Positions 1 to 64,000 of a DNA stretch of 64,000 nt are shown piece after piece (within the stretch, counting starts at the first letter, position 1; every line of letters starts with the position of its first letter). The notes beneath the pieces are model-generated. The model saw only the letters and a list, made by a program, of their open reading frames with translations. It had not been told where the DNA came from and ran no database searches. The translations under genes were made by a program, and so were the position numbers. The stretch is from NCBI RefSeq assembly GCF_000332095.2, contig NZ_KI913949.1, positions 1,636,511 to 1,700,510 of the forward strand, read 5' to 3'. This DNA is from Leptolyngbya sp. PCC 6406. GTDB taxonomy: Bacteria; Cyanobacteriota; Cyanobacteriia; Phormidesmidales; Phormidesmidaceae.

Positions 1-49
1 CCTACCCCCCATCCCCTACACTAAACAACAGCTCCCCCACCGCCACTCC

Positions 50-667
50 ATGTCTGATCCCCAGTCCCCAGGGCCAAAATCGATAACCAACACAGATGAT
101 GATGCTGCTGTCCCCAGTGATCAGCGGGTCTTTCCCATTTCCCCCCTGATTCGCCTCACCCTACTCACCCTCTATGGAGCCTTAACCCTGCCACTGCCCT
201 TCTTAGCAGAGGTCACCGCTGCCCCAGTTCCCAGTTCCTGGCTATGGGGGGGAATCGGTCTGGGAGCGGTGGCCCTCTACGGAGGGCTGAGTGAACAGGT
301 AGTGGTGGATGCCGAAGGCATTCAGGTGCGATATCCGGCCTGGATTCGTGGGGTGCTGCGCCGGGGCTGGCGACTATCCTGGAGCCAAATCACCGCCCTC
401 AAGCCCCGCTCCACTGGGCAGGGAGGCTTGGTCTATTACTTCGTCAGTGTCGAAGGTGATCGGGCCTATCTACTGCCTATGCGGGTGGCGGGCTTTGCAG
501 CCTTGGTGCAGTACGTGGAGGCCCATACCAACCTCGATACCCAGGACGTGAAGCCCCTAGCCCAGCCCTGGATGTACGTTCTACTGCTGGGATTGAGTCT
601 CTTCCTATTGCTGGTGGATGGTTGGACGGTGGTGACCGCGCTCCAATTCGCACCAGGGGTAGGGTAG
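50..667 (+). CDS. Membrane protein with PH-like soluble segment
   Basis: A 205-residue protein of unknown function. A Pro/Asp-rich N-tail (residues 1-30) is followed by two hydrophobic helices (about 31-52 and 63-80), a polar stretch of about 85 residues and a final helix (about 172-195). The polar stretch has alternating hydrophobic strands and a Trp-Ser-Gln-Ile-Thr core, which resembles bacterial PH-like membrane domains; this is an inference from pattern only. The stop lies 4 nt before the GTG start of the ABC ATPase, so the two are probably co-transcribed, and this protein may be a membrane partner of the ATPase. No classical permease fold is visible. Confidence 0.7.
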   Translation: MSDPQSPGPKSITNTDDDAAVPSDQRVFPISPLIRLTLLTLYGALTLPLPFLAEVTAAPVPSSWLWGGIGLGAVALYGGLSEQVVVDAEGIQVRYPAWIRGVLRRGWRLSWSQITALKPRSTGQGGLVYYFVSVEGDRAYLLPMRVAGFAALVQYVEAHTNLDTQDVKPLAQPWMYVLLLGLSLFLLLVDGWTVVTALQFAPGVG

Positions 668-671
668 CCCA

Positions 672-1418
672 GTGGTCGACCTATTACGGCTGGATCAGGT
701 GGCGGTGCGGGCTACGATGGGCAGCACCTTCCTGCTGCGAGAGATTTCCGGCGCGATCGCACCTGGTGAATTCATTGGCATCATCGGCCCCTCCGGTGCG
801 GGCAAAACCACCCTATTTCGCCTCCTGAATCGCCTCCAGGATCCCACCGCTGGGCAGATTTTCTTCCAGGGTCAGCCCCTGAATCGCTTTCCCGTCATCT
901 CCCTGCGGCAGCAGATCATGTTGGTAGCCCAGGAGTCCCACCTATTAGGGATGACCGTTGCCCAGGCATTGCAATACCCGTTGCAGTTGCAGGGGGTGAC
1001 GGCAGTGGATCGCCAAGAGCGGGTGCAGGCTTGGTTGGAACCCTGTCAGATTTCTCCCCAATGGCTATCCCGCTCAGAGGTGGAACTGTCCGGGGGCCAA
1101 CGACAGCGGGTGGCCATCGCCCGTGCCCTCGTGGCCCAACCCTCGGTGCTGCTGCTGGACGAGCCCACCGCTGCCCAGGATGTCGGCGCGGCCACCCACC
1201 TGTTGGCCATGCTGCAAGGGGAGATCCGCCAGCGGGGGCTGACGGTGCTCATGAGCAATCATCAGCTCGAACTGGTAGAAGAATTCTGCGATCGCGTCTG
1301 GTACCTGAACCAAGGGCAGTTGATGGGTGATTGGCCCGCCCCCATAGTGGACTGGTCCGCCCTGCGTCAAACCATCATTGCCGCCAATGCCACAGAGACC
1401 GCAGAGTGGGGGTTGTAG
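672..1418 (+). CDS. ABC transporter ATP-binding protein
   Basis: A complete 248-residue nucleotide-binding subunit of an ABC transporter, which binds and hydrolyses ATP on the cytoplasmic face. Walker A is GPSGAGKTT (residues 39-47), the signature is LSGGQRQRVAIARAL, and Walker B is VLLLDEPTAAQD followed by an SNH switch histidine. The compact single-domain form resembles the FetA/YbbL and phosphate-importer ATPases, but the substrate cannot be read from sequence. It starts at GTG 672, 4 nt after the upstream membrane-protein gene. No separate permease gene follows, so the permease is either the upstream protein or encoded elsewhere. Confidence 0.9.
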   Translation: MVDLLRLDQVAVRATMGSTFLLREISGAIAPGEFIGIIGPSGAGKTTLFRLLNRLQDPTAGQIFFQGQPLNRFPVISLRQQIMLVAQESHLLGMTVAQALQYPLQLQGVTAVDRQERVQAWLEPCQISPQWLSRSEVELSGGQRQRVAIARALVAQPSVLLLDEPTAAQDVGAATHLLAMLQGEIRQRGLTVLMSNHQLELVEEFCDRVWYLNQGQLMGDWPAPIVDWSALRQTIIAANATETAEWGL

Positions 1419-1463
1419 ACATCATTAGGAGATAGGAGACGGGTGATCAGGAGACAGAAGAGA

Positions 1464-1559
1464 TAGTAATTCCATTTGATTGCTGAAGACCTTCGTAGCG
1501 TGGGTTACGCTTCGCTTCACCCACGAAGAGGCTTACTCAAAGCTCATGCAGAATCGCTA
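1464..1559. repeat. Candidate miniature element (family D)
   Basis: This lies in the 445-bp gene-free stretch 1419-1863. The left end (TAGTAATTCCATTTGATTGC) and the inverted right end (TAGCGATTCTGCATGAG) are imperfect inverted repeats bordered by TA. The centre carries a hairpin, GTGGGTTACGCTTCG / CTTCACCCAC. The left end recurs with a few mismatches at 24090-24120. It is probably a small non-autonomous IS630-like element. The rest of the intergenic stretch shows nothing recognisable. Confidence 0.4.
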
Positions 1560-1863
1560 TAGGAAATAGGGGACAAGGAAGAGGAGATTTACGTAGGTGT
1601 ATCCAGAGCCTGGGGGAAACGTCTTAGCTTTGGTCTATGGATGACCAGTCCGGCAAATTTTGCGAGAAATTGCGGATTTGGCGGGGGGATGGGCGAAATA
1701 AGGAACAGAGTTAATCCATCCCTGGGTGTATTGCCGTGAGGTTCTTTGTAAATAGGCGTTTTACCTATCTCCATCGCCTTCTGATCTGGGTGTTACGCTA
1801 GTGAAACCCTGGGCAAACTCACTGTAGGGGTGCTGAAGTCCTGTTGAGGAGGGTCGAGTAGGT

Positions 1864-2832
1864 ATGAGTTTTATGGAGAATCGTCCAGCGGGAAAAGAGA
1901 CCAAGCCGCAAGCGTTATCCCCCAAGCGGCCCAATTTGGTGCGTCCCCCCGTGCGTCCAGTTGCCAGTGCTCCGGTTGCCAGTGCTCCGGCGGCGGTGGA
2001 GCCTGAGTCTAAAGCCGCGACCCCGGAACCGGCAATTACCCTGCCTCAGCCCATTTCCCCCCCCAGTGAGCCCCGCCAGTATCGGGCTATTGGCCTGGTG
2101 CGAGGAACCTACCAACCCGTAGAGGATCAGTTCAACCGGGGTAATCTGGTCACCGATGAAGGACTAGAAATCGACTCGGTGTTGCTAGGGCGGGTTACTA
2201 GCCTGGTAAAAAATCACATCAATTTAGAGAAGCCCCACCTGTGGGTGGTTTATCCCCGTACTCGTCAGAACGAAGAGACACGGGAAGTAGATTTACATTT
2301 GCAGATTGTGGGGGTCTGGGAACCTGAAACCCTCGGTCTTCCTGGAGAGACTCCCGATGTCGAGGGCTCGGCCTCTGACACCGTAGATCTGGATGCTCCA
2401 AAGGAGGAGGTTCCGACTAGAGCTCCCTCGACTGCCACTGTCGCTGTTCCCGATCCCCAGGAAAACTATTTTTCCATTCGGGGAGAAATCATCAAGTATG
2501 AAGAAGATGATGGAGAAGTTGTCGTCAAGATTTTGCAGGGGAGCAAACAGGAGGGTAAGGGTAGCAAGACATTCCGGCTGAATGTGTCTGGTCAGCTCTC
2601 GAACCCGAGGACCGTAGGTTACTTCTGGGAGTTTGATGTGGAGCGGCAGGGCAAGGCTCTGGTGATGCGGCAAGGCAATCTAATCGGCATTGTGCCACCG
2701 AAAAAGCGCCTGCCTGCTGGCAAGGGAAAGCGTAGTTTTCCCGCTGGGGCACGTCGCAACAGCTCTGTTGAAGCCCCCAAGGGCAAGCCCCGCACCCGTC
2801 CCACTGCCCCGGTCAAGTCCAATCCCCTGTAG
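1864..2832 (+). CDS. Conserved cyanobacterial protein, basic and Pro-rich ends
   Basis: A 322-residue soluble protein with no signal peptide or membrane helix. Residues 1-75 are low-complexity Pro/Ala/Lys with a direct repeat (PVASAPVASAP). Residues 78-160 form a compact strand-rich block (IGLVRGTYQPV..LLGRV), residues 200-275 a second block, and residues 278-322 a Lys/Arg/Pro-rich basic tail that could bind nucleic acid (inference). The start is supported by a strong ribosome-binding site, GAGGAGGG, at 1846-1853, 10 nt upstream. I recognise it only as resembling cyanobacterial hypothetical proteins; no function is assigned. Confidence 0.75.
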   Translation: MSFMENRPAGKETKPQALSPKRPNLVRPPVRPVASAPVASAPAAVEPESKAATPEPAITLPQPISPPSEPRQYRAIGLVRGTYQPVEDQFNRGNLVTDEGLEIDSVLLGRVTSLVKNHINLEKPHLWVVYPRTRQNEETREVDLHLQIVGVWEPETLGLPGETPDVEGSASDTVDLDAPKEEVPTRAPSTATVAVPDPQENYFSIRGEIIKYEEDDGEVVVKILQGSKQEGKGSKTFRLNVSGQLSNPRTVGYFWEFDVERQGKALVMRQGNLIGIVPPKKRLPAGKGKRSFPAGARRNSSVEAPKGKPRTRPTAPVKSNPL

Positions 2833-3007
2833 CTAATTGGGAATTTGGAATTGGTGCGATCGCAATTAGGCGCATCAATATCCAGTTCTGCCCATCCCCC
2901 CATCGTGGCTGAGAGGGGACCCATCCGTGGCCCCTCATCTAGCGCTAGCCCCACCCTACTGGAAGTAGGGTGGGGTAGTCAGCACGGTCATTGAAGCGGA
3001 CTTGAGA

Positions 3008-3652
3008 TCATCCTCCGGCCTCGCCCGTGGAGAAGGTGCGGCGGCGATGGGAACGGCAGGGGGTGCCCCAGCAGAGGGTTTGGGCAGGCATATCACTAAA
3101 AACGCTGCTGCGGGCTCCCACCACCGCATTGGCCCCAATACGGACCCCTGGCCCTACAAAACAATCCGTTGCCACCCAAGCTCCGTTTTCGATCACAATG
3201 GGTGCGGTCTTCAGCCCAAAGGCTGGATCCTCAGCATCATGGCTACCGGTACAGAGGTAGCTCCGTTGGGAGACAACGCAGTGGGCTCCAATATGGATGG
3301 TATCTAGGCTGTAGAGCACCACCTCTCCGCCGATCCAACTGTAGTCATCAATGGCAACCTTCCAGGGATAGTGGAACCGAGCCGTGGGGCGAATCACGAC
3401 CCCTCGGCCAATGCGGGCTCCGAACAAGCGCAGCAAGCATCGCCGGGGGGCATGGTGGGCGTGGAGGGTGAGGGGAAAGGCCACAGCCTGAACCAACCAC
3501 CACAGCAGAACCACCACTTTAGACCGTCCGGGGTCGTACCAGGATTGGTCATAACGGCGCAGATCTACCAGCGACGGGGGTGAATCGGGCACCACAGCCT
3601 TTGTCTCGGAAGGGACAGAGAAGGGGGAGGGAACATTGGGCGGGTCAGCCAT
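3008..3652 (-). CDS. hpsU: HpsU-like polysaccharide acetyltransferase (left-handed beta-helix)
   Basis: A 214-residue hexapeptide-repeat acyltransferase of the WcaF/colanic-acid type. It would transfer acetyl groups from acetyl-CoA to a sugar of an exported polysaccharide. After a disordered 30-residue head comes the conserved entry DLRRYDQSWYDPGRS, a hydrophobic segment (VVLLWWLVQAVAFPL), then hexapeptide turns (IGRGVVIRP, IGANAVVGA) with the catalytic-type His in SQRSYLCTGSHD. The layout matches HpsU, the acetyltransferase associated with hormogonium polysaccharide in filamentous cyanobacteria. It follows the GT2 gene at 3667-4647 on the same strand with a 14-bp gap, consistent with a small operon. 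The start could be internal, at or before VDLRRYDQ. Confidence 0.8.
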   Translation of the reverse strand: MADPPNVPSPFSVPSETKAVVPDSPPSLVDLRRYDQSWYDPGRSKVVVLLWWLVQAVAFPLTLHAHHAPRRCLLRLFGARIGRGVVIRPTARFHYPWKVAIDDYSWIGGEVVLYSLDTIHIGAHCVVSQRSYLCTGSHDAEDPAFGLKTAPIVIENGAWVATDCFVGPGVRIGANAVVGARSSVFSDMPAQTLCWGTPCRSHRRRTFSTGEAGG

Positions 3653-3666
3653 TGCGATCGCGCCGC

Positions 3667-4647
3667 CTAGCCCTTAATTTTGGCAGGGGTAGCGGGCTCC
3701 ATATCTGCCTGTCCTTGGGAATCTTCCGGTGAGGCAACCGGGGCGGCGGGTGTACCTACATTCAATCGACCCCCAAACTGCCGCAATTCATAGAGCTTCA
3801 CCCCAATCTGGTACTCATACTGGCTCAGCAGCCGTCCGTAGGTGTAGCCCGCCCGTCCATCCAAAAAGCCCAAGCGCAAAAAGTAGAACAGAACGAAGCG
3901 CAGGGTTGGCTTAAAGGGAAGCCGCACCCAGATTTTTTTCAAAAAGCGCTTCCGTTGTACCGAGTCCCCAAAGAGATTAGCGCCAATGGTGCCACTATCT
4001 GCCATCCCCGTGAGCAGGTTGTAATACACCCGCGCTTCCCAGTTGGAATAACGATTGTGGCGTTCTAGCCAATGGAATAGGTCGCGGAAATCCTCGTGGA
4101 GCATGTCGTTTTTGAGGTAGCCGACGGCCCCTTCCTCAATCACCACATGCTCGTGGACCTCGTTGTCGCCAGTATTGCGAATGCCCTCGGTCTTGAGGTT
4201 TTCATAGCGGCCTTGGGCATGACGAAAGAGGCGCAGATTCCAGTCTGGATATTTACCGCCGTAGCGAATCCATTTCCCTAGAAAAAAGACGCGACGGTTG
4301 AGGTAGTAGCCGCCATAGGCTGGATTTTGAATGGCCTGCTCGATCTCATCCCAGAGGGCTGGAGGGATACGTTCGTCGCAGTCTACGATCAGCACCCAGT
4401 CGTTACGGAAGGGAAGATTGTCCAGGGACCAGTTTTTCTTCTTGGGCCAACGGCCATTGAAGTGGAACTGGACTACCTGAGCGCCATAGCGATCGCAGAT
4501 TTCAATAGAGCGGTCTTCACTCTGGGAATCGACGACAAAGATTTCATCAGCCCGTGCCACGCTTTCTAGGCAAGCGGGTAGGTTTTCCTCCTCGTTTTTG
4601 GCGGGAATCAGCACAGAAACGGGCACTTTTGACGACACGGTAGTCAT
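3667..4647 (-). CDS. Glycosyltransferase family 2 (WaaE/KdtX-like)
   Basis: A 326-residue GT-A fold transferase that moves a sugar from a nucleotide-sugar onto a growing glycan on the cytoplasmic side. The entry motif is VSVLIPAKNEEENLPACLES (residues 10-29), followed by DEIFVVDSQSED and the metal-binding VLIVDCDERIP. The middle part (GGYYLNRRVFFLGKWIRYGG, HEHVVIEEGAVGYLKNDMLH) is typical of the KdtX/WaaE-like branch. The hydrophobic C-terminal stretch FVLFYFLRLGFLDG may attach to the membrane, and a Pro/Ala tail ends the protein. It is the first gene of a two-gene unit with the HpsU-like acetyltransferase; the acceptor is unknown. Confidence 0.85.
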   Translation of the reverse strand: MTTVSSKVPVSVLIPAKNEEENLPACLESVARADEIFVVDSQSEDRSIEICDRYGAQVVQFHFNGRWPKKKNWSLDNLPFRNDWVLIVDCDERIPPALWDEIEQAIQNPAYGGYYLNRRVFFLGKWIRYGGKYPDWNLRLFRHAQGRYENLKTEGIRNTGDNEVHEHVVIEEGAVGYLKNDMLHEDFRDLFHWLERHNRYSNWEARVYYNLLTGMADSGTIGANLFGDSVQRKRFLKKIWVRLPFKPTLRFVLFYFLRLGFLDGRAGYTYGRLLSQYEYQIGVKLYELRQFGGRLNVGTPAAPVASPEDSQGQADMEPATPAKIKG

Positions 4648-4719
4648 GGGCTCCTAGGGATAAAACAGCGTTAGACACAATGGGTCAACAAGACGATCGC
4701 TCGAACCCTTTAGCTTGGG

Positions 4720-4766
4720 GTTTTCGGGACTGGGGTCTTCGGGTCTGGGGTCTTCGGGTCTGGGGT
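4720..4766. repeat. 15-bp tandem repeat
   Basis: Three copies of a 15-bp unit (TCTTCGGGTCTGGGG and one diverged copy) lie between two minus-strand glycosyltransferase genes. An overlapping open frame translates as PEDPRPEDPSPEN and looks like repeat-encoded noise rather than a gene. Confidence 0.7.
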
Positions 4767-4905
4767 TTTTAGGCTGGAAAAATTTTGGGATCCTCAACAC
4801 CTCTAGAAGGTCATCATAGGGGTAAAGGTTTACGCTAACAGTGTGAATCGCCACCAGCCTTCCCCCGCGATCTCCCCAGTAGCTAGTCTAGTAGACCCGG
4901 ACTCC

Positions 4906-5838
4906 TTAGGAAGAAGAGGACACAGGCCGTACCAGCCCCCGCAGGGCACTGAGCAGATAGCCCAGTTGACCATAGGCGTAGAGAAAGTTCTCAAACCGCT
5001 GAGCCGGATCCGCCAGGTATTTAAGACTTTTATAGAGGCCACGGACAAATCGTTCTCCCCCCCAGCTCAACTGTTGTATTCCAGCTTGCCCAGTCACCTG
5101 TTCTCGATAGCATTCACTGATGCCCTGCCACCAACTCCGCCGCAGAAACCAACTCGGGACCATGCGTTCCGGGGCTACATTGTGGGCGACGAGTGCCTCC
5201 GGGACATAGAACACCTGCCATCCTCCCTGGAGCGCCTGTTGAGTCATAAACAGCTCCTCATTCGACAGAAGGTTCTTGCCTACCCGCCCCAGCTTCAGAT
5301 CGAATCCCCCCACCTCCTCTAGAAACGCTTTGCGCAGAGAGTAATTCAACCCCCGTGGGGTTAATCCGGGCTGGGTGATGGATACCAACTCATCCCCTAG
5401 GTCATAGGCTCCGAGACTACCGGACATATCCGTCGAAAGCCAAGGGGGACAAGACCTACCGGGAGGCCAAAGGAGGGTAACCTTGCCCCCCGCGATCGCA
5501 AGTTTTTCATGGCGGGCATAGACCTTGTGGAGGGCACTAAGCCAACCCCGACTAGCCTCCGCATCATCATCTAAATAGGCCACAATTTCCCCCTGGGCCG
5601 CCTCAGCTCCGGTATTGCGGGCCACCGATAGCCCCAGGGTAGGCTCGTACAAGTAGCGCAGACGCGGGTGGGGCAGGCGGGCCTCGACCACCGCTCGGGT
5701 CGTATCCGTCGAGCCGTTGTCCACCACAATCACTTCGTAATCCTCGAAATCCTGATCCAGCAGCGTGTCAATCGCCGCCCCCAGGTAGGCATCGCGGTTG
5801 TGGGTGCAGATAATCGCGGAGATTTTGGGCAAGGGCAT
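4906..5838 (-). CDS. Glycosyltransferase family 2
   Basis: A 310-residue GT-A glycosyltransferase. The start at ATG 5838 gives MPLPKISAIICTHNRDAYLG. The open frame continues upstream to 5964, but that part is made of dispersed repeat DNA and is not credible protein. Visible motifs are YEVIVVDNGSTDTTRAVVE, IVAYLDDDAEASRGWL (metal-binding DDD) and a downstream GGFDLKLGRVGKNLLSNEE block typical of family 2 enzymes with an ED-type catalytic region. The C-terminus is helical and amphipathic. It lies in the same strand and neighbourhood as the HpsU-like/GT2 pair, so it probably takes part in the same exopolysaccharide pathway. Donor and acceptor cannot be read. Confidence 0.85.
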   Translation of the reverse strand: MPLPKISAIICTHNRDAYLGAAIDTLLDQDFEDYEVIVVDNGSTDTTRAVVEARLPHPRLRYLYEPTLGLSVARNTGAEAAQGEIVAYLDDDAEASRGWLSALHKVYARHEKLAIAGGKVTLLWPPGRSCPPWLSTDMSGSLGAYDLGDELVSITQPGLTPRGLNYSLRKAFLEEVGGFDLKLGRVGKNLLSNEELFMTQQALQGGWQVFYVPEALVAHNVAPERMVPSWFLRRSWWQGISECYREQVTGQAGIQQLSWGGERFVRGLYKSLKYLADPAQRFENFLYAYGQLGYLLSALRGLVRPVSSSS

Positions 5839-5839
5839 G

Positions 5840-5884
5840 GGTGGGGGAGTGATGGAGTGGGGGAGTGATGGGGTGATGGGGTGC
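5840..5884. repeat. Simple GTGATGGGG-type repeat
   Basis: Iterated GGGGGAGTGATGG and GGTGATGGGGTG units sit immediately upstream of the glycosyltransferase start. The same kind of run occurs just before the prolyl oligopeptidase start (47755-47790). It is low-complexity DNA with no coding role seen. Confidence 0.7.
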
Positions 5885-5887
5885 CAC

Positions 5888-6059
5888 CGTAGGGGCGCGG
5901 TTTCCGCGCCCAGTGCAGCATGTTGCCAATCGTAGGGGCGCGGTTTCCGCGCCCAGTGCAGCATGTTGCTAATCGTAGGGGCGCGGTTTCCGCGCCCAGT
6001 GCAGCATGTTGCTAATCGTAGGGGCGTGGTTTCCGCGCCTAGTGCAGGATGGTGCCGCC
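5888..6059. repeat. Four tandem 43-bp repeats with internal palindrome
   Basis: Four direct copies begin at 5888, 5931, 5974 and 6017, exactly 43 bp apart; the last is diverged. Each contains the hairpin GGGCGCGGTTTCCGCGCCC. The palindromic core recurs as single copies, in inverse orientation, at 51431-51454 and 51495-51518, so this is a dispersed repeat that became tandem here. It occupies the spacer between the divergent glycosyltransferase and deoC genes. Confidence 0.9.
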
Positions 6060-6226
6060 AGTAGAGTTTATGGCTAGGGAACTCCCCTGTAGCATTCCCG
6101 AATCCCCATCAAGTTTGCGTTAACATCCGTGAAGCTACGATGAGATTATTGTCCTACAGAGCAATCAGTTCTCAGCAGATCCCATCATCTATCGCCCGCA
6201 ATCATCTTAGGGATACCTTACTCAAA

Positions 6227-6913
6227 ATGGCTGGTCGTGACTCCTTCTCTCAGGTCGAAATCGCACCACTGATCGACCATTCCCTCCTGTCCCCCACCGC
6301 CACAGAGGAACAGGTGATCCACTGGTGTAGCGAGGCGGATCGCTACGGGTTCGCTGCCGTCTGCGTCAGTCCCTGTTATGTGCGCCTAGCTCGGGAACAG
6401 TTGCAGGGGCGTCCCGCCCAGGTTTGCACCGTGATCGGCTTTCCCTCTGGAGCCACCACCTCAGCCACCAAGCTTTACGAAGCTCAGGAAGCAGCAGAGA
6501 ATGGGGCTACAGAGTTGGATGTGGTGATCAATCTAGGCTGGGTCAAAACAGGACAGAGCGATCGCATTCATCAAGAAATTGCCGAAATTTGCTCTGAGAC
6601 TGGGCAGGTGGTCAAGGTGATTTTGGAAACCGCCCTGTTGACCCCACCGGAACTCCAGATGGCGGCGGAAGTTGCCATGGACTCGGGAGCCGCCTTTTTG
6701 AAAACCAGCACCGGCTGGCATGGAGGAGCCACCGTTGAAGCCGTACAGCAACTCCGCACCCTAACCCGAGGCCAAGTGGGCATTAAAGCCTCCGGTGGTA
6801 TTCGGACCCTGGAGCAAGCAATGGCTTTAATCCAAGCCGGGGCCACCCGTCTGGGCACCTCCCAAGGCCCAGACTTGGTGCGCCAGCAAGAAACCTGGCA
6901 GGATCCCAGTTAG
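6227..6913 (+). CDS. deoC: Deoxyribose-phosphate aldolase
   Basis: DeoC cleaves 2-deoxy-D-ribose 5-phosphate to glyceraldehyde 3-phosphate and acetaldehyde in deoxynucleoside catabolism. This is a class I Schiff-base aldolase with a TIM barrel. The catalytic Asp98 is in [11 protein letters not shown], the Schiff-base Lys159 in [14 protein letters not shown] and the proton-relay Lys187 in [10 protein letters not shown]. The ATG at 6227 gives 228 residues and begins just before the conserved [14 protein letters not shown]. The frame is open to an ATG at 6140 (257 residues), but that extension has no family similarity I recognise. Neither start has a clear ribosome-binding site. No pathway partners lie next to it. 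Confidence 0.93.
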
Positions 6914-7111
6914 ATCTGCACCCCAGCCACCTTCTTGAAGTATTGAGAAAAAAGCAGTGGGGGTCCGAAATAATCGCTAGGATGGCGAGTATCCAAGGTT
7001 AGAATAGTACCTTAAAAATTCAACATCACACTGAGAAAACTGTTGGAACACTAGGATTTTTAGTCCTTCTGCGATCGCGTGAGGTTCGTTTATTAACTTA
7101 CCCTTTTGTCC

Positions 7112-10100
7112 ATGGATAGATCCCCGGAAAGATTAGCCTTTCTTAAAACTCTACTGCTCAAGCAGCGAGAGCTTCTGGGGTTGGCTGTGCTCCTGTTTCT
7201 AGGGCCTTTGGGGAATTATTTCCGGTGGTCTTTTTTCTTCAATATTGACTTTCTATTTGGCACGATTTCTGTCTGGCTAATCCTCAGTTTATATGGTCCC
7301 AGATGGGGTGCGATCGCGGCCCTTAGCGCTGCAATTTGTACCTATTTTCTCTGGAACCATCCCTATGCCATTATTATTTTTACCTGTGAATTTTTGTTGG
7401 TGGGTTTTTTCCACCAGCGACACCGCCAAAACCTCGTCCTTCTAGATGGCCTCTACTGGATTTGCATCGGGATTCCCCTCGTTTGGTTTTTCTATAGCCA
7501 AGCCTTAGATGTTGATCCCGTCCAGGTTCAGATTATTATGCTGAAACAGGCCGTAAACGGCATCTTTAATGCCTTGATCGCCAGCCTTATTCTGAGTTAT
7601 ACTGCGCTCCACCTCTGGATTGCTCGGCCCCAAGCCAATAGCACGCTCTCCCTCCAACAAAGTCTCTTTAATCTGCTTGTTGCCTTTGCCTTCTTCCCCA
7701 CCCTATCCCTAATGGCCATTGATAGCCATCGAGTGGTGGAAGATATTACCTTAGGCCAAAAACAGCATCTCCAAATTATTTCCCAACACCTTACAGCCCA
7801 GATCAATACCTGGTATCAGCAGCAATTCCGCGCCACTACCGCATTAGCCCAGTTTGCTGCCAATCTAACCCTCACACCTCCCCTCACACCCCAAATTTTA
7901 GCCTCCCTACAGCAACAGACCACCAGTATTCAAACCTTAGCCCCCGATCTGTACCATTTGGTAGTGGCCAACGCCGCTGATGAAATCCTCACCATTGCCC
8001 CTGACGATCACGGAGATCAACACCAACTGGTAGTGCCCCTAAATACTGACTTAAGTATTAACTCTGATCTCCTAGTATCAACACTTTCGGCTCCCCAATG
8101 GGGAGCTGAAAGTTCTGAACAGTCCATTCTTGTATTGAGTCAGGCCATTCTTCGCCAGGGAGAACTTCAGGGGCGGGTCTGGGCAGAAATAGACCTAAGT
8201 ACCCTGCAAAATATTTTGATGGCGACGGTCGAAACCCTGGATGTTCAGATCACCCTAGTAGATGAAGGTCAGCGCGTCATTAGTAGCACATCCTCGGAGC
8301 GAGACTGGGGGACGCCCTTTGACCGCTACCAGACCGGTGAGCGGATTCCCTTGAGTGAACAAGCTTATCAATGGCTACCGACGGCGGGAAGCCGTCTATT
8401 TATGGTGCGCTGGACCCAGTCATTTTTTGTCCGGGAAACCATCCTCCATGACTTAAGGAATTGGATATTAGTCGTTGAATCTCCCGCCCGTCCCTATGTC
8501 CAAGTTTTGCAAAAAAAGCATATTCAAAATCTTTCTATCCTCATGGTGATATCGGGATTAGCCCTCGCTTTAGCTACTTGGCTGAGTCGGCACCTTGTTA
8601 ATCCCCTATTTCAGCTTGCTCAGGTCACGACTGATCTACCCGACCAAATACTTGAAAAGAAAGTTATTCAGTGGCCCGTTAGCCCTGTATTAGAACTGCG
8701 ATCCCTCGTATACAACTTTCAACAGATGGCTGGTACCCTTACGCAAAAATTCCAGGAGCTGCAAGCTGCCAGACGAAAGGCAGAGGTTGCCAGTGAGGCC
8801 AAAAGTGAATTTCTGGCCAATATGAGCCATGAACTGAGAACCCCCCTCAACGCCATTCTGGGCTTTACGACGTTGTTGCGTCGCCATGCCAGTCTGAAAA
8901 GTCATCAAGTTGAATTGGCCCTGATTCAGCAGAGTGGAGAACATCTTCTCGACTTGATTAATGATGTCTTAGACATGGCCAAAATCGAATCGGGTCGAGT
9001 CAGCCTCCATGAAATTCACTTTGATTTAATTGAATTCATCAGGAGTCTGGAGGAGATCTTTCAGTTGCGTGCCAGGGATAAGCTACTAGACCTAGTGGTA
9101 GAGCTTGATAGCAATCTTCCTCAGGTGATCCAGGCCGATCAGCGCAAACTACGGCAAGTGCTGATGAACCTGATGAACAATGCGATCAAATTTACGGCAA
9201 TGGGGCAGGTTTGCCTGCGGATATCCCTAGTTAGGGCTGAGCTGGATGCGGAATCTGGGTGCTGGCTCCAGTTTGAGGTAGAAGATACAGGTCCCGGTAT
9301 TGCGTCTGAGGAGCTAGGACTGCTTTTCCAAGCTTTTGCCCAAACCCAGGCGGGTCGAGTCAGCCAAGAGGGTACGGGTCTTGGGCTACGCATCAGCAAT
9401 CAGTTCATCAAGCTGATGGGGGGACGGATTGAGGTTTGGAGTCAAGTGGAGGTTGGATCTCGTTTCTGGTTTCAGATTCCGGTGAAAATTGGGGATCCAA
9501 CGCTGCTGGAATTTAAGCCTAAACCTTTGCCCGCCATTGGACTCCTCCCTGATCAGCCCCATTACCGCTTGTTGGTGGTGGACGATCAGGTCAGTAACCG
9601 CCGCTTTTTGGTCAAGCTCCTGACGGATTTGGGCTTTGAAGTTCGCGAAGCCTGTAATGGCCAAGAAGCGATTGAGCTTTGGCAGGTTTGGCAGCCCCAC
9701 TTGATTTGGATGGATATGAGAATGCCCGTAGTTGACGGCTATGAGGCCACGCGACAAATTAAGATGCAGATGCAGGGACAGGCCACCGCTATTATTGCCC
9801 TGACTGCTAGTGTCTTTGATGAGGAAAAGTCTCTCGTACTCTCAGTGGGCTGTGATGACTTTGTCCGCAAGCCCTTTCAACCAGAGGTGATTGTCGATAA
9901 GTTAATCCAACATTTGGGGGTTAAGTTCCGCTATGCAGAGCCAACTGCGATCGCACTTCCCCCTGCCGCCACGATAGTATCCACCGATCTACCTGCCAAC
10001 GCCTTAGACTTTATGCCCCAAAATTGGCTGGACCAGTTTTATCAGGCGGCAACCCAAGCCAACCAAAAAGTTTTGCTGCAACTCCTAACGGAGATTCCAG

Positions 10101-10210
10101 AAGACTATGTCCATCTTAGCCAGGTCCTACAGAATTTGATTTCCAACTTCCGCTTTGACAAGATCATGAGTCTCACCCGTGGCGAATATGATCCAAGAGC
10201 GCAACCCTAA
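7112..10210 (+). CDS. Membrane hybrid sensor histidine kinase with C-terminal receiver
   Basis: About 1032 residues. The N-terminus has about seven hydrophobic segments (residues 15-215, MASE-like), then an extracytoplasmic sensor region of about 270 residues resembling a Cache fold, a last membrane helix ([17 protein letters not shown]) and a HAMP-like linker. The HisKA box [14 protein letters not shown] carries phospho-acceptor His573. HATPase boxes follow: N (MNNAIKFT), G1 (DTGPGI) and G2 (GTGLGL). A receiver domain has the acidic pair VVDD and phospho-acceptor Asp868 in [15 protein letters not shown] short helical tail follows. ATG 7112 is preferred over a TTG 6 nt upstream. The 3' end overlaps the GGDEF/EAL gene, so kinase and c-di-GMP regulator are probably one pathway. 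Confidence 0.92.
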
Positions 10211-12386
10211 ATCAACCATTTTAGTGGTTGATGATATTCCTGAAAACCTGCATCTACTGACTCGGGAGTTGACCATCCAGGGCTATGAGGTGCGTGGAGT
10301 TCTCACTGGTGAAATGGCCTTATTAGTTACCCATTCAACCACCATTGATCTGATTCTACTCGATGTCATGCTACCAGGTTTGGATGGCTATACCGTCTGC
10401 CAAACCCTAAAGAATAATCCCCAAACCCAGGATATTCCCGTCATTTTCTTAAGTGCCCTAGATGGAGCCCTAGACAAGGTCAGGGCTTTTGCAGTCGGTG
10501 GGGTAGATTATGTCAGTAAACCCTTCAATATTGTTGAAGTTATTGCCAGGATTGAAACTCAAATTAATCTGCGCCAAACCCAACTCAGACTCCAGCAATT
10601 TACCCAAGATTTGGAACAACGGGTCAAACAACGAACCCATGAGCTAGAGGTAACGAATCAGTCTCTACAGGCAGAGATCCACAACCGTCAAAAGATAGAG
10701 GATCATTTACGCACAAGTGAAGAACGTTATCGGCTCATTGCTAACCATATGGGGGATTTAGTCTGTCTCCATGGCATGGACGGTCAATTGCTATACGTCA
10801 GCCCGTCCTCCCAGGCGTTGCTAGGCTATGCCCCAGAAGCATTAATCGGTCAGAATTTTCAGGAGCTTTGCCATCCTGAGGATAGTATCTGTATTCAACT
10901 CGATTTCCAGAAGCCCATTAAAGCGGACGATTCCCTTTGCAGTTGCTACCGAGTAAAGCGACAATCGGGCCAATACATTTGGCTAGAAACTATTGCCAAA
11001 CCCTTAATTGGTGAAGCGGGGGAGATGAAAGGTGTCGTGACCAGTTCTCGGGATGTGACACGACGGGTCAAAATTGAAAGGCAACTGCGCCATGACTCTC
11101 TCCATGATGCTCTCACGGGGCTGCCCAATCGGGACTGGTTGGCTCGGCGATTGGAGTTGGAGTTATCGCAATGTCAGCGCTATGACGGCTTCAAATTCGG
11201 CCTGTTAATGATTGATTTAGATCGGTTTAAAGCCATCAATGATAGTTTGGGCCATCTCATTGGTGACAAGCTACTCATTGCAGTTGGCAATGTCTTGAAA
11301 ACCTGTGTTCGGGATGTAGATATGGTGGCTCGGTGGGGGGGGGATGAGTTCGTCGTCTTTCTGGATAGAATCAGCGATATCAAGGAAGCTATTCAAATCG
11401 CGGAACGGATTAGAGATAGCCTCAGTGATCCCCTGGAAATTGAAGAGAAATTGATTTTCACCTCTGCTAGCATTGGTATTTTAATGGGGGATAGTACCTA
11501 TCAGAATAGCAATGATGTTTTTAGAGATGTAGATATTGCTCTATATCGAGCTAAGGGGGCAGGGCGAAATCGCTATGAAATCTTCGGTTGGGAAATGTAT
11601 CAGGAAGCCATTGATCTTCTGAATCTAGAGAATGATCTACGCCTTGCTATCCGGGAACAAGGGTTTGTCACCTATTATCAACCGATTTTTTCTCTGCAAA
11701 CTGATAAACTCATTGGGTTCGAGGCTCTCGCCCGATGGCAGCATCCCCAAAAGGGATTGATCATGCCGGATGATTTTATCGACCTTGCAGAGGATACGGG
11801 ACTAATTAAACCCATTGGTGAGCAAATTTTACAACAGGTCTGTTCAATGGTAAGGCTCTGGGAAAATAGCTTCGATCTCAGCCCAGACTTTCGGATTAGT
11901 ATCAATGTCTCCGGTCAACAGTTTCGCGATCCTAAGTTTATTCAAACCATTGACCAGGCGCTCAGTCATACAGGGATTCATGCTAAGCATTTGAAATTGG
12001 AAATTACGGAGCGGATTTTGCTGGAACAGTCCGAGAGTATTATCCAGATTCTGGCGGAACTGAAAAAACGGGGGATTCAACTCAGTATTGATGATTTTGG
12101 TACGGGATATTCTTCCCTCAGATATCTGAGTCAGTTTTCTGTTAATACGTTAAAAATAGATCGGTCTTTTGTGACGCAAATGCAGGCGAATCAGCAGGGT
12201 ATTGTCCAAGCGGTGATCGATCTGGCTCATAATCTAGGGATGGATGCCATTGCTGAGGGGGTGGATTCTGCCCAACAACTTGAGCATTTGAAGCGATTGG
12301 GCTGTGAGGCGGCGCAGGGGTATTTTTTCTCGCCTCCCTTGCTCCCAGAGGCTGCTACTGCGTTAATACAGGGTTTGGGGGGTTGA
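10188..12386 (+). CDS. Response regulator REC-PAS-GGDEF-EAL
   Basis: A cytoplasmic c-di-GMP regulator of 732 residues. The receiver domain (VVDDIPENL, phospho-acceptor in [13 protein letters not shown]) is followed by a coiled coil (about 130-180), a PAS domain (about 180-300), GGDEF and EAL. The synthase motif is intact (RWGGDEF), with an RDVD inhibitory site five residues before it. The EAL domain is intact at [11 protein letters not shown], with NVSGQQF, EITE and DDFGTGYSS, so both synthesis and hydrolysis of c-di-GMP look possible. The start at ATG 10188 (or GTG 10179) lies inside the upstream hybrid kinase gene, suggesting translational coupling, and that kinase is the likely phosphodonor. 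Confidence 0.93.
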
Positions 12387-12634
12387 TTCTGTGGGAATTG
12401 GATGCGACCTCTTGGTCTAGTACAGAAAGACAGAAGCAAGAAGGATGGCAAGGAATTCCTTGTCTTATGGGGGCATCTAGGTTGACAGTCCACCCGCCCT
12501 GGGTGACAGAGAAAGGATAGGAATACTGGGCCGCTTCACGTCGGTCTGTGGGAGATTTATTGCTTACCTGGCGGCCAAGTTTTGGGGCTCTACCAATAAG
12601 CTCTACCAATAAGTTTTATTTAAGTTTGGAGCCT

Positions 12635-13582
12635 ATGAGTCGGTCATACAAGGCTACTGGTATCAATCTAAAGGCGATCCCAATGGGGGAAACGGATCGT
12701 CTGTTGACGATTTTGACGGTGGAACAGGGGATAATTCGTGCGATCGCGCCGGGTGCCCGCAAGCATAAGTCACGGCTAGGGGGCCGTAGTGGCCAGTTTG
12801 TCATTAATGAACTGCTGGTGATTCAGGGTCGCCAGTTGGACAAGGTGGTGCAGGCCGAGACGGTGCGCTCTTTTCCAGGGTTGGCGACCCATCTGGCTAA
12901 ACTGACCGCTAGTCAGTATTTGGCGGAGTTGGTGCTGTGTCAGGCCCTCGGGGGACAGCCTCAGGAGGCGCTATTTGCCCTTTTTGTGGAGCATCTAGAG
13001 CGGTTGGATCAGGCGGCGATGGGGGGGGTGATGGCGAGTCTCTGCCAGGGAATCTTTCACCTATTGGCCTTGGCGGGGGTAGCGCCGGAGGTGCAACGCT
13101 GTTGCGTTAGCCAGACACCTATTGTGCCGGATCTGATGGCGACGGATTGGCACGTGGGGTTTAGCGCGATCGCGGGCGGCATTATCCAGGGACAGCACCT
13201 ACCCAATACCGTTGCCGAGAGCCATTCTCCGCGCCACCGTCTGAGAACTGCCCAAGGGCGCTACTCTTTTAATAGCTCTGATAATGGGTTAAATACTTCC
13301 CATCGTCCCCAACGGCGGGGCGGGATCCCCCAGACAGTGCCCGGTCCTACCCCGATTACAGCGGCGGAGTTAGCTCTACTCCAGCGGTTAGGACAGCCCG
13401 AACTCCTGATGGTGCAGGAAACACCGGGAGTCGGGGATTTTCCTGGCTCCCTATTGTCTCAGCCGCTATGGTCCCGGATTGAACATCTGCTACGTCAGTA
13501 TGCCCAGTACCATTTCGATCGCCCCATCCGCTCCGCTGCCCTCCTAGAGGCGTGCTTTCCCGTTACGGTTGCCCCCGAATGA
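12635..13582 (+). CDS. recO: DNA repair protein RecO
   Basis: RecO acts in RecFOR recombinational repair, loading RecA on SSB-coated single-stranded DNA. ATG 12635 gives 315 residues starting MSRSYKATGINLKAIPMGET, the usual OB-fold entry. The frame is open upstream to 12548 but without similarity. The N-terminal OB fold (SRLGGRSGQFVINELLVIQGR) is followed by an all-helical middle. The zinc-cysteine region seen in some RecO proteins appears reduced here (QRCCVSQTPIVPD). An Arg/Ser-rich insertion sits at about residues 195-230. A 13-bp direct repeat (CTCTACCAATAAG twice, 12588-12613) lies just upstream. The stop overlaps the start of the following MFS gene. Confidence 0.88.
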   Translation: MSRSYKATGINLKAIPMGETDRLLTILTVEQGIIRAIAPGARKHKSRLGGRSGQFVINELLVIQGRQLDKVVQAETVRSFPGLATHLAKLTASQYLAELVLCQALGGQPQEALFALFVEHLERLDQAAMGGVMASLCQGIFHLLALAGVAPEVQRCCVSQTPIVPDLMATDWHVGFSAIAGGIIQGQHLPNTVAESHSPRHRLRTAQGRYSFNSSDNGLNTSHRPQRRGGIPQTVPGPTPITAAELALLQRLGQPELLMVQETPGVGDFPGSLLSQPLWSRIEHLLRQYAQYHFDRPIRSAALLEACFPVTVAPE

Positions 13583-15018
13583 TGCTTCGCGAGTCCGAGC
13601 CCGATGCTGCCCCCAATACTGGACATGATGCTCTCCCGCCCTTGGCGGAACAGTCTGTCGCGGGTTCCGTCGCGGGTTCTGATGTGCCCCCAGAGTCGGA
13701 GCCGGAAGCGGTCTCAAGGGCGTGGCCAATTTTCAAAAATCGTAACTTTTTAATCCTCTGGAGTGGGCAGGTTTTTTCCCAACTGGCGGACAAGATTTAC
13801 CTAGTACTGATGATCGCCATCATCAGTACCCAATTTGACAGGCCAGGACAGCGGATCAGCCTCTGGGTGTCGGCAGTTATGATTGCTTTCACCATTCCGG
13901 CGGTGCTGTTTGGTTCCTTGGCGGGGGTCTATGTGGATCGCTGGAGCAAGAAAGGGACTCTGGTCTTGACCAACCTCCTGCGGGGGGGATTGGTGGTTGC
14001 CCTTCCTGCGCTGCTGTGGCTGGCTCAGGATTGGGGCACCATCGCCCAACTGCCGACCGGGTTTGGGTTGCTGCTGGTTGTGACCTTTTTGGTGTCTACC
14101 CTGACTCAGTTTTTTGCCCCAGCGGAGCAGGCGGCAATTCCCATGATTGTGGAGGGACCAAATCTACTGTCGGCTAATTCCCTCTACACCACCACGATGA
14201 TGGCGTCGGTGATTATTGGCTTTGCCGTGGGGGAGCCTTTTCTTGCGATCGCAGATCGCATCCTAATGCCCCTAGATGGTGGGGCGGGCTGGGGCAAGGC
14301 GATCATGGTGGGGGTGGGCTACGGGGTGGCAGGGCTCTTGCTGCTGGCGCTACGGATCCGGAAGGATCAACCGCCTCCGGCCCTCTCTCCCCACCCCTGG
14401 CAGGATATTCGCGAAGGGCTGCGATACCTGGGTGACAACTCCCAAGTCCGGGGTGCCCTGCTGCAATTGGTCTTACTATTCTCGGTGTGTGCGGCGTTGG
14501 CGGTGCTGGCGGTAAGCTTAGCGGAGGTGATGCCCGCCATTAAATCTTCCCAGTTTGGGTTTCTACTGGCAGGGGGCGGGGTAGGCATGGCTCTAGGGGC
14601 GGCGGCGGTAGGTCAGTTTGGCCAACGGTTTTCTCGCCAAATTCTGAGCTTGTTCGGATCCCTAGGCATGGGCTTAGTGCTGGTTGCCCTAGCGACAGTG
14701 ACAACCCAATTCTGGCCTGCTCTGGCACTGCTAGTGCTACTGGGATTTTTTGCCGCTGGCATTGGTATTCCCATGCAGACCATGATCCAGGAGCAGACGC
14801 CAGCGGAGATGCGAGGCAAGGTGTTTGGCCTGCAAAATAACGTCATCAATATTGCCCTGAGTCTACCCCTAGTGCTGGCCAGTGTGGCGGAAACGCTTCT
14901 AGGGTTGCCCTGGGTTTTCATCTTTCTGGGAGCCCTGGTCGCTGCAGGAGGTTTGGCAAGCTGGTATGCTTCCGATAGAGGGGCTGACAAGATGCCCTCA
15001 GCGTCTTCGTCTCAATAA
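13579..15018 (+). CDS. MFS transporter (EntS-like family)
   Basis: About 479 residues. An acidic, Pro-rich cytoplasmic head (about 50 residues) is followed by roughly twelve hydrophobic helices. The entry NRNFLILWSGQVFSQLADKI and the loop GVYVDRWSKKG fit the MFS_3 family of putative exporters (enterobactin- or macrolide-efflux-like). The late signature QEQTPAEMRGKVFGLQNNVIN is also typical. Start ATG 13579 overlaps the recO stop (ATGA), so translation is probably coupled, although no functional link with RecO is evident. The substrate is unknown. Confidence 0.88.
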   Translation: MMLRESEPDAAPNTGHDALPPLAEQSVAGSVAGSDVPPESEPEAVSRAWPIFKNRNFLILWSGQVFSQLADKIYLVLMIAIISTQFDRPGQRISLWVSAVMIAFTIPAVLFGSLAGVYVDRWSKKGTLVLTNLLRGGLVVALPALLWLAQDWGTIAQLPTGFGLLLVVTFLVSTLTQFFAPAEQAAIPMIVEGPNLLSANSLYTTTMMASVIIGFAVGEPFLAIADRILMPLDGGAGWGKAIMVGVGYGVAGLLLLALRIRKDQPPPALSPHPWQDIREGLRYLGDNSQVRGALLQLVLLFSVCAALAVLAVSLAEVMPAIKSSQFGFLLAGGGVGMALGAAAVGQFGQRFSRQILSLFGSLGMGLVLVALATVTTQFWPALALLVLLGFFAAGIGIPMQTMIQEQTPAEMRGKVFGLQNNVINIALSLPLVLASVAETLLGLPWVFIFLGALVAAGGLASWYASDRGADKMPSASSSQ

Positions 15019-15100
15019 TCTGATGATTGCGCCTACTTTTGCCCAAGGCTTCCAGCTTGCCCCTTGATCCTTGGGGATATGAAGATTTCCTTCTTAATAA

Positions 15101-16270
15101 ATGCATATTGCATGGCTCGGTAAGAAATCCCCCTTCTGTGGCAACGTCACTTACAGCCGAGAAATCACTCAGGCGCTGTTAGGTCGAGGCTATCAGGTCT
15201 CTTTTTTGCATTTTGACCAAGAGTCCAGTGGCCAAGAACTCGCGCCTTTCCATCCTTGCCCCGGTCAAGAGCGGGAGGTCTCCCTACCTTTTCTGTTCAA
15301 ATCCCAAGTCTTGACGATTCCCTCTCCCCGTTCCCGTCGCCTGTTGGTAGAGGCGCTGGAGCATCTGCGGCCCAATTTGGTCCATGCTTCCCTAACCCTG
15401 TCACCGTTGGATTTTCGCCTGCCAGAGATCTGCCAAGATCTGAAGCTGCCCCTAGTGGTCACCTTCCATCCCGCCTTTGACCGTAAGCTGCGGACCCTCA
15501 GTTCTGGAACCCAGCACTTTACCTATCAAATGTATGCACCGACGCTGGCCCGCTGCGATCGCGTCATTGTGTTCTCTAACTTGCAGCGAGACTTACTCGT
15601 TCGGTTAGGGGTTGCAGAGGAAACCGTAGCCGTTATCCCCAACGGTGTGGACGTAACCCGATACACCCCTGGCCCCTCTACCATCAAATCCACCCTCGGA
15701 GCGCGGCAGCTCTTTGTCTACCAGGGACGCCTATCCCTGGAGAAAAATGTCGAATCTCTGCTCAAAGCTTGGCGACTGGCGGAGATGGGGCCAGATCGAA
15801 AATTAGTGATCGTGGGCAGTGGTCCCCTAGAGCAGTCGCTGCGAATGTTTTACAACGGCGACGACACCATCCAATGGCTGGGCTTCATTGAGGATGAGCA
15901 ACGCCGTATCGATATTCTGCGGGGGGCAGATGCCTTCATCCTGCCCTCCTTGGTGGAGGGGCTCTCCTTGTCCCTGCTAGAGGCCATGGCCTGCGGCACC
16001 GCCTGTATCGCCACTGATGCCGGGGCCGATGGCGAGGTGCTGGAGGAGGGCGCTGGCATTGTCGTGGACACTCAGCGCGTCACCCAGCAACTCCAAATCA
16101 TTCTGCCTATCCTCCGAGACCATCCCGAGATGACCCGCCTCCTAGGGCAAAAGGCGCGCCGACGGGTGCTGGAGCGCTATACCCTCACCTCTAACCTGGC
16201 TCAGATTGAGAACATCTATCAAACCCTAGTGAAGGATTCAGCCTCTCTTTATGCGGGTAGTGGTGTCTAA
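15101..16270 (+). CDS. Glycosyltransferase family 4 (possibly DGDG synthase-like)
   Basis: A 389-residue retaining GT-B glycosyltransferase. The N-terminal Rossmann half starts MHIAWLGKKSPFCGNVTYSR. The C-terminal donor-binding half holds NGVDVTRYTPG, LFVYQGRLSLEKNVESLLKA, VIVGSGPLEQSL and the EX7E-type motif PSLVEGLSLSLLEAMACGT. From memory, the opening and the LVHASLTLSPLDF segment resemble cyanobacterial digalactosyldiacylglycerol synthase DgdA, which adds galactose to MGDG in thylakoid lipid synthesis. That assignment is a recollection and needs a search, so no symbol is given. It stands alone on its strand. Confidence 0.85.
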   Translation: MHIAWLGKKSPFCGNVTYSREITQALLGRGYQVSFLHFDQESSGQELAPFHPCPGQEREVSLPFLFKSQVLTIPSPRSRRLLVEALEHLRPNLVHASLTLSPLDFRLPEICQDLKLPLVVTFHPAFDRKLRTLSSGTQHFTYQMYAPTLARCDRVIVFSNLQRDLLVRLGVAEETVAVIPNGVDVTRYTPGPSTIKSTLGARQLFVYQGRLSLEKNVESLLKAWRLAEMGPDRKLVIVGSGPLEQSLRMFYNGDDTIQWLGFIEDEQRRIDILRGADAFILPSLVEGLSLSLLEAMACGTACIATDAGADGEVLEEGAGIVVDTQRVTQQLQIILPILRDHPEMTRLLGQKARRRVLERYTLTSNLAQIENIYQTLVKDSASLYAGSGV

Positions 16271-16272
16271 TG

Positions 16273-16325
16273 CACCGTTCCATCGTGGTACACCTCGGCC
16301 CCTCACCGTTCGGCTGAGCGTTCGC
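16273..16325. repeat. Fragment of miniature element A
   Basis: This is the inverse-oriented inner part of family A: it contains the reverse complements of CCGAGGTGTACCACGATGGAACGG and of the CTCAGCCGAACGGTGAGG expansion seen in the copies at 25599 and 55813. The terminal CTAG/GTACTCTGCGG end is missing. It lies directly between the glycosyltransferase stop and the damaged Uma2 gene. Confidence 0.7.
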
Positions 16326-16392
16326 CCATCTGATCCACCCTCGATAAAATGGGAATTATGATCTGCCCAGCGAGTGGCCAGAAGAACCCGGT

Positions 16393-17106
16393 TTGCCGGA
16401 CGTTGGCGCTAGCCCGTCGCGAGACGTATTTCACGATTTACAGCCCCAACTGCTGAGCCGTACCCTCAACCTGGCGGACTATAGCCGCGAGAACTGGTTT
16501 GCCGCCTCCGACCTCAACCTTTATTACGATGTTCATCATCCCCTTTGGCACAAACGCCCCGACTGGTTTCTGGCGGTGGGTGTCCCCAGGCTGTACGAAC
16601 GGCGGGAACTGCGTCACAGCTACGTCACCTGGCAAGAAGGGCAAAATCCCCATGTGGTGGTGGAATTCCTCTCCCCCGGCACTGAAAAAGAAGACCTAGG
16701 GCGTTTTTATCGCAGCAATGAGGCGCTCCCCTCTGACGAACCACCTAACCTAGAGCCAGCCGAGCAGCCCCCTGGTAAATTCGCCGTTTATGAGCAGCAG
16801 TTACGGGTTCCCCACTACATCACCTACGATCGCAAAACCCAACAACTGCGGTACTTTCAACTTTTAGCAGGGCAGTACCAAGAGCGTCCCCTAGCCGAGA
16901 CCGCTCCTCAGATTTGGCTCCCGGACTTAAAGGTAGGGCTAGGCATCTGGTCTGGCAGCTTTGAAGGTATTCCCAGCCATTGGCTGCGCTGGTGCGACGA
17001 CGAGGGCAATTGGCTCTGGACTGGTACGGAACGGGCAGAGCAGGCCAAAGAAGCTGCTTCTCTGCGCCATCTTGAGGCTGAAGGAATTCGGGCATCAGGG
17101 AAATGA
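16393..17106 (+). CDS. Uma2-family (DUF820) PD-(D/E)XK protein, 5'-damaged
   Basis: About 237 residues of the Uma2 restriction-endonuclease-like fold common in cyanobacteria, of unknown function. The core HPLWHKRPDWFLAVGVPRLY, VVVEFLSPGTEKEDLGRFY and YEQQLRVPHYITYDRKTQQ is intact, including the D...E-X-(S) positions. The 5' end looks broken. Family-like codons for YDLPSEWPEEPG lie in frame upstream but follow a TAA with no ATG, so only TTG 16393 can start. A few extra residues (GASPSR) also interrupt the head. The C-terminal helix is cut short. It may be a pseudogene; a MITE A fragment lies just upstream. Confidence 0.65.
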   Translation: MPDVGASPSRDVFHDLQPQLLSRTLNLADYSRENWFAASDLNLYYDVHHPLWHKRPDWFLAVGVPRLYERRELRHSYVTWQEGQNPHVVVEFLSPGTEKEDLGRFYRSNEALPSDEPPNLEPAEQPPGKFAVYEQQLRVPHYITYDRKTQQLRYFQLLAGQYQERPLAETAPQIWLPDLKVGLGIWSGSFEGIPSHWLRWCDDEGNWLWTGTERAEQAKEAASLRHLEAEGIRASGK

Positions 17107-17475
17107 CTTGCTCTTGCCTTGGTGCGACGATGACGGGCAAAATCACACTGTGGTGATAGCTGACTTGGCCGCTCTTATGGGTGCGCTGGGAGCACTGGGG
17201 ACAGTTAATCGTGGTGGTGGAAAAGTATTCTGTCTAAAACTCAGCCGTTGCTCTTCCATCCCATCACGTCTATCGGGGTGACTCTATCCTCGGGGGGGGA
17301 TGCAAAACTGTCAAATTCTGCATTTATAATTGCTGGGTATAAATGGGTGCTGTGTACAGAATCGCAACTTTGGGCATTGTAGAGAGTAACAAAAAGTGCG
17401 CCATGGCGGCATTTTGGAAAATCAAGTTCTCTAAACTTCACCCGTCTAAAGCCCTCGGCGGCGGGCTATGCCCAT
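17107..17475. other. Gene-free stretch
   Basis: About 370 bases with no convincing gene on either strand. A short open segment right after the Uma2 stop reads WCDDDGQN, reminiscent of the Uma2 C-terminal WCDDEGN, and may be decayed Uma2 DNA. Nothing else is recognised. Confidence 0.5.
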
Positions 17476-17582
17476 CATCTGATGTAACCGTCCCCTGAGC
17501 GGAGTCGAGGGGGACTTTTGCGGGAAATCTGGCTTCGACTCCGCTCAGCCAGCGTGATATGTGGGACGGTTACCATCTGATT
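17476..17582. repeat. Nested inverted-repeat element (about 105 bp)
   Basis: The outer arms are ATCTGATGTAACCGTCCC and GGGACGGTTACCATCTGA, and the inner arms CTGAGCGGAGTCGAG and CTTCGACTCCGCTCAG. Both are arranged so the segment folds into one long hairpin. It looks like a miniature element or recombination remnant. No coding frame spans it. It lies at the 3' side of the convergent TA pair. Confidence 0.7.
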
Positions 17583-17663
17583 TTGGCGAAACCCAGCATG
17601 GTAACGCCGCTGGCGTTTCCAGATTTTGAGTTGGCGTTGACGGCGATACTGCCCCTAAAGGCG

Positions 17664-17954
17664 CTACGAGGGGCGATTTTGCCGCCCGTGATAAACCTTG
17701 AGGATCAGCACCTCATTCTCCAAAAGGGTGTAGTGAAGAACGTAACCGGACTTGCCAAACGGAATCGGTAGCTTCCTTAAACCGGGTGCAGATGAGATCG
17801 GGGTACCGCGCTGGGGTATTTGACCCAGGCTTTTAGCAGCTTGAACGATTTTTTTCAGGGCAAGGGTAGCGGCTTCGGGATTGCGGGCTTTTAGAAATTG
17901 ATGCTGGCGATCAAGATCTGCGATCGCGGCCCGTGACCAAACTACTGTGGGCAT
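17664..17954 (-). CDS. RelE/ParE-family toxin
   Basis: A 96-residue protein of the RelE/ParE fold: MPTVVWSRAAIADLDRQHQF, LKKIVQAAKSLGQIPQRGTP, then RKLPIPFGKSGYVLHYTLLE and VLILKVYHGRQNRPS. The closing basic residues and aromatic positions match family members that act as mRNA interferases or gyrase poisons; which of the two cannot be told. The start overlaps the antitoxin gene by 13 bp on the same strand, with the antitoxin first as in most type II modules. Confidence 0.87.
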   Translation of the reverse strand: MPTVVWSRAAIADLDRQHQFLKARNPEAATLALKKIVQAAKSLGQIPQRGTPISSAPGLRKLPIPFGKSGYVLHYTLLENEVLILKVYHGRQNRPS

Positions 17955-18259
17955 GGGCGTTCGGTATCAGTCCCTAAACTGTCAACCCAAGCTTCAACCT
18001 GATTGTGGGGAATAGCGTCTTGTTGGTAATTAGCAAGCACCTCTAGGCTTTGTTGCACCATTTCAGCTTCAGTACGGGGCAGAAAATTCAGATTTTCGTC
18101 CAGTTCACCGAAGGCTAAATCGGAGTCAATGCGATTTAGGCTGGTGTCGTCCAAGAGACGCACGCCTGCTAGCAAAACCTCGACGGGAGTCTGATAAGCC
18201 CCTCTAGCAATTTGCCGTTCTACCAATTGGGTCAGTTCAGGCGGCAGGGTTACGTCCAT
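17942..18259 (-). CDS. ParD-like antitoxin
   Basis: A 105-residue antitoxin upstream of the RelE/ParE toxin. The N-terminal 45 residues (MDVTLPPELTQLVERQIARG..YQTPVEVLLAGVRLL) resemble a ParD ribbon-helix-helix DNA-binding domain. The acidic C-terminal part would wrap the toxin. The family normally represses its own promoter as an antitoxin-toxin complex, which is knowledge of the family rather than something seen here. The tail is longer than in canonical ParD (about 80 residues). Confidence 0.82.
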   Translation of the reverse strand: MDVTLPPELTQLVERQIARGAYQTPVEVLLAGVRLLDDTSLNRIDSDLAFGELDENLNFLPRTEAEMVQQSLEVLANYQQDAIPHNQVEAWVDSLGTDTERPCPQ

Positions 18260-18563
18260 GGCAGGTCGATCTGGATGTGTGTCCCTATGGTAGTCGTTGG
18301 GCGGATGTGTAAGGGGTAGTAGGGTTAGCTGCGTCGGCCAGGGTTAGGCATTATGCCTGGATTTGTCCCATGGGCAACGTGCTCATTACCGCTTCGTCGC
18401 TTGCTCTCAAGTTAGCACTGGGGTCGGGGCAGCCGTGCTGGGTAGAGTCCTGGGGCCAGGGAGAGAACCCCGGTTTCTTGAAGAAACCGGGGGGCTGGGG
18501 ATTTGTGGAGGGGGGTGGGGGGGGAACTGTAGGAGGGGTTGATGCAAGGGCGGGATTGAAACC
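18260..18563. other. Gene-free stretch containing a perfect 25-bp palindrome
   Basis: Positions 18468-18492 form a perfect palindrome whose arms are CCCCGGTTTCTT and AAGAAACCGGGG around a single G. The same half-site recurs in inverted arrangement at 49020-49078. This is a common dispersed palindrome rather than a terminator, as no T-run follows. The remainder is G-rich and shows no gene. Confidence 0.75.
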
Positions 18564-18692
18564 ATGGATGAGCAGCGGGTGCAGGCATATGTGGAACTGA
18601 TTCAGAAGCTGTTTGCCTGTCTAGGGGGGGCAGGAGGGGATGCTCCCGTGGTATTTGAGGTTAATGATTGTCCAGGGAATAGCAAGAAATGA
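18564..18692 (+). CDS. 42-residue leader ORF (remnant of a CHAT-protein N-terminus)
   Basis: ATG 18564 opens a 42-residue frame (MDEQRVQAYVELIQKLFACL...) whose TGA overlaps the ATG of the CHAT gene (AAATGA). The first 18 residues look like the short helical leader that starts many cyanobacterial TPR/CHAT proteins, while the rest (EVNDCPGNSKK) does not. It is either a truncated former N-terminus or a coupled leader peptide. It has no assigned function and is too short for certainty. Confidence 0.5.
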   Translation: MDEQRVQAYVELIQKLFACLGGAGGDAPVVFEVNDCPGNSKK

Positions 18693-21600
18693 CACTAAAA
18701 TCGCAAGACAAATCACCCGATAAACTGAATGGAATTTTACAAGAGCTATCAGAGTCTCCTCCAATCGATCGCCGAGTATATCTTTGTGCCCAAGCACTTA
18801 GATTAATGTCTAAAAAAGGAAATGAGCATCTCTGGGCTATTTTACAGGATGAGATGGGCTGGTGTCTGTACAACAGTCAATCAGGTGATCATGTCGAAAA
18901 AATTGAGCAGGCAATTGAAGCCCATAAAAATGCGCTTCAAGTTTTTAATCGTGAAATATTTCCAGATGACTGGGGTCTAGCCAATCACAATTTAGGCGTA
19001 GCTTATCAAGATCGAGTATATGGTGATAAATCCGACAATATTGAACAGGCACTCAAAGCATATAAAAATGCACTGGAGATCAGAACCAAGGTTAAATCTC
19101 CTAAGGAATGGGCGATGATTCAATATAATTTAATTAGTCTTTACTATAAACGTCAAAAAGGCAATCGGCCTGACAATATAGAACAAGCAATTTTTGCGGC
19201 TTACTGCGCCCTAGAAGTATTTACACGTCATGATTTCCCTCAAGAATGGGCATCTATCAATGAAAAATTAGCTGATGCTTATATGGAGAAAACTTATAAT
19301 TACGGCAAGCCAAGAGAAAATATTGATGCGGCGAAAGTCTTTTACCAGCGTGCTCTGGAAATAAAAAGCCAGAAACTTTATCCTCAGGATTGGGCTAGGA
19401 TTCAGATTAACTTGTCAAACGTATACATGGCTCTTCCTCGAGGCAATCGTTCTAAAAATATTGAAGCAGCACTTTTCAGTTTAAATCAAGCACTTCAAGT
19501 ATATACTCGTGAAAGGTTTCCAGAAGAGTGGGCTAGAACTCAGAGCAACTTGGCTAATGTCTATGTAAATCGCCTCTATGGAGATCGAGCTGAAAACATT
19601 GAACAGGCAATCCTTGCTTGTCAGAATGCATTGCTGATTCGAAATCGATATGATTTTCCATGCTTGTGGGCCATAACCAATAATAATCTAGGCAATGCTT
19701 ATAGTAGAAGAATTCGTGGTTATCGAGCTGAGAATTTAGAAAAATCGATTAGTTTCTATAAAGAAGCTTTGACGATTTTAAGTCAAGCAATGCATCCTCA
19801 AGACTGGGCCATGGTTCAAAATAATCTTGGCGTTGTTTACACGGATAGAATCCAAGGTGATAGAGCAGAAAACATTGAGCAAGCTATAGTTGCCTTGGAA
19901 TCTGCTTTGCAAGTTCGTACTCGAACACATACACCTCAGGATTGGTCTATGACTCAACAAAATCTGGGTAATGCTTACTTGGAGCGGGTGTATGGAAACC
20001 TAGCTGAGAATATTGAGCGTGCAATTGTCGCTTACGAGCAAGTCTTGACGGTCTACACACGCATGACTTTTCCTTTTGACTGGGCGTTGGCAAAAAATAA
20101 CCTGGCTAATGCTTACAAGCGTCGCATTGTCGGTGACCCGACTGAGAATGTTGGGCAGGCGATCTCTGCATATCGCCATGCCCTTACCATATTCACCCCA
20201 GAGGATCACCCCAACGACTGCCGCCGCACTGCCCGCCTCCTCGCCAACCTCCACGCCGCCGAAGGCCACTGGGCAGAGGCCCAAACCGCCTACCGCACCG
20301 CCCTCCAAGCCGCCGAACGCCTCTACCAAGCCGCCCTCTCCAAGGGTAACCAAGCCGCCGAACTCAAAGCAACCGACGACCTCTACCGCCGCGCCGCCTA
20401 CGCCTACGCCAAAGTCGGCGACCTTGAAACCGCCGTTGCCACCATAGAACAAGGCCGCGCCCGTAGCCTCAGCGAAACCCTTCAGCGCGACAGAGCCGAC
20501 CTGGAGGCGGTGCGCCAAATCAACCCCGACCTGGTCGATCGCTACCACACCGCCGCTGCCACCATTCGCCAACTGGAATCCACCGAACGCCAAACCACCC
20601 AAGACACCCCCAATGACTTCGCCGCCGCCCTCAGTCAGCAAGCCACCCAAACCCGCCAAGCCCTGCAAGACTGCCTCAGCGAAATCCGCCAAATCTCCGG
20701 CTATGAAACCTTCCTCGCCCTGCCCGCCTTCCAGGACGTGGCCCAGGCGGTGCAGCCCGATCACCCCCTGGTCTACCTCATCCCCACCCCCAACGGCAGC
20801 ATCGCCCTGATCGTCACCGTCGATGGGATCAACGTTCTATTGCTGAATGATTTAACAGAAACAAAGCTGATTGATCTCCTCAACCAAACCTGGTTTGCAG
20901 CCTATAACCAATCACGAACTAACTATCAGGGCTGGCTAGAGGCAATCGATACCACCACCCGCCAACTCTGGGCACCCCTGATGCAGCCCCTCATTGACCA
21001 CCTTCACCCCTCCACCCCCTCACCCCCCCACTCCCCCACGCCTCCCGTCACCCTCATCCCCACCGGCTACCTCAGCCTCCTCCCTCTCCACGCCGCCTGG
21101 ACCCCAGACGACACCCAACCCACAGGCCGCCGCTACGCCCTTGATGAGATTCACTTCACCTACGCCCCTAACGCCCAGTCCCTCACCGCTGCTCGGTCAA
21201 TCTGCGATCGCGTCCAGGCAGACTCCATCTTGGCGATCGACAACCCCAGCCAAGACCTGCCCAATTCCGAGCGAGAAGTCCAGGCGGCAGTCTCCACCTT
21301 CCCCCACCCCACGGTGCTGCGCCATCACCAAGCCACCGTAGACCAAGTGCGGGCTCAACTGCCCAACGCCACCCTTGCCCACTTCTCCTGCCACGGCACC
21401 GCCAACCTCACCGATCCCCTCAACAGTGGCCTGCTCATGGGGGACGGCCTCCTCACCCTCAAAGACATCTTTGACCTCAACCTGGCTGACTTGGAGAAAG
21501 GCAACCCTGGCCTCCGCCTCGCCATCCTCTCCGCCTGTGAAACCGGCATGATCGGCCTCGAAAACGCCGACGAAGCCATCAGCCTCCCCACCGGATTGCT

Positions 21601-21862
21601 CCAAGCCGGAGTCGCCGCCGTCATCGCCTCCCTCTGGTCTGTCAGCGATCGCAGCACCATGCTGCTGCTCAGCAAGTTCTACGACCTCTGGCGCAAAGAT
21701 GGCCTGCCCCCTGACCAAGCCCTGCGCCAAGCCCAACGCTGGCTGCGGGACAGCACCGGCCAAGAAATTGCCGCCTACGGTGGCTTCTTTACCCCCACCC
21801 CCAGCGATCGCCCCTACGCCCATCCCTTCCACTGGGCCGCCTTTAGCTACACCGGGGTCTAG
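18689..21862 (+). CDS. CHAT-domain protease-like protein with TPR-like repeats
   Basis: A 1057-residue cytoplasmic protein. Residues 30-510 consist of about nine copies of a roughly 51-residue helical repeat, consensus like ...P-WA..QNNLGNAY..R..GDRAENIEQAI..Y..AL. A transition region of helices (about 510-640) leads to a CHAT caspase-like domain (about 770-1055). Its dyad is intact: His902 in AHFSCHGTAN and Cys950 in LAILSACETGM, followed by GVAAVIASLWSVSD. CHAT proteases are known effectors and processors in bacterial conflict and cell-death systems; the target here is unknown. The gene is AT-rich up to about 20200 and strongly GC-rich after it, suggesting a mosaic origin. A PIN TA pair lies convergently downstream. 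Confidence 0.9.
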   Translation: MTLKSQDKSPDKLNGILQELSESPPIDRRVYLCAQALRLMSKKGNEHLWAILQDEMGWCLYNSQSGDHVEKIEQAIEAHKNALQVFNREIFPDDWGLANHNLGVAYQDRVYGDKSDNIEQALKAYKNALEIRTKVKSPKEWAMIQYNLISLYYKRQKGNRPDNIEQAIFAAYCALEVFTRHDFPQEWASINEKLADAYMEKTYNYGKPRENIDAAKVFYQRALEIKSQKLYPQDWARIQINLSNVYMALPRGNRSKNIEAALFSLNQALQVYTRERFPEEWARTQSNLANVYVNRLYGDRAENIEQAILACQNALLIRNRYDFPCLWAITNNNLGNAYSRRIRGYRAENLEKSISFYKEALTILSQAMHPQDWAMVQNNLGVVYTDRIQGDRAENIEQAIVALESALQVRTRTHTPQDWSMTQQNLGNAYLERVYGNLAENIERAIVAYEQVLTVYTRMTFPFDWALAKNNLANAYKRRIVGDPTENVGQAISAYRHALTIFTPEDHPNDCRRTARLLANLHAAEGHWAEAQTAYRTALQAAERLYQAALSKGNQAAELKATDDLYRRAAYAYAKVGDLETAVATIEQGRARSLSETLQRDRADLEAVRQINPDLVDRYHTAAATIRQLESTERQTTQDTPNDFAAALSQQATQTRQALQDCLSEIRQISGYETFLALPAFQDVAQAVQPDHPLVYLIPTPNGSIALIVTVDGINVLLLNDLTETKLIDLLNQTWFAAYNQSRTNYQGWLEAIDTTTRQLWAPLMQPLIDHLHPSTPSPPHSPTPPVTLIPTGYLSLLPLHAAWTPDDTQPTGRRYALDEIHFTYAPNAQSLTAARSICDRVQADSILAIDNPSQDLPNSEREVQAAVSTFPHPTVLRHHQATVDQVRAQLPNATLAHFSCHGTANLTDPLNSGLLMGDGLLTLKDIFDLNLADLEKGNPGLRLAILSACETGMIGLENADEAISLPTGLLQAGVAAVIASLWSVSDRSTMLLLSKFYDLWRKDGLPPDQALRQAQRWLRDSTGQEIAAYGGFFTPTPSDRPYAHPFHWAAFSYTGV

Positions 21863-21869
21863 CCCATAG

Positions 21870-22292
21870 TCAGAAATTTATCTGCCTCAAGAAATCCTGA
21901 TAGGTGACAATTTTGGTGCTTTCAAATTCGTTCAGAATTAATAAATCGGCATCTCCTGTAACCAGAAAGGCTGCTTGACTATCTCGGGCTAGGGCTAATA
22001 GAAAATTATCTTTTGCATCGCGACAAACCAAAACCTCAGATTTGATTTCCACGAACAAGCCAATAACGGATAGAAGCTCCAATAGTTCGGAGACCTTCTG
22101 GGTTGAGAAGTATTTTCTCAGCTTGGGTCTTTGGGTCACTCGCCTAATTTCTTCTTGAAGCTGGTCGCACAATATAATCTGGACGGCTTCACTCACCATC
22201 AAGGTTTTTAGATTAGCCAACTCCTGGCCAATCAAGAAACTGATCCAAAGGTTGGTATCAATGACAACCCTAATTGGTGAGTTGCTGGTCAT
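21870..22292 (-). CDS. PIN-domain toxin (putative endoribonuclease)
   Basis: A 140-residue PIN nuclease. The acidic metal-binding residues are visible in RVVIDTNLWISFL, LVCRDAKDNFLLALA and LVTGDADLLILNEF. This is the PIN branch often annotated as the toxin component of a putative type II TA system. It overlaps the upstream antitoxin-like gene by 23 bp. The stop is 8 bp from the end of the convergent CHAT gene. Confidence 0.88.
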   Translation of the reverse strand: MTSNSPIRVVIDTNLWISFLIGQELANLKTLMVSEAVQIILCDQLQEEIRRVTQRPKLRKYFSTQKVSELLELLSVIGLFVEIKSEVLVCRDAKDNFLLALARDSQAAFLVTGDADLLILNEFESTKIVTYQDFLRQINF

Positions 22293-22506
22293 AAATTTCT
22301 GCTCTCACGGCTTCAACTTCTTGGGTGATTTCTTCTAAGGAGACTTCATCCGTCTGAAAAGCTTCGAGCAGATGAGTCAGTTTTCTGTCTACTAATTCTT
22401 TGGATAACGCTTGACTAAGTTTTAACTTCTCAACCTCCGGCAGTTGTTTAACTAGACTCAAAATTTGTTCAAAGCTGAGGGAAAGTTGATATTGAGTTGA
22501 GGTCAT
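22270..22506 (-). CDS. Antitoxin-like protein paired with PIN toxin
   Basis: A 78-residue helical, charged protein (LSFEQILSLVKQLPEVEKLK, then LSKELVDRKLTHLLEAF), with an acidic tail. The pattern is that of small antitoxins preceding PIN toxins in cyanobacteria. It is assigned from position and overlap as much as from sequence. Confidence 0.75.
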   Translation of the reverse strand: MTSTQYQLSLSFEQILSLVKQLPEVEKLKLSQALSKELVDRKLTHLLEAFQTDEVSLEEITQEVEAVRAEIYDQQLTN

Positions 22507-22813
22507 GGTTTTACGAGGTTGATTACACAGTAATATTTTGATTGGATGTGGAGGAACTGTTTTCCTCGATACGCTTTACTCTTTCTGAATCTCCAATTTC
22601 CAAATAAAGGCAAAATAGACTGAGATTGATAATGCCAAATCAGAAAATCGACAATTTCTTAAAACCAATTGGCAGGTTTCCTATACCATATAATACAAAA
22701 AACTCACCACCTCCCAGCAACGCTTAGGAGATTTCTTCTTCACCTCACCGCTATGCCACAGTGAATTAAACCTAGAACGCGATCCCAGCATTCGCCTCTT
22801 CCCCCCCTTTAAC
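22507..22813. other. Divergent intergenic region
   Basis: About 307 bases between the antitoxin and the zinc-ribbon gene, probably carrying both promoters. TATAATAC at 22688-22695 resembles a -10 element reading rightward. The frame of the next gene stays open upstream to a TAA but without a start codon. No other feature is seen. Confidence 0.4.
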
Positions 22814-23179
22814 ATGTACACTTCCGAAGAAATCCTCGATGCCGCCAAGGCCATCCTTCCGGCCCTGCCAAAACTGCTGGATGAACCCACGGCCACCCAG
22901 TTGCAAGCACAATTGAATATCCATCTGGCAGCCCAAGACATCGATCAACTCTGGGCAACCCTGGAGCGATCGCCCCAAACCCAACGCTGGCGATCAAAAT
23001 ACCTCAATCAGGTGAAAGTAAAAGGCTCCGGCTCCCAACTTGCCGGGGACATGGTCGCCCAACCCAGCAGCCTGATCTACGCCTGCCCCCACTGCGACTA
23101 TCGCGATGTTATCTTCCTCCTCGGCATGGATCCCGACCCCTGCCCCGACCATCCCGCCGCCGTGCTCCAGCGCCTTTAA
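22814..23179 (+). CDS. Small protein, helical adaptor-like N-terminus plus zinc-ribbon-like C-terminus
   Basis: 121 residues. The N-terminal 70 residues (TSEEILDAAKAILPALPKLL, LNIHLAAQDIDQLWATLERS, then TQRWRSKYL) resemble small helical adaptor domains that start many cyanobacterial conflict-system proteins (inference from pattern recall). The C-terminus holds CPHCDYRDVIFLLGMDPDPC, a probable metal ribbon with a terminal CPDH. It is followed after 30 bp by a membrane-protein gene on the same strand, and the two probably form an operon. Function unknown. Confidence 0.7.
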   Translation: MYTSEEILDAAKAILPALPKLLDEPTATQLQAQLNIHLAAQDIDQLWATLERSPQTQRWRSKYLNQVKVKGSGSQLAGDMVAQPSSLIYACPHCDYRDVIFLLGMDPDPCPDHPAAVLQRL

Positions 23180-23209
23180 CCCTGGCCCCTGCCGCTATGC
23201 CCACCACCC

Positions 23210-24088
23210 ATGCCGACCAAACTGCTCGAAGGCGTCAGTAGCAAACTCGCCGACCAATGGGTCGCCACCCTCCTCACCCCCGCCTTCGTCTTCTGGGCCG
23301 GGGGCTTACTCGCCTACGGCGATCGCCATGGCTTCGACCCGATTGAAACCTGGTTCCAGCAGTTCTCTGACCCCATGCAACTGGGCCTAATCGCGATCGC
23401 ACTCTGCACCGTCGCCGCCTCCGCCTTCGTCGCCCAACGGTTTGACACCGCCGTTCTGCGGGGGCTAGAAGGCTACTGGTATCCCGGTCTACGCCGCCTT
23501 TCCCTCCCCCTGTTGCATTGGCAAAAACTACGTCGCCGCCGCATTCTCAAAACCCTCAAACAGCTCAATCCCAAGCTGTCTAACAACACCGCCACCGCCG
23601 CCGAGCGAGCAGAATTTGTCCGGTGCGATCGCGCCCTGCACCAGTGGCCAGAGCAAGACGACGACCTGCTCCCCACCCGCCTAGGCAACATCCTCCGCGC
23701 CGCCGAACGCCGCCCCTACTCTCGCTATGGCTTGGATGCGATCGTCTGCTGGCCCCGCCTCTGGCTACTGCTCCCCGAAGCCGTCAAAAAAGACCTCCAA
23801 GCCGCCCAAACCGAGTTGAATAATGCCGTGCGGCTGGTGTTCTGGAGCCTGCTCTTTCTAATCTGGAGCATTTGGGCTTGGTGGGCCATCCCCGTAGGCT
23901 TGATCACAGCCTGCGTTGTCTACAGTTGGGCCATCGAAGCCGCCACCGTTTATGCCAGCCTGATCGAAGCTACCTTTGATCTCCATCGTCAGTTGCTTTA
24001 CCAAGGGCTGAACTGGCAACGCCCCGACGATCCCGATGAAGAACGGCGAGTCGGCAAACAGCTCACCAACTACCTTTGGCGAGGCTGA
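23210..24088 (+). CDS. Integral membrane protein of unknown family
   Basis: 292 residues with two hydrophobic hairpins: about 22-40 and 55-78, and about 205-245. Between them is a basic cytoplasmic-type segment (HWQKLRRRRILKTLKQLNP) and a conserved-looking block, LPTRLGNILRAAERRPYSRY followed by YGLDAIVCWPRLWLLLP. From memory the block LPTRLGN-LRAAE...YGLDA---WPRLW belongs to an uncharacterised membrane family seen in filamentous bacteria. It probably acts with the preceding zinc-ribbon protein. No catalytic motif is visible. Confidence 0.75.
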   Translation: MPTKLLEGVSSKLADQWVATLLTPAFVFWAGGLLAYGDRHGFDPIETWFQQFSDPMQLGLIAIALCTVAASAFVAQRFDTAVLRGLEGYWYPGLRRLSLPLLHWQKLRRRRILKTLKQLNPKLSNNTATAAERAEFVRCDRALHQWPEQDDDLLPTRLGNILRAAERRPYSRYGLDAIVCWPRLWLLLPEAVKKDLQAAQTELNNAVRLVFWSLLFLIWSIWAWWAIPVGLITACVVYSWAIEAATVYASLIEATFDLHRQLLYQGLNWQRPDDPDEERRVGKQLTNYLWRG

Positions 24089-24089
24089 T

Positions 24090-24291
24090 ATAGCAATCCC
24101 ATTTGATTTCTGAAGAACTTCAAAAAGGATATCCCTTTGAAGTTCTCCTGCCTTCTACACCACAAATTCAAGAGGTCATTCTTGCTGATAAAATCAAGTG
24201 CTTAAACTGGGATGCGCGTGGTGTTCAGCTTATTGAGGCCGTTCCAGAAAGTGTTATTGGGTTAGCTTACTTCCCTTGCATACTCGACTAA
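24090..24291 (+). pseudogene. C-terminal remnant of a PemK/MazF toxin fused to repeat DNA
   Basis: Residues KGYPFEVLLPSTPQIQEVIL followed by ADKIKCLNWDARGVQLIEAVPE match the C-terminal half of PemK/MazF mRNA interferases (the GYPFEV...VLADQVK-LDWR type). The N-terminal half with the catalytic loop is missing. The 5' side (24090-24120) is a copy of the left end of miniature element D, so the gene was cut at that repeat. Only a TTG inside the repeat could start translation. No antitoxin gene is adjacent. Confidence 0.7.
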
Positions 24292-24319
24292 ATGTTTGTT
24301 TTTGGAGAAGTGAAAACTT

Positions 24320-25576
24320 ATGGGCATCACGACTAATCATGAGACAACAATCACGATTCTGGGAAGACCTGCCGATCAGGGCAGATGGCTTTTGATCCCT
24401 TTGGGAATGATTATTCTGCTTTGCTTGGGAAGTGTGTATTCCTGGAGCATTTTTAGAACTCCCCTAGAAAATGAACTGGGAATTAGTGCGACTTCAAGCC
24501 TGTTGCCATTCACATTTGTATTGGTTTTCTATGCTGCACTAATGCCGATTGCAGGTTTTTACATTCCTCATATTGGCACCCGTGTCATGACGGCCATCGG
24601 AGGAATTATTGTCGGTTCAGGTTATATCCTTTCGAGCTTTGCCACCCATGTTGGAATGCTAGTCTTCACCTATGGGGTGATTGCTGGAACCGGAGTCGGT
24701 ATTGCCTATGGGGTTCCCATAGTTGTAGTATCTCGCTGGTTTCCTGATAAGAAAGGGTTGACCGTAGGGTTGACGATCGTCGGATTTGGACTTTCGCCCT
24801 TCATCACTGCTCCCCTGGCGAACCAACTCATCAGTCTCTACACCGTTCGCCCCACCTTGCGCCTTCTCGGCATCGCCTTTACATGCATTATTTTAGCTAT
24901 TTCCCTGACGATGAAGTTGCCGCCTAAGGGTTGGCATCCTCAACACCATGTTGTAGCTTCGGCATCGATCTTGGCCTCGTCTTACCCTAAGAAATTGCTG
25001 AGGAGTCGATCGTTTTATGGACTGTGGATTTGCTATATGATTGGCACTCTAGTCGGGTTGAGCGCGATCGGCATTTCCAGTGCAGTAGGGCAGGAAATTG
25101 TTAATATCAATCCAACTATGGCTGCCCGTAGTGTTTCCTTATTTGCTCTGTTTAACGGGATGAGTCGTCCATTATTCGGTTGGTTAGCCGATCGGTTTAA
25201 GCCCCACTATATTGCCATTTTATCCTATGTACTTATTTTGATAGCCTGTGTCTTAATGTTGAATATTGAGACTGGACAAATCGGTAGCTACCTCATTGCC
25301 TTCTGTCTTTTTTGGTTCTGTCTTGGGGGCTGGTTGGCCATGGCTCCAACCATAACGCTGAAATTCTTTAATCCTGACCAGTATGCTCAAAACTACGGCA
25401 TTATTTTTACAGCCTATGGGGTTGGCGCTTTGATTGGAACGTTGGTGATGGGTGGCGTTCGCGATTTATTTGGAACCTATACCTATGTGTTTTACCCTAT
25501 GGCATTTCTGGCGATGATTGGCATTGTCGTAGCTTGCTTGCTGCTCAAAAAAGAAAGATCTTCGTCTACTACGTAG
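24320..25576 (+). CDS. OFA-type MFS transporter
   Basis: A 418-residue carrier with about twelve membrane helices. The start GRWLLIPLGMIILLCLGSVY followed by SWSIF and the loop VVVSRWFPDKKGLTVGLTIVGFGLSP resemble the oxalate/formate antiporter (OFA/OxlT) family; the second half shows FGWLADRFKPHY. The real substrate may be another carboxylate. The start at ATG 24320 is preceded by GGAGAAG (24304-24310). Its base composition is more AT-rich than its neighbours. It ends just before a MITE A copy. Confidence 0.87.
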   Translation: MGITTNHETTITILGRPADQGRWLLIPLGMIILLCLGSVYSWSIFRTPLENELGISATSSLLPFTFVLVFYAALMPIAGFYIPHIGTRVMTAIGGIIVGSGYILSSFATHVGMLVFTYGVIAGTGVGIAYGVPIVVVSRWFPDKKGLTVGLTIVGFGLSPFITAPLANQLISLYTVRPTLRLLGIAFTCIILAISLTMKLPPKGWHPQHHVVASASILASSYPKKLLRSRSFYGLWICYMIGTLVGLSAIGISSAVGQEIVNINPTMAARSVSLFALFNGMSRPLFGWLADRFKPHYIAILSYVLILIACVLMLNIETGQIGSYLIAFCLFWFCLGGWLAMAPTITLKFFNPDQYAQNYGIIFTAYGVGALIGTLVMGGVRDLFGTYTYVFYPMAFLAMIGIVVACLLLKKERSSSTT

Positions 25577-25598
25577 GGTAGGGTGAGGAGAAGACCCC

Positions 25599-25791
25599 CT
25601 AGTACAACTAGGCTGAAATAGGCTTGCTACTCTGTCGCACCAGCCCAACATTTTCCGGTCCCCTCTCTGGGAGAGGGCTAGGGCTTCGGCGTAAGACTTC
25701 GGCGTGAGCTCAGTCGAACGCTCAGCCGAACGGTGAGGGGTCGAGGTGTACCACGATAGAACGGTTAGAGTATTTACGCCGCACAGTACTA
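25599..25791. repeat. Miniature element A, copy 4 (expanded)
   Basis: The left end is partly decayed (CTAGTACAACTAGGC). The core CCCAACATTTTCCGGTCCCC, GGGAGAGGGCTAGGGC and TACCACGATAGAACGG, and the right end TATTTACGCCGCACAGTACTAG, match the family. An internal expansion of iterated CTTCGGCGT/CTCAG units makes it longer (about 194 bp) than copies 1-3 (142-146 bp). Its right CTAG is where the IS630 element is inserted. Confidence 0.85.
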
Positions 25792-27082
25792 GTACTGGGT
25801 GGCTGAAATGACCTTACCATTGAGAGGTAGGGTAAAGAGGACTTTTCTACAATGGCTAGACTGACTGCCGCCAGGCTCACTTTGAGCGAAACGGAGCGGA
25901 GCGACTTAGAGCAATTGATTCGACGTCAGCGGACGTCACAGCAGCTCGCTTTGCGCGCCAAGATTATCCTCACAGCTGATGAGGGCAAAGGCCATGGCGA
26001 AATCGCCCGAGACTTGGGGGTCAGCAAAGAGATGAGTCGCCGCTGGCGGGGGCGTTGGCTGGAGTTGAGTCAACAACAGGTCGCTGTGGAAGAGCGCCTA
26101 CAGGATGTCCCTCGTCCCGGGGCTCCGGCTACCTTTAGCCTCGAACAAATCACGCAACTCTATGCCCTAGCTTGTGCACCGCCCGAGCAGTATGGCCGCC
26201 CCATCAGTCATTGGACCCCTGGAGAACTGGCCGATGAACTGAGCAAGCAGGGAATTGTCGAGAGTATCAGTCCCCGTCATGTGGGCCGACTGTTGGCCGA
26301 GGCTGACCTCAAACCCCACCAGAGCCGTTACTGGCTCTCCCCCCCCCCGACCCTAACTTCGAGGACAAAGTCAAAGACATTTGCCAGGTCTACGAACAGG
26401 CTGCCACTCGTGCCGAACACGGCGAGCTGACCTTCAGCCTGGATGAGATGACGGGAATCCAGGCTCTGGAACGGACGATGCCTGACATCGCCATGAAGCC
26501 GGGACGCTGTACCCGCATTGAGTTTGAGTATATTCGCCATGGCACTCAAACCCTGATTGCCTCATTCAATGTCGCTACCGGACAGGTGGATCAGGCCACC
26601 GTGGGAGACACCCGCACCGAGCAAGACCTCGAGAGTCACCTCAGAGCCTTACTGGCCCAAGTTCCAGATGCCTCCAAGATTCATCTGGTCATGGATTGCC
26701 TCAACACTCATCAATCGGAATCTCTCGTCCGACTGGTGGCGGAACGCGAGGAAAAACCGATTCATCTGGGCCAGAAAGGGAAGACGGGCATTCTCCTGTC
26801 TATGGCGACCCGAGCGGCGTTCTTGAGCGACCCCAGCCATCGACTGGTCGTTCACTTCACCCCCAAGCATTGCTCCTGGCTCAATCAAATTGAGCTTTGG
26901 TTCTCCATCCTGGTACGTAAGCTACTCCGACGTTCGAGTTTTACCAGTCAAGCCCAACTCAAGGCGAAGATTTTAGCGTTTGTCGATTACTTCAATCGCA
27001 CCATGGCTAAGCCCTTCAAGTGGAACTACACGGGTAAGCCCTTGGTCGCATAAATGCCTTGGCCACTTCCGCCAAGCAGTAC
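25792..27082 (+). mobile_element. IS630-family insertion sequence inserted at CTAG between two MITE A copies
   Basis: The ends GTACTGGGTGGCTGAAATG and, inverted, GTACTGCTTGGCGGAAGTG are imperfect terminal repeats. They are bounded by CTA on the left and TAG on the right, which is the IS630 pattern of target CTAG with TA duplicated. The element is 1291 bp with one transposase reading frame, interrupted at a C-run. Its left neighbour is MITE A copy 4 and its right neighbour copy 3. An unoccupied A-A junction of the same form exists at 52303-52306. Confidence 0.88.
25852..27053 (+). CDS. IS630 transposase split by a C10 tract (two frames)
   Basis: The first frame (25852-26430) holds the helix-turn-helix DNA-binding half (HGEIARDLGVSKEMSRRWRG). 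After the run of ten C at 26339-26348, the true continuation (DPNFEDKVKDICQVYEQ) lies in another frame, detectable to 27053. There the DDE triad is intact: TFSLDEMTG, HLVMDCLNTH and SWLNQIELWF. One extra C or two fewer would join them into about 400 residues. The protein could be made by slippage at the C-run, or the element may be dead; the sequence alone cannot decide. The separate downstream frame would start at 26448. Confidence 0.85.
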
Positions 27083-27227
27083 TAGTACCGCAGGGCGTAA
27101 ATCAGTCCACTATTGCCGCACCAGCTCAACATTCTCCGGTCCCCTCTCCCCTTGGGAGAGGGCTAGGGTGAGGGGCCGAGGTGTGCCACGATGAAACGGT
27201 CAGAGTATTTACGCCGCAGAGTACTAG
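27082..27227. repeat. Miniature element A, copy 3
   Basis: A complete 146-bp copy from CTAGTACCGCAGGGCGTAAA to TTTACGCCGCAGAGTACTAG with the usual core. Its right CTAG supplies the TAG stop of the minus-strand EamA gene. Confidence 0.9.
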
Positions 27228-28075
27228 GGCTTCGCCGCAGACCCCGCCGCCGCTATCGATACCAGTGCGATCGCGGCTATCATTTGTGGGCTGAGTTGTT
27301 CCCCCAGCAGTATCAGGCCCAAGAATGAGGCCATCGCCGGTTCCAAACTCATCAGAACCCCAAACACCTTGATCGGCAGCCGTCGCAATGCCGCCATCTC
27401 TAGGGAATAGGGCAATGCCGAGGCCAGCATGGCGACCCCCAGCCCCAACCCCAGCAATGGTGGGGAAAAGAGTTGCAGCCCTGATTGGGCTAGAGCCAGG
27501 GGCAACACCACTAGCGCCCCCGCCCCCAAGGCCATTGCCAGCCCTTCGCTCCCTTGAAAGGTCTTGCCCACCCGAGCAGACAGCAAAATATAGGCGGCCC
27601 AACACCCCCCTGCCCCCAGGGCCAGCACTACCCCCAGGGGATCGAGATCCGACCCTGGCAACGGGGTCAGCAACAGAATGCCCCCTGCCGCCAAGGCCAC
27701 CCACAGCCCATCTAGGGCGCGGCGAGAATGGGCTAGCGCTACCGCCAGCGGCCCCAGGAATTCCAGGGTGACCGCTACCCCCAAGGGAATATATGCGATC
27801 GCACTATAGAGCAGCGAATTCATCGCCCCCATAGACAGCCCAAACAGCCCTAGCAGGCGATAGTCAGACCAGGAATACTCTCGCCAGCGGGGTCGGGTCA
27901 CCATCAGCAACACAGCCGATGCCAACGCCAGCCGCAAAAACGCCACCCCCACCGGACTCACATATACAAACAAGCCCTTTGCCAGAGCCGACCCCAACTG
28001 AACAGATAGGATCGCCAGAAGCAGGAACCCAAGGGGGGACTGAAATCGGGATTTGAGAGCAGCGGATAACGTCAT
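27224..28075 (-). CDS. EamA/RhaT-family transporter (RhtA-like exporter)
   Basis: About 283 residues with ten predicted membrane helices in two EamA repeats. The opening (LSVQLGSALAKGLFVYVSPV), the loop TRPRWREYSW and the second-half signature YSLEMAALRRLPIKVFGVLM followed by SLEPAMASFLGLILLGE match RhtA-type exporters of threonine/homoserine and related metabolites. ATG 28075 is preferred to the longer frame from 28159, which adds an unconserved head. The stop codon lies inside MITE A copy 3, so the last residues (SAAKP) may have been set by that insertion. Confidence 0.88.
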   Translation of the reverse strand: MTLSAALKSRFQSPLGFLLLAILSVQLGSALAKGLFVYVSPVGVAFLRLALASAVLLMVTRPRWREYSWSDYRLLGLFGLSMGAMNSLLYSAIAYIPLGVAVTLEFLGPLAVALAHSRRALDGLWVALAAGGILLLTPLPGSDLDPLGVVLALGAGGCWAAYILLSARVGKTFQGSEGLAMALGAGALVVLPLALAQSGLQLFSPPLLGLGLGVAMLASALPYSLEMAALRRLPIKVFGVLMSLEPAMASFLGLILLGEQLSPQMIAAIALVSIAAAGSAAKP

Positions 28076-28220
28076 GGCTTCCTGCAATAGCGCCAGCCCT
28101 GACCTTAGCCTGTCCCTGGCAGGGGATACAGAAATGCCATGAATGACAACTATCAACATCCTTCATGGTTGATGTAGCACCACAATTCCTAGCTTGTGGT
28201 GCCAACGGGTCTGCCCTCCT

Positions 28221-28305
28221 CTAGCTCCCCCTTGGCAAGGGGGAGGACAAGAGCAATTCTGGTCTCTCCCCTGGGAAAGGAGGAACTAAGGGGGGTGATG
28301 TAGGG
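28221..28305. repeat. Palindromic repeat at the dnaE-N 3' end
   Basis: CTCCCCCTTGGCAAGGGGGAG followed by TCTCCCCTGGGAAAGGAGG and TAAGGGGGGTG. It resembles the core of miniature element B (CTCCCCCTTTACAAGGGGG, TTAAGGGGGG) without the B terminal repeats. It encodes the extra C-terminal residues of Int-N. Confidence 0.7.
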
Positions 28306-30914
28306 CGGAACCGATGGGCCTGGGGTAGGTCTATCTGCTTGAGATCTAGCCCCTGCTCAAAAATGTCGTTGATGCGCCCCATCTCTCCCGTAGTGGTCAT
28401 GAACTTGTGATCAGCGGTGGCGCGGAGGGTGCGGCCATCCTCAAGCTGATACTCAAAGATTTCTTGCTCTCCCCGAGAGTGCCACTGGGCAATGGGCTGG
28501 GTGTAGACAAAGCCATTGGCATCGACACTATAGACATGACAAGCAATTTGCTCCTCAACGATACGGCCAATTTCCAGGGGTCCATATTCCACCGTGAGAA
28601 GTTGGGTGTCGGCGCTGAGGCAATATTCAGCAAATTTCACCATCTGTTCCCACAGGTCTTCCGCCACCTTTTTGGGAACAGTCTTAGCCATGGAGCCTTC
28701 GACGAACTGGCCCTTGTGCTTCTCCATTTCCGAAACTTTCTTTTTCCCCATGGCCCGCCGCAGCAGGTCTGCTTGGCCTAGGGAGTACCCTGCCATATCT
28801 TGGGCAATTTTCATGATCTGCTCTTGGTAGACCATGATGCCGTAGGTTTCCTTCAGGATCGGCTCTAGGATGGCATGGGCAAAGTCGATCTTTTCGCGCC
28901 CATGTTTGCGATCGATAAACTTGGGAATCAGCTTGGCATCTAGGGGTCCAGGGCGATAGAGGGCAAGGACGGAGGAAATGTCTTCCAAGCCAGAGGGCTT
29001 CAGCTCCCGGACAATCTGGCGCATCCCGGAGGATTCTAACTGGAAGATGCCACCGAGATCCCCCTTCTCTAGCAGCTTAAAGGTGGCGGGGTCGTCCATG
29101 GGCAGGTTATCCAGGTCAATGGTTTTTCCCTGACCCACCTGTACTAGCTCCACTGCCTTTTGGATCATGGTTAGGTTTTTGAGGCCCAAAAAGTCCATTT
29201 TTAGCAGCCCCAGGGCTTCCACGTCCTCCATGTAGTACTGGGTAATGACTTGGCCGTCATTATTCCGCTGGAGAGGCACAATTTCGTCTAGGGGATCCTT
29301 GGAGATGACCACCCCAGCAGCGTGGACACCAAAGGTTTTGTTCATCCCTTCGATCCGCATGGCCATGTCTAGCCAGCGGCGGGTCTGGGGATCGCTCTCG
29401 TATTTCTCGCGAAATTCTGGGGCGGGGCTGTCTGATCCCACCATCACCTTGAGCTTGGTGGGCTTGCCTCGGGAGACGGGGATCAGCTTAGCCATGCGAT
29501 CGGATTCGGCATAGGGGATATTCAGCACCCGCGCCACATCCTTGAGGACCGCCTTGGAGGTCATGCGGTTGAAGGTGATGATCTGGGCGACCCGTTCTTT
29601 CCCATATTTCTCTGTAACGTAGTCAATGACTTCGTCCCGGCGCTGGATGCAGAAGTCCGTGTCAATATCGGGCATGGACTTGCGTTCGGGATTGAGGAAG
29701 CGCTCGAACAGCAGCCCATGGTGGACGGGGTCGATGTTGGTAATGCCCATAGCATAGGCGACGAGGGAGCCAGCGGCGGAACCGCGACCGGGGCCAACGG
29801 GAATGTTGTTTTCCCTGGCGAAGCGGATGTAGTCCCACACCACGAGGAAGTAGGTGGGGAATCCCATTTGGATCATCATCTCGATTTCGTATTCGAGGCG
29901 ATCCCGGTATTTTTCTTCAATCGCTTCATAGTTGGCAGCTTTGACCCGCTGCACCAGACCTTCGCGGGCAACGTGGGCCATGTAGGCTTCGGCCCCCTCA
30001 AAGCCCTCGGGGATAGGGAAGTCGGGAATGCGGGGCTGGCCTAGGATGCCGGTGTATTCCTCCACCTTGTCCGCCACCGCCATTGTGGTGGCGATGGATT
30101 CCTCAATCACCTCATCCGGCAGGTGATCGCGGAACAGTTGGCGCATTTCATCGGCGGATTTCAGATATTCCGTGCCGCTGTAGCGCAGGCGCTTGTCCTC
30201 GGTTAGGAGTTTGCCGGTTTGGATGCAGAGCAGCGCGTCGTGGGCTTCGACATCGTTGCAGGAGATAAAGTGAGAATCGTTGGTGCAGAGAATTTGGATA
30301 TCCAGCTCCCGCGCAATCTTAACGATCTCCACATTGACGATGCGGTCTTCGGGGGAGCCGTGGTCTTGAATTTCTAGGTAGTAATCGTCACCGAACAAGT
30401 CTTTGTACCACTGGGCAACGCGGCGAGCGATTTCGGGGCGCTTTTGCAAAATGGCCTGGGGCACTTCTCCCCCCAGGCAAGCGCTGGTGACGATTAGCCC
30501 CTCGTGGTACTGCTCCAGTAGGTCTTTATTGATGCAGGGACGGGTGAAAATACCGGAACCCTGCATCCCTTGCAGATGGGAGATGGTGGTGAGCTTGACC
30601 AGGTTTTTGTAGCCCTGGGTGTTTTTGGCGAGGACGACTTGGTGGTAGCGGGGCAGCTTGACCTTCTTGCCATAGCTGTTGAGCTGTTGTTCAATGTCGC
30701 CATTAACGACGTACATCTCGTTGCCGATAATGGGCTTGATCCCAGCCCCTTTGCACACTTTGATCAGTTCGATGGCACCGTACATGACGCCGTGGTCGGT
30801 AAGTGCGATCGCGGGCATCTCCAGTTCCTTAGCCCGAGCGACCAACTGCGGGAGTTGACTAGCCCCATCGAGCAAGCTGTAGTCACTGTGAATGTGCAGG
30901 CCCACAAAGGTCAT
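28221..30914 (-). CDS. dnaE: DNA polymerase III alpha subunit, N-terminal half with split intein (DnaE-N)
   Basis: Replicative polymerase alpha subunit made as two halves and joined by protein trans-splicing, as in most cyanobacteria. The PHP domain is at residues 1-210 ([22 protein letters not shown]), followed by the polymerase core with [18 protein letters not shown] and the catalytic acidic motif [16 protein letters not shown]. The extein ends KFAEY, after which the intein begins at Cys765. The C-terminal half with Int-C is not in the window. The last about 30 residues are encoded by repeat DNA and exceed the usual Int-N length. It is divergent from hemB. Confidence 0.97.
28224..28622 (-). 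other. Split DnaE intein, N-terminal fragment (Int-N)
   Basis: Residues 765-897 of the dnaE product. Nucleophile Cys1 starts [20 protein letters not shown]. The block B motif TADHKF and the region [20 protein letters not shown] correspond to Npu/Ssp DnaE Int-N, and the usual end is near [10 protein letters not shown] (about residue 100). A further 33 residues ([20 protein letters not shown]...) follow and coincide with a palindromic repeat rather than intein sequence. Splicing needs an Int-C encoded elsewhere. Confidence 0.95.
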
Positions 30915-31362
30915 AGGTTCTATCGGGTCCGTTGGTACTAAAGATGCAAAGGTATCCCCCAGCCGCCAGCATCGGCCCGATCTCCGGGGCTGAGCATGGG
31001 ATCTGTGGGGGATCGGATTTGCGATGGGATGCCCATAGGTTAGCCGATCTTATTGCCCTACATCTAGGGAATTTTGCGATCCTATCGCCAATCTGGCCCC
31101 AGATATGGACTTGTGTCCCCTATGTCTAAGTCAAGATTTCTGCATCCCAGCGAGCCCCACCCCCGGCCCAATCCTTCTGGAAAGTGCTGAAATCAAACGC
31201 CACGTCTCCCCTATCAAAGGCTCCCCATCCCACCCCTTTACAGAACGTAATCCCACTCCACCGTATCGGCCTCGCCAAAGCCTTAAACTCTTTACATTCT
31301 CAGTTTTTATTCTTGCCTCTGCGTCCCTTCTCGACCCAGAACCTACGCCGTTCCTCAGCGCT
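30915..31362. other. Divergent promoter region dnaE / hemB
   Basis: About 450 bases between the dnaE start (minus) and the chosen hemB start (plus). Open frames exist on both strands but show no similarity or codon bias that I can support. The hemB frame stays open upstream to 31105. No regulatory motif was recognised. Confidence 0.4.
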
Positions 31363-32361
31363 ATGTTTCCTACCCATCGGCCCCGTCGTCTACGCAACCA
31401 CTCCCAGCTCCGCCGCATGGTGCGGGAAAATGTGGTGACCACCAATGATCTGATCTACCCCTTGTTTGCCGTGCCCGGTGACGGCATTGCCAAGGAGGTC
31501 ACCTCCATGCCGGGGGTGTATCAGCTCTCGGTGGACAAGATTGTGGAGGAGGCCAAGGAGGTCTACGACCTAGGCATCCCGGCGATCATTTTGTTTGGCA
31601 TCCCGACGGATAAGGACACCGAGGCCACGGGGGCATGGCACGACTGCGGCATTGTGCAAAAGGCTACGGCGGCGGTGAAGGCGGCGGTGCCGGATCTGGT
31701 GGTGATTGTGGATACCTGTCTGTGTGAGTACACCTCCCATGGCCACTGCGGCTATCTGGAAACCGGGGATTTGACGGGGCGGGTGCTGAATGATCCGACG
31801 TTGGAGCTGCTGAAGAAAACGGCGGTGTCCCAGGCTCAGGCAGGGGCGGATATCATTGCACCTTCGGGGATGATGGATGGCTTTGTCCAGGCGATTCGGG
31901 CAGGGCTGGATGCAGCGGATTTTCAGGATATTCCCATCCTCTCCTATGCGGCTAAGTATGCCTCGTCCTATTACGGTCCCTTTCGGGATGCGGCGGATTC
32001 GGCTCCCCAGTTTGGCGATCGCCGGACCTACCAGATGGACCCGTCTAATGGCACTGAGGCCCTGAAGGAAATTGCCTTGGACATGGCGGAGGGGGCGGAC
32101 ATGCTGATGGTGAAGCCTGCTCTGGCCTATATGGATGTGATTTGGCGGGTGAAGGAGGCGACGAATCTGCCGGTGGCGGCCTATAACGTCTCTGGGGAAT
32201 ATTCGATGGTGAAGGCGGCGGCGATGAATGGCTGGGTAGATGAGCAGCGCATTGTGCTGGAAACGATGTTGGGCTTCAAGCGGGCGGGGGCGGATTTGAT
32301 TCTCACCTACCATGCCAAGGATGTGGCCCGCTGGCTGGATCAAACCAACAGTCTGTTTTAG
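31363..32361 (+). CDS. hemB: Delta-aminolevulinic acid dehydratase (porphobilinogen synthase)
   Basis: HemB condenses two 5-aminolevulinate molecules to porphobilinogen, the first shared step of haem and chlorophyll synthesis after ALA. ATG 31363 gives 332 residues starting [20 protein letters not shown], the usual entry. The Schiff-base lysines are Lys198 ([17 protein letters not shown]) and Lys251 ([11 protein letters not shown]). The segment [17 protein letters not shown] has three cysteines, so this is a zinc-cysteine type active site rather than the Asp-rich plant type. The upstream extension to 31105 is not conserved. Transcribed divergently from dnaE. Confidence 0.95.
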
Positions 32362-32487
32362 CGGGATGGGCGCACAGATGTGCGCCCATCCCTAGCAATC
32401 CGAATTGTTTTGTCAAGGTAGGACGGGCATCTTGCCCGTGCAGGTGGGACGCCTACCCTACGGATTTTCACGATTTTGGGCACTCTA

Positions 32488-33222
32488 TTGACGGACTGGA
32501 TCTATCCTTTTCCTCCCTTGCAGGGGGGAACGTTGTTGAAGCGGTACAAGCGCTTTTTTGCCGATATTGAGCTGGACTCGGGGGAGATAATCACGGCCCA
32601 TTGTCCCAACACGGGGCCGATGACGGGGGTGTGTCACTTGGGGGGGCGAGTGATGGTGTCCCACAACCCCAGTCCGAAACGTAAGCTGGCCTATACTTGG
32701 GAGCTGGCGGCGGTCCAGGACACGGTACCGACTTGGGTGGGGGCCAATACGGCTCTGCCCAATCGGGTGATCAAGGCGGCGCTCAAGGATCGGGTGATCC
32801 CTGAGGTTGGCCCCTATACCGACCTCAGGACGGAGGTGCCCTATGGCCGCGATCGCAAAAGCCGCATTGACTTTTTGCTATCGACGGCGGAGCAGCCCGA
32901 TATTCCCGACACTTACGTCGAGGTGAAAAACACCACCTGGGCTCAGGGCACCCTGGTCCTATTTCCCGATACGGTGACCACGCGGGGACAAAAGCACCTG
33001 CGGGAACTGACGGAGTTGCAGGGCACAGCGGCGGCGGTGATGTTGTATTTCATCAATCGCGGCGATTGCGATCGCTTTGCCCCCGGCGACGAAGCGGATC
33101 CGGAATATGGTCAACTGCTACGAAGTGCGATCGCGGCAGGGGTACGAGTGTTGCCCTGTCGTTTTGACGTGCAGCCCACGGGTATTCGGTACTTGGGGTT
33201 AGCGGAGCTGGTGTTGGGGTAG
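32488..33222 (+). CDS. sfsA: DNA/RNA nuclease SfsA
   Basis: SfsA is a PD-(D/E)XK-type nuclease with an OB-like N-terminal domain; it was first named from a sugar-fermentation phenotype. About 244 residues. Conserved parts are YKRFFADIELDSGEIITAHC, CPNTGPMTGV, SRIDFLL and YVEVKNTTW, the last giving the metal-binding D...E-X-K. No ATG is available near the conserved start, so TTG 32488 (MTDWIYPF) is chosen; TTG 32476 is the alternative. It is 126 bp downstream of hemB on the same strand; the spacer contains short inverted repeats with CATCTTGCCC/GGGCGCAC-type sequence. Confidence 0.92.
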   Translation: MTDWIYPFPPLQGGTLLKRYKRFFADIELDSGEIITAHCPNTGPMTGVCHLGGRVMVSHNPSPKRKLAYTWELAAVQDTVPTWVGANTALPNRVIKAALKDRVIPEVGPYTDLRTEVPYGRDRKSRIDFLLSTAEQPDIPDTYVEVKNTTWAQGTLVLFPDTVTTRGQKHLRELTELQGTAAAVMLYFINRGDCDRFAPGDEADPEYGQLLRSAIAAGVRVLPCRFDVQPTGIRYLGLAELVLG

Positions 33223-33256
33223 GAGGGTGTGAGGGTGCCTTCACCCTTCACCCTCA

Positions 33257-36200
33257 CTAAGTCGTCCCCTGCTGTTGGGGAATCGTCATGATGAACTGGG
33301 TACCGTGGCCGGGGCTGGATTGGCATTCCAGAGTTCCATGATGGCGATCGCGGATGATTTGGTAGCTGATGGAGAGGCCGATGCCCGTACCCTTGCCCAC
33401 GGGTTTGGTGGTGTAGAAGGGTTCAAAAATGCGTTTCTGCCGATCGGCGGGAATGCCGGGACCATTGTCGGCGATGGTGATGCGAATGCAGTCGGCATCT
33501 ACAACGGCGGTGCGGATGGTGATCATTGGATCACAGGGGGAGCCTGTTTCTATCGCCCCCTCTAGGGCATCGATGGCATTGCTAATCAGGTTCATAAAGA
33601 CCTGGTTGAGTTGGCCTGCGTAGCATTCCACTAGGGGTAACTCGCCGTACTCCTTCTGAATCGCAATTTCGGCGCGATCGCCATTGGCCTTGAGGCGATG
33701 CTGCAAGATCATCAGCGTACTATTGAGACCATCATGGATATCCACAGGCTTAATTTCCGCCTCATCCATACGGGAAAAGTTGCGGAGGGAGGCGACGATG
33801 TTCTTGATGCGGTCGGCCCCAACCCGCATAGACTCCAGCAGTTTGGGAAAGTCCGCCATCAGAAAAGTGAGATCAATGGCTTTCTCAGAAGCTGCGATCG
33901 CGGCGGTTGGTTCGGGGTAAGTCGTCTGATACAGCGTCACCAGTTCCAACAAATCCTGGGCGTATTCCCAGGCATGGCTGAGGTTGCCATCAATAAAACT
34001 GACAGGGTTGTTGATCTCATGGGCGACCCCCGCCACCAATTGCCCCAGGCTAGACATTTTCTCCGTTTGCACCAACTGGGCCTGAGTGCGCCGCAGCTCC
34101 GCCAGGGTAGTCTCTAGCTCCTGGGTCTGACGCTGGGCACGGGTGGCATTTTCCGTCGCCTGGTAGTAGAGGTCGGACTGACTAATAGCCACCCCGACCT
34201 GCCCCGCTAGGGACAGAAGCAGCTCAATTTCACCGCCATTCCAATGGCGGGGGCCACCGCATTCATGGGCAATCAACAGTCCCCACAGGCGATTTTGAAT
34301 CAGGATCGGCACAATCAGATTGGCCTGCACTTGGAGCGATTGCAGGTAGTCGCGGTGGCATTCGTCCAGATCCGCCGTCTGAACATTGTCAATCGCCCGC
34401 ACCCGCCCCGATTGGTAGTATTCCGCATAGCCATTGGGAAAGCAGGTGTCTGCCCCCATTTCGCCCAAGGTAGAGCGCCAAGGGGCGATCACGTCCTCCA
34501 CCACCACCTGCCCGTGCCAGTCTGCTTTGAAGCGATAAACCACGACCCGGTCAGTTTTGAGCTGACTGCGGATAGCCTGCACCGTGGTTTGCAAAATCGC
34601 CTCTAGCTTCAGAGATTCGCGAATCTGGGCGGAAATGCGGTTGATCAGGGCTTCCCGGCGGGCAATGTTGCGGTAGCGGCTCTCCGACTCCTTGCGACGG
34701 GTGATGTCCGTCAGGACACCATCCATGAGAATGGCGGTGCCATCGGCGTCAAAGATGGGCTGTCCCTTGTCCTGGACCCAACGGACATTACCGCTGGCGT
34801 GGCAGAGACGGTATTCCAAGTCATAGGGCTGCTGTTGGGCTATGGCCCGTTGGATGGCCGCTTCTACTGGGTCGCGATCATCCCCGTAAATGAGAGTGAA
34901 CCCGTTTTGGTGGATGGGGTGGTCGGGGCCATAGCCAGTCAAATCAGCGATGGCCTCACTGTGGAAAAGGGGCGTCCAGCTCTCATCCACACAGCGGCGG
35001 TATACTGCTCCGGGGATGTTGCTCAAGAGGGTGCGATAGCGGGTTTCACTCTCCTGAAGGGCGGCTTCAGCCGCCTTCCGTTCGGTAATGTCTACGATAG
35101 TGCCCGCCAATCCCAACACCAGTCCCTCCACATCTCGCCAGAGACCGCCCCGTTCTCCTACCCAGCAGATGCGCTCATCGGCGCAGAGGACTCGATATTC
35201 CACGTGGTAGTCGCCCCCTTGATTCAGGGTGAGGTTGACCACATCCTGGAGCCGACGGCGATCTTCGGGGTGGATGCGTTCCAAATAGTCAGAGAAGGTT
35301 TGGCAGAATCCCTCAATGCCGGAGCCAAAGATACTCTGGATTTCATTGCTCCAGACCATGCGATCGCTGGCGGCATCCCAACTCCAAACGCTCATGCCTG
35401 ACACATCTAGGGCCATCCGTAGGCGGCGTTCGCTTTCTCGATAGGCTTCCTCAATCTGCTTGCGGGCGGTGATGTCCAACATCACACCACAGAAGACAAC
35501 CGTCCCTTGGGCTTCTGGCACCGGGACCGCATCCCCTCGCCACCAGCGGGTCTCACCGTCGGGTGTAATCAGCCGTCCCTCGTAGTTCCAGGGCATCATC
35601 TGGGCCACCGAAGCTTCTACAGAGGCCCGCAGTTCGGTGCGATCGCTGGGGTGAACCCGTTCTGTAAAGATATGGATGTTGTGGATAATGTCTGCGGCGG
35701 GAATACCGGCGATGTTCTGAATGCGATCGCTAACATAGTCCACCTGCCACTTGTCTCCCTGGACCCGCAGTTGGAACAGCGCCCCCGGAATCGTTGCGGC
35801 AATGGTGCGAAACCGGGTTTCGTTATCCGCCAGAGCCTGCTCCATCACCGCCCGCTCTAGGGTGGCCGCTTCTGCCTGCTTGCGGTTGGTAATGTCCATC
35901 AGTAGCCCATCCCACAAAATGGTGCCATCGGCTTGGGCCTGGGGACGGGCAGCGGTTTGGAGCCAGCGCAGTTCTTGGTTGGGTTTGTAGTAGCGTCCTT
36001 CCCAACGCCAGGGGGTGAGGGCGCGGGCAGAGGCTGCCATGGAAGCATCGAATCCCGCCCGGTCGAGGGGATGAATGCGGTCTAGTACCACCTGGGGATT
36101 AGCCTGAATCGTGGCAGCGGGGAGGCCATAGACCTCATAGGCTCCAGGGCTGACAAAGGCAAAGCTAGGGGAGCCATCGGGGTGGAGGCGAAACTGGTAG

Positions 36201-36694
36201 ATCATGGCGGGCACATTGGCCAACAGCGCCGAAAACTGGGGGGTATTCCACAGGGGTTGGGGGGCGGTGGCGGGCTCAGCATCGGCCACAGCGACCCCCT
36301 CTGGTAGGGGATCCAGAAAGCTGATGAGCAGGGAGTTGTTTTCGACGGTTTCTAGTCGCCGCTGAAAACAGCGTTGCTGCCCCGCTGCATCCACAATCTC
36401 TAGGGGCAGGAGGGTGGCTGCTGCCCCCGCCAAGGCGGCTTCTTCCTGAGCCCGCAACTCTGCTATGTGGGATGGGGGCCAAAAATCTGTCTCGGGTTGA
36501 CTCAGGAGGTGCTGTCGCGATCGCCCCAGCAGGGCACAGCAGGCAGCATTGGCAAACACCCACTGGTGCTGGGTATTTTTGACGTAGACCGGGGTAGTGA
36601 CCCCATCCAGCATTTGCACGAGTAGGGTCGGCAGACCGACTACCTGGATCAGGCCATTGCCAAAGGGTGTAGCGGCAGAAGACGACATGGGCAT
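33257..36694 (-). CDS. Multi-PAS/GAF sensor histidine kinase
   Basis: 1145 residues with no membrane helix, so a cytoplasmic sensor. There are about five PAS domains (about residues 15-130, 150-275, 285-415, 420-545 and 548-670), several closing with DITxRK PAC motifs. A GAF domain (about 690-850) follows, whose ESLKLEAILQTTVQAIRSQL entry and NGYAEYYQSGRVRAIDNVQT resemble phytochrome-like GAFs, but I see no bilin-attachment Cys. After a coiled coil come the H-box VAGVAHEINNPVSFIDGN with His892, N-box NAIDALEG, G1 DNGPGI and G2 GTGIGL. The signal is unknown. ATG 36688 is an equally likely start. No response regulator is adjacent. Confidence 0.92.
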   Translation of the reverse strand: MPMSSSAATPFGNGLIQVVGLPTLLVQMLDGVTTPVYVKNTQHQWVFANAACCALLGRSRQHLLSQPETDFWPPSHIAELRAQEEAALAGAAATLLPLEIVDAAGQQRCFQRRLETVENNSLLISFLDPLPEGVAVADAEPATAPQPLWNTPQFSALLANVPAMIYQFRLHPDGSPSFAFVSPGAYEVYGLPAATIQANPQVVLDRIHPLDRAGFDASMAASARALTPWRWEGRYYKPNQELRWLQTAARPQAQADGTILWDGLLMDITNRKQAEAATLERAVMEQALADNETRFRTIAATIPGALFQLRVQGDKWQVDYVSDRIQNIAGIPAADIIHNIHIFTERVHPSDRTELRASVEASVAQMMPWNYEGRLITPDGETRWWRGDAVPVPEAQGTVVFCGVMLDITARKQIEEAYRESERRLRMALDVSGMSVWSWDAASDRMVWSNEIQSIFGSGIEGFCQTFSDYLERIHPEDRRRLQDVVNLTLNQGGDYHVEYRVLCADERICWVGERGGLWRDVEGLVLGLAGTIVDITERKAAEAALQESETRYRTLLSNIPGAVYRRCVDESWTPLFHSEAIADLTGYGPDHPIHQNGFTLIYGDDRDPVEAAIQRAIAQQQPYDLEYRLCHASGNVRWVQDKGQPIFDADGTAILMDGVLTDITRRKESESRYRNIARREALINRISAQIRESLKLEAILQTTVQAIRSQLKTDRVVVYRFKADWHGQVVVEDVIAPWRSTLGEMGADTCFPNGYAEYYQSGRVRAIDNVQTADLDECHRDYLQSLQVQANLIVPILIQNRLWGLLIAHECGGPRHWNGGEIELLLSLAGQVGVAISQSDLYYQATENATRAQRQTQELETTLAELRRTQAQLVQTEKMSSLGQLVAGVAHEINNPVSFIDGNLSHAWEYAQDLLELVTLYQTTYPEPTAAIAASEKAIDLTFLMADFPKLLESMRVGADRIKNIVASLRNFSRMDEAEIKPVDIHDGLNSTLMILQHRLKANGDRAEIAIQKEYGELPLVECYAGQLNQVFMNLISNAIDALEGAIETGSPCDPMITIRTAVVDADCIRITIADNGPGIPADRQKRIFEPFYTTKPVGKGTGIGLSISYQIIRDRHHGTLECQSSPGHGTQFIMTIPQQQGTT

Positions 36695-37130
36695 GGCAGC
36701 GATCGCGGCGGCAGTGAAGACAGTAACGGGGTGAGAAGTTCAGAGTCCCTGGACATCTAGCGTACCCAAACCCTGTAATAGTTTGGGAGTCTTGGCGTGG
36801 AGGGCCAAGACGACTGCCCCCGTCGGCGGGAAAATGGGACAATGGTTCGATTTGAGATCACACCCCCAAACCCCAAAGTCCCTTTATGTCTGGGCATACC
36901 CTGTAGGCTTTACCCTGCAAGCTTCAGTCTATTCTTGTGATCATGAGGGCTTGGGGATATCTCTACACCTTCGCCCCTGGGCCAAATAGGTCCGGATGCT
37001 CCCAAAACTCTTCTCTCAGGGTAGAACAGAGACAGATGCCTGGGCCTGAATCCCCTAAAGTTCCCCTACACGTTGACCCTGATTTGCCCCGTTTTGATTT
37101 GCCCCGTTTTGAATCGTTCTGGATAGTCCT
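36695..37130. other. Divergent intergenic region with short tandem repeat
   Basis: About 436 bases between the kinase (minus) and the LRR gene (plus). Two copies of the 15-mer GATTTGCCCCGTTTT lie at 37081-37110, immediately before the LRR gene. No other feature was recognised; promoters for both genes are expected here. Confidence 0.5.
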
Positions 37131-38165
37131 ATGATGCACTGGACCTTAATGCGACCGACCCTGATGCGACGGACGCCAATGCGCTGGAATTTCGCGATGG
37201 CCCCTTTGGGCCGGTCCCTGACCATGGCCCCTTTGGGCCGGTCCCTGACCATGGCCCCTTTGGGCCGATTCCTGACCATCGCATGTTTACAACCTGCCGT
37301 TCTATCGACCTTCTTGGGGGCGATTGTCCTAGGAACCATAGGTTCCCCCTCAGCCCTGGCCCTCTCGGAGACTCCCCTAGAATCCCCCCCGCCTAGTCCA
37401 GCCCGATCTTCCCTAGGGCAGCCCCTGTATTTCTTTGAAGACTGGTGTCTATTCCAGACCGACATAGCCCCAGAACACCAGTACACCGTTGCTGTGCTCC
37501 TAGAGGTGTTGGGCACTGAGAACTGTGCCGAAGCCAGTCGGCGGGCCTCTACTCTCACTCTCTTGAACCTGCGAGGTCGTAATCTTAAATCTATTGCCCC
37601 CCTGTCCACCTTTCCCCTGCTACGAGAACTAGACCTGAGCAGTAACCAAATCAGCGATTTGTCGCCCCTATCTGCCGTTCCTAATCTGCGCCGCCTCACC
37701 CTCAGTCACAATCAGGTTACGGATCTGTCGCCCTTGCAGGGGCTAGATTCTCTAGAGGTGTTGACGCTGGAAAATAATCAAGTCTCTGACCTCTCTCCTC
37801 TCCAGAATCTAGAGAACTTGCTGCGTCTGGGTCTGAACCGCAATCAAATCACTGATATTGCTCCCCTTGCGGCCCTAGATACCCTCCAGACACTGGATCT
37901 CAGCCACAACCAAATCACCAATATTGCCCCCTTGAGTACCCTTACCGCCCTAGAGGTGCTGGATATGAGTACCAATGAGGTCGTCGATGTGACGCCCCTG
38001 GCCTCTCTGATGAATCTCCAGGAACTGAACCTGAATCGCAACCAAGTTTTTGACGCTACCCCGCTGCGACAACTCCCGAACTTGGAGCGGGTCTATCTCT
38101 ACAACAACCCGGTGGAGCGCCAGATCTGTCCGGGAAACCCCAATGCCCTATGTGTTTTGATCTAA
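37131..38165 (+). CDS. Secreted leucine-rich repeat protein (SDS22/internalin-like)
   Basis: 344 residues in the longest form. The first 45 residues are repeat-encoded (RSLTMAPLG units), then a signal-peptide-like hydrophobic stretch (LSTFLGAIVLGTIGSPSALA) ends at Ala-x-Ala. About nine 22-residue LRRs (about 140-330) have consensus L-xLDLSxNQIxDLxPLxxLxN, the internalin/SDS22 type, closed by a short cap with two Cys. This suggests a protein-binding surface outside the cytoplasm. The start is uncertain: any of the ATGs at 37131, 37197, 37224 or 37251 could serve, and 37251 gives the most natural signal peptide. Confidence 0.82.
   Translation: MMHWTLMRPTLMRRTPMRWNFAMAPLGRSLTMAPLGRSLTMAPLGRFLTIACLQPAVLSTFLGAIVLGTIGSPSALALSETPLESPPPSPARSSLGQPLYFFEDWCLFQTDIAPEHQYTVAVLLEVLGTENCAEASRRASTLTLLNLRGRNLKSIAPLSTFPLLRELDLSSNQISDLSPLSAVPNLRRLTLSHNQVTDLSPLQGLDSLEVLTLENNQVSDLSPLQNLENLLRLGLNRNQITDIAPLAALDTLQTLDLSHNQITNIAPLSTLTALEVLDMSTNEVVDVTPLASLMNLQELNLNRNQVFDATPLRQLPNLERVYLYNNPVERQICPGNPNALCVLI
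37197..37277. repeat. 27-bp in-frame tandem triplication
   Basis: Three direct 27-bp copies (starting 37197, 37224, 37251) encode MAPLGRSLT, MAPLGRSLT and MAPLGRFLT. The unit length is a multiple of three, so copy number changes would keep the frame and alter only the head of the LRR precursor. Confidence 0.93.
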
Positions 38166-38535
38166 ACCTTGTCCAAGTCCAGCACTCTGTCAAGCCTAAA
38201 TTTAAGTTATGGGTTGGGTGGAACGAACTGGGCGCTGTTGGCGAAATGCACATCCTGTAACAAACTCACGGGCAAGTCACCCGGAAACTAGGCAGGGCCG
38301 GTTTTCAGCATTGCCCACCGCTCAAACTCGCTTCCCCACCTCCAACCACCTCCCCGAACACTCAACATTCTCACATCCCCAAAAGGCATATTGGCTTTGA
38401 TGGTAGCCCCGGCATAGCGTAAACGTCCTACATTCTCCGGCCCAGGGATGGTGGGCCATGCCCACCCTACAAAGAGCTTGTCGGGAGCATCCCACTTTCG
38501 TGAGCCCTCACCCTAAATCCCTCTCCCAAGATGGG
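38166..38535. other. Gene-free stretch 3' of the LRR gene
   Basis: About 370 bases with no convincing gene. It contains GGGATGGTGGGCCATGCCCACCC-type palindromes and the repeat text CATCCCACTTTCGTGAGCCC, which recurs at about 57619-57637, and ends in the target site of miniature element B copy 1 (CTCTCCCAAGATGGG). Confidence 0.5.
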
Positions 38536-38700
38536 CTACGGTGTACACATAAGTCACTGTTTGATGGGCATCCCGGCCTGACCCCCTCTAACTCCCCCTT
38601 GTAAAGGGGGAGGACTAGAGTTTCCCCCCTTTACAAGGGGGGATTAAGGGGGGTTTGCAAGGGGCATCAGCACCCTTCCAGAAATATGTGTACACAGCAG
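38536..38700. repeat. Miniature element B, copy 1
   Basis: A 165-bp element from CTACGGTGTACACATAAG to ATATGTGTACACAGCAG. The terminal repeats (CTRCKGTGTACACATA) are inverted. It is flanked on both sides by the 11-bp duplication CCCAAGATGGG (38525-38535 and 38701-38711). The core carries palindromes of CTCCCCCTTGTAAAGGGGG type. It is in the opposite orientation to copy 2 (55887-56156). No open frame; non-autonomous. Confidence 0.92.
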
Positions 38701-38854
38701 CCCAAGATGGGAGAGGGACTTTGAATCCGGCTCCCCTTCCCCCTTTCTGAGAGCAGGGGTATAGCCTGACGGCATTCAAGAAAGGGGGATGTAGAGCTTG
38801 CTCTTCCCGCAGGGTGGGGCGTAAATTTTCAAAAGTGGGATGCTCCCTTTCATA
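38701..38854. repeat. Dispersed repeat text downstream of element B
   Basis: After the second target copy lies TATAGCCTGACGGCATTCAA (about 38760), which recurs with one change at about 51250, and AAAAGTGGGATGCTCCC, the reverse of text at 38485. These are pieces of repeats with no gene. Confidence 0.5.
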
Positions 38855-40129
38855 TCACCCCTGATGTTCAACCGTAGCGGGCATTTGTTGAATGATTTTC
38901 ATTGTTTTGACGCTGACGGTGCAAACCCGTTGTAGCAAATCGATGACGTGTTCTTTGTAGTCGGCAAATTTGTAGGTATTGAACAGTTTGGCGATTGTCG
39001 GGTCTTTGGGTTTCTTTTCTTTGTATTGGTCAAGGATCCATTCTAGGGCGGAGCGATTGCCCAGTTTGTAGTCCCAGGCAAGGGCAGGTACTCCGGTGAG
39101 TTGGGTGTTTTCGTCTAGGGTGATGATGCCTTGGGGTTTGTCGGCTTTGAGTTTGGCTTTGGGCTTTTCTTTGCTGGCGATATCTTGACGGTTTAGCCCA
39201 TAGGGTTCGATGGTTTCGTAGTTCAGGTGCAAGTCCATCAGGGCTTTGCCCCAGGTTGCCCATTGGTGAAAGTCGGCATAGAAGGGCAGGCGGGGAAATT
39301 CGCGTTTGAGGTTGAGTTCGTATTTGGTGCGGTAGGCGGGATGGTGGAGAACGGCGTAGGTGTAGTGGAAGATAGCTTCTTTGGTGATGGTGGGATCGCT
39401 GTAGTGGATCTGGAATTGGGTTAAGCCCCAGTCGGTGATGTTGTCGATGCGGTTCCCGTTTTCGTCGTAGCGGTAGAGGGGAAGACATTGAGACCCGCCA
39501 TTTGGGAGCACATCTGGAATGTGTTCTACAGCCAAACGAAAGTATGGCGCGTCTATTCCTGACTTTATCCAGATAGCTTGATTAGCCTTTTTTGCCGACG
39601 GAAAAATATTTGGTAATTGATACGTCCTGCCATTAAAGTTCTTATCAAAATAAAGATATTGCTTGGCATAAGGACGGCAGCAACTCTTGATGATTTTTCC
39701 TTCTTCAAAAGTCTTTTTTGTTTTTCGTTCTAAATACTTTTCAAGATCCGCATCCCACTTGATATCTAACTCTCGCCTTACTCCATTCTCCAGTAGATCG
39801 TCATACACCTCCACAAAATACTTCATTCGCTCAATCAGAGCTTCTTTTGAGAAGTCATAAACCCACTCATCTCGCTGAGTTTTGACCCCTGCCGAAAAAA
39901 GCTGAAAAACTGCCTTTTGCAATTTTTCAGCCTTCACCTTTTTATCAATCAACGGCAAAAAGCTATCAAAATCGTTATCGGTTAAATTAATCCAATTTGC
40001 TTTTTGGTCAGGCGTAATGTGGTCAAATGGAATCGCTTCAAATCGGGCACGATCGAACCAGTCGAGCTTTCCGTCCTTCGTCTGCTCATCCTGCAAGGTA
40101 AAGTAGAAGATTTTTGCTCTCATACTCAA
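38855..40129 (-). pseudogene. Type ISP-like restriction-modification enzyme, C-terminal (target-recognition) part
   Basis: An open frame of 424 residues starting RAKIFYFTLQDEQTKDGKLD, which is the continuation expected after the methyltransferase core of single-chain type ISP (type I-like, single polypeptide) enzymes. It includes the LAVEHIPDVLPNGGSQCLPL and PLYRYDENG segments before the recognition domain. Its 5' neighbour is a TA pair, on the far side of which the methyltransferase continues (40682-41003). The gene is therefore separated from its catalytic part and presumably inactive, unless the pieces associate. Confidence 0.78.
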
Positions 40130-40377
40130 GAAGCCTTCGATTCAGGTTGATAGGCAAACACATCCACAGAAATAGATTTAAGCGGTTGTGTCTCGCCATG
40201 CAGCATCACGCGAATCCGTTCAGTCGTTTCTCGACTAAAGATCTCTTCGCCACAATGAGAACATGCCGTTACTGGAATTTTCTCAACTAAATAGAACTTT
40301 CCATCAATCTGAAAAATCTCATTGATCAACTCTTGATGGCAGTCTTCTGAATTGCAAACATGGCACTTAAACATCAT
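40126..40377 (-). CDS. YgiT-type zinc-finger antitoxin-like protein
   Basis: 83 residues with two CxxC pairs, MFKCHVCNSEDC and ACSHCGEEIFSRETTERIR, the zinc-binding YgiT/MqsA N-terminal type. It lacks the long DNA-binding C-terminus of MqsA. It overlaps the upstream DUF4258 gene by 4 nt and runs into the restriction-modification C-terminal frame, which begins within 4 nt of its end. The partner order (toxin then YgiT) is the usual one for this pair. Confidence 0.85.
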   Translation of the reverse strand: MMFKCHVCNSEDCHQELINEIFQIDGKFYLVEKIPVTACSHCGEEIFSRETTERIRVMLHGETQPLKSISVDVFAYQPESKAS

Positions 40378-40685
40378 TTTCTCCTATTTCTATAATCAAT
40401 CCACTCTTGCTCATCCGGTTCATAAACCGTAATGATTTTCGTAAGGTCTGACTCCATTCTTGAAACTTGAATATGTAGAGCGCGATCGCTTTTTGCAAAG
40501 CCTAACAAAAGACAACTGGGAGAATATTTATCATCTGGATAATCTTCAATCACCTCTACATTCTCAGCAATCTCTCGAATTTCTTGATCGCTAATATTTC
40601 GTTCGATCGCTCTCTTAAAAGCATGACGTGTAAATTCAAAGCTACCTGCTTTAAATTGCTGTTGAATCTCTGAAAGGGATTTCAT
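40374..40685 (-). CDS. DUF4258-family putative toxin
   Basis: A 103-residue protein with FTRHAFKRAIERNISDQEIR, a conserved Cys-rich strand (SPSCLLLGFAKSDRALHIQV) and TKIITVYEPDEQEWIDYRNR. These are the DUF4258 features, a RelE/MqsR-like fold that pairs with YgiT proteins in TA modules. Start ATG 40685 overlaps the stop of the upstream methyltransferase fragment (GCATGA). The pair is embedded in a restriction-modification gene. Confidence 0.87.
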   Translation of the reverse strand: MKSLSEIQQQFKAGSFEFTRHAFKRAIERNISDQEIREIAENVEVIEDYPDDKYSPSCLLLGFAKSDRALHIQVSRMESDLTKIITVYEPDEQEWIDYRNRRK

Positions 40686-41003
40686 GCCGCTTTCCCGCTC
40701 TCTTTTCGTGTTCTCACCAGAAACATCACTGCAATTCCAGTTTGAATGCCAAACACATTATTTTTAGTACCAGATATTTTAGGATTATTTCTTACATCCG
40801 ATTGGGTATCGACAATATAGACATAATCAAACTCGCGATCGACGCACTTACGGAAGCCATCAAAGGTTTTGGAGTCGATAAACGATCGATTGGCAATGAA
40901 GGCAATGATGCCGTTTTGACCCAGCCTATCCGATGCCCAGCGAAAGAATCGGGTATACATATCGTAGACAACAATCTGATTTTGAGCGGTTCCCTCTTTG
41001 ATA
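40682..41003 (-). pseudogene. Type ISP-like restriction-modification enzyme, middle (methyltransferase) part
   Basis: From the insertion-sequence end, the frame reads YIKEGTAQNQIVVYDMYTRF, GIIAFIANRSFIDSKTFDGF and NVFGIQTGIAVMFLVR, which are methyltransferase motifs downstream of NPPY. The open frame extends to 41083, but the first about 27 residues are insertion-sequence DNA. Removing the element joins it exactly to the upstream part (KETY+IKEG). Confidence 0.85.
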
Positions 41004-42020
41004 TAGCGGATTTCATAATTATGCGGCACAATAGCAGCAATGGGTGAACCAGCTTTTAATGTCCGCTTCAGAGATGTCCTCAAAGGCTATTTCAAGGGCT
41101 TCTGATAGCGCTTGATAAGTCCGTGCCCCCAGTGCCCTGAGAATTGACTTTAGCTTTGACCAAAAGTTCTCAATCGGCGAGAAGTCCGGCGAATAGGGCG
41201 GCAGATATACCAGACGTGCCCCTGCGGCCTCAATCAACTCCCGAATCATGTCGTCCTTATGAATGGAACAGTTGTCCATCACGACACAGGCCCCTGGCCA
41301 AAGGTTGGGCACCAGGCGAGTGGCCACAAATGCCTCAAAACTCAAGCCGTCAAAGGCTCCTAAAATCACCGCCGAAGCCACTACCCCAGCCAAGCTTAAC
41401 CCTGCCACCAGGGACACATTCTTCCCCCGCTTGGGCTGTTCTCCATAGGCTCGTCGGCCTTGCAGCGCCCAGGCAAACAACCGAATCAACCCCAGATTAA
41501 TCCCCGACTCATCGATAAACACCAAGTCTTCAACTCGGATGTCTCGAATCTCATCCCAGTACTCCCCTCGCAACCGCTGTACCCGATCACTCACCTTGTC
41601 ACTGGGGTGAAGGGCTTTTTTTTTACGGGTGAACTGAAGCCGCTTCATCACCCGACACATCGTGGATCGACTCACCGTCACCCCATACTGTTGAGCCACT
41701 TCGGCGCGAAGCTCATCTAAGGTCAGATCAGGGTTCGCTTCAACGAAGGCTTGAACCCTCTGCATCTGCGCCTCATCCAGTTCCCTCGGTCGCCCAGGAC
41801 TGGTCTTGGGGGCAAGCTCACCCGTTTCCCGATACTGCTTCAGCAGTTTCACGATAAAACTTAGAGTCACTCGAAATCGCTGGGCTAACTGGCGCTGCGA
41901 AATGCGCTCGTTCTCATAGGTCTCAATAATCTTCTGTCGCAAATCGGTGCTGTAGGCCTTCATCGGCTCCTCGCGCTTTTTCTACCCGCTATTCGTACCA
42001 CATCTTTGTGAAATCCGCTA
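41004..42020 (-). mobile_element. IS630-family insertion sequence (intact) inside the restriction-modification gene
   Basis: A 1017-bp element bounded by TAGCGGATTTCATAATT on the left and the inverted TAGCGGATTTCACAAAG on the right, with duplicated TA at 41002-41003 and 42021-42022. Deleting element plus one TA restores GGAAACCTATATCAAAGAGG in the host gene. The terminal TAGCGG matches the ends of miniature element C (56039-56140, 57724-57825). Confidence 0.93.
41019..41963 (-). CDS. IS630-family transposase
   Basis: A full-length 314-residue transposase. The N-terminal helix-turn-helix halves (RISQRQLAQRFRVTLSFIVK and TLDELRAEVAQQYGVTVSRS) bind the terminal repeats. The DDE catalytic triad is complete: DLVFIDESGIN, ACVVMDNCSIHK and PPYSPDFSPIENFWSKLK. 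The open frame is unbroken, so the element could still be active and could mobilise related miniature elements. Confidence 0.95.
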   Translation of the reverse strand: MKAYSTDLRQKIIETYENERISQRQLAQRFRVTLSFIVKLLKQYRETGELAPKTSPGRPRELDEAQMQRVQAFVEANPDLTLDELRAEVAQQYGVTVSRSTMCRVMKRLQFTRKKKALHPSDKVSDRVQRLRGEYWDEIRDIRVEDLVFIDESGINLGLIRLFAWALQGRRAYGEQPKRGKNVSLVAGLSLAGVVASAVILGAFDGLSFEAFVATRLVPNLWPGACVVMDNCSIHKDDMIRELIEAAGARLVYLPPYSPDFSPIENFWSKLKSILRALGARTYQALSEALEIAFEDISEADIKSWFTHCCYCAA

Positions 42021-43448
42021 TATAGGTTTCCTTAATCGCTTTATCAATGCCTTTGTAGAGACGATTGGCATTGCGTTGGTTAAAGTTTTCTTGATGGGCG
42101 TTGTAGGGCGGATTGCCGATAATGACGGAGATGGTGCGATCGTTCTGCTCTGAATACGTGCCGTGTTTTGCACACTCATCGCAAACAGATCAAACTGCTT
42201 TCCTTCAAAGCCACAGTGATCCAGCGTATCCACTAAACAAATATTTTTGAATTCTTCGTACTTTCCCATCTTTTGCTGATAGGTAAATTCAATATTCAAA
42301 TTGGCAATGTAATAGGGCAAAATCGCCATTTCATTACAGTGAATTTCATGTTTATATTTATGCTCCAGCTTATCCGCTGGCAAATATTCGATCAGTTCTG
42401 TCACATAGGTGCCTGTCCCCGTACAGGGATCCAGAATTTCCACCCCTGGATCGCTCAACAACTTGCCAAAGTGTTTATGGGTCAAGTAATCCGCACTCTC
42501 AATCATGAAGCGGACAATTTCATTGGGTGTATAGACAATCCCGAGCCGATCCGCTGCCTTGGGGTTGTAGGCTTTGTAAAAGTTTTCGTAGATCGCTTTA
42601 AGAAACTTCTGCTTTTCGTGGTGGTTGGCAATGTTTTCCGAATGGCGACGAATCACCGCATAGTAGTGTTCGATGCTCTTGAGCGTATTGCGACGGGTGT
42701 TTCCGGTAAAGAAAGTGTTGATAATTTCCGATAGTTCCCGCGCAATATTGTTTTCGCGGTGAAACTGCGATTCATGGAAAATATTGGTAAAAATATCCTC
42801 CGTGAGAATGTGCTGAATCAACATCTCATGGATGTCGAAGATCTCAATTTCAGGGTTGATTGACTGGCGACAAACCTCCAGGAAGGTATTGCGACGTTCT
42901 CTAAATTGGGTATTGTTCTCCTCCTGCTGAGCAATAATGCTCCGCAGAGCTTCCAAAATATACGGGACATCTTCTTTGAATTTGACGATCGCTGCCCGAA
43001 AATCCCGCACTTCAGGGCGTTCATAGTCTACAAACGTGTTGATTAGCCCATCTAGCGCCTCCGCATCCCCCATGGAAACGCGCAACTGCTCTCGACTGTG
43101 CTGAATCAGGACGGCAGTTTGGGAGTCTTCAAAGAGAATATTTTCGTCGGGGTAGCCCTTCTCCAGTTTCTTCTCAATCTCGTCGTCAAGTTTGTCGTAC
43201 TGGTCTTTGCTCTCCCACCAGCCATGCTCCAGGCGGATGGCATCCTTCACCGTGCCATCGGGAAAAACCGTCGTATTGAACTTGGTCTTAAAGTCCAGTT
43301 CTGGGATCAGCAGATAGTTGTGGGGTTTGCAGTAGTCATTCAACAATCGCTCAAAGGCATTGCGAATGCTGGTTTCCTTTTTGGAGCCCCCATAGCGGAT
43401 GATTTTTTCGACCTCTGCCTGGTACTGTGTCACCAGCAATCTAGACAT
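42018..43448 (-). pseudogene. Type ISP-like restriction-modification enzyme, N-terminal part (frameshifted)
   Basis: ATG 43448 begins MSRLLVTQYQAEVEKIIRYG. The nuclease-type region (YLLIPELDF ... AIRLEHGWWESKDQYDKLDD) is followed by a helical coupler and the methyltransferase entry RLGIVYTPNEIVRFMIESAD with SAM motif ILDPCTGTGTYVTEL. After LDHCGFEGKQFDLFAMS the frame breaks near 42145-42165. The real continuation (EQNDRTISVIIGNPPYNAHQ, with catalytic NPPY) lies in another frame and runs to the insertion sequence at 42020. This is the first of three lesions in the gene. Confidence 0.88.
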
Positions 43449-43482
43449 AAGCGGACCCAAGGGTATCAATTCAAGGGTAGCG

Positions 43483-43617
43483 TTAACGGGAATGGGGTTC
43501 TAGGGCAGGTGCGCCAACAATGCGATCGCGGCCTGCATCTTTAGCCCGGTATAGCGCCATGCCAGCAGCCTTCAGCAGATCCTCGATCTGTATATCCTGG
43601 TAACCGTATGCCTTCAT
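43483..43617 (-). pseudogene. C-terminal remnant of a GGDEF domain
   Basis: A 44-residue frame (MKAYGYQDIQIEDLLKAAGM..) contains ALYRAKDAGRDRIVGAP, the hallmark C-terminal helix of diguanylate cyclases (ADMALYRAKxxGRNR). The catalytic part is absent. Its ATG overlaps the stop of the NAD-kinase-like gene (ATATGA). It is probably the tail of a gene truncated when the neighbouring cassette arrived. Confidence 0.7.
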
Positions 43618-44552
43618 ATCACTAGATGCCCTTTTCTGGGGGCGATAGAGATAGTCGCTTCTGTGCCTGAGTTGAAGCGCAGAAAGTCCGACTCTATCCC
43701 ATCGCTGAAAATAACACCGTTTTCCGGCATCTGAGAAGCAATAATGAGCGGCTGATCTCGGGTCACCTTGCCAAAGGTGATCGCCGCCCCGGAAGTCTTA
43801 CTCGGCCACGGTTCACGTACCGAGAAATAAAGGTAGTCAGCATCCCACGCAACTGACTTTGGCCCGTCGATCTTCGGCTCATGCTCCGATAGGGCTGAAG
43901 TAACGCCTATCGCCCCAGCCAAGACGCTTCGCAGCCAGCCCGTAGATCCAAGACCTGTTGAGACGATGATTCCACTTGATGAATGATACTCTGTCTTCTC
44001 ACCAAGCCGGAGCCTGTAGCGGGCTGACGTGTGCGATCGCGGACCAATGAACAAATCGTTCACCGCCGAAATACTTTCACCATTGTTAAGTTTTGCTTCT
44101 GCGATCGTCACGTCGGCCACTGGTCGCTTTTGCGCGAAAACCTCCGGTATAACGAGATCAAGGTCTCCCACCGTAAACGGCAACAGAACGCCTTCCCACC
44201 TTTGCGTATCCGGGTTAACGCCAACAAGCGGTTGATCCTCAAGATACTTGAGAACATTTGCCACCAAGCCATCTTGCCCAATAGCAACTACTGTGTCCCT
44301 TGGCCCGAAGATGAAGTTCGGCAAAAATGTACGGTCTACAACTTGAACAAGACCATGACGAGAAAGCAAGTTCTCGGTCTCCATAACAACCCGCTTGTAG
44401 ATGCGATCCTCAGCTTGGTAGTCAGAAAAGTCTGCGCCCAAATGCTCAATGTAGAATCGCGCCTGGTCCTCAGTATTGAATCGAGCAATTAGTTCATCCA
44501 AGCGAGTGCGGCGGACAACTAACACAACCTTATTCTCTGTCTGTCGATCCAT
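43614..44552 (-). CDS. NAD-kinase-superfamily protein paired with an SPFH protein
   Basis: About 312 residues. An NAD-kinase-like fold is visible through VVAIGQDGLVANVLKYLE (in place of GGDGT), a Gly-Val-Asn turn (LVGVNPDTQ), NDLFIGPRSHTSARYRL (NE/D region) and SGIIVSTGLGSTGWLRS (in place of the TPTGSTAY motif), with the C-terminal beta block ENGVIFSDGIESDFL. The first 60 residues are an extra N-terminal domain. The altered nucleotide-binding motifs mean it may not phosphorylate NAD. ATG 44552 overlaps the SPFH stop (TGATG), indicating translational coupling. I know no described function for such a pair. Confidence 0.75.
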   Translation of the reverse strand: MDRQTENKVVLVVRRTRLDELIARFNTEDQARFYIEHLGADFSDYQAEDRIYKRVVMETENLLSRHGLVQVVDRTFLPNFIFGPRDTVVAIGQDGLVANVLKYLEDQPLVGVNPDTQRWEGVLLPFTVGDLDLVIPEVFAQKRPVADVTIAEAKLNNGESISAVNDLFIGPRSHTSARYRLRLGEKTEYHSSSGIIVSTGLGSTGWLRSVLAGAIGVTSALSEHEPKIDGPKSVAWDADYLYFSVREPWPSKTSGAAITFGKVTRDQPLIIASQMPENGVIFSDGIESDFLRFNSGTEATISIAPRKGHLVI

Positions 44553-45574
44553 CACTTGGCATGGTCTCGGTGGAGTAGCTCACGCAACAGTTCTGGTGAA
44601 ATGTTGAGCTGGCCGATTTTGTCCGAGCTTTCCGCAAGCTCCTTGAAGGCCAGTGCAACAAGTTGTCCAGGTTCCATGCCAACACTGGTCAGAGCCTGAA
44701 GCATTTTGGGATCAGTCCCAGCCAGAGCCCTCATCACGGCTGCAATAGCATAAGCCTTGGCATCCGCTTCCGCACGGGCATTGGCCGTAGATAGCGCAAC
44801 AAACTCTCTATTCTTCTCCTCTAACGCAATCTTGGCTGCCATTTCAGCCTCTCTAATCTCTCGCTTCTTCTGCTGGACAGATTTCTCTGCCTCCATCTGA
44901 GCCTCTTTGATCTGCCGCTTCTTATTCTCCACAGCAATCTCGGTATTCAGCTCATTCTCTTTAATGCTCCGCTCTTGTTCCACGGCGGCGTTCCGTCGAG
45001 CGTAGATAGCTTCATCGGCCTCGCGGAGAATCTGCTCACGTGCCTCTGCTTCCAGCGCCCGCGAAGTTTCCGGTGTCGGCTTGATCGCTAGGATCGAAAG
45101 CCCAAGGATTTCAATACCAAGCGAAGCAATGACTTCCGCCGACTGAAGTCCGTCACGCAGTGTTGAAACCAGAGTATCCGATTGCCCCAATGCATCCCTG
45201 AGTCGAAGCGACTTCAGGCATGTGCGAGTGAGAACCTGCGTGTGATTGATAAGCCGTAGCGGCAGCTTCTTTGGATCCTCGGACGCATAGTCCCTTCCGT
45301 GTGAAGCAAGCGTGAAATTCATGAGCTGGGATAATTTTTTGGCCTCCGCGACCCGGTAAGTCAATTGCCCCTGAACCGTAACCGCTTGGAAATCCGCTGT
45401 GACTTCTTCGAAAATGAATGGCACATCCACGCTGCCAATGGGGATACGAACGAGCGATGTGGTCGGCGCAAAATAGAAAAAGGATAGCCCTGCTCCTTCG
45501 CGCACAACCTGGCCTCGTTTGAACTGGAGAACGAAATCCGTGGGTCCAACTCTGATAAATCGTATACCGAGCAT
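44552..45574 (-). CDS. SPFH (band 7/stomatin-like) domain protein
   Basis: 340 residues. The N-terminal SPFH domain (about 5-190) begins IRFIRVGPTDFVLQFKRGQV and contains FQAVTVQGQLTYRVAEAKKL and SLGIEILGLSILAIKPTPE. A long charged coiled coil follows (about 190-285; iterated E/K/R/A with KKRQIKEAQMEAEKSVQQKK), then a small C-terminal helical part. No transmembrane anchor or signal peptide is visible, unlike classical stomatins, so membrane association would be peripheral. It is the upstream gene of a coupled pair with the NAD-kinase-like protein, beside a broken restriction-modification locus. Scaffold function is inferred from the family. Confidence 0.85.
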   Translation of the reverse strand: MLGIRFIRVGPTDFVLQFKRGQVVREGAGLSFFYFAPTTSLVRIPIGSVDVPFIFEEVTADFQAVTVQGQLTYRVAEAKKLSQLMNFTLASHGRDYASEDPKKLPLRLINHTQVLTRTCLKSLRLRDALGQSDTLVSTLRDGLQSAEVIASLGIEILGLSILAIKPTPETSRALEAEAREQILREADEAIYARRNAAVEQERSIKENELNTEIAVENKKRQIKEAQMEAEKSVQQKKREIREAEMAAKIALEEKNREFVALSTANARAEADAKAYAIAAVMRALAGTDPKMLQALTSVGMEPGQLVALAFKELAESSDKIGQLNISPELLRELLHRDHAK

Positions 45575-45695
45575 ATCTTCCCCTTATTATTTGAGGCGAT
45601 TATTTTTCTGACGACCGGCTCCGCAGCCAGGGGTGCGAGCGATTACCTTAAAGGCTTAACCCAAAAGCTGATTCGAGCATCCTTGGATGCAAGTA

Positions 45696-47750
45696 CTAGG
45701 ATGCTGACCAGAGACCTAGGTTTTCGGCTAAGAAAGCCCACTTATCAGCTACCTCTTCAATCACTTTGGTAATGGGTTTGCCTGCGCCGTGGCCTGCCTT
45801 TGTTTCAATGCGAATCAGCACTGGAGCTTCTCCCCCATGGGCGGCTTGGAGGGCGGCGGCGAATTTGAAACTGTGGGCGGGGACGACCCGATCGTCGTGG
45901 TCGGCGGTGGTGATCAGGGTGGCTGGGTAGGCGGTGCCGGGAGTGAGGGCGTGGAGGGGGGAGTAGGCATAGAGCGCCTTGAATTCCGCCTCATCTTGGG
46001 GGGAACCATATTCCGACTCCCAGGCCCAACCGATGGTGAACTGGTTGAACCGCAGCATGTCCATGACCCCAACGGCGGGAAGGGCCGCTGCAAATAGGTC
46101 GGGGCGCTGGGTCATGCAGGCTCCCACCAGTAGGCCACCATTGCTACCCCCCATAATGGCAATGCGATCGCAACTCGTATACTTCTGGGCTATTAGCCAC
46201 TCAGCGGCGGCAATAAAGTCATCGAACACCGTTTGCTTCTGCAACTTGGTGCCCGCCCGGTGCCAGTCCTCCCCATATTCACCGCCCCCCCGCAGGTTGG
46301 GGACTGCGTAGATGCCCCCCATCTCTAGCCACACTAGATTGCTGACGGAAAAACTGGGGGTGAGGGAAACGCCGAAGCCGCCGTAGCCATAGAGCAGGGT
46401 AGGGTTCTGGCCATCCAACTCAATCCCGCGCTTGGCGGTGATGAACATGGGCACCGGAGTGCCGTCACGGCTGGGGTAAAACACCTGGCGGGTTTCGTAG
46501 TCGGCGGGGTTAAACGCCACCTGGGGCTGGCGGTAGAGGGTGCTCTCCCCCGTCACCATGTCATAGCGGTAAATGGTGTTGGGGGTGGTGAAGCTGGTGA
46601 AGCTATAGAAGGTTTCCCGGTCTCCCCGCTTGCCATCAAAGCCGCCAGCGGAGCCGATTCCCGGCAAGTCCACCGCTCGCACGAGTTGACCCTGGCGGTC
46701 GAAGATCTGGATCTGCGATCGCGCATCCTGCAAATAATTCGCCACGAACTGATCATTGAGAACACTAATGTCCTGGAGGGTATCCGCCGCCTCGGGAATC
46801 ACCTCCTGCCACTGGTCCCGCTGGGGCTGGGTTAGGTCAATGGCGACCAAACGACCCTTATCGGCGTTCAAGTCCGTGCGGAACCAAAAGCAAGAACCCT
46901 CATTGTCCACGTAGCTGTATTCCGCTTCAAACACTGAGATCAGCTCCACCACCGCACTGTCGGGCTGGCTCAGATCCTTGTAAAACACCAGATTTCGGGG
47001 CTCTGTTCCCCGCCACACAGAGATCACCAGATAGCGACCATCCTCGGTGACATTGCCGCTAAAGCCCCACTCCTTCTGATCGGGACGCTCATACACCAGC
47101 ACATCTTCAGCTTGAGACGTGCCCAAGCGATGGAAATAGAGCTTCTGGTAATAGTTCACCGCCTCCAGTTGGGTGCTGGCGTCGGGCTCATCGTAGCGGC
47201 TATAGAAAAAGCCCTGGTGGTCATGGGTCCAGGAGACCCCCGAGAATTTTACCCATTTCAGGTGATCCGCTAGATCAACCCCACTGTCAATCTCCCGTAC
47301 CTTCCACTCCATCCAGTCGGAACCGGACACAGAGAGACCATAGGCCAGATAGGCTCCGTTCTCACTGATGGCGATGGCACTGAGGGCAACGGTGCCATCC
47401 TCCGACAGGGTATTGGGATCGAGCAAAATCTGGGGTTCCGCCTCCAGGGTTGGCAGCGTGTAGAGGACACTCTGGTTTTGCAGACCATCATTTTTGTAGA
47501 AAAAATAGCGATCGCCCCGCTTAAAGGGAATACCGTAGCGTTCGTAGTTCCATAGCGCCGTCAGCCGCGACCGAATCCGCTCCCGCCCCGTCAATTTCCC
47601 CAAGTAGTCAAAGGTGATCTGATTCTGGGCCTCGATCCAGGCTTGGGTTTCGGCACTGTGGGCATCCTCCAGGCAGCGGTAGGGATCTGGCACCTCAACG
47701 CCGTGGTAGGTGTCAATGTGATGGCTTTGGGGGGGATGGGGGTAGGGCAT
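45696..47750 (-). CDS. Prolyl oligopeptidase family serine peptidase
   Basis: 684 residues from ATG 47750 (MPYPHPPQSHHIDTYHGVEV followed by PDPYRCLED). The N-terminal part and the seven-bladed propeller (about 75-410) gate the active site; the alpha/beta hydrolase domain follows. The catalytic triad is intact: Ser536 in IMGGSNGGLLVG, Asp619/620 in TADHDDRVVPAHS and His654 in KAGHGAGKP. The family cleaves short peptides after proline; a cytoplasmic location is likely, as no signal peptide is seen. The longer frame to 47873 passes through GTGATGGGG simple repeats and is rejected. Confidence 0.95.
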   Translation of the reverse strand: MPYPHPPQSHHIDTYHGVEVPDPYRCLEDAHSAETQAWIEAQNQITFDYLGKLTGRERIRSRLTALWNYERYGIPFKRGDRYFFYKNDGLQNQSVLYTLPTLEAEPQILLDPNTLSEDGTVALSAIAISENGAYLAYGLSVSGSDWMEWKVREIDSGVDLADHLKWVKFSGVSWTHDHQGFFYSRYDEPDASTQLEAVNYYQKLYFHRLGTSQAEDVLVYERPDQKEWGFSGNVTEDGRYLVISVWRGTEPRNLVFYKDLSQPDSAVVELISVFEAEYSYVDNEGSCFWFRTDLNADKGRLVAIDLTQPQRDQWQEVIPEAADTLQDISVLNDQFVANYLQDARSQIQIFDRQGQLVRAVDLPGIGSAGGFDGKRGDRETFYSFTSFTTPNTIYRYDMVTGESTLYRQPQVAFNPADYETRQVFYPSRDGTPVPMFITAKRGIELDGQNPTLLYGYGGFGVSLTPSFSVSNLVWLEMGGIYAVPNLRGGGEYGEDWHRAGTKLQKQTVFDDFIAAAEWLIAQKYTSCDRIAIMGGSNGGLLVGACMTQRPDLFAAALPAVGVMDMLRFNQFTIGWAWESEYGSPQDEAEFKALYAYSPLHALTPGTAYPATLITTADHDDRVVPAHSFKFAAALQAAHGGEAPVLIRIETKAGHGAGKPITKVIEEVADKWAFLAENLGLWSAS

Positions 47751-47754
47751 GGGG

Positions 47755-47790
47755 GGGTGATGGGGTGATGGGGTGATGGGGTGGGGGGGT
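47755..47790. repeat. GTGATGGG simple repeat
   Basis: Iterated GGTGATGGG units directly upstream of the prolyl oligopeptidase start, of the same type as the run before the glycosyltransferase at 5840-5884. Confidence 0.8.
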
Positions 47791-47940
47791 GATGGTGACA
47801 GGAATTTTGAATTTAATATCCCGTAGGGTGCATTCGCGAAGCAATGCACCGCAGAGATGCTGGCAAATCCCAAGATAATCCTTCAAAATCCGCCCTGCCT
47901 AGTGCCGGGGAATCCGGGGTTGGGCTCCTGGGAAATCCAG

Positions 47941-48050
47941 AACAGGGGGCTCAAAAGCTGCCCCCGCTCAGTCACCGGGCTCGTCTTCGCTGGCGGCCTT
48001 GAGCGCCCAGGAACAGGGGGTTCAAAAGCTGCCCTCCGCCCAGTCACGGG
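47941..48050. repeat. 39-bp direct repeat pair
   Basis: Two 39-bp copies at 47941-47979 and 48012-48050, differing at a few positions, each built on CAAAAGCTGCC and CAGTCAC-GGG, 71 bp apart. They lie in the spacer between the prolyl oligopeptidase and Uma2 genes, which otherwise holds no gene. Confidence 0.85.
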
Positions 48051-48109
48051 ACATCCAGCGACCCAGCAATTATGGTGGGCATTGCTCACCCTAGGCAATG
48101 GGCTGGAGT

Positions 48110-48844
48110 TCAGGGGGAAACCGTATCGGGATCGATGCCTAGCTCCCGCAGGCGAGCAGCCAGAGCTTCAGCTCGCTGGCGTTCCTGATTAGCCCGCTCT
48201 GCGCCAGTGGGTAGCAGACGGCCTTCGGAATCGCACCAGCGCAGCCAGGTACCGGGCTGATCTTCAAACATGCCTTCCCAAAGCACTAGCCCTAGGGCCA
48301 CATGTTCCAGAAAATACGGGGGCTCTAGGGGAATGTATTGACCACCATTAAGGGTGAAAACCCGCAACCGCTGACCATCCATGCGGGCCGCTTCCTGGAT
48401 CTGCTCGATGGGATCAAAGACTACGTAGTAGCTCACCCTCAGGCGGGCGTAGCGGTCCTTTTTCTCCTCTAGTTCCTTTCCCACCCGATTCGAGACAATC
48501 TCGATGGCCACGTCCGGGACTTTGCCCATTTCCCAGACAAAATAGGTGCGGTTGCGCTTCTGGCTCCAGTCGGCGGGCATCTGTACCCCCAAGCTGAGGA
48601 ACACACCGGGCACGATCTGTTCCTGGCGGGCAGTGTGGAAAAGGCCCACATTCGCGGCGGCGATGAAGGGTTTGGGTAGAACGGTGCCGCTGTAGAGGGG
48701 CTCCACCAGGAGTCGCTGCTGCTTTTCGCTCTGGAAGTTATCCACTGGGGTATCGTCCTCAATCACCAGATGGCTGATATCTGGGACTGGGATTTCGACG
48801 GTTTCCTCAGTGGTGACAGTAATTTCCACTGTGGATTCAGCCAT
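48110..48844 (-). CDS. Uma2-family (DUF820) PD-(D/E)XK protein
   Basis: 244 residues. The Uma2 nuclease-like fold shows FVWEMGKVPDVAIEIVSNRV with the acidic D...E positions, followed by KKDRYARLRVSYYVVFDPIE. The head (SHLVIEDDTPVDNFQSEKQQ followed by RLLVEPLY) is the usual entry of one Uma2 branch, and the C-terminus has the typical coiled segment ERANQERQRAEALAARLREL. The domain is highly multiplied in cyanobacteria; its target is unknown. Compared with the copy at 16393, this one looks complete. Confidence 0.92.
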   Translation of the reverse strand: MAESTVEITVTTEETVEIPVPDISHLVIEDDTPVDNFQSEKQQRLLVEPLYSGTVLPKPFIAAANVGLFHTARQEQIVPGVFLSLGVQMPADWSQKRNRTYFVWEMGKVPDVAIEIVSNRVGKELEEKKDRYARLRVSYYVVFDPIEQIQEAARMDGQRLRVFTLNGGQYIPLEPPYFLEHVALGLVLWEGMFEDQPGTWLRWCDSEGRLLPTGAERANQERQRAEALAARLRELGIDPDTVSP

Positions 48845-49019
48845 AGAGAACCTTGGTGACGGTTGTTTTCCATGCTAGCGAATCCCCAGGCCAACACCAT
48901 GGGGATAGCCCGCAGGATGGGCAAAGCGAAGTGTGTCCACCTGATCAGCGGATACGTTATTCTCCTGCGAGTCCTTGAAGTGGGCTTAAATAAGGAAAAC
49001 TTGCTGACCCGGCACAGAA

Positions 49020-49078
49020 CTCCGGTTTCTGTGCCCAGGTTGGGCCAAGGGGGCAAACTCCCCCCAGAAACCGGGGGT
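49020..49078. repeat. Inverted repeat upstream of the pentapeptide gene
   Basis: The arms CTCCGGTTTCTG and CAGAAACCGGGGG enclose a second palindrome (TTGGGCC / GGGGGCAAACTCCCCCC). They are the same half-sites as the perfect palindrome at 18468-18492. The element lies 25 bp before the gene start, so it could fold in the 5' leader of the mRNA. Confidence 0.7.
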
Positions 49079-49103
49079 CTAGGGGCGCGCTGAGGGGGCA
49101 GGA

Positions 49104-51212
49104 ATGGAGCAGGGCCGATACCACAGACAGCCCCTCAGGGCCAAGGAGGTGCTGCGACTCTACGCCGCCGGAGAGCGGGACTTTCGCGGCACGATTTTGC
49201 GCGGCGGCAATTTTCGCAACGCGAACCTGTCGGGAGCTGACTTCACCGGGGCGGATATTCGCAGCGCCCGGTTCGTCAACGCCACCCTGCACGGGGTCAA
49301 CTTTAGCCATGCCAGGGCCGGACTCCAGCGCCACTGGTGGATCGGGCAACTGGGGATTGTGGGACTGATTGCCGCCTTGTCTGGGTTTCTGCAAGCCTTG
49401 GGCGGAGGGATCATTGGCCGTGCTTTGATTGGTTCTGAACCCACTACCCAATCGGCTGGCATCGCGGCGCTCATTGTGACAGTTCTGGTCTTCTTTATCC
49501 TTGCCCGCCAGGGCTTTACGCTGAAGGCAATGGGGAGCGCCGCTTTTGCTTTTGCTTTTGCTGTACCTTTAACTGTCGTTATCGGTTTTGCTTTTACTAT
49601 AGTTATCGCTTTCGCCTTTGCTGTTGCTGTCGCTGGCGTGATCTTTATCGCTGTCGCTGTCGCTGTCAATGGCACTCTTGCTGCCATTGCCTCTGCCATT
49701 GTCGCTGTTGCGATTGCTAGCACTGAAGCTGGTGTTGACAATGTTGCTGTCACTACCGCTGTCACTGTTGCTGTTGCTAGCTTTGTCTTCTCTCTCTATA
49801 TCAATCGCTGCATCCATAGGGCCGACCCAAGGTTCGAGAACCTTCGCATTATTGGCCTTGCCTTCGCAGCCCTCGGCGGTACCGCCTTCAGCGGGGCTGA
49901 TCTCACCGAGGCCACCTTCGCCCAGGCTGGCCTCAAGAGCACCAACTTTGCCGACTCTCGGCAGCGCCCCACCACTTTTACCCGCGTCCGTTGGCACGGA
50001 GCCACCAAGCTCGCTCGCGCCCGCCTGGGCACCAGTAACCTGCAAAATCTCTCCATCCGCACCCTGCTCACCACCCTCCAGGGCAGCGACCAAGACTTCT
50101 CCCATGCTGACCTACGGGGGGCTAACCTGGCGGGGGCTCAACTGCATCGGGCTAACTTGACCGGAGCCAATCTCAACCGAGCCACGTTGCAGGGGGCAGA
50201 ACTGCAAGGGGCGCAGCTTTGGGAGGCCCAGTGTTTAGGCACAGACTTGACCCAGGCAGACCTGACCGGAGCCTGCATCGAAGCTTGGAATACCGATAGC
50301 AGCACCTGTCTCCAGGCGGTGCAGTGCGACTATATCTATCTGCTGCGAGATTACCAAGAGCGGCGGCCCAACAGTGGCACGTTTCAGCCGGGGGAGTTTA
50401 CCCAGCTTTTTCAAGAAGTACTTGAAACCATTGACCTAATTTTCCAGAACGGCATTGACTGGAAAGCCTTTACCCGCACCTTCCAGCAGGTGCAGGAGCA
50501 GCATCAGGAGACGGGGCTGTCGGTGCAAAGTATTGAGGCCAAGGGGGCAGGGGCGATGGTGGTGAAGTTGAACGCGGGGCCGGAGGTCGATCGGGCGGCG
50601 ATTCACCAGGAGTTTTCTGAGATCTATCAGGTGGCCTTGAAGGAGGCAGAGGCCCGCTATAAGGCCCAACTGGAGGCCAAGGATGACCAAATTTCTGAAT
50701 ACCGGCAGCAAAGTGCCAATATGCAGGAAGTGATGAAGCTATTGGCCAGTCGGCCTGTGACGGTGGATGTAACTGCGATCGCGGAGAGCAAATCAATGCA
50801 AGGTAATGACCACAGCCGGAATGTCAAAATTGGGGGTGATTTCAACGCCACCCACAGCAACGTCACCCTCAACCTGGGGGAAATCAGCGGGGAGGTGACC
50901 AACCAGATTGGCCAACTGCCAGACGGTGACGGCGGCGACCAGCCCAGCCTCAAAGATCTGCTGAGCCAACTTAAAGCCGCCATTGACAATGATGGGGAAC
51001 TGGACGACGACCTGAAGGCAGAAGCCCTCACCGCTGTGGGTCGCCTCGCCACCGTCGGGGCTAATCCCAATCCTGACCCTAAAACCAAAGGCATTGCCCA
51101 GCGGGCCACCGCCGCCCTCAAGGGCATTACCGATACCCTCAGCGATACCTCCAAGCTAGCCACCGCCGTCAAATCCCTGCTGCCGCTAGTTCTGGGGGTG
51201 CTGGCCCTATAG
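49104..51212 (+). CDS. Pentapeptide-repeat membrane protein with long low-complexity helices
   Basis: 702 residues. The first pentapeptide block (about 25-72: DFRGTILRGGNFRNANLSGA) is followed by about six hydrophobic segments (about 80-240), several of Ala/Val/Phe-only composition encoded by GCTTTTGCTTTT and GCTGTCGCTGTC microsatellite DNA. A second pentapeptide block (about 260-400: ANLAGAQLHRANLTGANLNR) follows, then a helical domain (YIYLLRDYQERRPNSGTFQP..GEFTQLFQEVLETID) and a coiled coil. Next is the motif RNVKIGGDFNATHSNVTLNL followed by GEISG, and a hydrophobic C-terminus. Similar C-terminal modules occur in cyanobacterial pentapeptide proteins from memory. No enzyme motif is seen; its role is unknown. 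Confidence 0.85.
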   Translation: MEQGRYHRQPLRAKEVLRLYAAGERDFRGTILRGGNFRNANLSGADFTGADIRSARFVNATLHGVNFSHARAGLQRHWWIGQLGIVGLIAALSGFLQALGGGIIGRALIGSEPTTQSAGIAALIVTVLVFFILARQGFTLKAMGSAAFAFAFAVPLTVVIGFAFTIVIAFAFAVAVAGVIFIAVAVAVNGTLAAIASAIVAVAIASTEAGVDNVAVTTAVTVAVASFVFSLYINRCIHRADPRFENLRIIGLAFAALGGTAFSGADLTEATFAQAGLKSTNFADSRQRPTTFTRVRWHGATKLARARLGTSNLQNLSIRTLLTTLQGSDQDFSHADLRGANLAGAQLHRANLTGANLNRATLQGAELQGAQLWEAQCLGTDLTQADLTGACIEAWNTDSSTCLQAVQCDYIYLLRDYQERRPNSGTFQPGEFTQLFQEVLETIDLIFQNGIDWKAFTRTFQQVQEQHQETGLSVQSIEAKGAGAMVVKLNAGPEVDRAAIHQEFSEIYQVALKEAEARYKAQLEAKDDQISEYRQQSANMQEVMKLLASRPVTVDVTAIAESKSMQGNDHSRNVKIGGDFNATHSNVTLNLGEISGEVTNQIGQLPDGDGGDQPSLKDLLSQLKAAIDNDGELDDDLKAEALTAVGRLATVGANPNPDPKTKGIAQRATAALKGITDTLSDTSKLATAVKSLLPLVLGVLAL

Positions 51213-51547
51213 TGATCGCCCCTTATGTGGGAGGGTATGAAGGTATATATAGCCTAACGGCATTCAAGAAAGACTTTGGCGAAGCCACTCCCAGGAAACT
51301 CCTACGGAATTAACATCAACCCTGAATTTCCCGGCACTGGGTAGGGCGGGTTTTGAGGGTCCTATCCTGAATTTCCCGGCCAACACGAGCCAAACCCGCC
51401 CCTCCGGGATACACCTGTCACGTCCTGCATTGGGCGCGGAAACCGCGCCCCTACGGGCAATTCAAAATTCAAAACTTTCTGCCACCTGCCACATTGGGCA
51501 CGGAAACCGCGCCCCTACCGCCCACCCCAACATCCCTATCTGTAGCA
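51213..51547. other. Repeat-rich intergenic stretch
   Basis: This holds two single copies of the palindrome GGGCGCGGAAACCGCGCCCC (51431-51454 and, with one change, 51495-51518), which is the core of the 43-bp tandem repeats at 5888-6059. It also holds the text TATAGCCTAACGGCATTCAA shared with 38760, and two GAATTTCCCGG words. No gene is seen. Confidence 0.7.
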
Positions 51548-52063
51548 ATGGAGAACTATCAACCACCGGGATATGAGTTCCGGCAGGGCAACCAACGCGA
51601 TAGCCCTGCCGGGCCAGTCTTTAATCAACGCGCCCTACTTTTGGCCATCATGGGCCGTACCCTAGCCGAACTAGGGTCAGATTTAGGGGCGGCGCAGATC
51701 GCCCACACCATCGACACCCACCTGTCTACAGAGACCCCAGTGTGGTGGGTAAATGCGCTCCAGCCTGGGGGACTGCCTGGGAACCAAACTGGATCCCAGC
51801 CCATTGCCTGCCTCTGGCTGGGCAATGCTATGGATCAGCGTAGCGGCGATCGCCATGCCTATGTTCTGCTGCTCTATGTAGACCCCGACCACCGCCGCCG
51901 GGGCATTGCCACCACCCTCTTGGCCCTGGGAGAAGCCTGGGCACGGCAGCGGGGCGATCACCAGATTGGCCTCCAGGTTTACCCCGACAACACCGCCGCC
52001 CTAGGGCTATATCAACACCAGGGTTACCAGACCTCTGCGCTGTGGATGACTAAGCCCCTCTAG
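51548..52063 (+). CDS. GNAT family N-acetyltransferase
   Basis: 171 residues from ATG 51548 (MENYQPPGYEFRQGNQRDSP). The acetyl-CoA-binding motif A is VLLLYVDPDHRRRGIATTLL, and motif B is LQVYPDNTAALGLYQHQGYQ. This is a RimI-like small-molecule or protein acetyltransferase with unknown substrate. The longer frame from 51494 runs into the palindromic repeat and is rejected. The gene is isolated, followed by two MITE A copies. Confidence 0.88.
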   Translation: MENYQPPGYEFRQGNQRDSPAGPVFNQRALLLAIMGRTLAELGSDLGAAQIAHTIDTHLSTETPVWWVNALQPGGLPGNQTGSQPIACLWLGNAMDQRSGDRHAYVLLLYVDPDHRRRGIATTLLALGEAWARQRGDHQIGLQVYPDNTAALGLYQHQGYQTSALWMTKPL

Positions 52064-52164
52064 TGCTCAGTCAATTAATGATTGACGGGTGACCGAAATC
52101 CTGGAGTTTAGTTGGAGTTAAATTTTGAGGGTCTTCGACCCATCAAAATTTTCCTGACGGAACA

Positions 52165-52306
52165 CTAGTGCTGGGCGTAAATCAGTCCACTATTGTCGCG
52201 TCGCCCAACATTTTCCGGTCCCCTCGCCCCCTGGGAGAGGGCTAGGGTGAGGGGCCGAGGTGTACCACGATAGAACGATTAGCGTATTTACGCCGCCCAG
52301 CACTAG
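52165..52306. repeat. Miniature element A, copy 1
   Basis: A 142-bp copy with matched ends, CTAGTGCTGGGCGTAAAT and the inverted CTAGTGCTGGGCGGCGTAAAT. The core contains CCAACATTTTCCGGTCCCC and a GGGAGAGGGCTAGGG palindrome. The right CTAG is shared with copy 2. No open frame. Confidence 0.92.
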
Positions 52307-52447
52307 TACCGCAGGGCGTAAATCAGCCCACTATTGTCGCGTCGCCCAACATTTTCCGGTCCCCTCGCCCCCTGGGAGAGGGCTAGGGTGAGGGACCGAG
52401 GTGTGCCACGATAGAACGATTAGCATATTTACGCCGCAGAGTACTAG
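52303..52447. repeat. Miniature element A, copy 2 (tandem with copy 1)
   Basis: A 145-bp copy from CTAGTACCGCAGGGCGTAAAT to TTTACGCCGCAGAGTACTAG. It abuts copy 1 through one CTAG, giving the empty version of the junction that an IS630 element occupies between copies 4 and 3. The remaining region up to 52624 shows nothing coding. Confidence 0.92.
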
Positions 52448-52624
52448 CCTGTTCACCTGGGAAATATACGGATGGGTTTGACAATCTCGCTGAAAAAGGC
52501 CGTAATTCCTCCCCTCTAGGTTCCTAACGTCGGTGCTATAAAGATATAAAGAGGGTTGTGAGAGCTGACTTTAGCTTCACCCCCATTGCAGGGTTACCCA
52601 CAAACGCTCTACCACAAACGCTAA

Positions 52625-52652
52625 GGACGCGCCCAGCTACATCGGCGCGTCC
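52625..52652 (+). promoter_or_regulatory. GC hairpin in the leader of the 84-residue ORF
   Basis: The perfect 9-bp stem GGACGCGCC / GGCGCGTCC with a 10-nt loop ends 31 nt before the ATG at 52684. There is no following T-run, so it is not a classical terminator; it may structure the 5' leader. The role is inferred only from position. Confidence 0.5.
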
Positions 52653-52683
52653 CTTCCTCACTTCTCTGCTCGGAGATTGAGCC

Positions 52684-52938
52684 ATGACTATTTCTACTCG
52701 CCCCCGGACCCTAACGGACGAACTCAACATCGTTCACAACGCGGGACTGACGATGAATGATATGTTTCTTGCAGAAGCTGCCTTGGTGGCTCGGGAATTG
52801 CTACTAAAGCTTACGGAAAAGCATCACTGCTCCCTGGGAGACATTACCGCTGAGGATCTGGTTACAGAACTGCAACACCGTGCCCCCAGCACCTACATGA
52901 CCCCCGCCATTCCCCCCGCTAGTGGCCTGACTGCCTAG
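52684..52938 (+). CDS. Small hypothetical protein
   Basis: 84 residues, soluble: a flexible head (MTISTRPRTLTDELNIVHNA), a central helix (NDMFLAEAALVARELLLKLT), an acidic turn (GDITAEDLVTEL) and a Pro-rich tail. It is preceded by a hairpin leader, and GGAGA at 52673-52677 can serve as ribosome-binding site. No family is recognised. It is convergent with the KtrA-like gene. Confidence 0.6.
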   Translation: MTISTRPRTLTDELNIVHNAGLTMNDMFLAEAALVARELLLKLTEKHHCSLGDITAEDLVTELQHRAPSTYMTPAIPPASGLTA

Positions 52939-52961
52939 GGAACACCTGGAAATATGGCGCG

Positions 52962-53720
52962 TCACTCCGGCTTTTGATTGTAGAGGGGCAGACGGTCTAA
53001 CCCCTTATTATTGCCAATGACCACCATAATGGAGCCGTAGCGGAGGCGCGTCACCGGACTGGGATTAATCTCAAACTTTTCCATGCTGTCCGACTGGCTC
53101 AGGGCCAACAGTGTCACCCCGTAGGTGTTCCGCAGGTCCAACTCAACAATGGTTTTTTGATCAAAGGCTTGGGGTACCCGTAGCTCGACAATGCTGTTGT
53201 CTGGGTCTAGCTCAAAGCGATCTAAAATGCCGGGGCGCGTTAGCGATCGCGCCAGGGTACAGCCCATTTCATGTTCGGGAAACACGACATGGTCTGCCCC
53301 CACCCGATTGAGTAGCTTGCCGTGGATTTCAGAGGATGCCTTGGCCACCACATAGGTCACCCCTAACTCCTTCACGTTCAGCGTGGTGATGACGCTCTCT
53401 TCTACGTAGTTACCGATGGCCACAATCACTGTGTCAAAATCGGGAATTCCCGCCTCCTTTAGGGCCACTGGTTGGGTGGAGTCGAGTTGGATGGCATGGG
53501 ACGCAATCTCATCGGTGAGGGCCTGGGTTACCCGCCGTCCATCGGTATCAATGCCCAGAACCTCATAGCCAAGACCGTTCAGCGTGGCGCAGACTGCCCG
53601 CCCAAAGCGACCTAAGCCGATCACAGCGAACTGGCGGTTGGTCGGACGCAGATTGCGAAAAAAACCGAGCGATGAAAGGTTCAAACGGAATCTCCTTCCA
53701 GGGTTGAGGCCGAATCCCAT
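52962..53720 (-). CDS. TrkA/KtrA-like potassium channel regulatory subunit
   Basis: 252 residues. The RCK-N (TrkA-N) Rossmann fold begins FAVIGLGRFGRAVCATLNGL (GxGxxG) with IDTDGRRV closing the nucleotide site, then VIVAIGNYVEESVITTLNVK. The RCK-C (TrkA-C) domain is at about 175-250 (VPQAFDQKTIVELDLRNTYG). The protein gates a K+ uptake channel (KtrB type) in response to bound ATP/ADP or NAD(H), as known for the family. The head LNLSSLGFFRNLRPTNRQ resembles cyanobacterial KtrA. The channel gene is not adjacent. Confidence 0.9.
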   Translation of the reverse strand: MGFGLNPGRRFRLNLSSLGFFRNLRPTNRQFAVIGLGRFGRAVCATLNGLGYEVLGIDTDGRRVTQALTDEIASHAIQLDSTQPVALKEAGIPDFDTVIVAIGNYVEESVITTLNVKELGVTYVVAKASSEIHGKLLNRVGADHVVFPEHEMGCTLARSLTRPGILDRFELDPDNSIVELRVPQAFDQKTIVELDLRNTYGVTLLALSQSDSMEKFEINPSPVTRLRYGSIMVVIGNNKGLDRLPLYNQKPE

Positions 53721-53909
53721 GGGGCGACCCCAATCGACAAAGATCGGGATTCAGGTGTTCTTGAGTTTACAAAATTATTGAGCCTAGAGCCCCAGAAAGC
53801 CGCAGAAAAATTAGTCTTCGGCTTTTCCCCCCGCTGATTGTTCTACACGTTACAGAACTTGGAAATGTTAGGCTAGCTGAATGATTTTTGGGGTTAGAGG
53901 GGGTTAGCT

Positions 53910-55079
53910 ATGGACATGACAATTCAACTAGGGCGGGGTAAAACTGCCCGCAGGGCATACGGTATTGATGAGATTGCCTTGGTTCCCGGCCCCCGTACCC
54001 TAGACCCGCAATTGGCCGATACACGGTGGCAGATTGGGGGTATCGAACGAGAGATCCCCATCATCGCCAGTGCCATGGACGGGGTGGTGGATGTGGCCAT
54101 GGCCGTGGCCCTGTCTAACCTGGGAGCCCTGGGCGTCTTGAATTTGGAGGGCATCCAGACCCGCTATGCTGACCCCAACCCCATCTTGGATCAAATCGCT
54201 TCTGTGGGAAAAGATGAATTCGTCGGGCTGATGCAAAAGCTTTACAGCCAGCCGATTCTACCCGAGCTGATTCAACAGCGGATTCGAGATATTAAAGCGC
54301 AAGGGGCTATTGCGGCGGTCAGTATTACCCCCGCCGGAGCCGTCAAGTACGGATCTGCGATCGCAGAGGCTGGGGCCGACATTGTATTTGTTCAAGCCAC
54401 CGTTGTCTCCACCGCCCACCTGTCCCCCGATACCGTTGAGCCCCTAAATTTGGCGGAGTTTTGCCAATCCATGCCCATGCCCGTGGCCCTGGGCAACTGT
54501 GTCACCTACGACGTAGCTCTTAACCTGATGAAGGCGGGGGCCGCAGCGGTGCTGGTGGGCATTGGCCCCGGAGCCGCCTGCACCTCGCGAGGGGTACTGG
54601 GGGTGGGCGTTCCCCAGGCCACCGCTGTTGCCGACTGTGCCGCCGCCCGTGAAGACCACCATCGGGAAACCGGACAGTATGTGCCGATCATTGCCGATGG
54701 GGGCCTCGTAACTGGGGGTGACATTTGCAAATGCATCGCCTCCGGGGCCGATGGCGTCATGATTGGTTCTCCCTTTGCCCGCGCCGCCGAAGCCCCTGGG
54801 CGTGGCTATCACTGGGGTATGGCCACCCCCAGCCCTATCCTGCCCCGAGGCACCCGCATCCGTGTCGGCACTACGGGGACCCTAGAGCAAATTTTGCGGG
54901 GACCGGCCCAACTGGATGACGGCACCCACAATCTGCTGGGAGCCCTCCAAACCAGCATGGGTACCCTAGGAGCTAAGGATCTGCGGGAAATGCAGCAGGT
55001 AGAAGTGGTGATTGCCCCCTCTCTGCTTACCGAGGGTAAGGTCTACCAAAAGGCTCAGCAGTTGGGCATGGGCAAATAG
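53910..55079 (+). CDS. GuaB3-family IMP dehydrogenase-related protein
   Basis: A 389-residue TIM-barrel enzyme without CBS domains. The GuaB3 head (QLGRGKTARRAYGIDEIALV) and the catalytic cysteine, Cys224 in GIGPGAACTSRGVLGVG, are visible, followed by the phosphate-binding PIIADGGLVTGGDICKCIAS and GADGVMIGSPFARAAEAPG. GuaB3 proteins form a clade distinct from true IMP dehydrogenase; a cyanobacterial member has been reported to act as a GMP reductase (GMP to IMP with NADPH), to my knowledge. ATG 53910 is preferred, with ATG 53916 close by. A strong terminator follows at 55198. Confidence 0.92.
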   Translation: MDMTIQLGRGKTARRAYGIDEIALVPGPRTLDPQLADTRWQIGGIEREIPIIASAMDGVVDVAMAVALSNLGALGVLNLEGIQTRYADPNPILDQIASVGKDEFVGLMQKLYSQPILPELIQQRIRDIKAQGAIAAVSITPAGAVKYGSAIAEAGADIVFVQATVVSTAHLSPDTVEPLNLAEFCQSMPMPVALGNCVTYDVALNLMKAGAAAVLVGIGPGAACTSRGVLGVGVPQATAVADCAAAREDHHRETGQYVPIIADGGLVTGGDICKCIASGADGVMIGSPFARAAEAPGRGYHWGMATPSPILPRGTRIRVGTTGTLEQILRGPAQLDDGTHNLLGALQTSMGTLGAKDLREMQQVEVVIAPSLLTEGKVYQKAQQLGMGK

Positions 55080-55197
55080 ACCGTAGACACAAAAAAACAC
55101 AGGTTACGCAAAGAAAAGTGGCACAACTAAAACTGTCACTGCTTACAATAGAGACTTAGCGGAGACGTAAGTTTCCGTTCACTCCTCACACCACATA

Positions 55198-55225
55198 CGC
55201 CCAGGTAAAGTTTTTTACCTGGGCG
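55198..55225. terminator. Intrinsic terminator-like hairpin
   Basis: The stem CGCCCAGGTAA / TTACCTGGGCG encloses a short loop with a T-run (GTTTTTT). It lies between guaB3 and trxA within a 320-bp gene-free spacer, fitting termination of an upstream transcript. The end is 119 nt past the guaB3 stop, so a short untranslated transcript in between is possible. Confidence 0.75.
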
Positions 55226-55399
55226 CTTCCTTATGGCGCAGTATGGGCTAGGGGGGAAGGGGCTAAACTGCGATAGCCAAAGGCTGGTCAAAGACCATCG
55301 CGTTAACCAGTGTGTCTAAATGCAAAACCCGCCGTTAAAGGCCCCCATCCTTAGCTATGGTAAGATCTTGGTAAACAAAGGCTAAGGATACTGACAGGC

Positions 55400-55720
55400 A
55401 TGGCTGCCGAACAAGTAACAGACTCTACATTCAAGCAGACGGTCCTAGAGAGCGAACTTCCTGTTCTAGTGGACTTTTGGGCTCCTTGGTGTGGCCCCTG
55501 CCGGATGGTTGCTCCGGTAGTCGAGGAGATTTCCGAGCAGTACGATGGCCAAGTAAAGGTGGTCAAGGTTAACACTGACGAAAACCCCAGTGTTGCCAGT
55601 CAGTACGGCATCCGCAGCATTCCCACCCTCATGATTTTCAAGGGCGGTCAGCGGGTAGACATGGTGGTGGGGGCTGTTCCTAAAACAACCCTGGCCAATA
55701 CTTTGGAAAAGTACCTCTAG
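55400..55720 (+). CDS. trxA: Thioredoxin
   Basis: A 106-residue thioredoxin that reduces protein disulfides with electrons from thioredoxin reductase (ferredoxin- or NADPH-dependent). The active site WCGPC has Cys31 and Cys34. [40 protein letters not shown] (cis-Pro) and TLMIFKGGQ are all canonical. The length matches m-type thioredoxins. It is monocistronic by position. Confidence 0.96.
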
Positions 55721-55886
55721 ATTCGCAGATCTGCATCTGATTTTGTAGATTTGGACGTGGATCTCGATCTGCGATGGCTTCTTTGGGCCGGTTATGGGGC
55801 GCTTACAGCCCCCAGTACCGCAGGGCGTAAATCAGCCCACTATTGTCGCACCAGCCCAACCTTTTCCGGTCCCCTCTCCCCTTGGG

Positions 55887-56156
55887 CTGCTGTGTACACA
55901 TATTTCTGGAAGGGTGCTGAGGCCCCTTGCAACCCCCCCTTAATCCCCCCTTATAAAGGGGAGAAACTCTAGTCCTCCCCCTTTACAAGGGGGAGTTAGA
56001 GGGGGTCAGGCCGGGATGCACATCAAAACAGTGACTTATAGCGGTTCTCACTCGGGTTAAGTACAGGCAAGGGGCTTAAGCCCCTTGTTCGCCAAAGTGT
56101 CATTAAGTTGAGGTGTACCTCATCCATTAGGGAACCGCTATATGTGTACACCGTAG
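55887..56156. repeat. Miniature element B, copy 2 (interrupted by C)
   Basis: From CTGCTGTGTACACATATTTC to ATGTGTACACCGTAG, inserted in element A copy 5 with a 9-bp target duplication (CCCCTTGGG at 55878-55886, CCCCATGGG at 56157-56165). Without the C insert it is 166 bp, against 165 bp for copy 1. It runs in the opposite orientation to copy 1. Confidence 0.92.
56039..56140. repeat. Miniature element C, copy 1
   Basis: A 102-bp element from TAGCGGTTCTCACTCGGG to TTAGGGAACCGCTA, flanked by TA duplications (56037-56038, 56141-56142). It carries the inner palindrome AAGGGGCTTAAGCCCCTT. It is inserted in the B element: copy 1 of B shows the empty site ACTTATGTG. A second 102-bp copy is at 57724-57825. 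The ends match those of the intact IS630 element at 41004-42020. Confidence 0.95.
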
Positions 56157-56367
56157 CCCCATGGGAGAGGGCTAGAGCTTCGGCGTAAGCTCAGCCGAAC
56201 GGTGAGGGGCCGAGGTGTGCCACGATGGAACGGCCAGGGTATTTACGTCGCAGAGTACTAGCGTGATTCCCTAGGGTGGGCGTGGTTCTGCCTACCCCAC
56301 AAGGGTTTCCCCATTAATTGCCCACACGCCCTAACGTCATAGGGCGAGCCATATTTTGTAATTCCCT

Positions 56368-56403
56368 CAAAACCCCCAGGGTGCCGACACCCTGGGGGTT
56401 TTG
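56368..56403. terminator. Strong bidirectional terminator-like hairpin
   Basis: CAAAACCCCCAGGGTG ... CACCCTGGGGGTTTTG is a perfect 16-bp stem with a 4-nt loop, an A-run before and a T-run after, so it can work on both strands. The nearest upstream gene (trxA) is 650 bp away across the nested repeats, so it may end a short unannotated transcript or insulate the LOG gene. Confidence 0.85.
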
Positions 56404-56532
56404 ATTAGTCTTCTCTAGGCGCATGAAAACGGGAAATCGCCTACTGCCGCCCAAGACCCACCGGGGGCAGTTCAATCGCTACAATAGAATGTTACAGAAA
56501 AGCGTTACAGAGCAGTTCATAGGTTTGTCAAC

Positions 56533-57600
56533 ATGGTCGATTCCTTGCCGCGCCAGTTGTCAGATACCCTCCAAAGCGAACTGGCAGCGGTGCTAGATCA
56601 ACTCCCCAGCATGAAACACGGCAAACTGATTCGCCAAGTGCTGGAAACCATCCTAGAAATGATGGGGCGCGAAACAGAGCGCCTCGACTGGAAAATCCTC
56701 AGCTCCGCCCTGCAAGACATGGAAAAGGGCTTTCGGATTTTCTATCCCTATCGCCATACCCGCAAGATCACCATTTTTGGCTCCGCCCGTCTTTCCGCCG
56801 AACACCCTGCCTATCAAATGGCCCAAACCTTTGCCCAGGAGATCACCCAGCTTGGCTTCATGGTGATCACGGGAGCCGGGGGCGGCATCATGGAGGCGGG
56901 CAACGCCGGGGCGGGCACCGATCAATCCTTTGGTCTCAATATTCAGCTTCCCTTTGAACAGGGAGCAAACCCAGTGATCTCCGGGGATCCCAAACTGATT
57001 GACTTCAAGTATTTCTTCACACGAAAACTGTTTTTTCTCAAGGAAAGTGACGCCCTCGCCCTCTTCCCCGGTGGCTTTGGCACTCAGGATGAAGCCTTTG
57101 AATCCCTCACCTTGATTCAAACTGGCAAGGCAGGACCGCTGCCCGTTGTCCTGGTTGATTATCCCGGCGGTGACTATTGGCACAACTGGGATCAGTACAT
57201 TCGCAAGCAGCTAATGGCCGATGGCCTCATCAGTCCCGATGATGTCAGCCTGTACACCATTACCGACAGCGTCACCGAAGCCTGCGCAGCGGTCACCGAC
57301 TTCTATCGTGTGTTTCACTCCAGTCGCTATGTGGATGACCAACTGGTGCTGCGATTGAAATGCCCCTTGCCTCCATCCCTGTTGGATACCCTGAATGTCG
57401 AATTTAGTGACATTCTGCACCGGGGCACCATTCGAGCCAGCACCGCCCTGCCAGTGGAAAAGGGGGACGAGACAGAGGATTTACCCCGCCTGATCCTCCA
57501 TTTCAATTACCGCGATCTGGGGCGACTCTACCAAATGATTCGCCTGATCAATCAGTTGGGTGTCCACAGCCCCGAAACCGATCACCCAGAGGAAAAGTAA
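56533..57600 (+). CDS. LOG-family protein (lysine-decarboxylase-like Rossmann fold)
   Basis: 355 residues. The LOG core KITIFGSARLSAEHPAYQMA, GFMVITGAGGGIMEAGNAGA and FFLKESDALALFPGGFGTQDE is present; the last is the PGGxGTxxE phosphoribohydrolase motif. LOG enzymes release free cytokinin-type bases from nucleoside 5'-monophosphates, or act as nucleotide-ribose hydrolases. The protein has extra N- and C-terminal domains, making it longer than plant LOG (about 200 residues), and the physiological substrate is unknown. ATG 56533; no adjacent partner. Confidence 0.9.
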   Translation: MVDSLPRQLSDTLQSELAAVLDQLPSMKHGKLIRQVLETILEMMGRETERLDWKILSSALQDMEKGFRIFYPYRHTRKITIFGSARLSAEHPAYQMAQTFAQEITQLGFMVITGAGGGIMEAGNAGAGTDQSFGLNIQLPFEQGANPVISGDPKLIDFKYFFTRKLFFLKESDALALFPGGFGTQDEAFESLTLIQTGKAGPLPVVLVDYPGGDYWHNWDQYIRKQLMADGLISPDDVSLYTITDSVTEACAAVTDFYRVFHSSRYVDDQLVLRLKCPLPPSLLDTLNVEFSDILHRGTIRASTALPVEKGDETEDLPRLILHFNYRDLGRLYQMIRLINQLGVHSPETDHPEEK

Positions 57601-57723
57601 TGGATCCTTACGGGCGTATCCCACTTTCGTGAGCCCTCCCTGCTACTGCTCATCCATAAGTCCTGAAACCCTTGCGGGCAGGGCTGGCTCCACCCTTCGG
57701 GAAGCGCAAAGCTCTACATCTTA

Positions 57724-57825
57724 TAGCGGTTCTCACTCGGGTTAAGTAAAGACAAGGGGCTTAAGCCCCTTGTTCCCCGAATTGCCATCAAGTTGAGCTG
57801 TACCTCATCCATTAGGGAACCGCTA
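57724..57825. repeat. Miniature element C, copy 2
   Basis: A 102-bp copy flanked by TA (57722-57723, 57826-57827), with TAGCGGTTCTCACTCGGG and TTAGGGAACCGCTA ends. It lies in the 294-bp convergent spacer between the LOG and radical SAM genes, next to the repeat word CATCCC/CCCACTTTCGTGAGCCC shared with 38485. Confidence 0.93.
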
Positions 57826-57894
57826 TAAGTTGGCTCGAATGATGGTTGTGCACCCTCGGAGATGTACGCAATCCAATAGCATGTCGCTAGAAGA

Positions 57895-58974
57895 CTACAC
57901 CTCACCCCAATGGGGTTGGAGTCGTTTCATCAAGGGCTGGTATGCCTTGAAATAGGCAACGGAACCCACCTGACGGGCAATGGCCTTACCCTGGGTATCG
58001 GCCCCCATGCATTGCTGGCAAACCGGGTGGGCAACTTGAAATCGATTGAAGGCAGAGCGCAGACCACAGGCGGGGGGCGCTTGGAGAATGTCCCGCAGGG
58101 GCTGGTGCTGCACATTGCCTAGGGGAATTTTGCCTTCATAGTCTTTGCAGCAGGGGACCACCGTGCCGTCGTAGAGAATGCCCGTCTGCTGGCTAGCGCC
58201 ATTGCAATAGCCAAACCGGGCCGGAATCACGGTAGCGGTTTCCCCGTTGCCCCAGCTATCCAACGGGAAGGTTTCTAGGACCAGCTTGGGATGGAGGGGG
58301 ATCAATTGCCAGCGTCCGGGGTGATGGCGGGCAATGGCTTGATCGATCGCCGACGCTGACGGCGCATCGGGGATGCCCTTCAGCAGGCGGTCGGCCCAGC
58401 GGCGTAGTTCTGCCCGCATCTGGGTTTTGCCCTCCACCACATGCATGGGCTTGTGGGGTACCAGAAAGGGATTGGGGGTGGTGTCAAGGAACTTGATGTG
58501 GATGCGGGTGGGGCTGGTCTCTGACCGGCGTAGATTGGCCTGCACATACTCGGTGATGCCCTCAAAATAGCCCTCAGGGTTTAGTCGGGGAGGGGCACCC
58601 CGGAGGGTAAAGGTGTGGGGATCGGGGGTTTGTAGGGAAATAGTGACCTTGGGAATGCCCGAGGTCACCAGTTGATCAATATGATCAGGGCGCAGGTGAA
58701 AGGTGCTGCCATTGGTGGTCAGGTGCAATCGCAGGTGGTGGGCTAGGGCCAACTGGATCCCTTCAAACACCTGGGGATAGATCAGGGGCTCTCCCATCAG
58801 GTGAAAGGTAATGATGTCGGCGAGGTGATCTGCGGCTACCTCCGCTAGAATTTTCTCCAGCAGCGGCCACGCCATATGCCCCCGAGGCCGCTCCATAATG
58901 GCGTCAGGGCAAAACTCGCATTTGAAGTTGCAGACGTTGGTGACTTCGATATGGAGGCGAGCGAGAGAAGACAT
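57895..58974 (-). CDS. Radical SAM/SPASM domain protein
   Basis: 359 residues. The iron-sulfur SAM motif CNFKCEFC has Cys15, Cys19 and Cys22 in IEVTNVCNFKCEFCPDAIME. The barrel contains FHLMGEPLIYPQV and LTTNGSTFHLR. The C-terminal SPASM-type cysteines (FGYCNGASQQTGILYDGTVV followed by PCCKDYEG and CQQCMG) bind auxiliary clusters. Members modify peptides or small metabolites by radical chemistry. No precursor peptide or partner gene is visible nearby, so the substrate is unknown. Start ATG 58974. Confidence 0.92.
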   Translation of the reverse strand: MSSLARLHIEVTNVCNFKCEFCPDAIMERPRGHMAWPLLEKILAEVAADHLADIITFHLMGEPLIYPQVFEGIQLALAHHLRLHLTTNGSTFHLRPDHIDQLVTSGIPKVTISLQTPDPHTFTLRGAPPRLNPEGYFEGITEYVQANLRRSETSPTRIHIKFLDTTPNPFLVPHKPMHVVEGKTQMRAELRRWADRLLKGIPDAPSASAIDQAIARHHPGRWQLIPLHPKLVLETFPLDSWGNGETATVIPARFGYCNGASQQTGILYDGTVVPCCKDYEGKIPLGNVQHQPLRDILQAPPACGLRSAFNRFQVAHPVCQQCMGADTQGKAIARQVGSVAYFKAYQPLMKRLQPHWGEV

Positions 58975-59210
58975 GGTAATGCCAAGGCCGGAACTGCCTT
59001 AGGCTAGCAAAGGAAACTAAGAACACCCTGAGAAATTTCTCTCTACATTTCTCTTTATGGAAGTTTCTAGAAATGGGGTTATGGCTATGGTGTTTTCCAT
59101 GGAGGCGGATAAATTAGGCTAGGCTGACGGGAATAAGGCTTTTCTGACACCGGCCTTTGAAGACAGGTGCGGAAAGCGTTAACGTTTTGGGGACTATTTG
59201 GGGACTATTC

Positions 59211-60086
59211 ATGGAGGGTTGGTCTGTGGGGAATCGGCTGAATCGGGCACTGTTGCTCTCACTGGTGGCGGCAGCAGGACTGGGGAGTGTTGTGGCGGCT
59301 CCGGCTAGGGGACAGGCGTTGTTACCCTATGTGTTGCCGTTGGACTATGAGCGCTTACAGGAGCAGGGATTACAACTGGCTCAACAGGCGGCGCAACTGG
59401 CGCAGTTTCAGCAATACCAGCAGGCTTTGGCACAGGCGGAACTAGCGGCTCAGTTGGCTCCGGGGGAACCGGCGGTTCTGGGGTTGTTGGGCAGCCTCTA
59501 CCTGCAAGTGGGGCAGCTTGAATCTGCGATCGCAGCTCTAGAGCAGGCGCGTCAGCTACAGCCCACGAATACGGCGGTGCTCTTTGCCCTGGGGACAACC
59601 CATTTTCGGCTATCTCAATATTCCCAGTCGGTGTCTTACCTAGAATCGGGGCTGCGGCTAGAACCGGAAAATCCTGGGGCACTGTTTGACTTGGGCAACG
59701 CCTACTTCAAGCTAGGGCGCTATGAGCAAGCCATTAGCCGCTACCAAGCTGCGGTGGATATTGAGCCAGAGTTTTGGCCCTCAGTGAACAATATTGGCCT
59801 CGTGCTGTACGAGCAGGGCGATATTGGGGCCGCGATTCGCTACTGGGAAGACACCCTGGTGCTGGTACCCGATGAACCCGAACCTCGCCTCGCGATCGCA
59901 GTGGCCCAGTACGCCCAGGGACAGGGTCAGTCGGCACTCCAAATGGGGATTGAAGCCCTAGAGCGGGATAGCCGCTACGCCGACCTAGACTTTCTAGAAC
60001 AGAACCTCTGGGGCTCACGACTGCTGGGGGATGCGGAAGCATTCTTTGGAGTGCCTGCGGTTCAGGCTATTCTGGCCCAACTGTAG
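59211..60086 (+). CDS. Exported TPR-repeat protein
   Basis: About 291 residues from ATG 59211. A signal peptide (RALLLSLVAAAGLGSVVAAP, Ala-x-Gly/Ala cleavage) is followed by five to six tetratricopeptide repeats (about 50-250), for example ALAQAELAAQLAPGEPAVLG and YEQAISRYQAAVDIEPEFWP. These make a protein-binding surface in the periplasm or thylakoid lumen. TTG 59157 is rejected because the ATG places the signal peptide correctly. The next gene starts 11 bp downstream, so the two are probably co-transcribed. Confidence 0.87.
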   Translation: MEGWSVGNRLNRALLLSLVAAAGLGSVVAAPARGQALLPYVLPLDYERLQEQGLQLAQQAAQLAQFQQYQQALAQAELAAQLAPGEPAVLGLLGSLYLQVGQLESAIAALEQARQLQPTNTAVLFALGTTHFRLSQYSQSVSYLESGLRLEPENPGALFDLGNAYFKLGRYEQAISRYQAAVDIEPEFWPSVNNIGLVLYEQGDIGAAIRYWEDTLVLVPDEPEPRLAIAVAQYAQGQGQSALQMGIEALERDSRYADLDFLEQNLWGSRLLGDAEAFFGVPAVQAILAQL

Positions 60087-60097
60087 GGCTGGGGGTT

Positions 60098-61357
60098 ATG
60101 GTTTCCCCTGGGCAGCAACAGCCCTTGACCTTACCGTCCTTGCCCCATCATCTCCCCCTGTGTGAGGCGATCGTGGCGGAAATTGCCACCGCGCCCCAGC
60201 AGCGCATCTCCTTTGCCCGGTATATGGATCTGGTTCTGTACCATCCCGACCATGGCTACTACACCAGGAGCGTGTCTCACCTGGGGCCGGGGGGAGATTT
60301 TGTCACCTCAGTTCATCTGGGCCATGACTTTGGGGAGTTGCTGGCGGAGCAGGTGGCGGATATCTGGCATCACCTGGATCGGCCCCAGCCCTTTGACTTG
60401 GTAGAGTTTGGCCCCGGTCAGGGGCTCATGGCGGCGGATATTCTAGCCCAATTAGCGCGGGCCTACCCCACCTGTCTGGCGGCGCTGCGCTATACCCTGG
60501 TGGAAACTTCCCCAGCCCTCCGCCAAGTCCAGCAGCAGCGGCTCCAGCCCTGGCAAGATCGGGGCATCTCGCTCCAGTGGTGTGCCCTGGACCAGGTGCC
60601 CGAGGCGGCTTGGATGGGTTGTGTCCTCTCCAATGAGCTGGTGGATGCCCTACCCGTCCATCGTGTGGTGTTGACGGAGGCGGGGCTCCAGGAGCAATAC
60701 GTTGTTTGCAGCAATCACCCAGATCTGCCCTTTTGCGGACAGCTCGGTCCCCTGTCTACCCCCGATCTGGGAGCCTATTTATCTCTCGTGGGAGTTGCGA
60801 TCGCACCCCCCACCTATCCCCTGGGCTATACCACTGAGATCAACCTAGCCGCCTTGGACTGGCTAGCAGCGGTGGCCCGATGCCTGCACCGGGGCTATGT
60901 CATCACCATCGACTACGGCTACGAAGCCCACCGCTACTACAGTCCCACCCGCACTGGAGGAACGCTGCAATGCTATCGCCAGCAGGCCCACCACAGTGAT
61001 CCCTGGGTGGGGGTGGGGCAGCAGGACATCACCGCCCATGTGGATTTCACCGCCCTCCAGCGCCAGGGCGATCGCTGTGGCCTCTCTACCGTAGGCTTTA
61101 CCCCCCAGGCCATATTTCTCATGGCATTGGGATTAGGCGACCGCCTTAATGCCGTGGCCCAGACCCAGGGCACCGATGGAGCCAGCCTCAACCGGGCGCT
61201 ACAACGGCGAGACAGCCTCCATCAATTAATCAGTCCCCTAGGTCTGGGCAATTTTGGCGTCCTAGTGCAGCAGAAGGGGGTGCCCCCCTCAGCTCAGCAG
61301 CAGCCCCTAAAAGGACTCACGGTGCCTGAATATCCCCATCGGGAAGCCAGCGTCTAG
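60098..61357 (+). CDS. Class I SAM-dependent methyltransferase (MidA/NDUFAF7-like)
   Basis: 419 residues. FARYMDLVLYHPDHGYYTRS and PGGDFVTSVHLGHDFGELLA are the MidA entry, the SAM loop is DLVEFGPGQGLMAADIL, and CVLSNELVDALPVHRVV and ITIDYGYEAHRYY follow. The mitochondrial homologue NDUFAF7 methylates an arginine of a complex I subunit; bacterial and cyanobacterial homologues probably methylate a protein arginine too, possibly in the NDH-1 complex (inference). It is 11 bp downstream of the TPR gene. Confidence 0.9.
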   Translation: MVSPGQQQPLTLPSLPHHLPLCEAIVAEIATAPQQRISFARYMDLVLYHPDHGYYTRSVSHLGPGGDFVTSVHLGHDFGELLAEQVADIWHHLDRPQPFDLVEFGPGQGLMAADILAQLARAYPTCLAALRYTLVETSPALRQVQQQRLQPWQDRGISLQWCALDQVPEAAWMGCVLSNELVDALPVHRVVLTEAGLQEQYVVCSNHPDLPFCGQLGPLSTPDLGAYLSLVGVAIAPPTYPLGYTTEINLAALDWLAAVARCLHRGYVITIDYGYEAHRYYSPTRTGGTLQCYRQQAHHSDPWVGVGQQDITAHVDFTALQRQGDRCGLSTVGFTPQAIFLMALGLGDRLNAVAQTQGTDGASLNRALQRRDSLHQLISPLGLGNFGVLVQQKGVPPSAQQQPLKGLTVPEYPHREASV

Positions 61358-61410
61358 GCTATTTGATTGAGCTGAAAACTTACTCAGCTCTCTAGGTTGA
61401 CTTAAGGGCG

Positions 61411-62061
61411 CTATTGTTCGCTGCGGGTGTCGGCAAACGCAGTAAACAGCCCCTGACCGATAAACAGGCTACCAACCAGGTAGCGTCCGCCGGTTTGCAA
61501 TCTCTGGGTTTGGGCTAACAAGGGGGTGGCACTACCCGCAAAGAGAGCATAACCGGAGTCTGTGAAGGCTGCGATCGCAACAAAGAGACTGCCTAAAAAC
61601 AGGCTTTGCAGCAGCGGAGAGGCATCTACTGCCATGAACTGGGGCAGGAAGGTGGCAAAGAACAGGGTGGTTTTGGGGTTGAGCATGGACACCAGCGCCC
61701 CATCCCAAAACAGGCGACGAGCGGAACGGTTGACTAAGCGCGGGGTGGCAGTCGCCGGGGTGGGTGGGGCGCGGAAGGCTTGAATCCCCAGATAAATCAG
61801 GTAAAGCGCCCCAGCGTATTTAATCACCAGAAAGGCGGTGGAGGAGAGGGCTAAGAGCGTGCCGAGGCCAATTGCGGCTGCGATCGCATTTCCCCAATTT
61901 CCTAAAGCCACACCAGCTACTGAGACCAAGCCCAGTCGTCGGCCCTGGGCAAAGCTACGGGTCAGGATGTAGAGCACCCCAGGGCCAGGGGTCACCGCCA
62001 AGATCAAGCTTGCGGTACAGAATGCAGCCAGCAGCGGCCACGGTGGAATGATATGCAGCAT
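61411..62061 (-). CDS. LysE-family amino-acid exporter
   Basis: 216 residues with about six membrane helices. The entry LILAVTPGPGVLYILTRSFA followed by QGRRLGLVSVAGVALGN is the LysE/RhtB signature, and WDGALVSMLNPKTTLFFATF is the second conserved block. The family exports amino acids or homoserine lactone-like compounds; the substrate here is unknown. ATG 62061; convergent with the methyltransferase gene. Confidence 0.92.
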   Translation of the reverse strand: MLHIIPPWPLLAAFCTASLILAVTPGPGVLYILTRSFAQGRRLGLVSVAGVALGNWGNAIAAAIGLGTLLALSSTAFLVIKYAGALYLIYLGIQAFRAPPTPATATPRLVNRSARRLFWDGALVSMLNPKTTLFFATFLPQFMAVDASPLLQSLFLGSLFVAIAAFTDSGYALFAGSATPLLAQTQRLQTGGRYLVGSLFIGQGLFTAFADTRSEQ

Positions 62062-62135
62062 GGCGTTGAGTTGAAGATGTTATGACAGTTTAGACAAAGC
62101 TCAGGAAATGTGGCCTTAGTCTAAACGCCAATGCA

Positions 62136-62351
62136 TCAGCCCTGACCCGTTACCTTAGCAATGGGTCCCTCGGTAGTGTCCTCCAGGTTGACAATGCCAT
62201 CGGGGTTGACGGTGATGGCATTGTCTAGCCGTTCGTTGATTTCGGGATACTCGCTCAACACCTGCTCCACGACCGCATCCCCGTACTGGTTGAAGAAATT
62301 GGGAATTTGGGAGGTATCAAACCCAGCGTTTAAAAAGGGAATATTTAAGTA
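62136..62351 (-). pseudogene. C-terminal fragment of an unidentified gene, cut at the Septu-like locus
   Basis: On the minus strand a frame without start ends NAGFDTSQIPNFFNQYGDAV, VEQVLSEYPEINERLDNAIT, VNPDGIVNLEDTTEGPIAKV, TGQG and a TGA at 62136-62138. The composition and sharp ending look like real coding sequence of host type. Its 5' portion is replaced by the stop region of the HNH gene (62345). The parent family was not recognised. It probably marks the insertion boundary of the defence cassette. Confidence 0.55.
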
Positions 62352-63262
62352 TTAGAATTTAGCATTGCCTCAAGCCACTCTCTCTTGACTTGATGTCCTT
62401 GTTCCGTTTTGTAGACATAGAATCTTGCATATGCCAATGCCGCCGCAGAATACTCAGAGCCTTTGTCAATTAATCTAAGCAAATCTTTTTGGCGATTTTT
62501 GTAGATTCTTCTAAACTGAGGATCTGTGATTTTAGAGAAGTAAGTATCGAGCTCTTCTACTAATCTCTTGACTTCTGAATCTTTATTCTTGCGATCTCGG
62601 ACTAGTTCCTGAGAATGGAGATGGTAAACCTCAATAGATATTTCTGCTCTTTGATATTCTCTAGTTCCTGGATCTAGTGCAGGAACAGGTTCGCCATTAG
62701 GTCGAAATGTTAGAAGCTTCCAGTCATTAGGATCGGTTGGATCGAGTAGATCGACATCCTCTAATTCCCAATCATCTGTTTCTTGGCGAGCTCTGAAACT
62801 ACCGGATACGGGAAACCGGTCCGACTTTCCTCCTCTCGTACCACCAGGTGTATTTACTCGGCGCTGATTACTCCACTGACAAGAATAGCGATAGTTGCTC
62901 CACTTGAAAGCCAACCACCAATAGCCTTCATGATCAGGATCTTCGTCCACACGATTTTTAGGACGGAAGTGATCAACATCTTTATCTGAGCCTGAGTTTA
63001 AACTTTCTGAGTACCAACACTTTCTATTACTGAGATTCGATAAGTGAGGAGCCAAATCCCTCCAAATCTTAGAACGTGATGACTTACTTAAGCCCTTAGT
63101 TATTGCATTTTTCCTTGCAGCTTTAACATCTTTCCCGTCAGCTATAGCCTGTTGTTCAGCTTGCTCAATTTCTCCTCGCAGCTCATTAAGCGCAGTCTCT
63201 GCTGTCGCTTCCCAGCCATCTGGAATTGCTATTGCTAACCTCTCAATATCAATCCAGCGCAT
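62345..63262 (-). CDS. HNH nuclease, PtuB-like (Septu-type defence)
   Basis: 305 residues. The HNH core is KCWYSESLNSGSDKDVDHFR followed by PKN, and the block GYWWLAFKWSNYRYSCQWSN fits TIGR02646/PtuB-like nucleases. The second Cys of the usual CxxC is Ser here (CWYSE), as I recall for one branch of the family. A helical N-domain and a long helical C-domain surround the core. The ATG overlaps the stop of the ATPase gene (TGATG), so the two are translated together. In Septu the HNH protein cuts DNA under control of the ATPase when phage infects. The base composition is more AT-rich than in the flanking core genes. Confidence 0.85.
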   Translation of the reverse strand: MRWIDIERLAIAIPDGWEATAETALNELRGEIEQAEQQAIADGKDVKAARKNAITKGLSKSSRSKIWRDLAPHLSNLSNRKCWYSESLNSGSDKDVDHFRPKNRVDEDPDHEGYWWLAFKWSNYRYSCQWSNQRRVNTPGGTRGGKSDRFPVSGSFRARQETDDWELEDVDLLDPTDPNDWKLLTFRPNGEPVPALDPGTREYQRAEISIEVYHLHSQELVRDRKNKDSEVKRLVEELDTYFSKITDPQFRRIYKNRQKDLLRLIDKGSEYSAAALAYARFYVYKTEQGHQVKREWLEAMLNSNT

Positions 63263-64000
63263 CAGTTAGTCGCCTCTGCTTGTAACTCAGCTAATACTTC
63301 CTCAAGAACTTCACGTGATATCCGATCAATTTCGTCTTGCTGCTCAGGATCAATGAAGCGAGCACCAGCCATCAAGTCCTTATACCTTTGCCCCCAAGCC
63401 CGAACGAAGGCAGCATAGTATGGATCACTAAACGCTTTCTCAAATCCGGCATCTTCTAATCTCTTGCTGATCTCTTCAAGTTCCTCAGCCTCTTCCGGAG
63501 TTAGTGAACCCTCTTGAGCAACCAAACGAACCTTGTTGTCTAAATCAGCTAGCGTTTCTTCATCCAAATCGCTCCGCATGCCAAACATCTCGCTGGTCAA
63601 GATGCCTGTAAAGCCTAGCCCACGAGGATTGACGGTGGGTTGCTCCCATATGCATGCGTCAGTTTGCCAATCGCGCTTCAAAAGATGGATTTGCTCTTTT
63701 AGGAGACTCGCAATCACAAGGGGATCATGAGTGGACATGAGGATTTGGCTCGTTTTTTGCTCCTCTGACTCATCGCCAGGAACTTCGCTCATGACGCTGG
63801 ACAGCAATTTCAAGTAATCCACGCTCCAATGGGGATTGAGATGGGTATCGGGTTCGTCCAAGAGAATTAGGGACTGATGTGATTTTGTGAATCGCATCAG
63901 TCCCAGAACCATAAGCAATTGTTGCTCGCCCTCACTTAGTTCATGAAATGTAATGGCTACTTGTTCTGTTTTGGTGGCTTGTACCTTAACCTGAATTTTT
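63262..64000 (-). CDS. AAA/SMC-like ATPase, PtuA-like, partial at window edge
   Basis: Only the C-terminal about 245 residues lie in the window; the frame runs off the right end. Visible are the ABC/SMC-like signature FHELSEGEQQLLMVLGLMRF, Walker B SLILLDEPDTHLNPHW and the switch histidine STHDPLVIASLLKEQIHLLK. A helical C-terminal domain of about 100 residues follows. The Walker A half must lie beyond 64000. Together with the coupled HNH gene this makes a PtuA-PtuB (Septu) type pair; retron-linked or other OLD-like ATPase-HNH sets remain possible until the upstream gene is seen. Confidence 0.85.
   Translation of the reverse strand, partial: KIQVKVQATKTEQVAITFHELSEGEQQLLMVLGLMRFTKSHQSLILLDEPDTHLNPHWSVDYLKLLSSVMSEVPGDESEEQKTSQILMSTHDPLVIASLLKEQIHLLKRDWQTDACIWEQPTVNPRGLGFTGILTSEMFGMRSDLDEETLADLDNKVRLVAQEGSLTPEEAEELEEISKRLEDAGFEKAFSDPYYAAFVRAWGQRYKDLMAGARFIDPEQQDEIDRISREVLEEVLAELQAEATN

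What the first reader, a model, noticed from the sequence alone, without database searches (positions are those of the whole stretch)
43614..45574. Coupled SPFH protein and NAD-kinase-like protein: candidate undescribed two-gene system
The sequence shows a band-7/SPFH protein with a long coiled coil and no membrane anchor, followed by TGATG overlap with a protein that has the NAD-kinase fold but altered motifs (IGQDG for GGDGT, STGLGSTGW for TPTGSTAY). They sit next to a broken restriction-modification gene and a GGDEF remnant, as expected for an accessory cassette. SPFH proteins scaffold membranes or protein rings, and NAD metabolism is a frequent target in anti-phage defence, so a nucleotide-signalling or NAD-based conflict system is a reasonable guess. 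That function is inference.
Basis: partly seen in the sequence, partly recalled or inferred. Interest (0 to 1): 0.75.

Follow-up and report, generated by a model that had tools for sequence, protein, structure and literature searches.

The report
SPFH scaffold coupled to NAD-kinase-like enzyme

Summary
The pair is real, intact and tightly conserved. SPFH (45574-44552, minus strand, 340 aa) overlaps the kinase-like gene (44552-43614, 312 aa) by one base (TGATG). SPFH lies upstream in 79 of 80 related genome loci (the 80th starts at a contig end) and beside the kinase in all 21 positives from 1,088 sampled genomes. In both phyla tested both ways, the two genes occur in exactly the same genomes (12/398, 2/292).

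The kinase is an outlying NAD kinase, closest in sequence and modelled fold to human mitochondrial NADK2 (Z 26.9). It keeps the catalytic Asp and NADK2's active-site signature but not the canonical motifs. The host also has two ordinary NAD kinases.

The context is NAD metabolism, not defence: 38 of 80 loci hold NrtR (ADP-ribose-responsive repressor) or NAD-salvage/ADP-ribose genes, against 0 of 35 random stretches. Where NrtR is divergent, most SPFH promoters carry tandem palindromes. The window copy lacks both and was probably acquired horizontally.

I read it as an NAD(P)-replenishing module: an NADK2-like kinase held by an SPFH assembly. Enzyme activity, ring formation and protein contact are inferred. 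The anti-phage reading is not supported.

The parts
44552..45574 (-). SPFH (Band 7) protein, 340 aa, no N-terminal membrane anchor, long coiled-coil helix
43614..44552 (-). NADK2-type NAD-kinase-like protein, 312 aa; catalytic Asp D94, N165-D166, S192-S193-G194, T199-G200-L201-G202
44550..44554 (-). TGATG overlap of SPFH stop and kinase start (translational coupling inferred)
43483..43617 (-). context: C-terminal GGDEF remnant abutting the pair
45696..47873 (-). context: prolyl oligopeptidase gene upstream of the pair; no NrtR gene and no tandem palindrome in the gap between them

Best explanation
The pair is an accessory NAD(P)-supply module. The second protein is a bacterial NADK2-type kinase that most likely makes NADP(H) from NAD(H). 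The first is a soluble SPFH protein that most likely assembles into a ring or cage and positions or regulates the kinase; making both from one overlapping message would keep them in step. In many hosts the module sits in the ADP-ribose-sensing NrtR regulon: when NAD is consumed and ADP-ribose rises, NrtR would leave tandem operators in front of the SPFH gene and the pair would be made alongside NAD-salvage enzymes. The window copy has no NrtR beside it and no such operator, so it runs under other control. Shown: the pair, its conservation, co-occurrence and adjacency, the NAD-kinase fold (by model), the NAD-gene context, the operator-like palindromes. Inferred: kinase activity and substrate, ring formation, physical contact, repression by NrtR.
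For: SPFH upstream in 79/80 loci and beside the kinase in 21/21 unselected positives; identical genome sets when searched from either gene (and 74/78); kinase start within 20 nt of the SPFH stop in 42/51; correlated divergence r 0.70. NADK2 as nearest fold and sequence; invariant catalytic Asp and NADK2-like SSG/TGxG signature. NrtR identity; NAD-salvage and ADP-ribose neighbours, 38/80 versus 0/35 random stretches; tandem palindromes before SPFH in most NrtR-divergent loci. Host already has two canonical NAD kinases.
Against: Second Gly of GGDG is Q/R in all 68, so donor or substrate may differ. 42 of 80 loci, including nearly all Paenibacillus, show no recognised NAD gene nearby (some have short flanks). 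The window copy lacks NrtR and operator. The operator motif was read from the same promoters it was scored on. No activity, oligomer or interaction was tested; a two-chain model could not be run.
Confidence: 0.6

Rival explanations
1. Kinase with another substrate: a NAD-kinase-fold enzyme that phosphorylates another molecule of the salvage or ADP-ribose pathway (for example nicotinamide riboside, NMN, ADP-ribose or a sugar; RefSeq calls it 'sugar kinase'), scaffolded by SPFH.
For: Motif changes GGDGT to G(Q/R)DGL and the canonical Asp of (A/G)DG to Ser; salvage-gene neighbours; two canonical NAD kinases already present in the host.
Against: SSG and TGxG are shared with NADK2, an established NAD kinase (PMC8553519), and the fold is closer to NADK2 than to any other structure. 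No sequence link to a riboside or sugar kinase family.
Confidence: 0.2
2. Conflict or defence system: the pair is induced by ADP-ribose when NAD is destroyed or proteins are ADP-ribosylated during phage attack, and restores or withholds NAD(P).
For: Patchy, plasmid-borne distribution; ADP-ribosylglycohydrolase and macro neighbours; NrtR-type regulators with ADP-ribosylglycohydrolases have been proposed as counter-viral systems (PMC9503650).
Against: No PADLOC model hits; only sporadic defence genes among 146 neighbours; no phage carriage; salvage enzymes are among the recurrent neighbours, and all NAD-related families together reach 38 of 80 loci.
Confidence: 0.12
3. The kinase-like protein is a catalytically dead NAD(P) sensor that controls an SPFH assembly acting in protein or membrane quality control.
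For: Second Gly of GGDG replaced by Q/R in all 68 relatives; many SPFH proteins act with proteases or membrane partners (established knowledge of HflK/C and prohibitin).
Against: The catalytic Asp is invariant in 68 of 68, unusual for a dead enzyme; no protease or NfeD-type gene stood out among the neighbours.
Confidence: 0.08

Closest known systems
Human mitochondrial NAD kinase 2 (NADK2/C5orf33; PDB 7r4j-m, 7n29)
   Same: Nearest sequence profile hit (E 2.4e-14) and nearest fold (Z 26.9 over 290 residues); SSG and TGxG active-site signature; catalytic Asp
   Different: About 20% identity; GQDGL instead of GGDGT, ND instead of NE; bacterial; always paired with SPFH in the samples examined
Canonical bacterial NAD kinase (NadK/PpnK, PF01513/PF20143)
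   Same: Same fold, catalytic Asp in a GxDG loop
   Different: No Pfam hit; canonical motifs replaced; accessory and additional to two canonical copies in this genome
SPFH superfamily (stomatin, HflK/C, prohibitin, flotillin; soluble subfamilies SPFH8/SPFH9 of PMC2636767)
   Same: SPFH domain plus long coiled-coil; two soluble subfamilies without transmembrane segment are described in PMC2636767
   Different: No N-terminal anchor; partner is a NAD-kinase-like gene, not NfeD or FtsH. Whether it equals SPFH8 or SPFH9 was not tested
NrtR regulon of NAD metabolism
   Same: NrtR beside the pair in 29/80 loci with salvage genes and tandem palindromes
   Different: SPFH and NAD-kinase-like genes as members were not found in the papers searched; the window copy has lost or never had the NrtR link
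ARG-centred predicted counter-ADP-ribosylation systems (PMC9503650)
   Same: NrtR-type regulator with ADP-ribosylglycohydrolase or macro domain nearby in some loci
   Different: That paper's text has no SPFH or NAD kinase; nicotinate/nicotinamide salvage genes recur here

Membership tests
NAD kinase superfamily | NAD-kinase fold | tested here: met
   Model pLDDT 91.7; NADK2 Z 26.9, bacterial NADK Z 19-21
NAD kinase superfamily | Catalytic Asp in GGDG-type loop | tested here: met
   D94 invariant in 68/68, within G(Q/R)DG
NAD kinase superfamily | Canonical motifs GGDGT, NE, DG-TPTGSTAY | tested here: not met
   GQDGL, ND, SSG-TGLGSTGW; no Pfam match
NAD kinase superfamily | Phosphorylates NAD(H) | not testable with these tools
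   Needs an enzyme assay
NADK2 subfamily | Closest to NADK2 in sequence and fold, SSG/TGxG signature | tested here: met
NADK2 subfamily | Orthology in a tree with eukaryotic NADK2 | not tested
   No such tree was built; claim limited to 'NADK2-like'
SPFH superfamily | SPFH/Band 7 domain with C-terminal coiled-coil | tested here: met
   PF01145 E 1e-13; model and fold search
SPFH superfamily | N-terminal membrane anchor (most subfamilies) | tested here: not met
   Domain starts at the N-terminus; hydrophobic peak is a core strand; PMC2636767 describes two soluble subfamilies
SPFH superfamily | Assembles into large rings or cages | not testable with these tools
   Inferred from family
NrtR regulon | NrtR gene adjacent to the operon | tested here: met
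   29/80 related loci, 0/35 random stretches; not so in the window
NrtR regulon | Palindromic operator in the promoter | tested here: met
   10 of 12 NrtR-divergent promoters reach scores matched by 7 or fewer of 500 shuffles; motif derived from the same set
NrtR regulon | NrtR operator before the window copy | tested here: not met
   Best tandem score matched by 259 of 500 shuffles
Anti-phage defence system | Match to a known defence model | tested here: not met
   PADLOC none for either protein
Anti-phage defence system | Defence-island neighbourhood | tested here: inconclusive
   Sporadic BREX/RM hits among 146 neighbours, no background rate measured
Anti-phage defence system | Protects against phage | not testable with these tools
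   Needs plating assays

The most novel reading that the evidence does not exclude
An ADP-ribose-triggered NAD(P) rescue machine: an SPFH cage that houses and gates a NADK2-like kinase, switched on when NAD is being destroyed (by toxins, NADase immunity or ADP-ribosylation), the first SPFH scaffold dedicated to a cofactor-making enzyme.
Probability: 0.15. Interest if true: 0.85.

Novelty: new variant of a known kind. Interest (0 to 1): 0.6.

Why it matters
It ties an SPFH scaffold, a protein class whose bacterial functions are mostly unknown, to one specific enzyme by near-perfect co-occurrence and overlapping genes, and it identifies a widespread bacterial NADK2-type kinase that exists beside the housekeeping NAD kinase. 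If right, bacteria make NADP(H) on a regulated protein scaffold that answers to NAD breakdown, which is directly testable. It would also correct the database label 'sugar kinase'.

Tried and rejected
Housekeeping NAD kinase: rejected; the genome has two canonical ones and 58 relatives lack this gene. Phage origin: no phage records, one end-of-contig viral hit. PADLOC and Pfam scans of 146 neighbours for a defence partner gave only sporadic hits. NrtR operator in the window: none. Two weak same-phylum hits (L097, L098; E about 1e-15) have no SPFH alongside; L097 matches an archaeal NAD kinase best, so I treat them as outside the family. A file of the whole genome was not available. Literature: no paper held SPFH + NAD kinase + defence, SPFH + anti-phage + NAD+, or NrtR + NAD kinase + regulon; other searches gave nothing on the pair; the original NrtR regulon paper is not held. 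The cyanobacterial identity of the host rests on 53 HIP1 sites (GCGATCGC) in 64 kb, not on a named record. A complex (two-chain) structure prediction was not possible with the tools.

Full report
Observation. The first is an SPFH protein by Pfam (E 1e-13), by model and by fold search, which returns stomatin, HflK/C, erlin, prohibitin, flotillin and vault protein. The SPFH strands begin within the first few residues, so there is no room for an N-terminal anchor; its one hydrophobic peak is a core strand of the domain. The second protein has no Pfam match and only weak NCBIfam and PDB matches to NAD kinases.

What the second protein is. A profile of 68 relatives finds human mitochondrial NADK2 in the PDB at E 2.4e-14. 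The predicted structure (mean pLDDT 91.7) matches NADK2 best by Foldseek and by VIA-align (Z 26.9, 290 residues, 3.0 A), above canonical NAD kinases (Z 21.5 and lower). Alignment with the host's own two canonical NAD kinases shows GGDGT replaced by G(Q/R)DGL, NE by ND, ADG/GDG by SSG and TPTGST by TGLGST. The last two changes are shared with NADK2. The catalytic Asp and most of these positions are invariant or nearly so across 68 sequences from many phyla, so this is a constrained subfamily, not a decayed enzyme. NADK2 is an established NAD kinase (PMC8553519); activity of the present family is inferred. That the Asp is catalytic is established knowledge of NAD kinases, not a result here.

The pair is a unit. 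A scan of genome contigs gave more than 550 relatives; the best 80 include Pseudomonadota, Bacillota, Verrucomicrobiota, Acidobacteriota, Calditrichota, Hydrogenedentota, Chloroflexota, Planctomycetota, Lentisphaerota, Myxococcota and Spirochaetota; a Streptomyces plasmid adds Actinomycetota. SPFH lies upstream on the same strand in 79 of 80; the exception starts at a contig end. In 42 of 51 measured cases the kinase start is within 20 nt of the SPFH stop. In phylum samples not chosen for it the kinase occurs in 2 of 292, 7 of 398 and 12 of 398 genomes (each sample includes the one genome at its centre that was known to be positive), and every one has the SPFH gene beside it. Searching the SPFH subfamily in the first and third samples returns exactly the same genomes. 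SPFH and kinase distance matrices correlate (r 0.70, 0 of 999 permutations as high), although shared species history contributes.

Context. Next to the pair many loci carry a Nudix-winged-helix protein over Pfam's NrtR_WHD and NUDIX cut-offs whose nearest solved relative is 3gz5, the Shewanella NrtR (E 8e-96 for the Methylomonas copy). It stays under the NCBIfam equivalog cut-off for the ADP-ribose-responsive repressor (262 of 400 bits), so ligand and target are inferred. Other neighbours are nicotinate phosphoribosyltransferase, nicotinamidase-type isochorismatase, a NadD/NadM-type nucleotidyltransferase, bifunctional NadM-Nudix, ADP-ribosylglycohydrolase and macro domain. NrtR is found in 29, and any of six tested families in 38, of 80 loci, against none of 35 random 15-kb stretches from seven genomes that carry the pair (Fisher p 4e-8; the 80 loci include related species, so p is only indicative). 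Where NrtR is divergent, the SPFH promoter shows two 17-bp palindromes of the form AGT-N11-ACT about 22 bp apart; in 10 of 12 such promoters 7 or fewer of 500 shuffles score as high, one has 15, and the Methylomonas promoter fails. I read the motif from these promoters before scoring it, so this is support, not proof. Mycobacterial NrtR leaves DNA on binding ADP-ribose (PMC6800001).

The window copy. Only 2 of 292 sampled genomes of its phylum have the pair, and none of 58 nearer relatives sampled; the tree places it with a Calditrichota sequence (98/88) inside a mixed-phylum group. There is no NrtR beside it (two NrtR-type genes lie elsewhere in the genome, one next to an ORF that looks like an adenylyltransferase) and no operator. 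GC is 52% against 54% for the window. It sits between a GGDEF remnant and a prolyl oligopeptidase gene. Horizontal acquisition is likely; the event was not mapped.

Mechanism. Shown: fold by model, conservation, gene coupling, co-occurrence, NAD context. Inferred: the kinase phosphorylates NAD(H); SPFH oligomerises; the two interact; NrtR represses. The simplest reading is a regulated, scaffolded extra NAD kinase supplying NADP(H) when NAD turnover is high. Why a scaffold is needed is unknown: membrane or complex localisation, or storage in an inactive assembly, are options. A Roseomonas relative adds a hydrophobic C-terminal tail to the kinase, consistent with a place at the membrane.

Defence reading. 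NAD context, patchiness and plasmid carriage are compatible with conflict, and NrtR-type regulators with ADP-ribosylglycohydrolases have been proposed as counter-viral systems (PMC9503650). But direct defence markers are lacking, phages do not carry it, and recurrent neighbours are salvage enzymes. I hold it at 0.12.

Novelty. No described SPFH-NAD kinase operon was found in the open-access papers searched. Subscription literature and the founding NrtR paper were not available, so an earlier mention is possible. The parts are known kinds; the combination and the bacterial NADK2-type family look new.

Noticed in passing
L007 (Proteus mirabilis), L005, L006, L008 (Acinetobacter, uncultured, Psychrobacter plasmids): Tetracycline resistance genes tet(J)/tet(H) with their tetR lie directly beside the kinase gene; Proteus has an intact NrtR-SPFH-kinase-tetR-tet(J) row, the small plasmids only decaying 3' pieces of the kinase gene, as if tet(H) was mobilised from such a locus.
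   Followed up: partly
window 38855-43469: A type IIG restriction-modification gene lies in pieces, with an IS630-type transposase (41019-41963) and a MqsA-like/DUF4258 toxin-antitoxin-type pair (40126-40685) between its halves.
   Followed up: partly
L011 6980-8167 (Roseomonas haemaphysalidis plasmid): The kinase relative carries a C-terminal extension with a basic, strongly hydrophobic stretch that looks like a membrane anchor.
   Followed up: no
PMC1524935, table of T4-like phage ORFs: T4-like phages 44RR, Aeh1 and RB43 list SPFH ORFs; in RB43 the SPFH ORF (139c) has the number next to a Nudix/cytidylyltransferase (NadM-type) ORF (138c), a possible second SPFH-NAD salvage link; the window SPFH finds no phage match at E 0.01.
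   Followed up: partly
L028, L043 and other Paenibacillus loci: Pair without NrtR; the promoters hold other AT-rich palindromes (e.g. TTGATAATATCAA), suggesting a different regulator.
   Followed up: no
L010 4162-7885 (Streptomyces yangpuensis plasmid): A divergent pair (35% identity) preceded by a YfbK-type von Willebrand factor A protein and no NrtR.
   Followed up: no
window 49104-51212: A 702-aa pentapeptide-repeat protein with a long hydrophobic region; a Uma2-type putative nuclease lies at 48110-48844.
   Followed up: no

Follow-up and report, generated by a model that had tools for sequence, protein, structure and literature searches.

Recurrent nesting of three families of miniature elements in the genome of Leptolyngbya sp. 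PCC 6406 and its probable basis in target preference

Transposases of the Tn5 type are nearly target-blind, the target of IS231 is GGG-N5-CCC and MITEs of the IS630 type are known. For the IS50 (Tn5) subgroup of the IS4 family the end consensus CW------Y---CA-A--W- has been tabulated (PMC2266710, Table 1); the same source gives direct repeats of 8–9 bp for this subgroup and of about 10 bp for the IS4 family, and for IS231, also of the IS4 family, insertion specificity and repeats of 10–12 bp. Palindrome-targeting ISs have been published (PMC1525189, PMC2266710), among them ISs that target REP sequences such as ISRm22 (IS4 family) and ISPsy8 (PMC1525189), as have cyanobacterial MITEs (PMC3542288, PMC10969869), Nezha among them as cited in PMC10969869 and PMC3733652. 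In those portions of the literature that were searched, no account was found of recurrent MITE-in-MITE-in-MITE nesting by target preference in bacteria. The locus described here is ordinary in kind, MITEs and palindrome-targeting ISs being known, yet it is a clear case of layered target choice.

The window, that is, the whole stretch of 64 000 nucleotides that was analysed, corresponds to positions 1636511–1700510 of the main contig of a 5.78-Mb genome. A total of 53 GCGATCGC sites were counted in it; this sequence we take to be the HIP1 repeat of cyanobacteria, and the sites suggest that the genome is cyanobacterial. At 5888–6055 and 51415–51518 the window has 43-bp repeats in tandem and, related to them, GGGCGCGG...CCGCGCCC palindromes.

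Between two open reading frames (55400–55720 and 56533–57600) the window contains a nest of three miniature elements, C inside B inside A. An initial annotation had placed this three-level nest at 55813–56261, and the description proved exact to the base when all boundaries were re-read from the sequence and checked base by base. Element A (whole nested copy 55815–56258, plus strand) consists of a left arm (55815–55886), the left end of which has no mismatches to the A pattern (L356), and a right arm (56157–56258). The left arm ends in the target copy CCCCTTGGG (55878–55886), which is the centre of A, and the right arm starts with the target copy CCCCATGGG (56157–56165), 8/9 identical to the left one; as claimed, B splits A with this 9-bp duplication and, with C included, occupies the interval between the two copies (55887–56156). 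A is followed by TA (of CTAG) at 56259–56260 and preceded at 55813–55814 by CA in place of the TA (of CTAG) present in other A copies; this CA is probably a mutated TA duplication of A. B lies on the minus strand, with its first part at 55887–56036 and its terminal part beyond C at 56143–56156, the end being CTACGGTGTACACATA with TA counted. C (56039–56140, plus strand) splits B with a TA duplication, TA being present on either side at 56037–56038 and 56141–56142, again in agreement with the earlier reading.

Uninterrupted counterparts of all three elements are present in the window where they had been reported. A occurs at 52165–52447 as two tandem copies with a common CTAG (52165–52306 and 52306–52447, both on the plus strand), B at 38536–38700 (plus strand) between exact 11-bp duplications CCCAAGATGGG at 38525–38535 and 38701–38711, and C at 57724–57825 (plus strand). 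The length of C is 102 bp in the nested and the free copy alike. With C and one TA taken out, nested B is 166 bp long against 165 bp for free B, which reproduces the earlier figures, and the two are 0.970 identical over B. Nested A measures 165 bp with one target copy and is longer than the copies at 52165–52447 because its right arm has about 24 extra bases. The proposed order of insertion (A, then B, then C) holds from the boundaries and duplications, as does the separation into three miniature families. Dating of the three bursts by copy divergence, which had also been suggested, was run and gave no dates, the differences being only a few substitutions; the identities of the nested copies to their family consensus (A 0.965, 76 copies aligned; B 0.970, 10 copies; C 0.981) run in nesting order but do not date the bursts.

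Genome-wide, A, B and C are repeated far beyond chance. Pattern searches gave 106 left ends of A (three or fewer mismatches to a 31-mer) and 88 copies of C, with no matches for the reversed control in either case. The DNA searches for A and C scored the best 40 of 249 and the best 40 of 132 candidates, respectively, and the pattern counts are therefore the better numbers. CTAG stands at either end of many A copies, where it may contain a TA duplication, and tandem A copies with a common CTAG also occur elsewhere in the family; TA is found at both outer ends of C in 65/72 copies for which both ends were found. B proper is present in four copies that are 100% identical over all 170 query bases, and further copies are 84–99% identical or partial. 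Two subfamilies of B, of 242 and 176 bp, have ends of the same kind and different interiors. Ends of the B family, subfamilies included, gave 71 matches at two or fewer mismatches (reversed control 2), of which 64 distinct ends with flanks were examined. The identical B copies lie at four different sites (window 38536; genome 54760, 2953626 and 2998753), which means that B has moved recently. The C/G-rich inner palindrome of B (query 43–122, window 38575–38654) recurs in several relatives without B ends and may be a separate repeat that was acquired by B.

We hold with considerable confidence that A, B and C are unrelated non-autonomous MITEs and that target preference directed the three successive insertions from which the nest results. 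A would probably be moved by an IS630-type transposase inserting at the TA of CTAG. For B the mover would be a Tn5/IS50-like transposase of the IS4 family with a preference for a G/C palindrome (CCC-N-GGG within CTCTCCC...GGGAGAG), of which it duplicates 9 to 11 bp; since the centre of A is a CCC-N-GGG palindrome, A copies would be preferred landing sites for B. C would insert at TA, a TA inside the end of B being favoured.

Where B splits A, it does so at the central CCC-N-GGG palindrome. By a scripted rule, half of an A element lies directly outside 30 of the 64 B-family ends (16 left and 14 right halves); both ends of one element are counted apart in this figure, and a binomial with p put at 0.005 by hand, which takes such ends as independent, gives no calibrated probability, so that the result is the count. 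Judged by eye, some four of the remaining 34 ends also adjoin an A arm that was missed by the rule, and per element about 20 of some 43 B-family elements adjoin A in our own reading of the listing. Viewed from A, 101 copies have enough sequence for the centre to be read: it is intact in 81 and carries a B-family end in ten (nine by rule, L178 by eye), the remaining ten being truncated or variant or, in one case, interrupted by another IS4-family IS. This IS is unrelated (447-aa frame, ends CTAATCCTGTAGGGG) and occupies the centre of an A copy (L372 1500–1600 and L300 2680–2780, genome 4612.2–4613.7k) with an 8-bp duplication CCTGGGAG.

The insertions of the nest have duplications typical of each element family. 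Among MITE-size B-family elements of this genome, exact duplications of 9 bp were found at seven loci (CCCCTTGGG, CCCAGGGGG, CCCACGGGG, CCCCGTGGG) and of 11 bp at four (CCCAAGATGGG, CCCAAGGGAAG), and most of them start with CCC and finish with GGG; several chance or mixed end pairings among the 30 paired-end rows of this genome were not counted. Because the duplications differ between loci, many separate insertions are indicated and not the copying of one filled A. The 176-bp copies present in several A copies have the same duplication (CCCCGTGGG), so that gene conversion, or movement as a unit, could account for some of the filled A copies. Outside A, similar palindromes are used: the B copy at 38536 has entered CCCAAGATGGG within a CCCTCTCCC...GGGAGAGGG palindrome, an insertion at 3978k has used the target CCCAGGGGG and one at 2341k lies in a palindrome inside another B-like copy. 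Targets that are not palindromes of this kind (CCCGCGATCGC, CTAACCCAGAG) also occur.

A pattern search of eight relatives located B-type ends about 1.48 kb apart in the genome G019. The IS that they bound is 1480 bp long (ends CTACCGTGTACACACAAGTC) and is inserted in CCCTCTCCCGAGGGGAGAGGG with a 9-bp duplication CCCGAGGGG. Its single frame (438 aa if counted from the first start codon, 456 aa between stops) matches NCBIfam IS4 NF033590 (E 4.2e-115) and, in phmmer, the Tn5 transposase structure 1muh_A (E 5.9e-33). This transposase was matched in 24 of the 59 relatives searched, with full-length matches of 57–64% identity in G011, G041, G047 and G042, and the YREK signature, Y-(2)-R-(3)-E-(6)-K, is present in 5/5 relatives tested (e.g. 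YCWRWRIEQLFATLK in L273). The B, B-subfamily and autonomous ends that were compared with CW------Y---CA-A--W- all fit it (9/9, the G042 end not among them), and the ends of the unrelated IS4-family IS of this genome (L300) do not. Flanks of six autonomous copies were read; four copies (G019, G011, G041 and the first in G047) are placed in G/C palindromes, while the second G047 copy, which has an exact 10-bp duplication CTCATACAAT, and the G042 copy are outside such palindromes. The palindromes on the two sides differ from each other in G011 and at the first G047 copy, so that no clean duplication is seen there. As several B-family and two of the six autonomous insertions fall outside G/C palindromes, the choice of target is a preference and not a rule.

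In the genome of the window itself, which is 99.96% complete, no full-length match to a B transposase was found; the only relative is 29% identical and has different ends. In a search for a parent, the sequence next to solitary B-family ends was read over some kilobases, and no long element with two such ends was encountered; the PF01609 loci of this genome were likewise considered and have ends other than those of B. The ends of B are thus common only to ISs of other genera and not to an autonomous IS in its own genome. B looks like a miniature of a Tn5/IS50-like IS type of the IS4 family, and the transposase that moved it in this genome would be the IS4-type one known from the relatives or a lost cousin of it.

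As far as the IS50 subgroup is set out in PMC2266710, B and its relatives agree with it in the end consensus, and the autonomous relatives agree in size (about 1480 bp), in the YREK signature and in having a Tn5-like transposase. They differ in the duplications, which at 9 to 11 bp fit the IS4 family and partly exceed the 8–9 bp published there for the subgroup, in the strong preference for CCC-N-GGG and in that B is a geneless 165-bp miniature. With IS231 they have in common a palindromic target of G/C triplets and a duplication that varies around 10 bp, but for B the triplets are reversed (CCC...GGG) and its ends are without the CAT start of the IS231 subgroup. In the REP-targeting systems, as described in PMC1525189, an IS also lands on a dispersed palindromic repeat at a fixed place; here, however, both the landing repeat and its guest are MITEs, and the guest in turn hosts a third family.

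Within the target-preference model, a variant that we consider rather unlikely is that the palindrome is recognized as an extruded hairpin or cruciform rather than as sequence. The targets CCCAAGATGGG, CCTTGCCAAGG and CCCTTAAGGG are unlike in sequence and alike in inverted symmetry, and REP-targeting ISPsy8 is reported to insert where a predicted hairpin has its axis of symmetry (PMC1525189). On the other hand, CCC...GGG itself is common to most targets and some duplications are non-palindromic (CTCATACAAT, CTAACCCAGAG, GTCTAAAACC).

A similar positional bias is seen for C. The favoured TA is just inside the end of B (GTGTACACATA): 7/88 C copies have the TA of a B-family end as their site under a scripted rule that admits ends with up to four mismatches (those found had 0 to 3), and an eighth, at 1411k, was recognized by eye. 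The chance expectation is 0.03 (64 ends among approximately 213 000 TA dinucleotides), or 0.18 if 15% of the TAs are usable, where the 15% is an assumption.

Two IS630-type ISs of this genome partly resemble A and C at their ends. The first (25792–27082, plus strand, with ORFs 25852–26430 and 26448–27053) has A-type ends on both sides at a common CTAG, and an A-type end adjoins in this manner in 9/11 of its copies. It starts with CTAGTACTGCTTGGCGGAAGTGG and A starts with CTAGTACTCTGCGGCGGAAATAC; the ends are alike in part, and A may be a miniature of this 11-copy IS. The second (transposase ORF 41019–41963, minus strand; eight copies, 320-aa frame) starts with TATAGCGGATTTCA and C starts with TATAGCGGTTCTCA, the two having only TATAGCGG at the start plus a few bases in common. 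IS630-type transposases presumably moved A and C. Both families are like Nezha, as far as it is described in the papers that cite it, and like IS630-type MITEs in being short, in occurring in many copies and in having inverted ends and a TA duplication (C; probably A); they differ in that no autonomous IS with the same ends as A or C was found in this genome.

Beyond what the initial annotation had described, the nest recurs and follows target preference. Three further A>B>C nests, near 4520k, 2847k and 1411k, bring the total to four; at 2847k A is present on one side only, the other side being truncated. In the 4520k nest (L212 1912–2481, genome 4519.9–4520.5k) the B in A is interrupted twice, once by C and once by a fourth element of about 134 bases with GTACC/GGTACC near its ends, and a B fragment in L044 seems to be placed inside a sequence similar to this fourth element. 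Homology among the four nests is limited to the nested elements and extends at most about 10 bp beyond A. Relative to B, C is oriented one way in the window and at 1411k and the other way at 4520k and 2847k. The C of the window has two free C copies at an identity of 0.991 and is 0.925 identical to the C copies at 4520k and 2847k, which are 0.981 identical to one another and each 0.991 identical to free copies. With 1411k set apart, nested C copies are 0.97–0.99 identical to the nearest free C and 0.91–0.98 identical among themselves; the C at 1411k, with an identity of 0.80 at best, is old as judged from its divergence. The seven nested C copies defined by rule, like the eighth at 1411k, are each nearer to some free C than to any other nested C, and it follows that C entered the same TA of B repeatedly and independently.

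The existence of four such nests, the single orientation and 0.981 identity of C at 4520k and 2847k and the common duplication CCCCGTGGG of several 176-bp B-family copies in A would also be expected of a composite mobile family, in which A, with B and C inside it, moves or is copied as one. This explanation is very improbable and is largely refuted: a closer free C exists for every nested C, C is found in both orientations, the duplications differ between loci, the flanks are unrelated, with homology of the nests ending within about 10 bp of A, and B is absent from most A copies, 81/101 being intact. A single composite family with many identical copies, the possibility against which the initial annotation had set its reading, did not appear in the genome-wide comparison. 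One exact pattern for the junction of a B end with C, run against named species genomes (the records of this genome perhaps not among them), gave a single match, in an archaeal MAG, that was taken as chance.

Less probable still is that insertion occurs anywhere, with no target preference, and survives only in other non-coding mobile elements, since, although the window nest sits between two ORFs and a neutral refuge effect is plausible, B always occupies one place in A and C one TA in B, insertions selected for neutrality would be scattered across all of A and all intergenic DNA, and palindromes of this kind are also targets of the autonomous relatives in other genera. We infer that the biases are due to the transposases rather than to survival; with target preference as the preferred reading, the nest is a product of target choice and no one-off accident.

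More tentatively, and with the balance of our judgement somewhat against it, the transposons of this genome may form a layered guild in which each family is the preferred landing pad of another and mobile DNA is channelled away from genes: an IS630-type IS would insert on the tips of A, the Tn5-like B in the centre of A and C in the end of B. B would then be related to Tn5, would have an almost fixed palindromic target and would have been active recently without a resident transposase. A natural Tn5 relative that repeatedly chooses one kind of palindrome would help in showing how target choice is built into the IS4 family. Repeated nesting at fixed positions orders bursts of movement relative to each other without a clock; it also suggests that a repeat family on which others land can in this way shelter genes.
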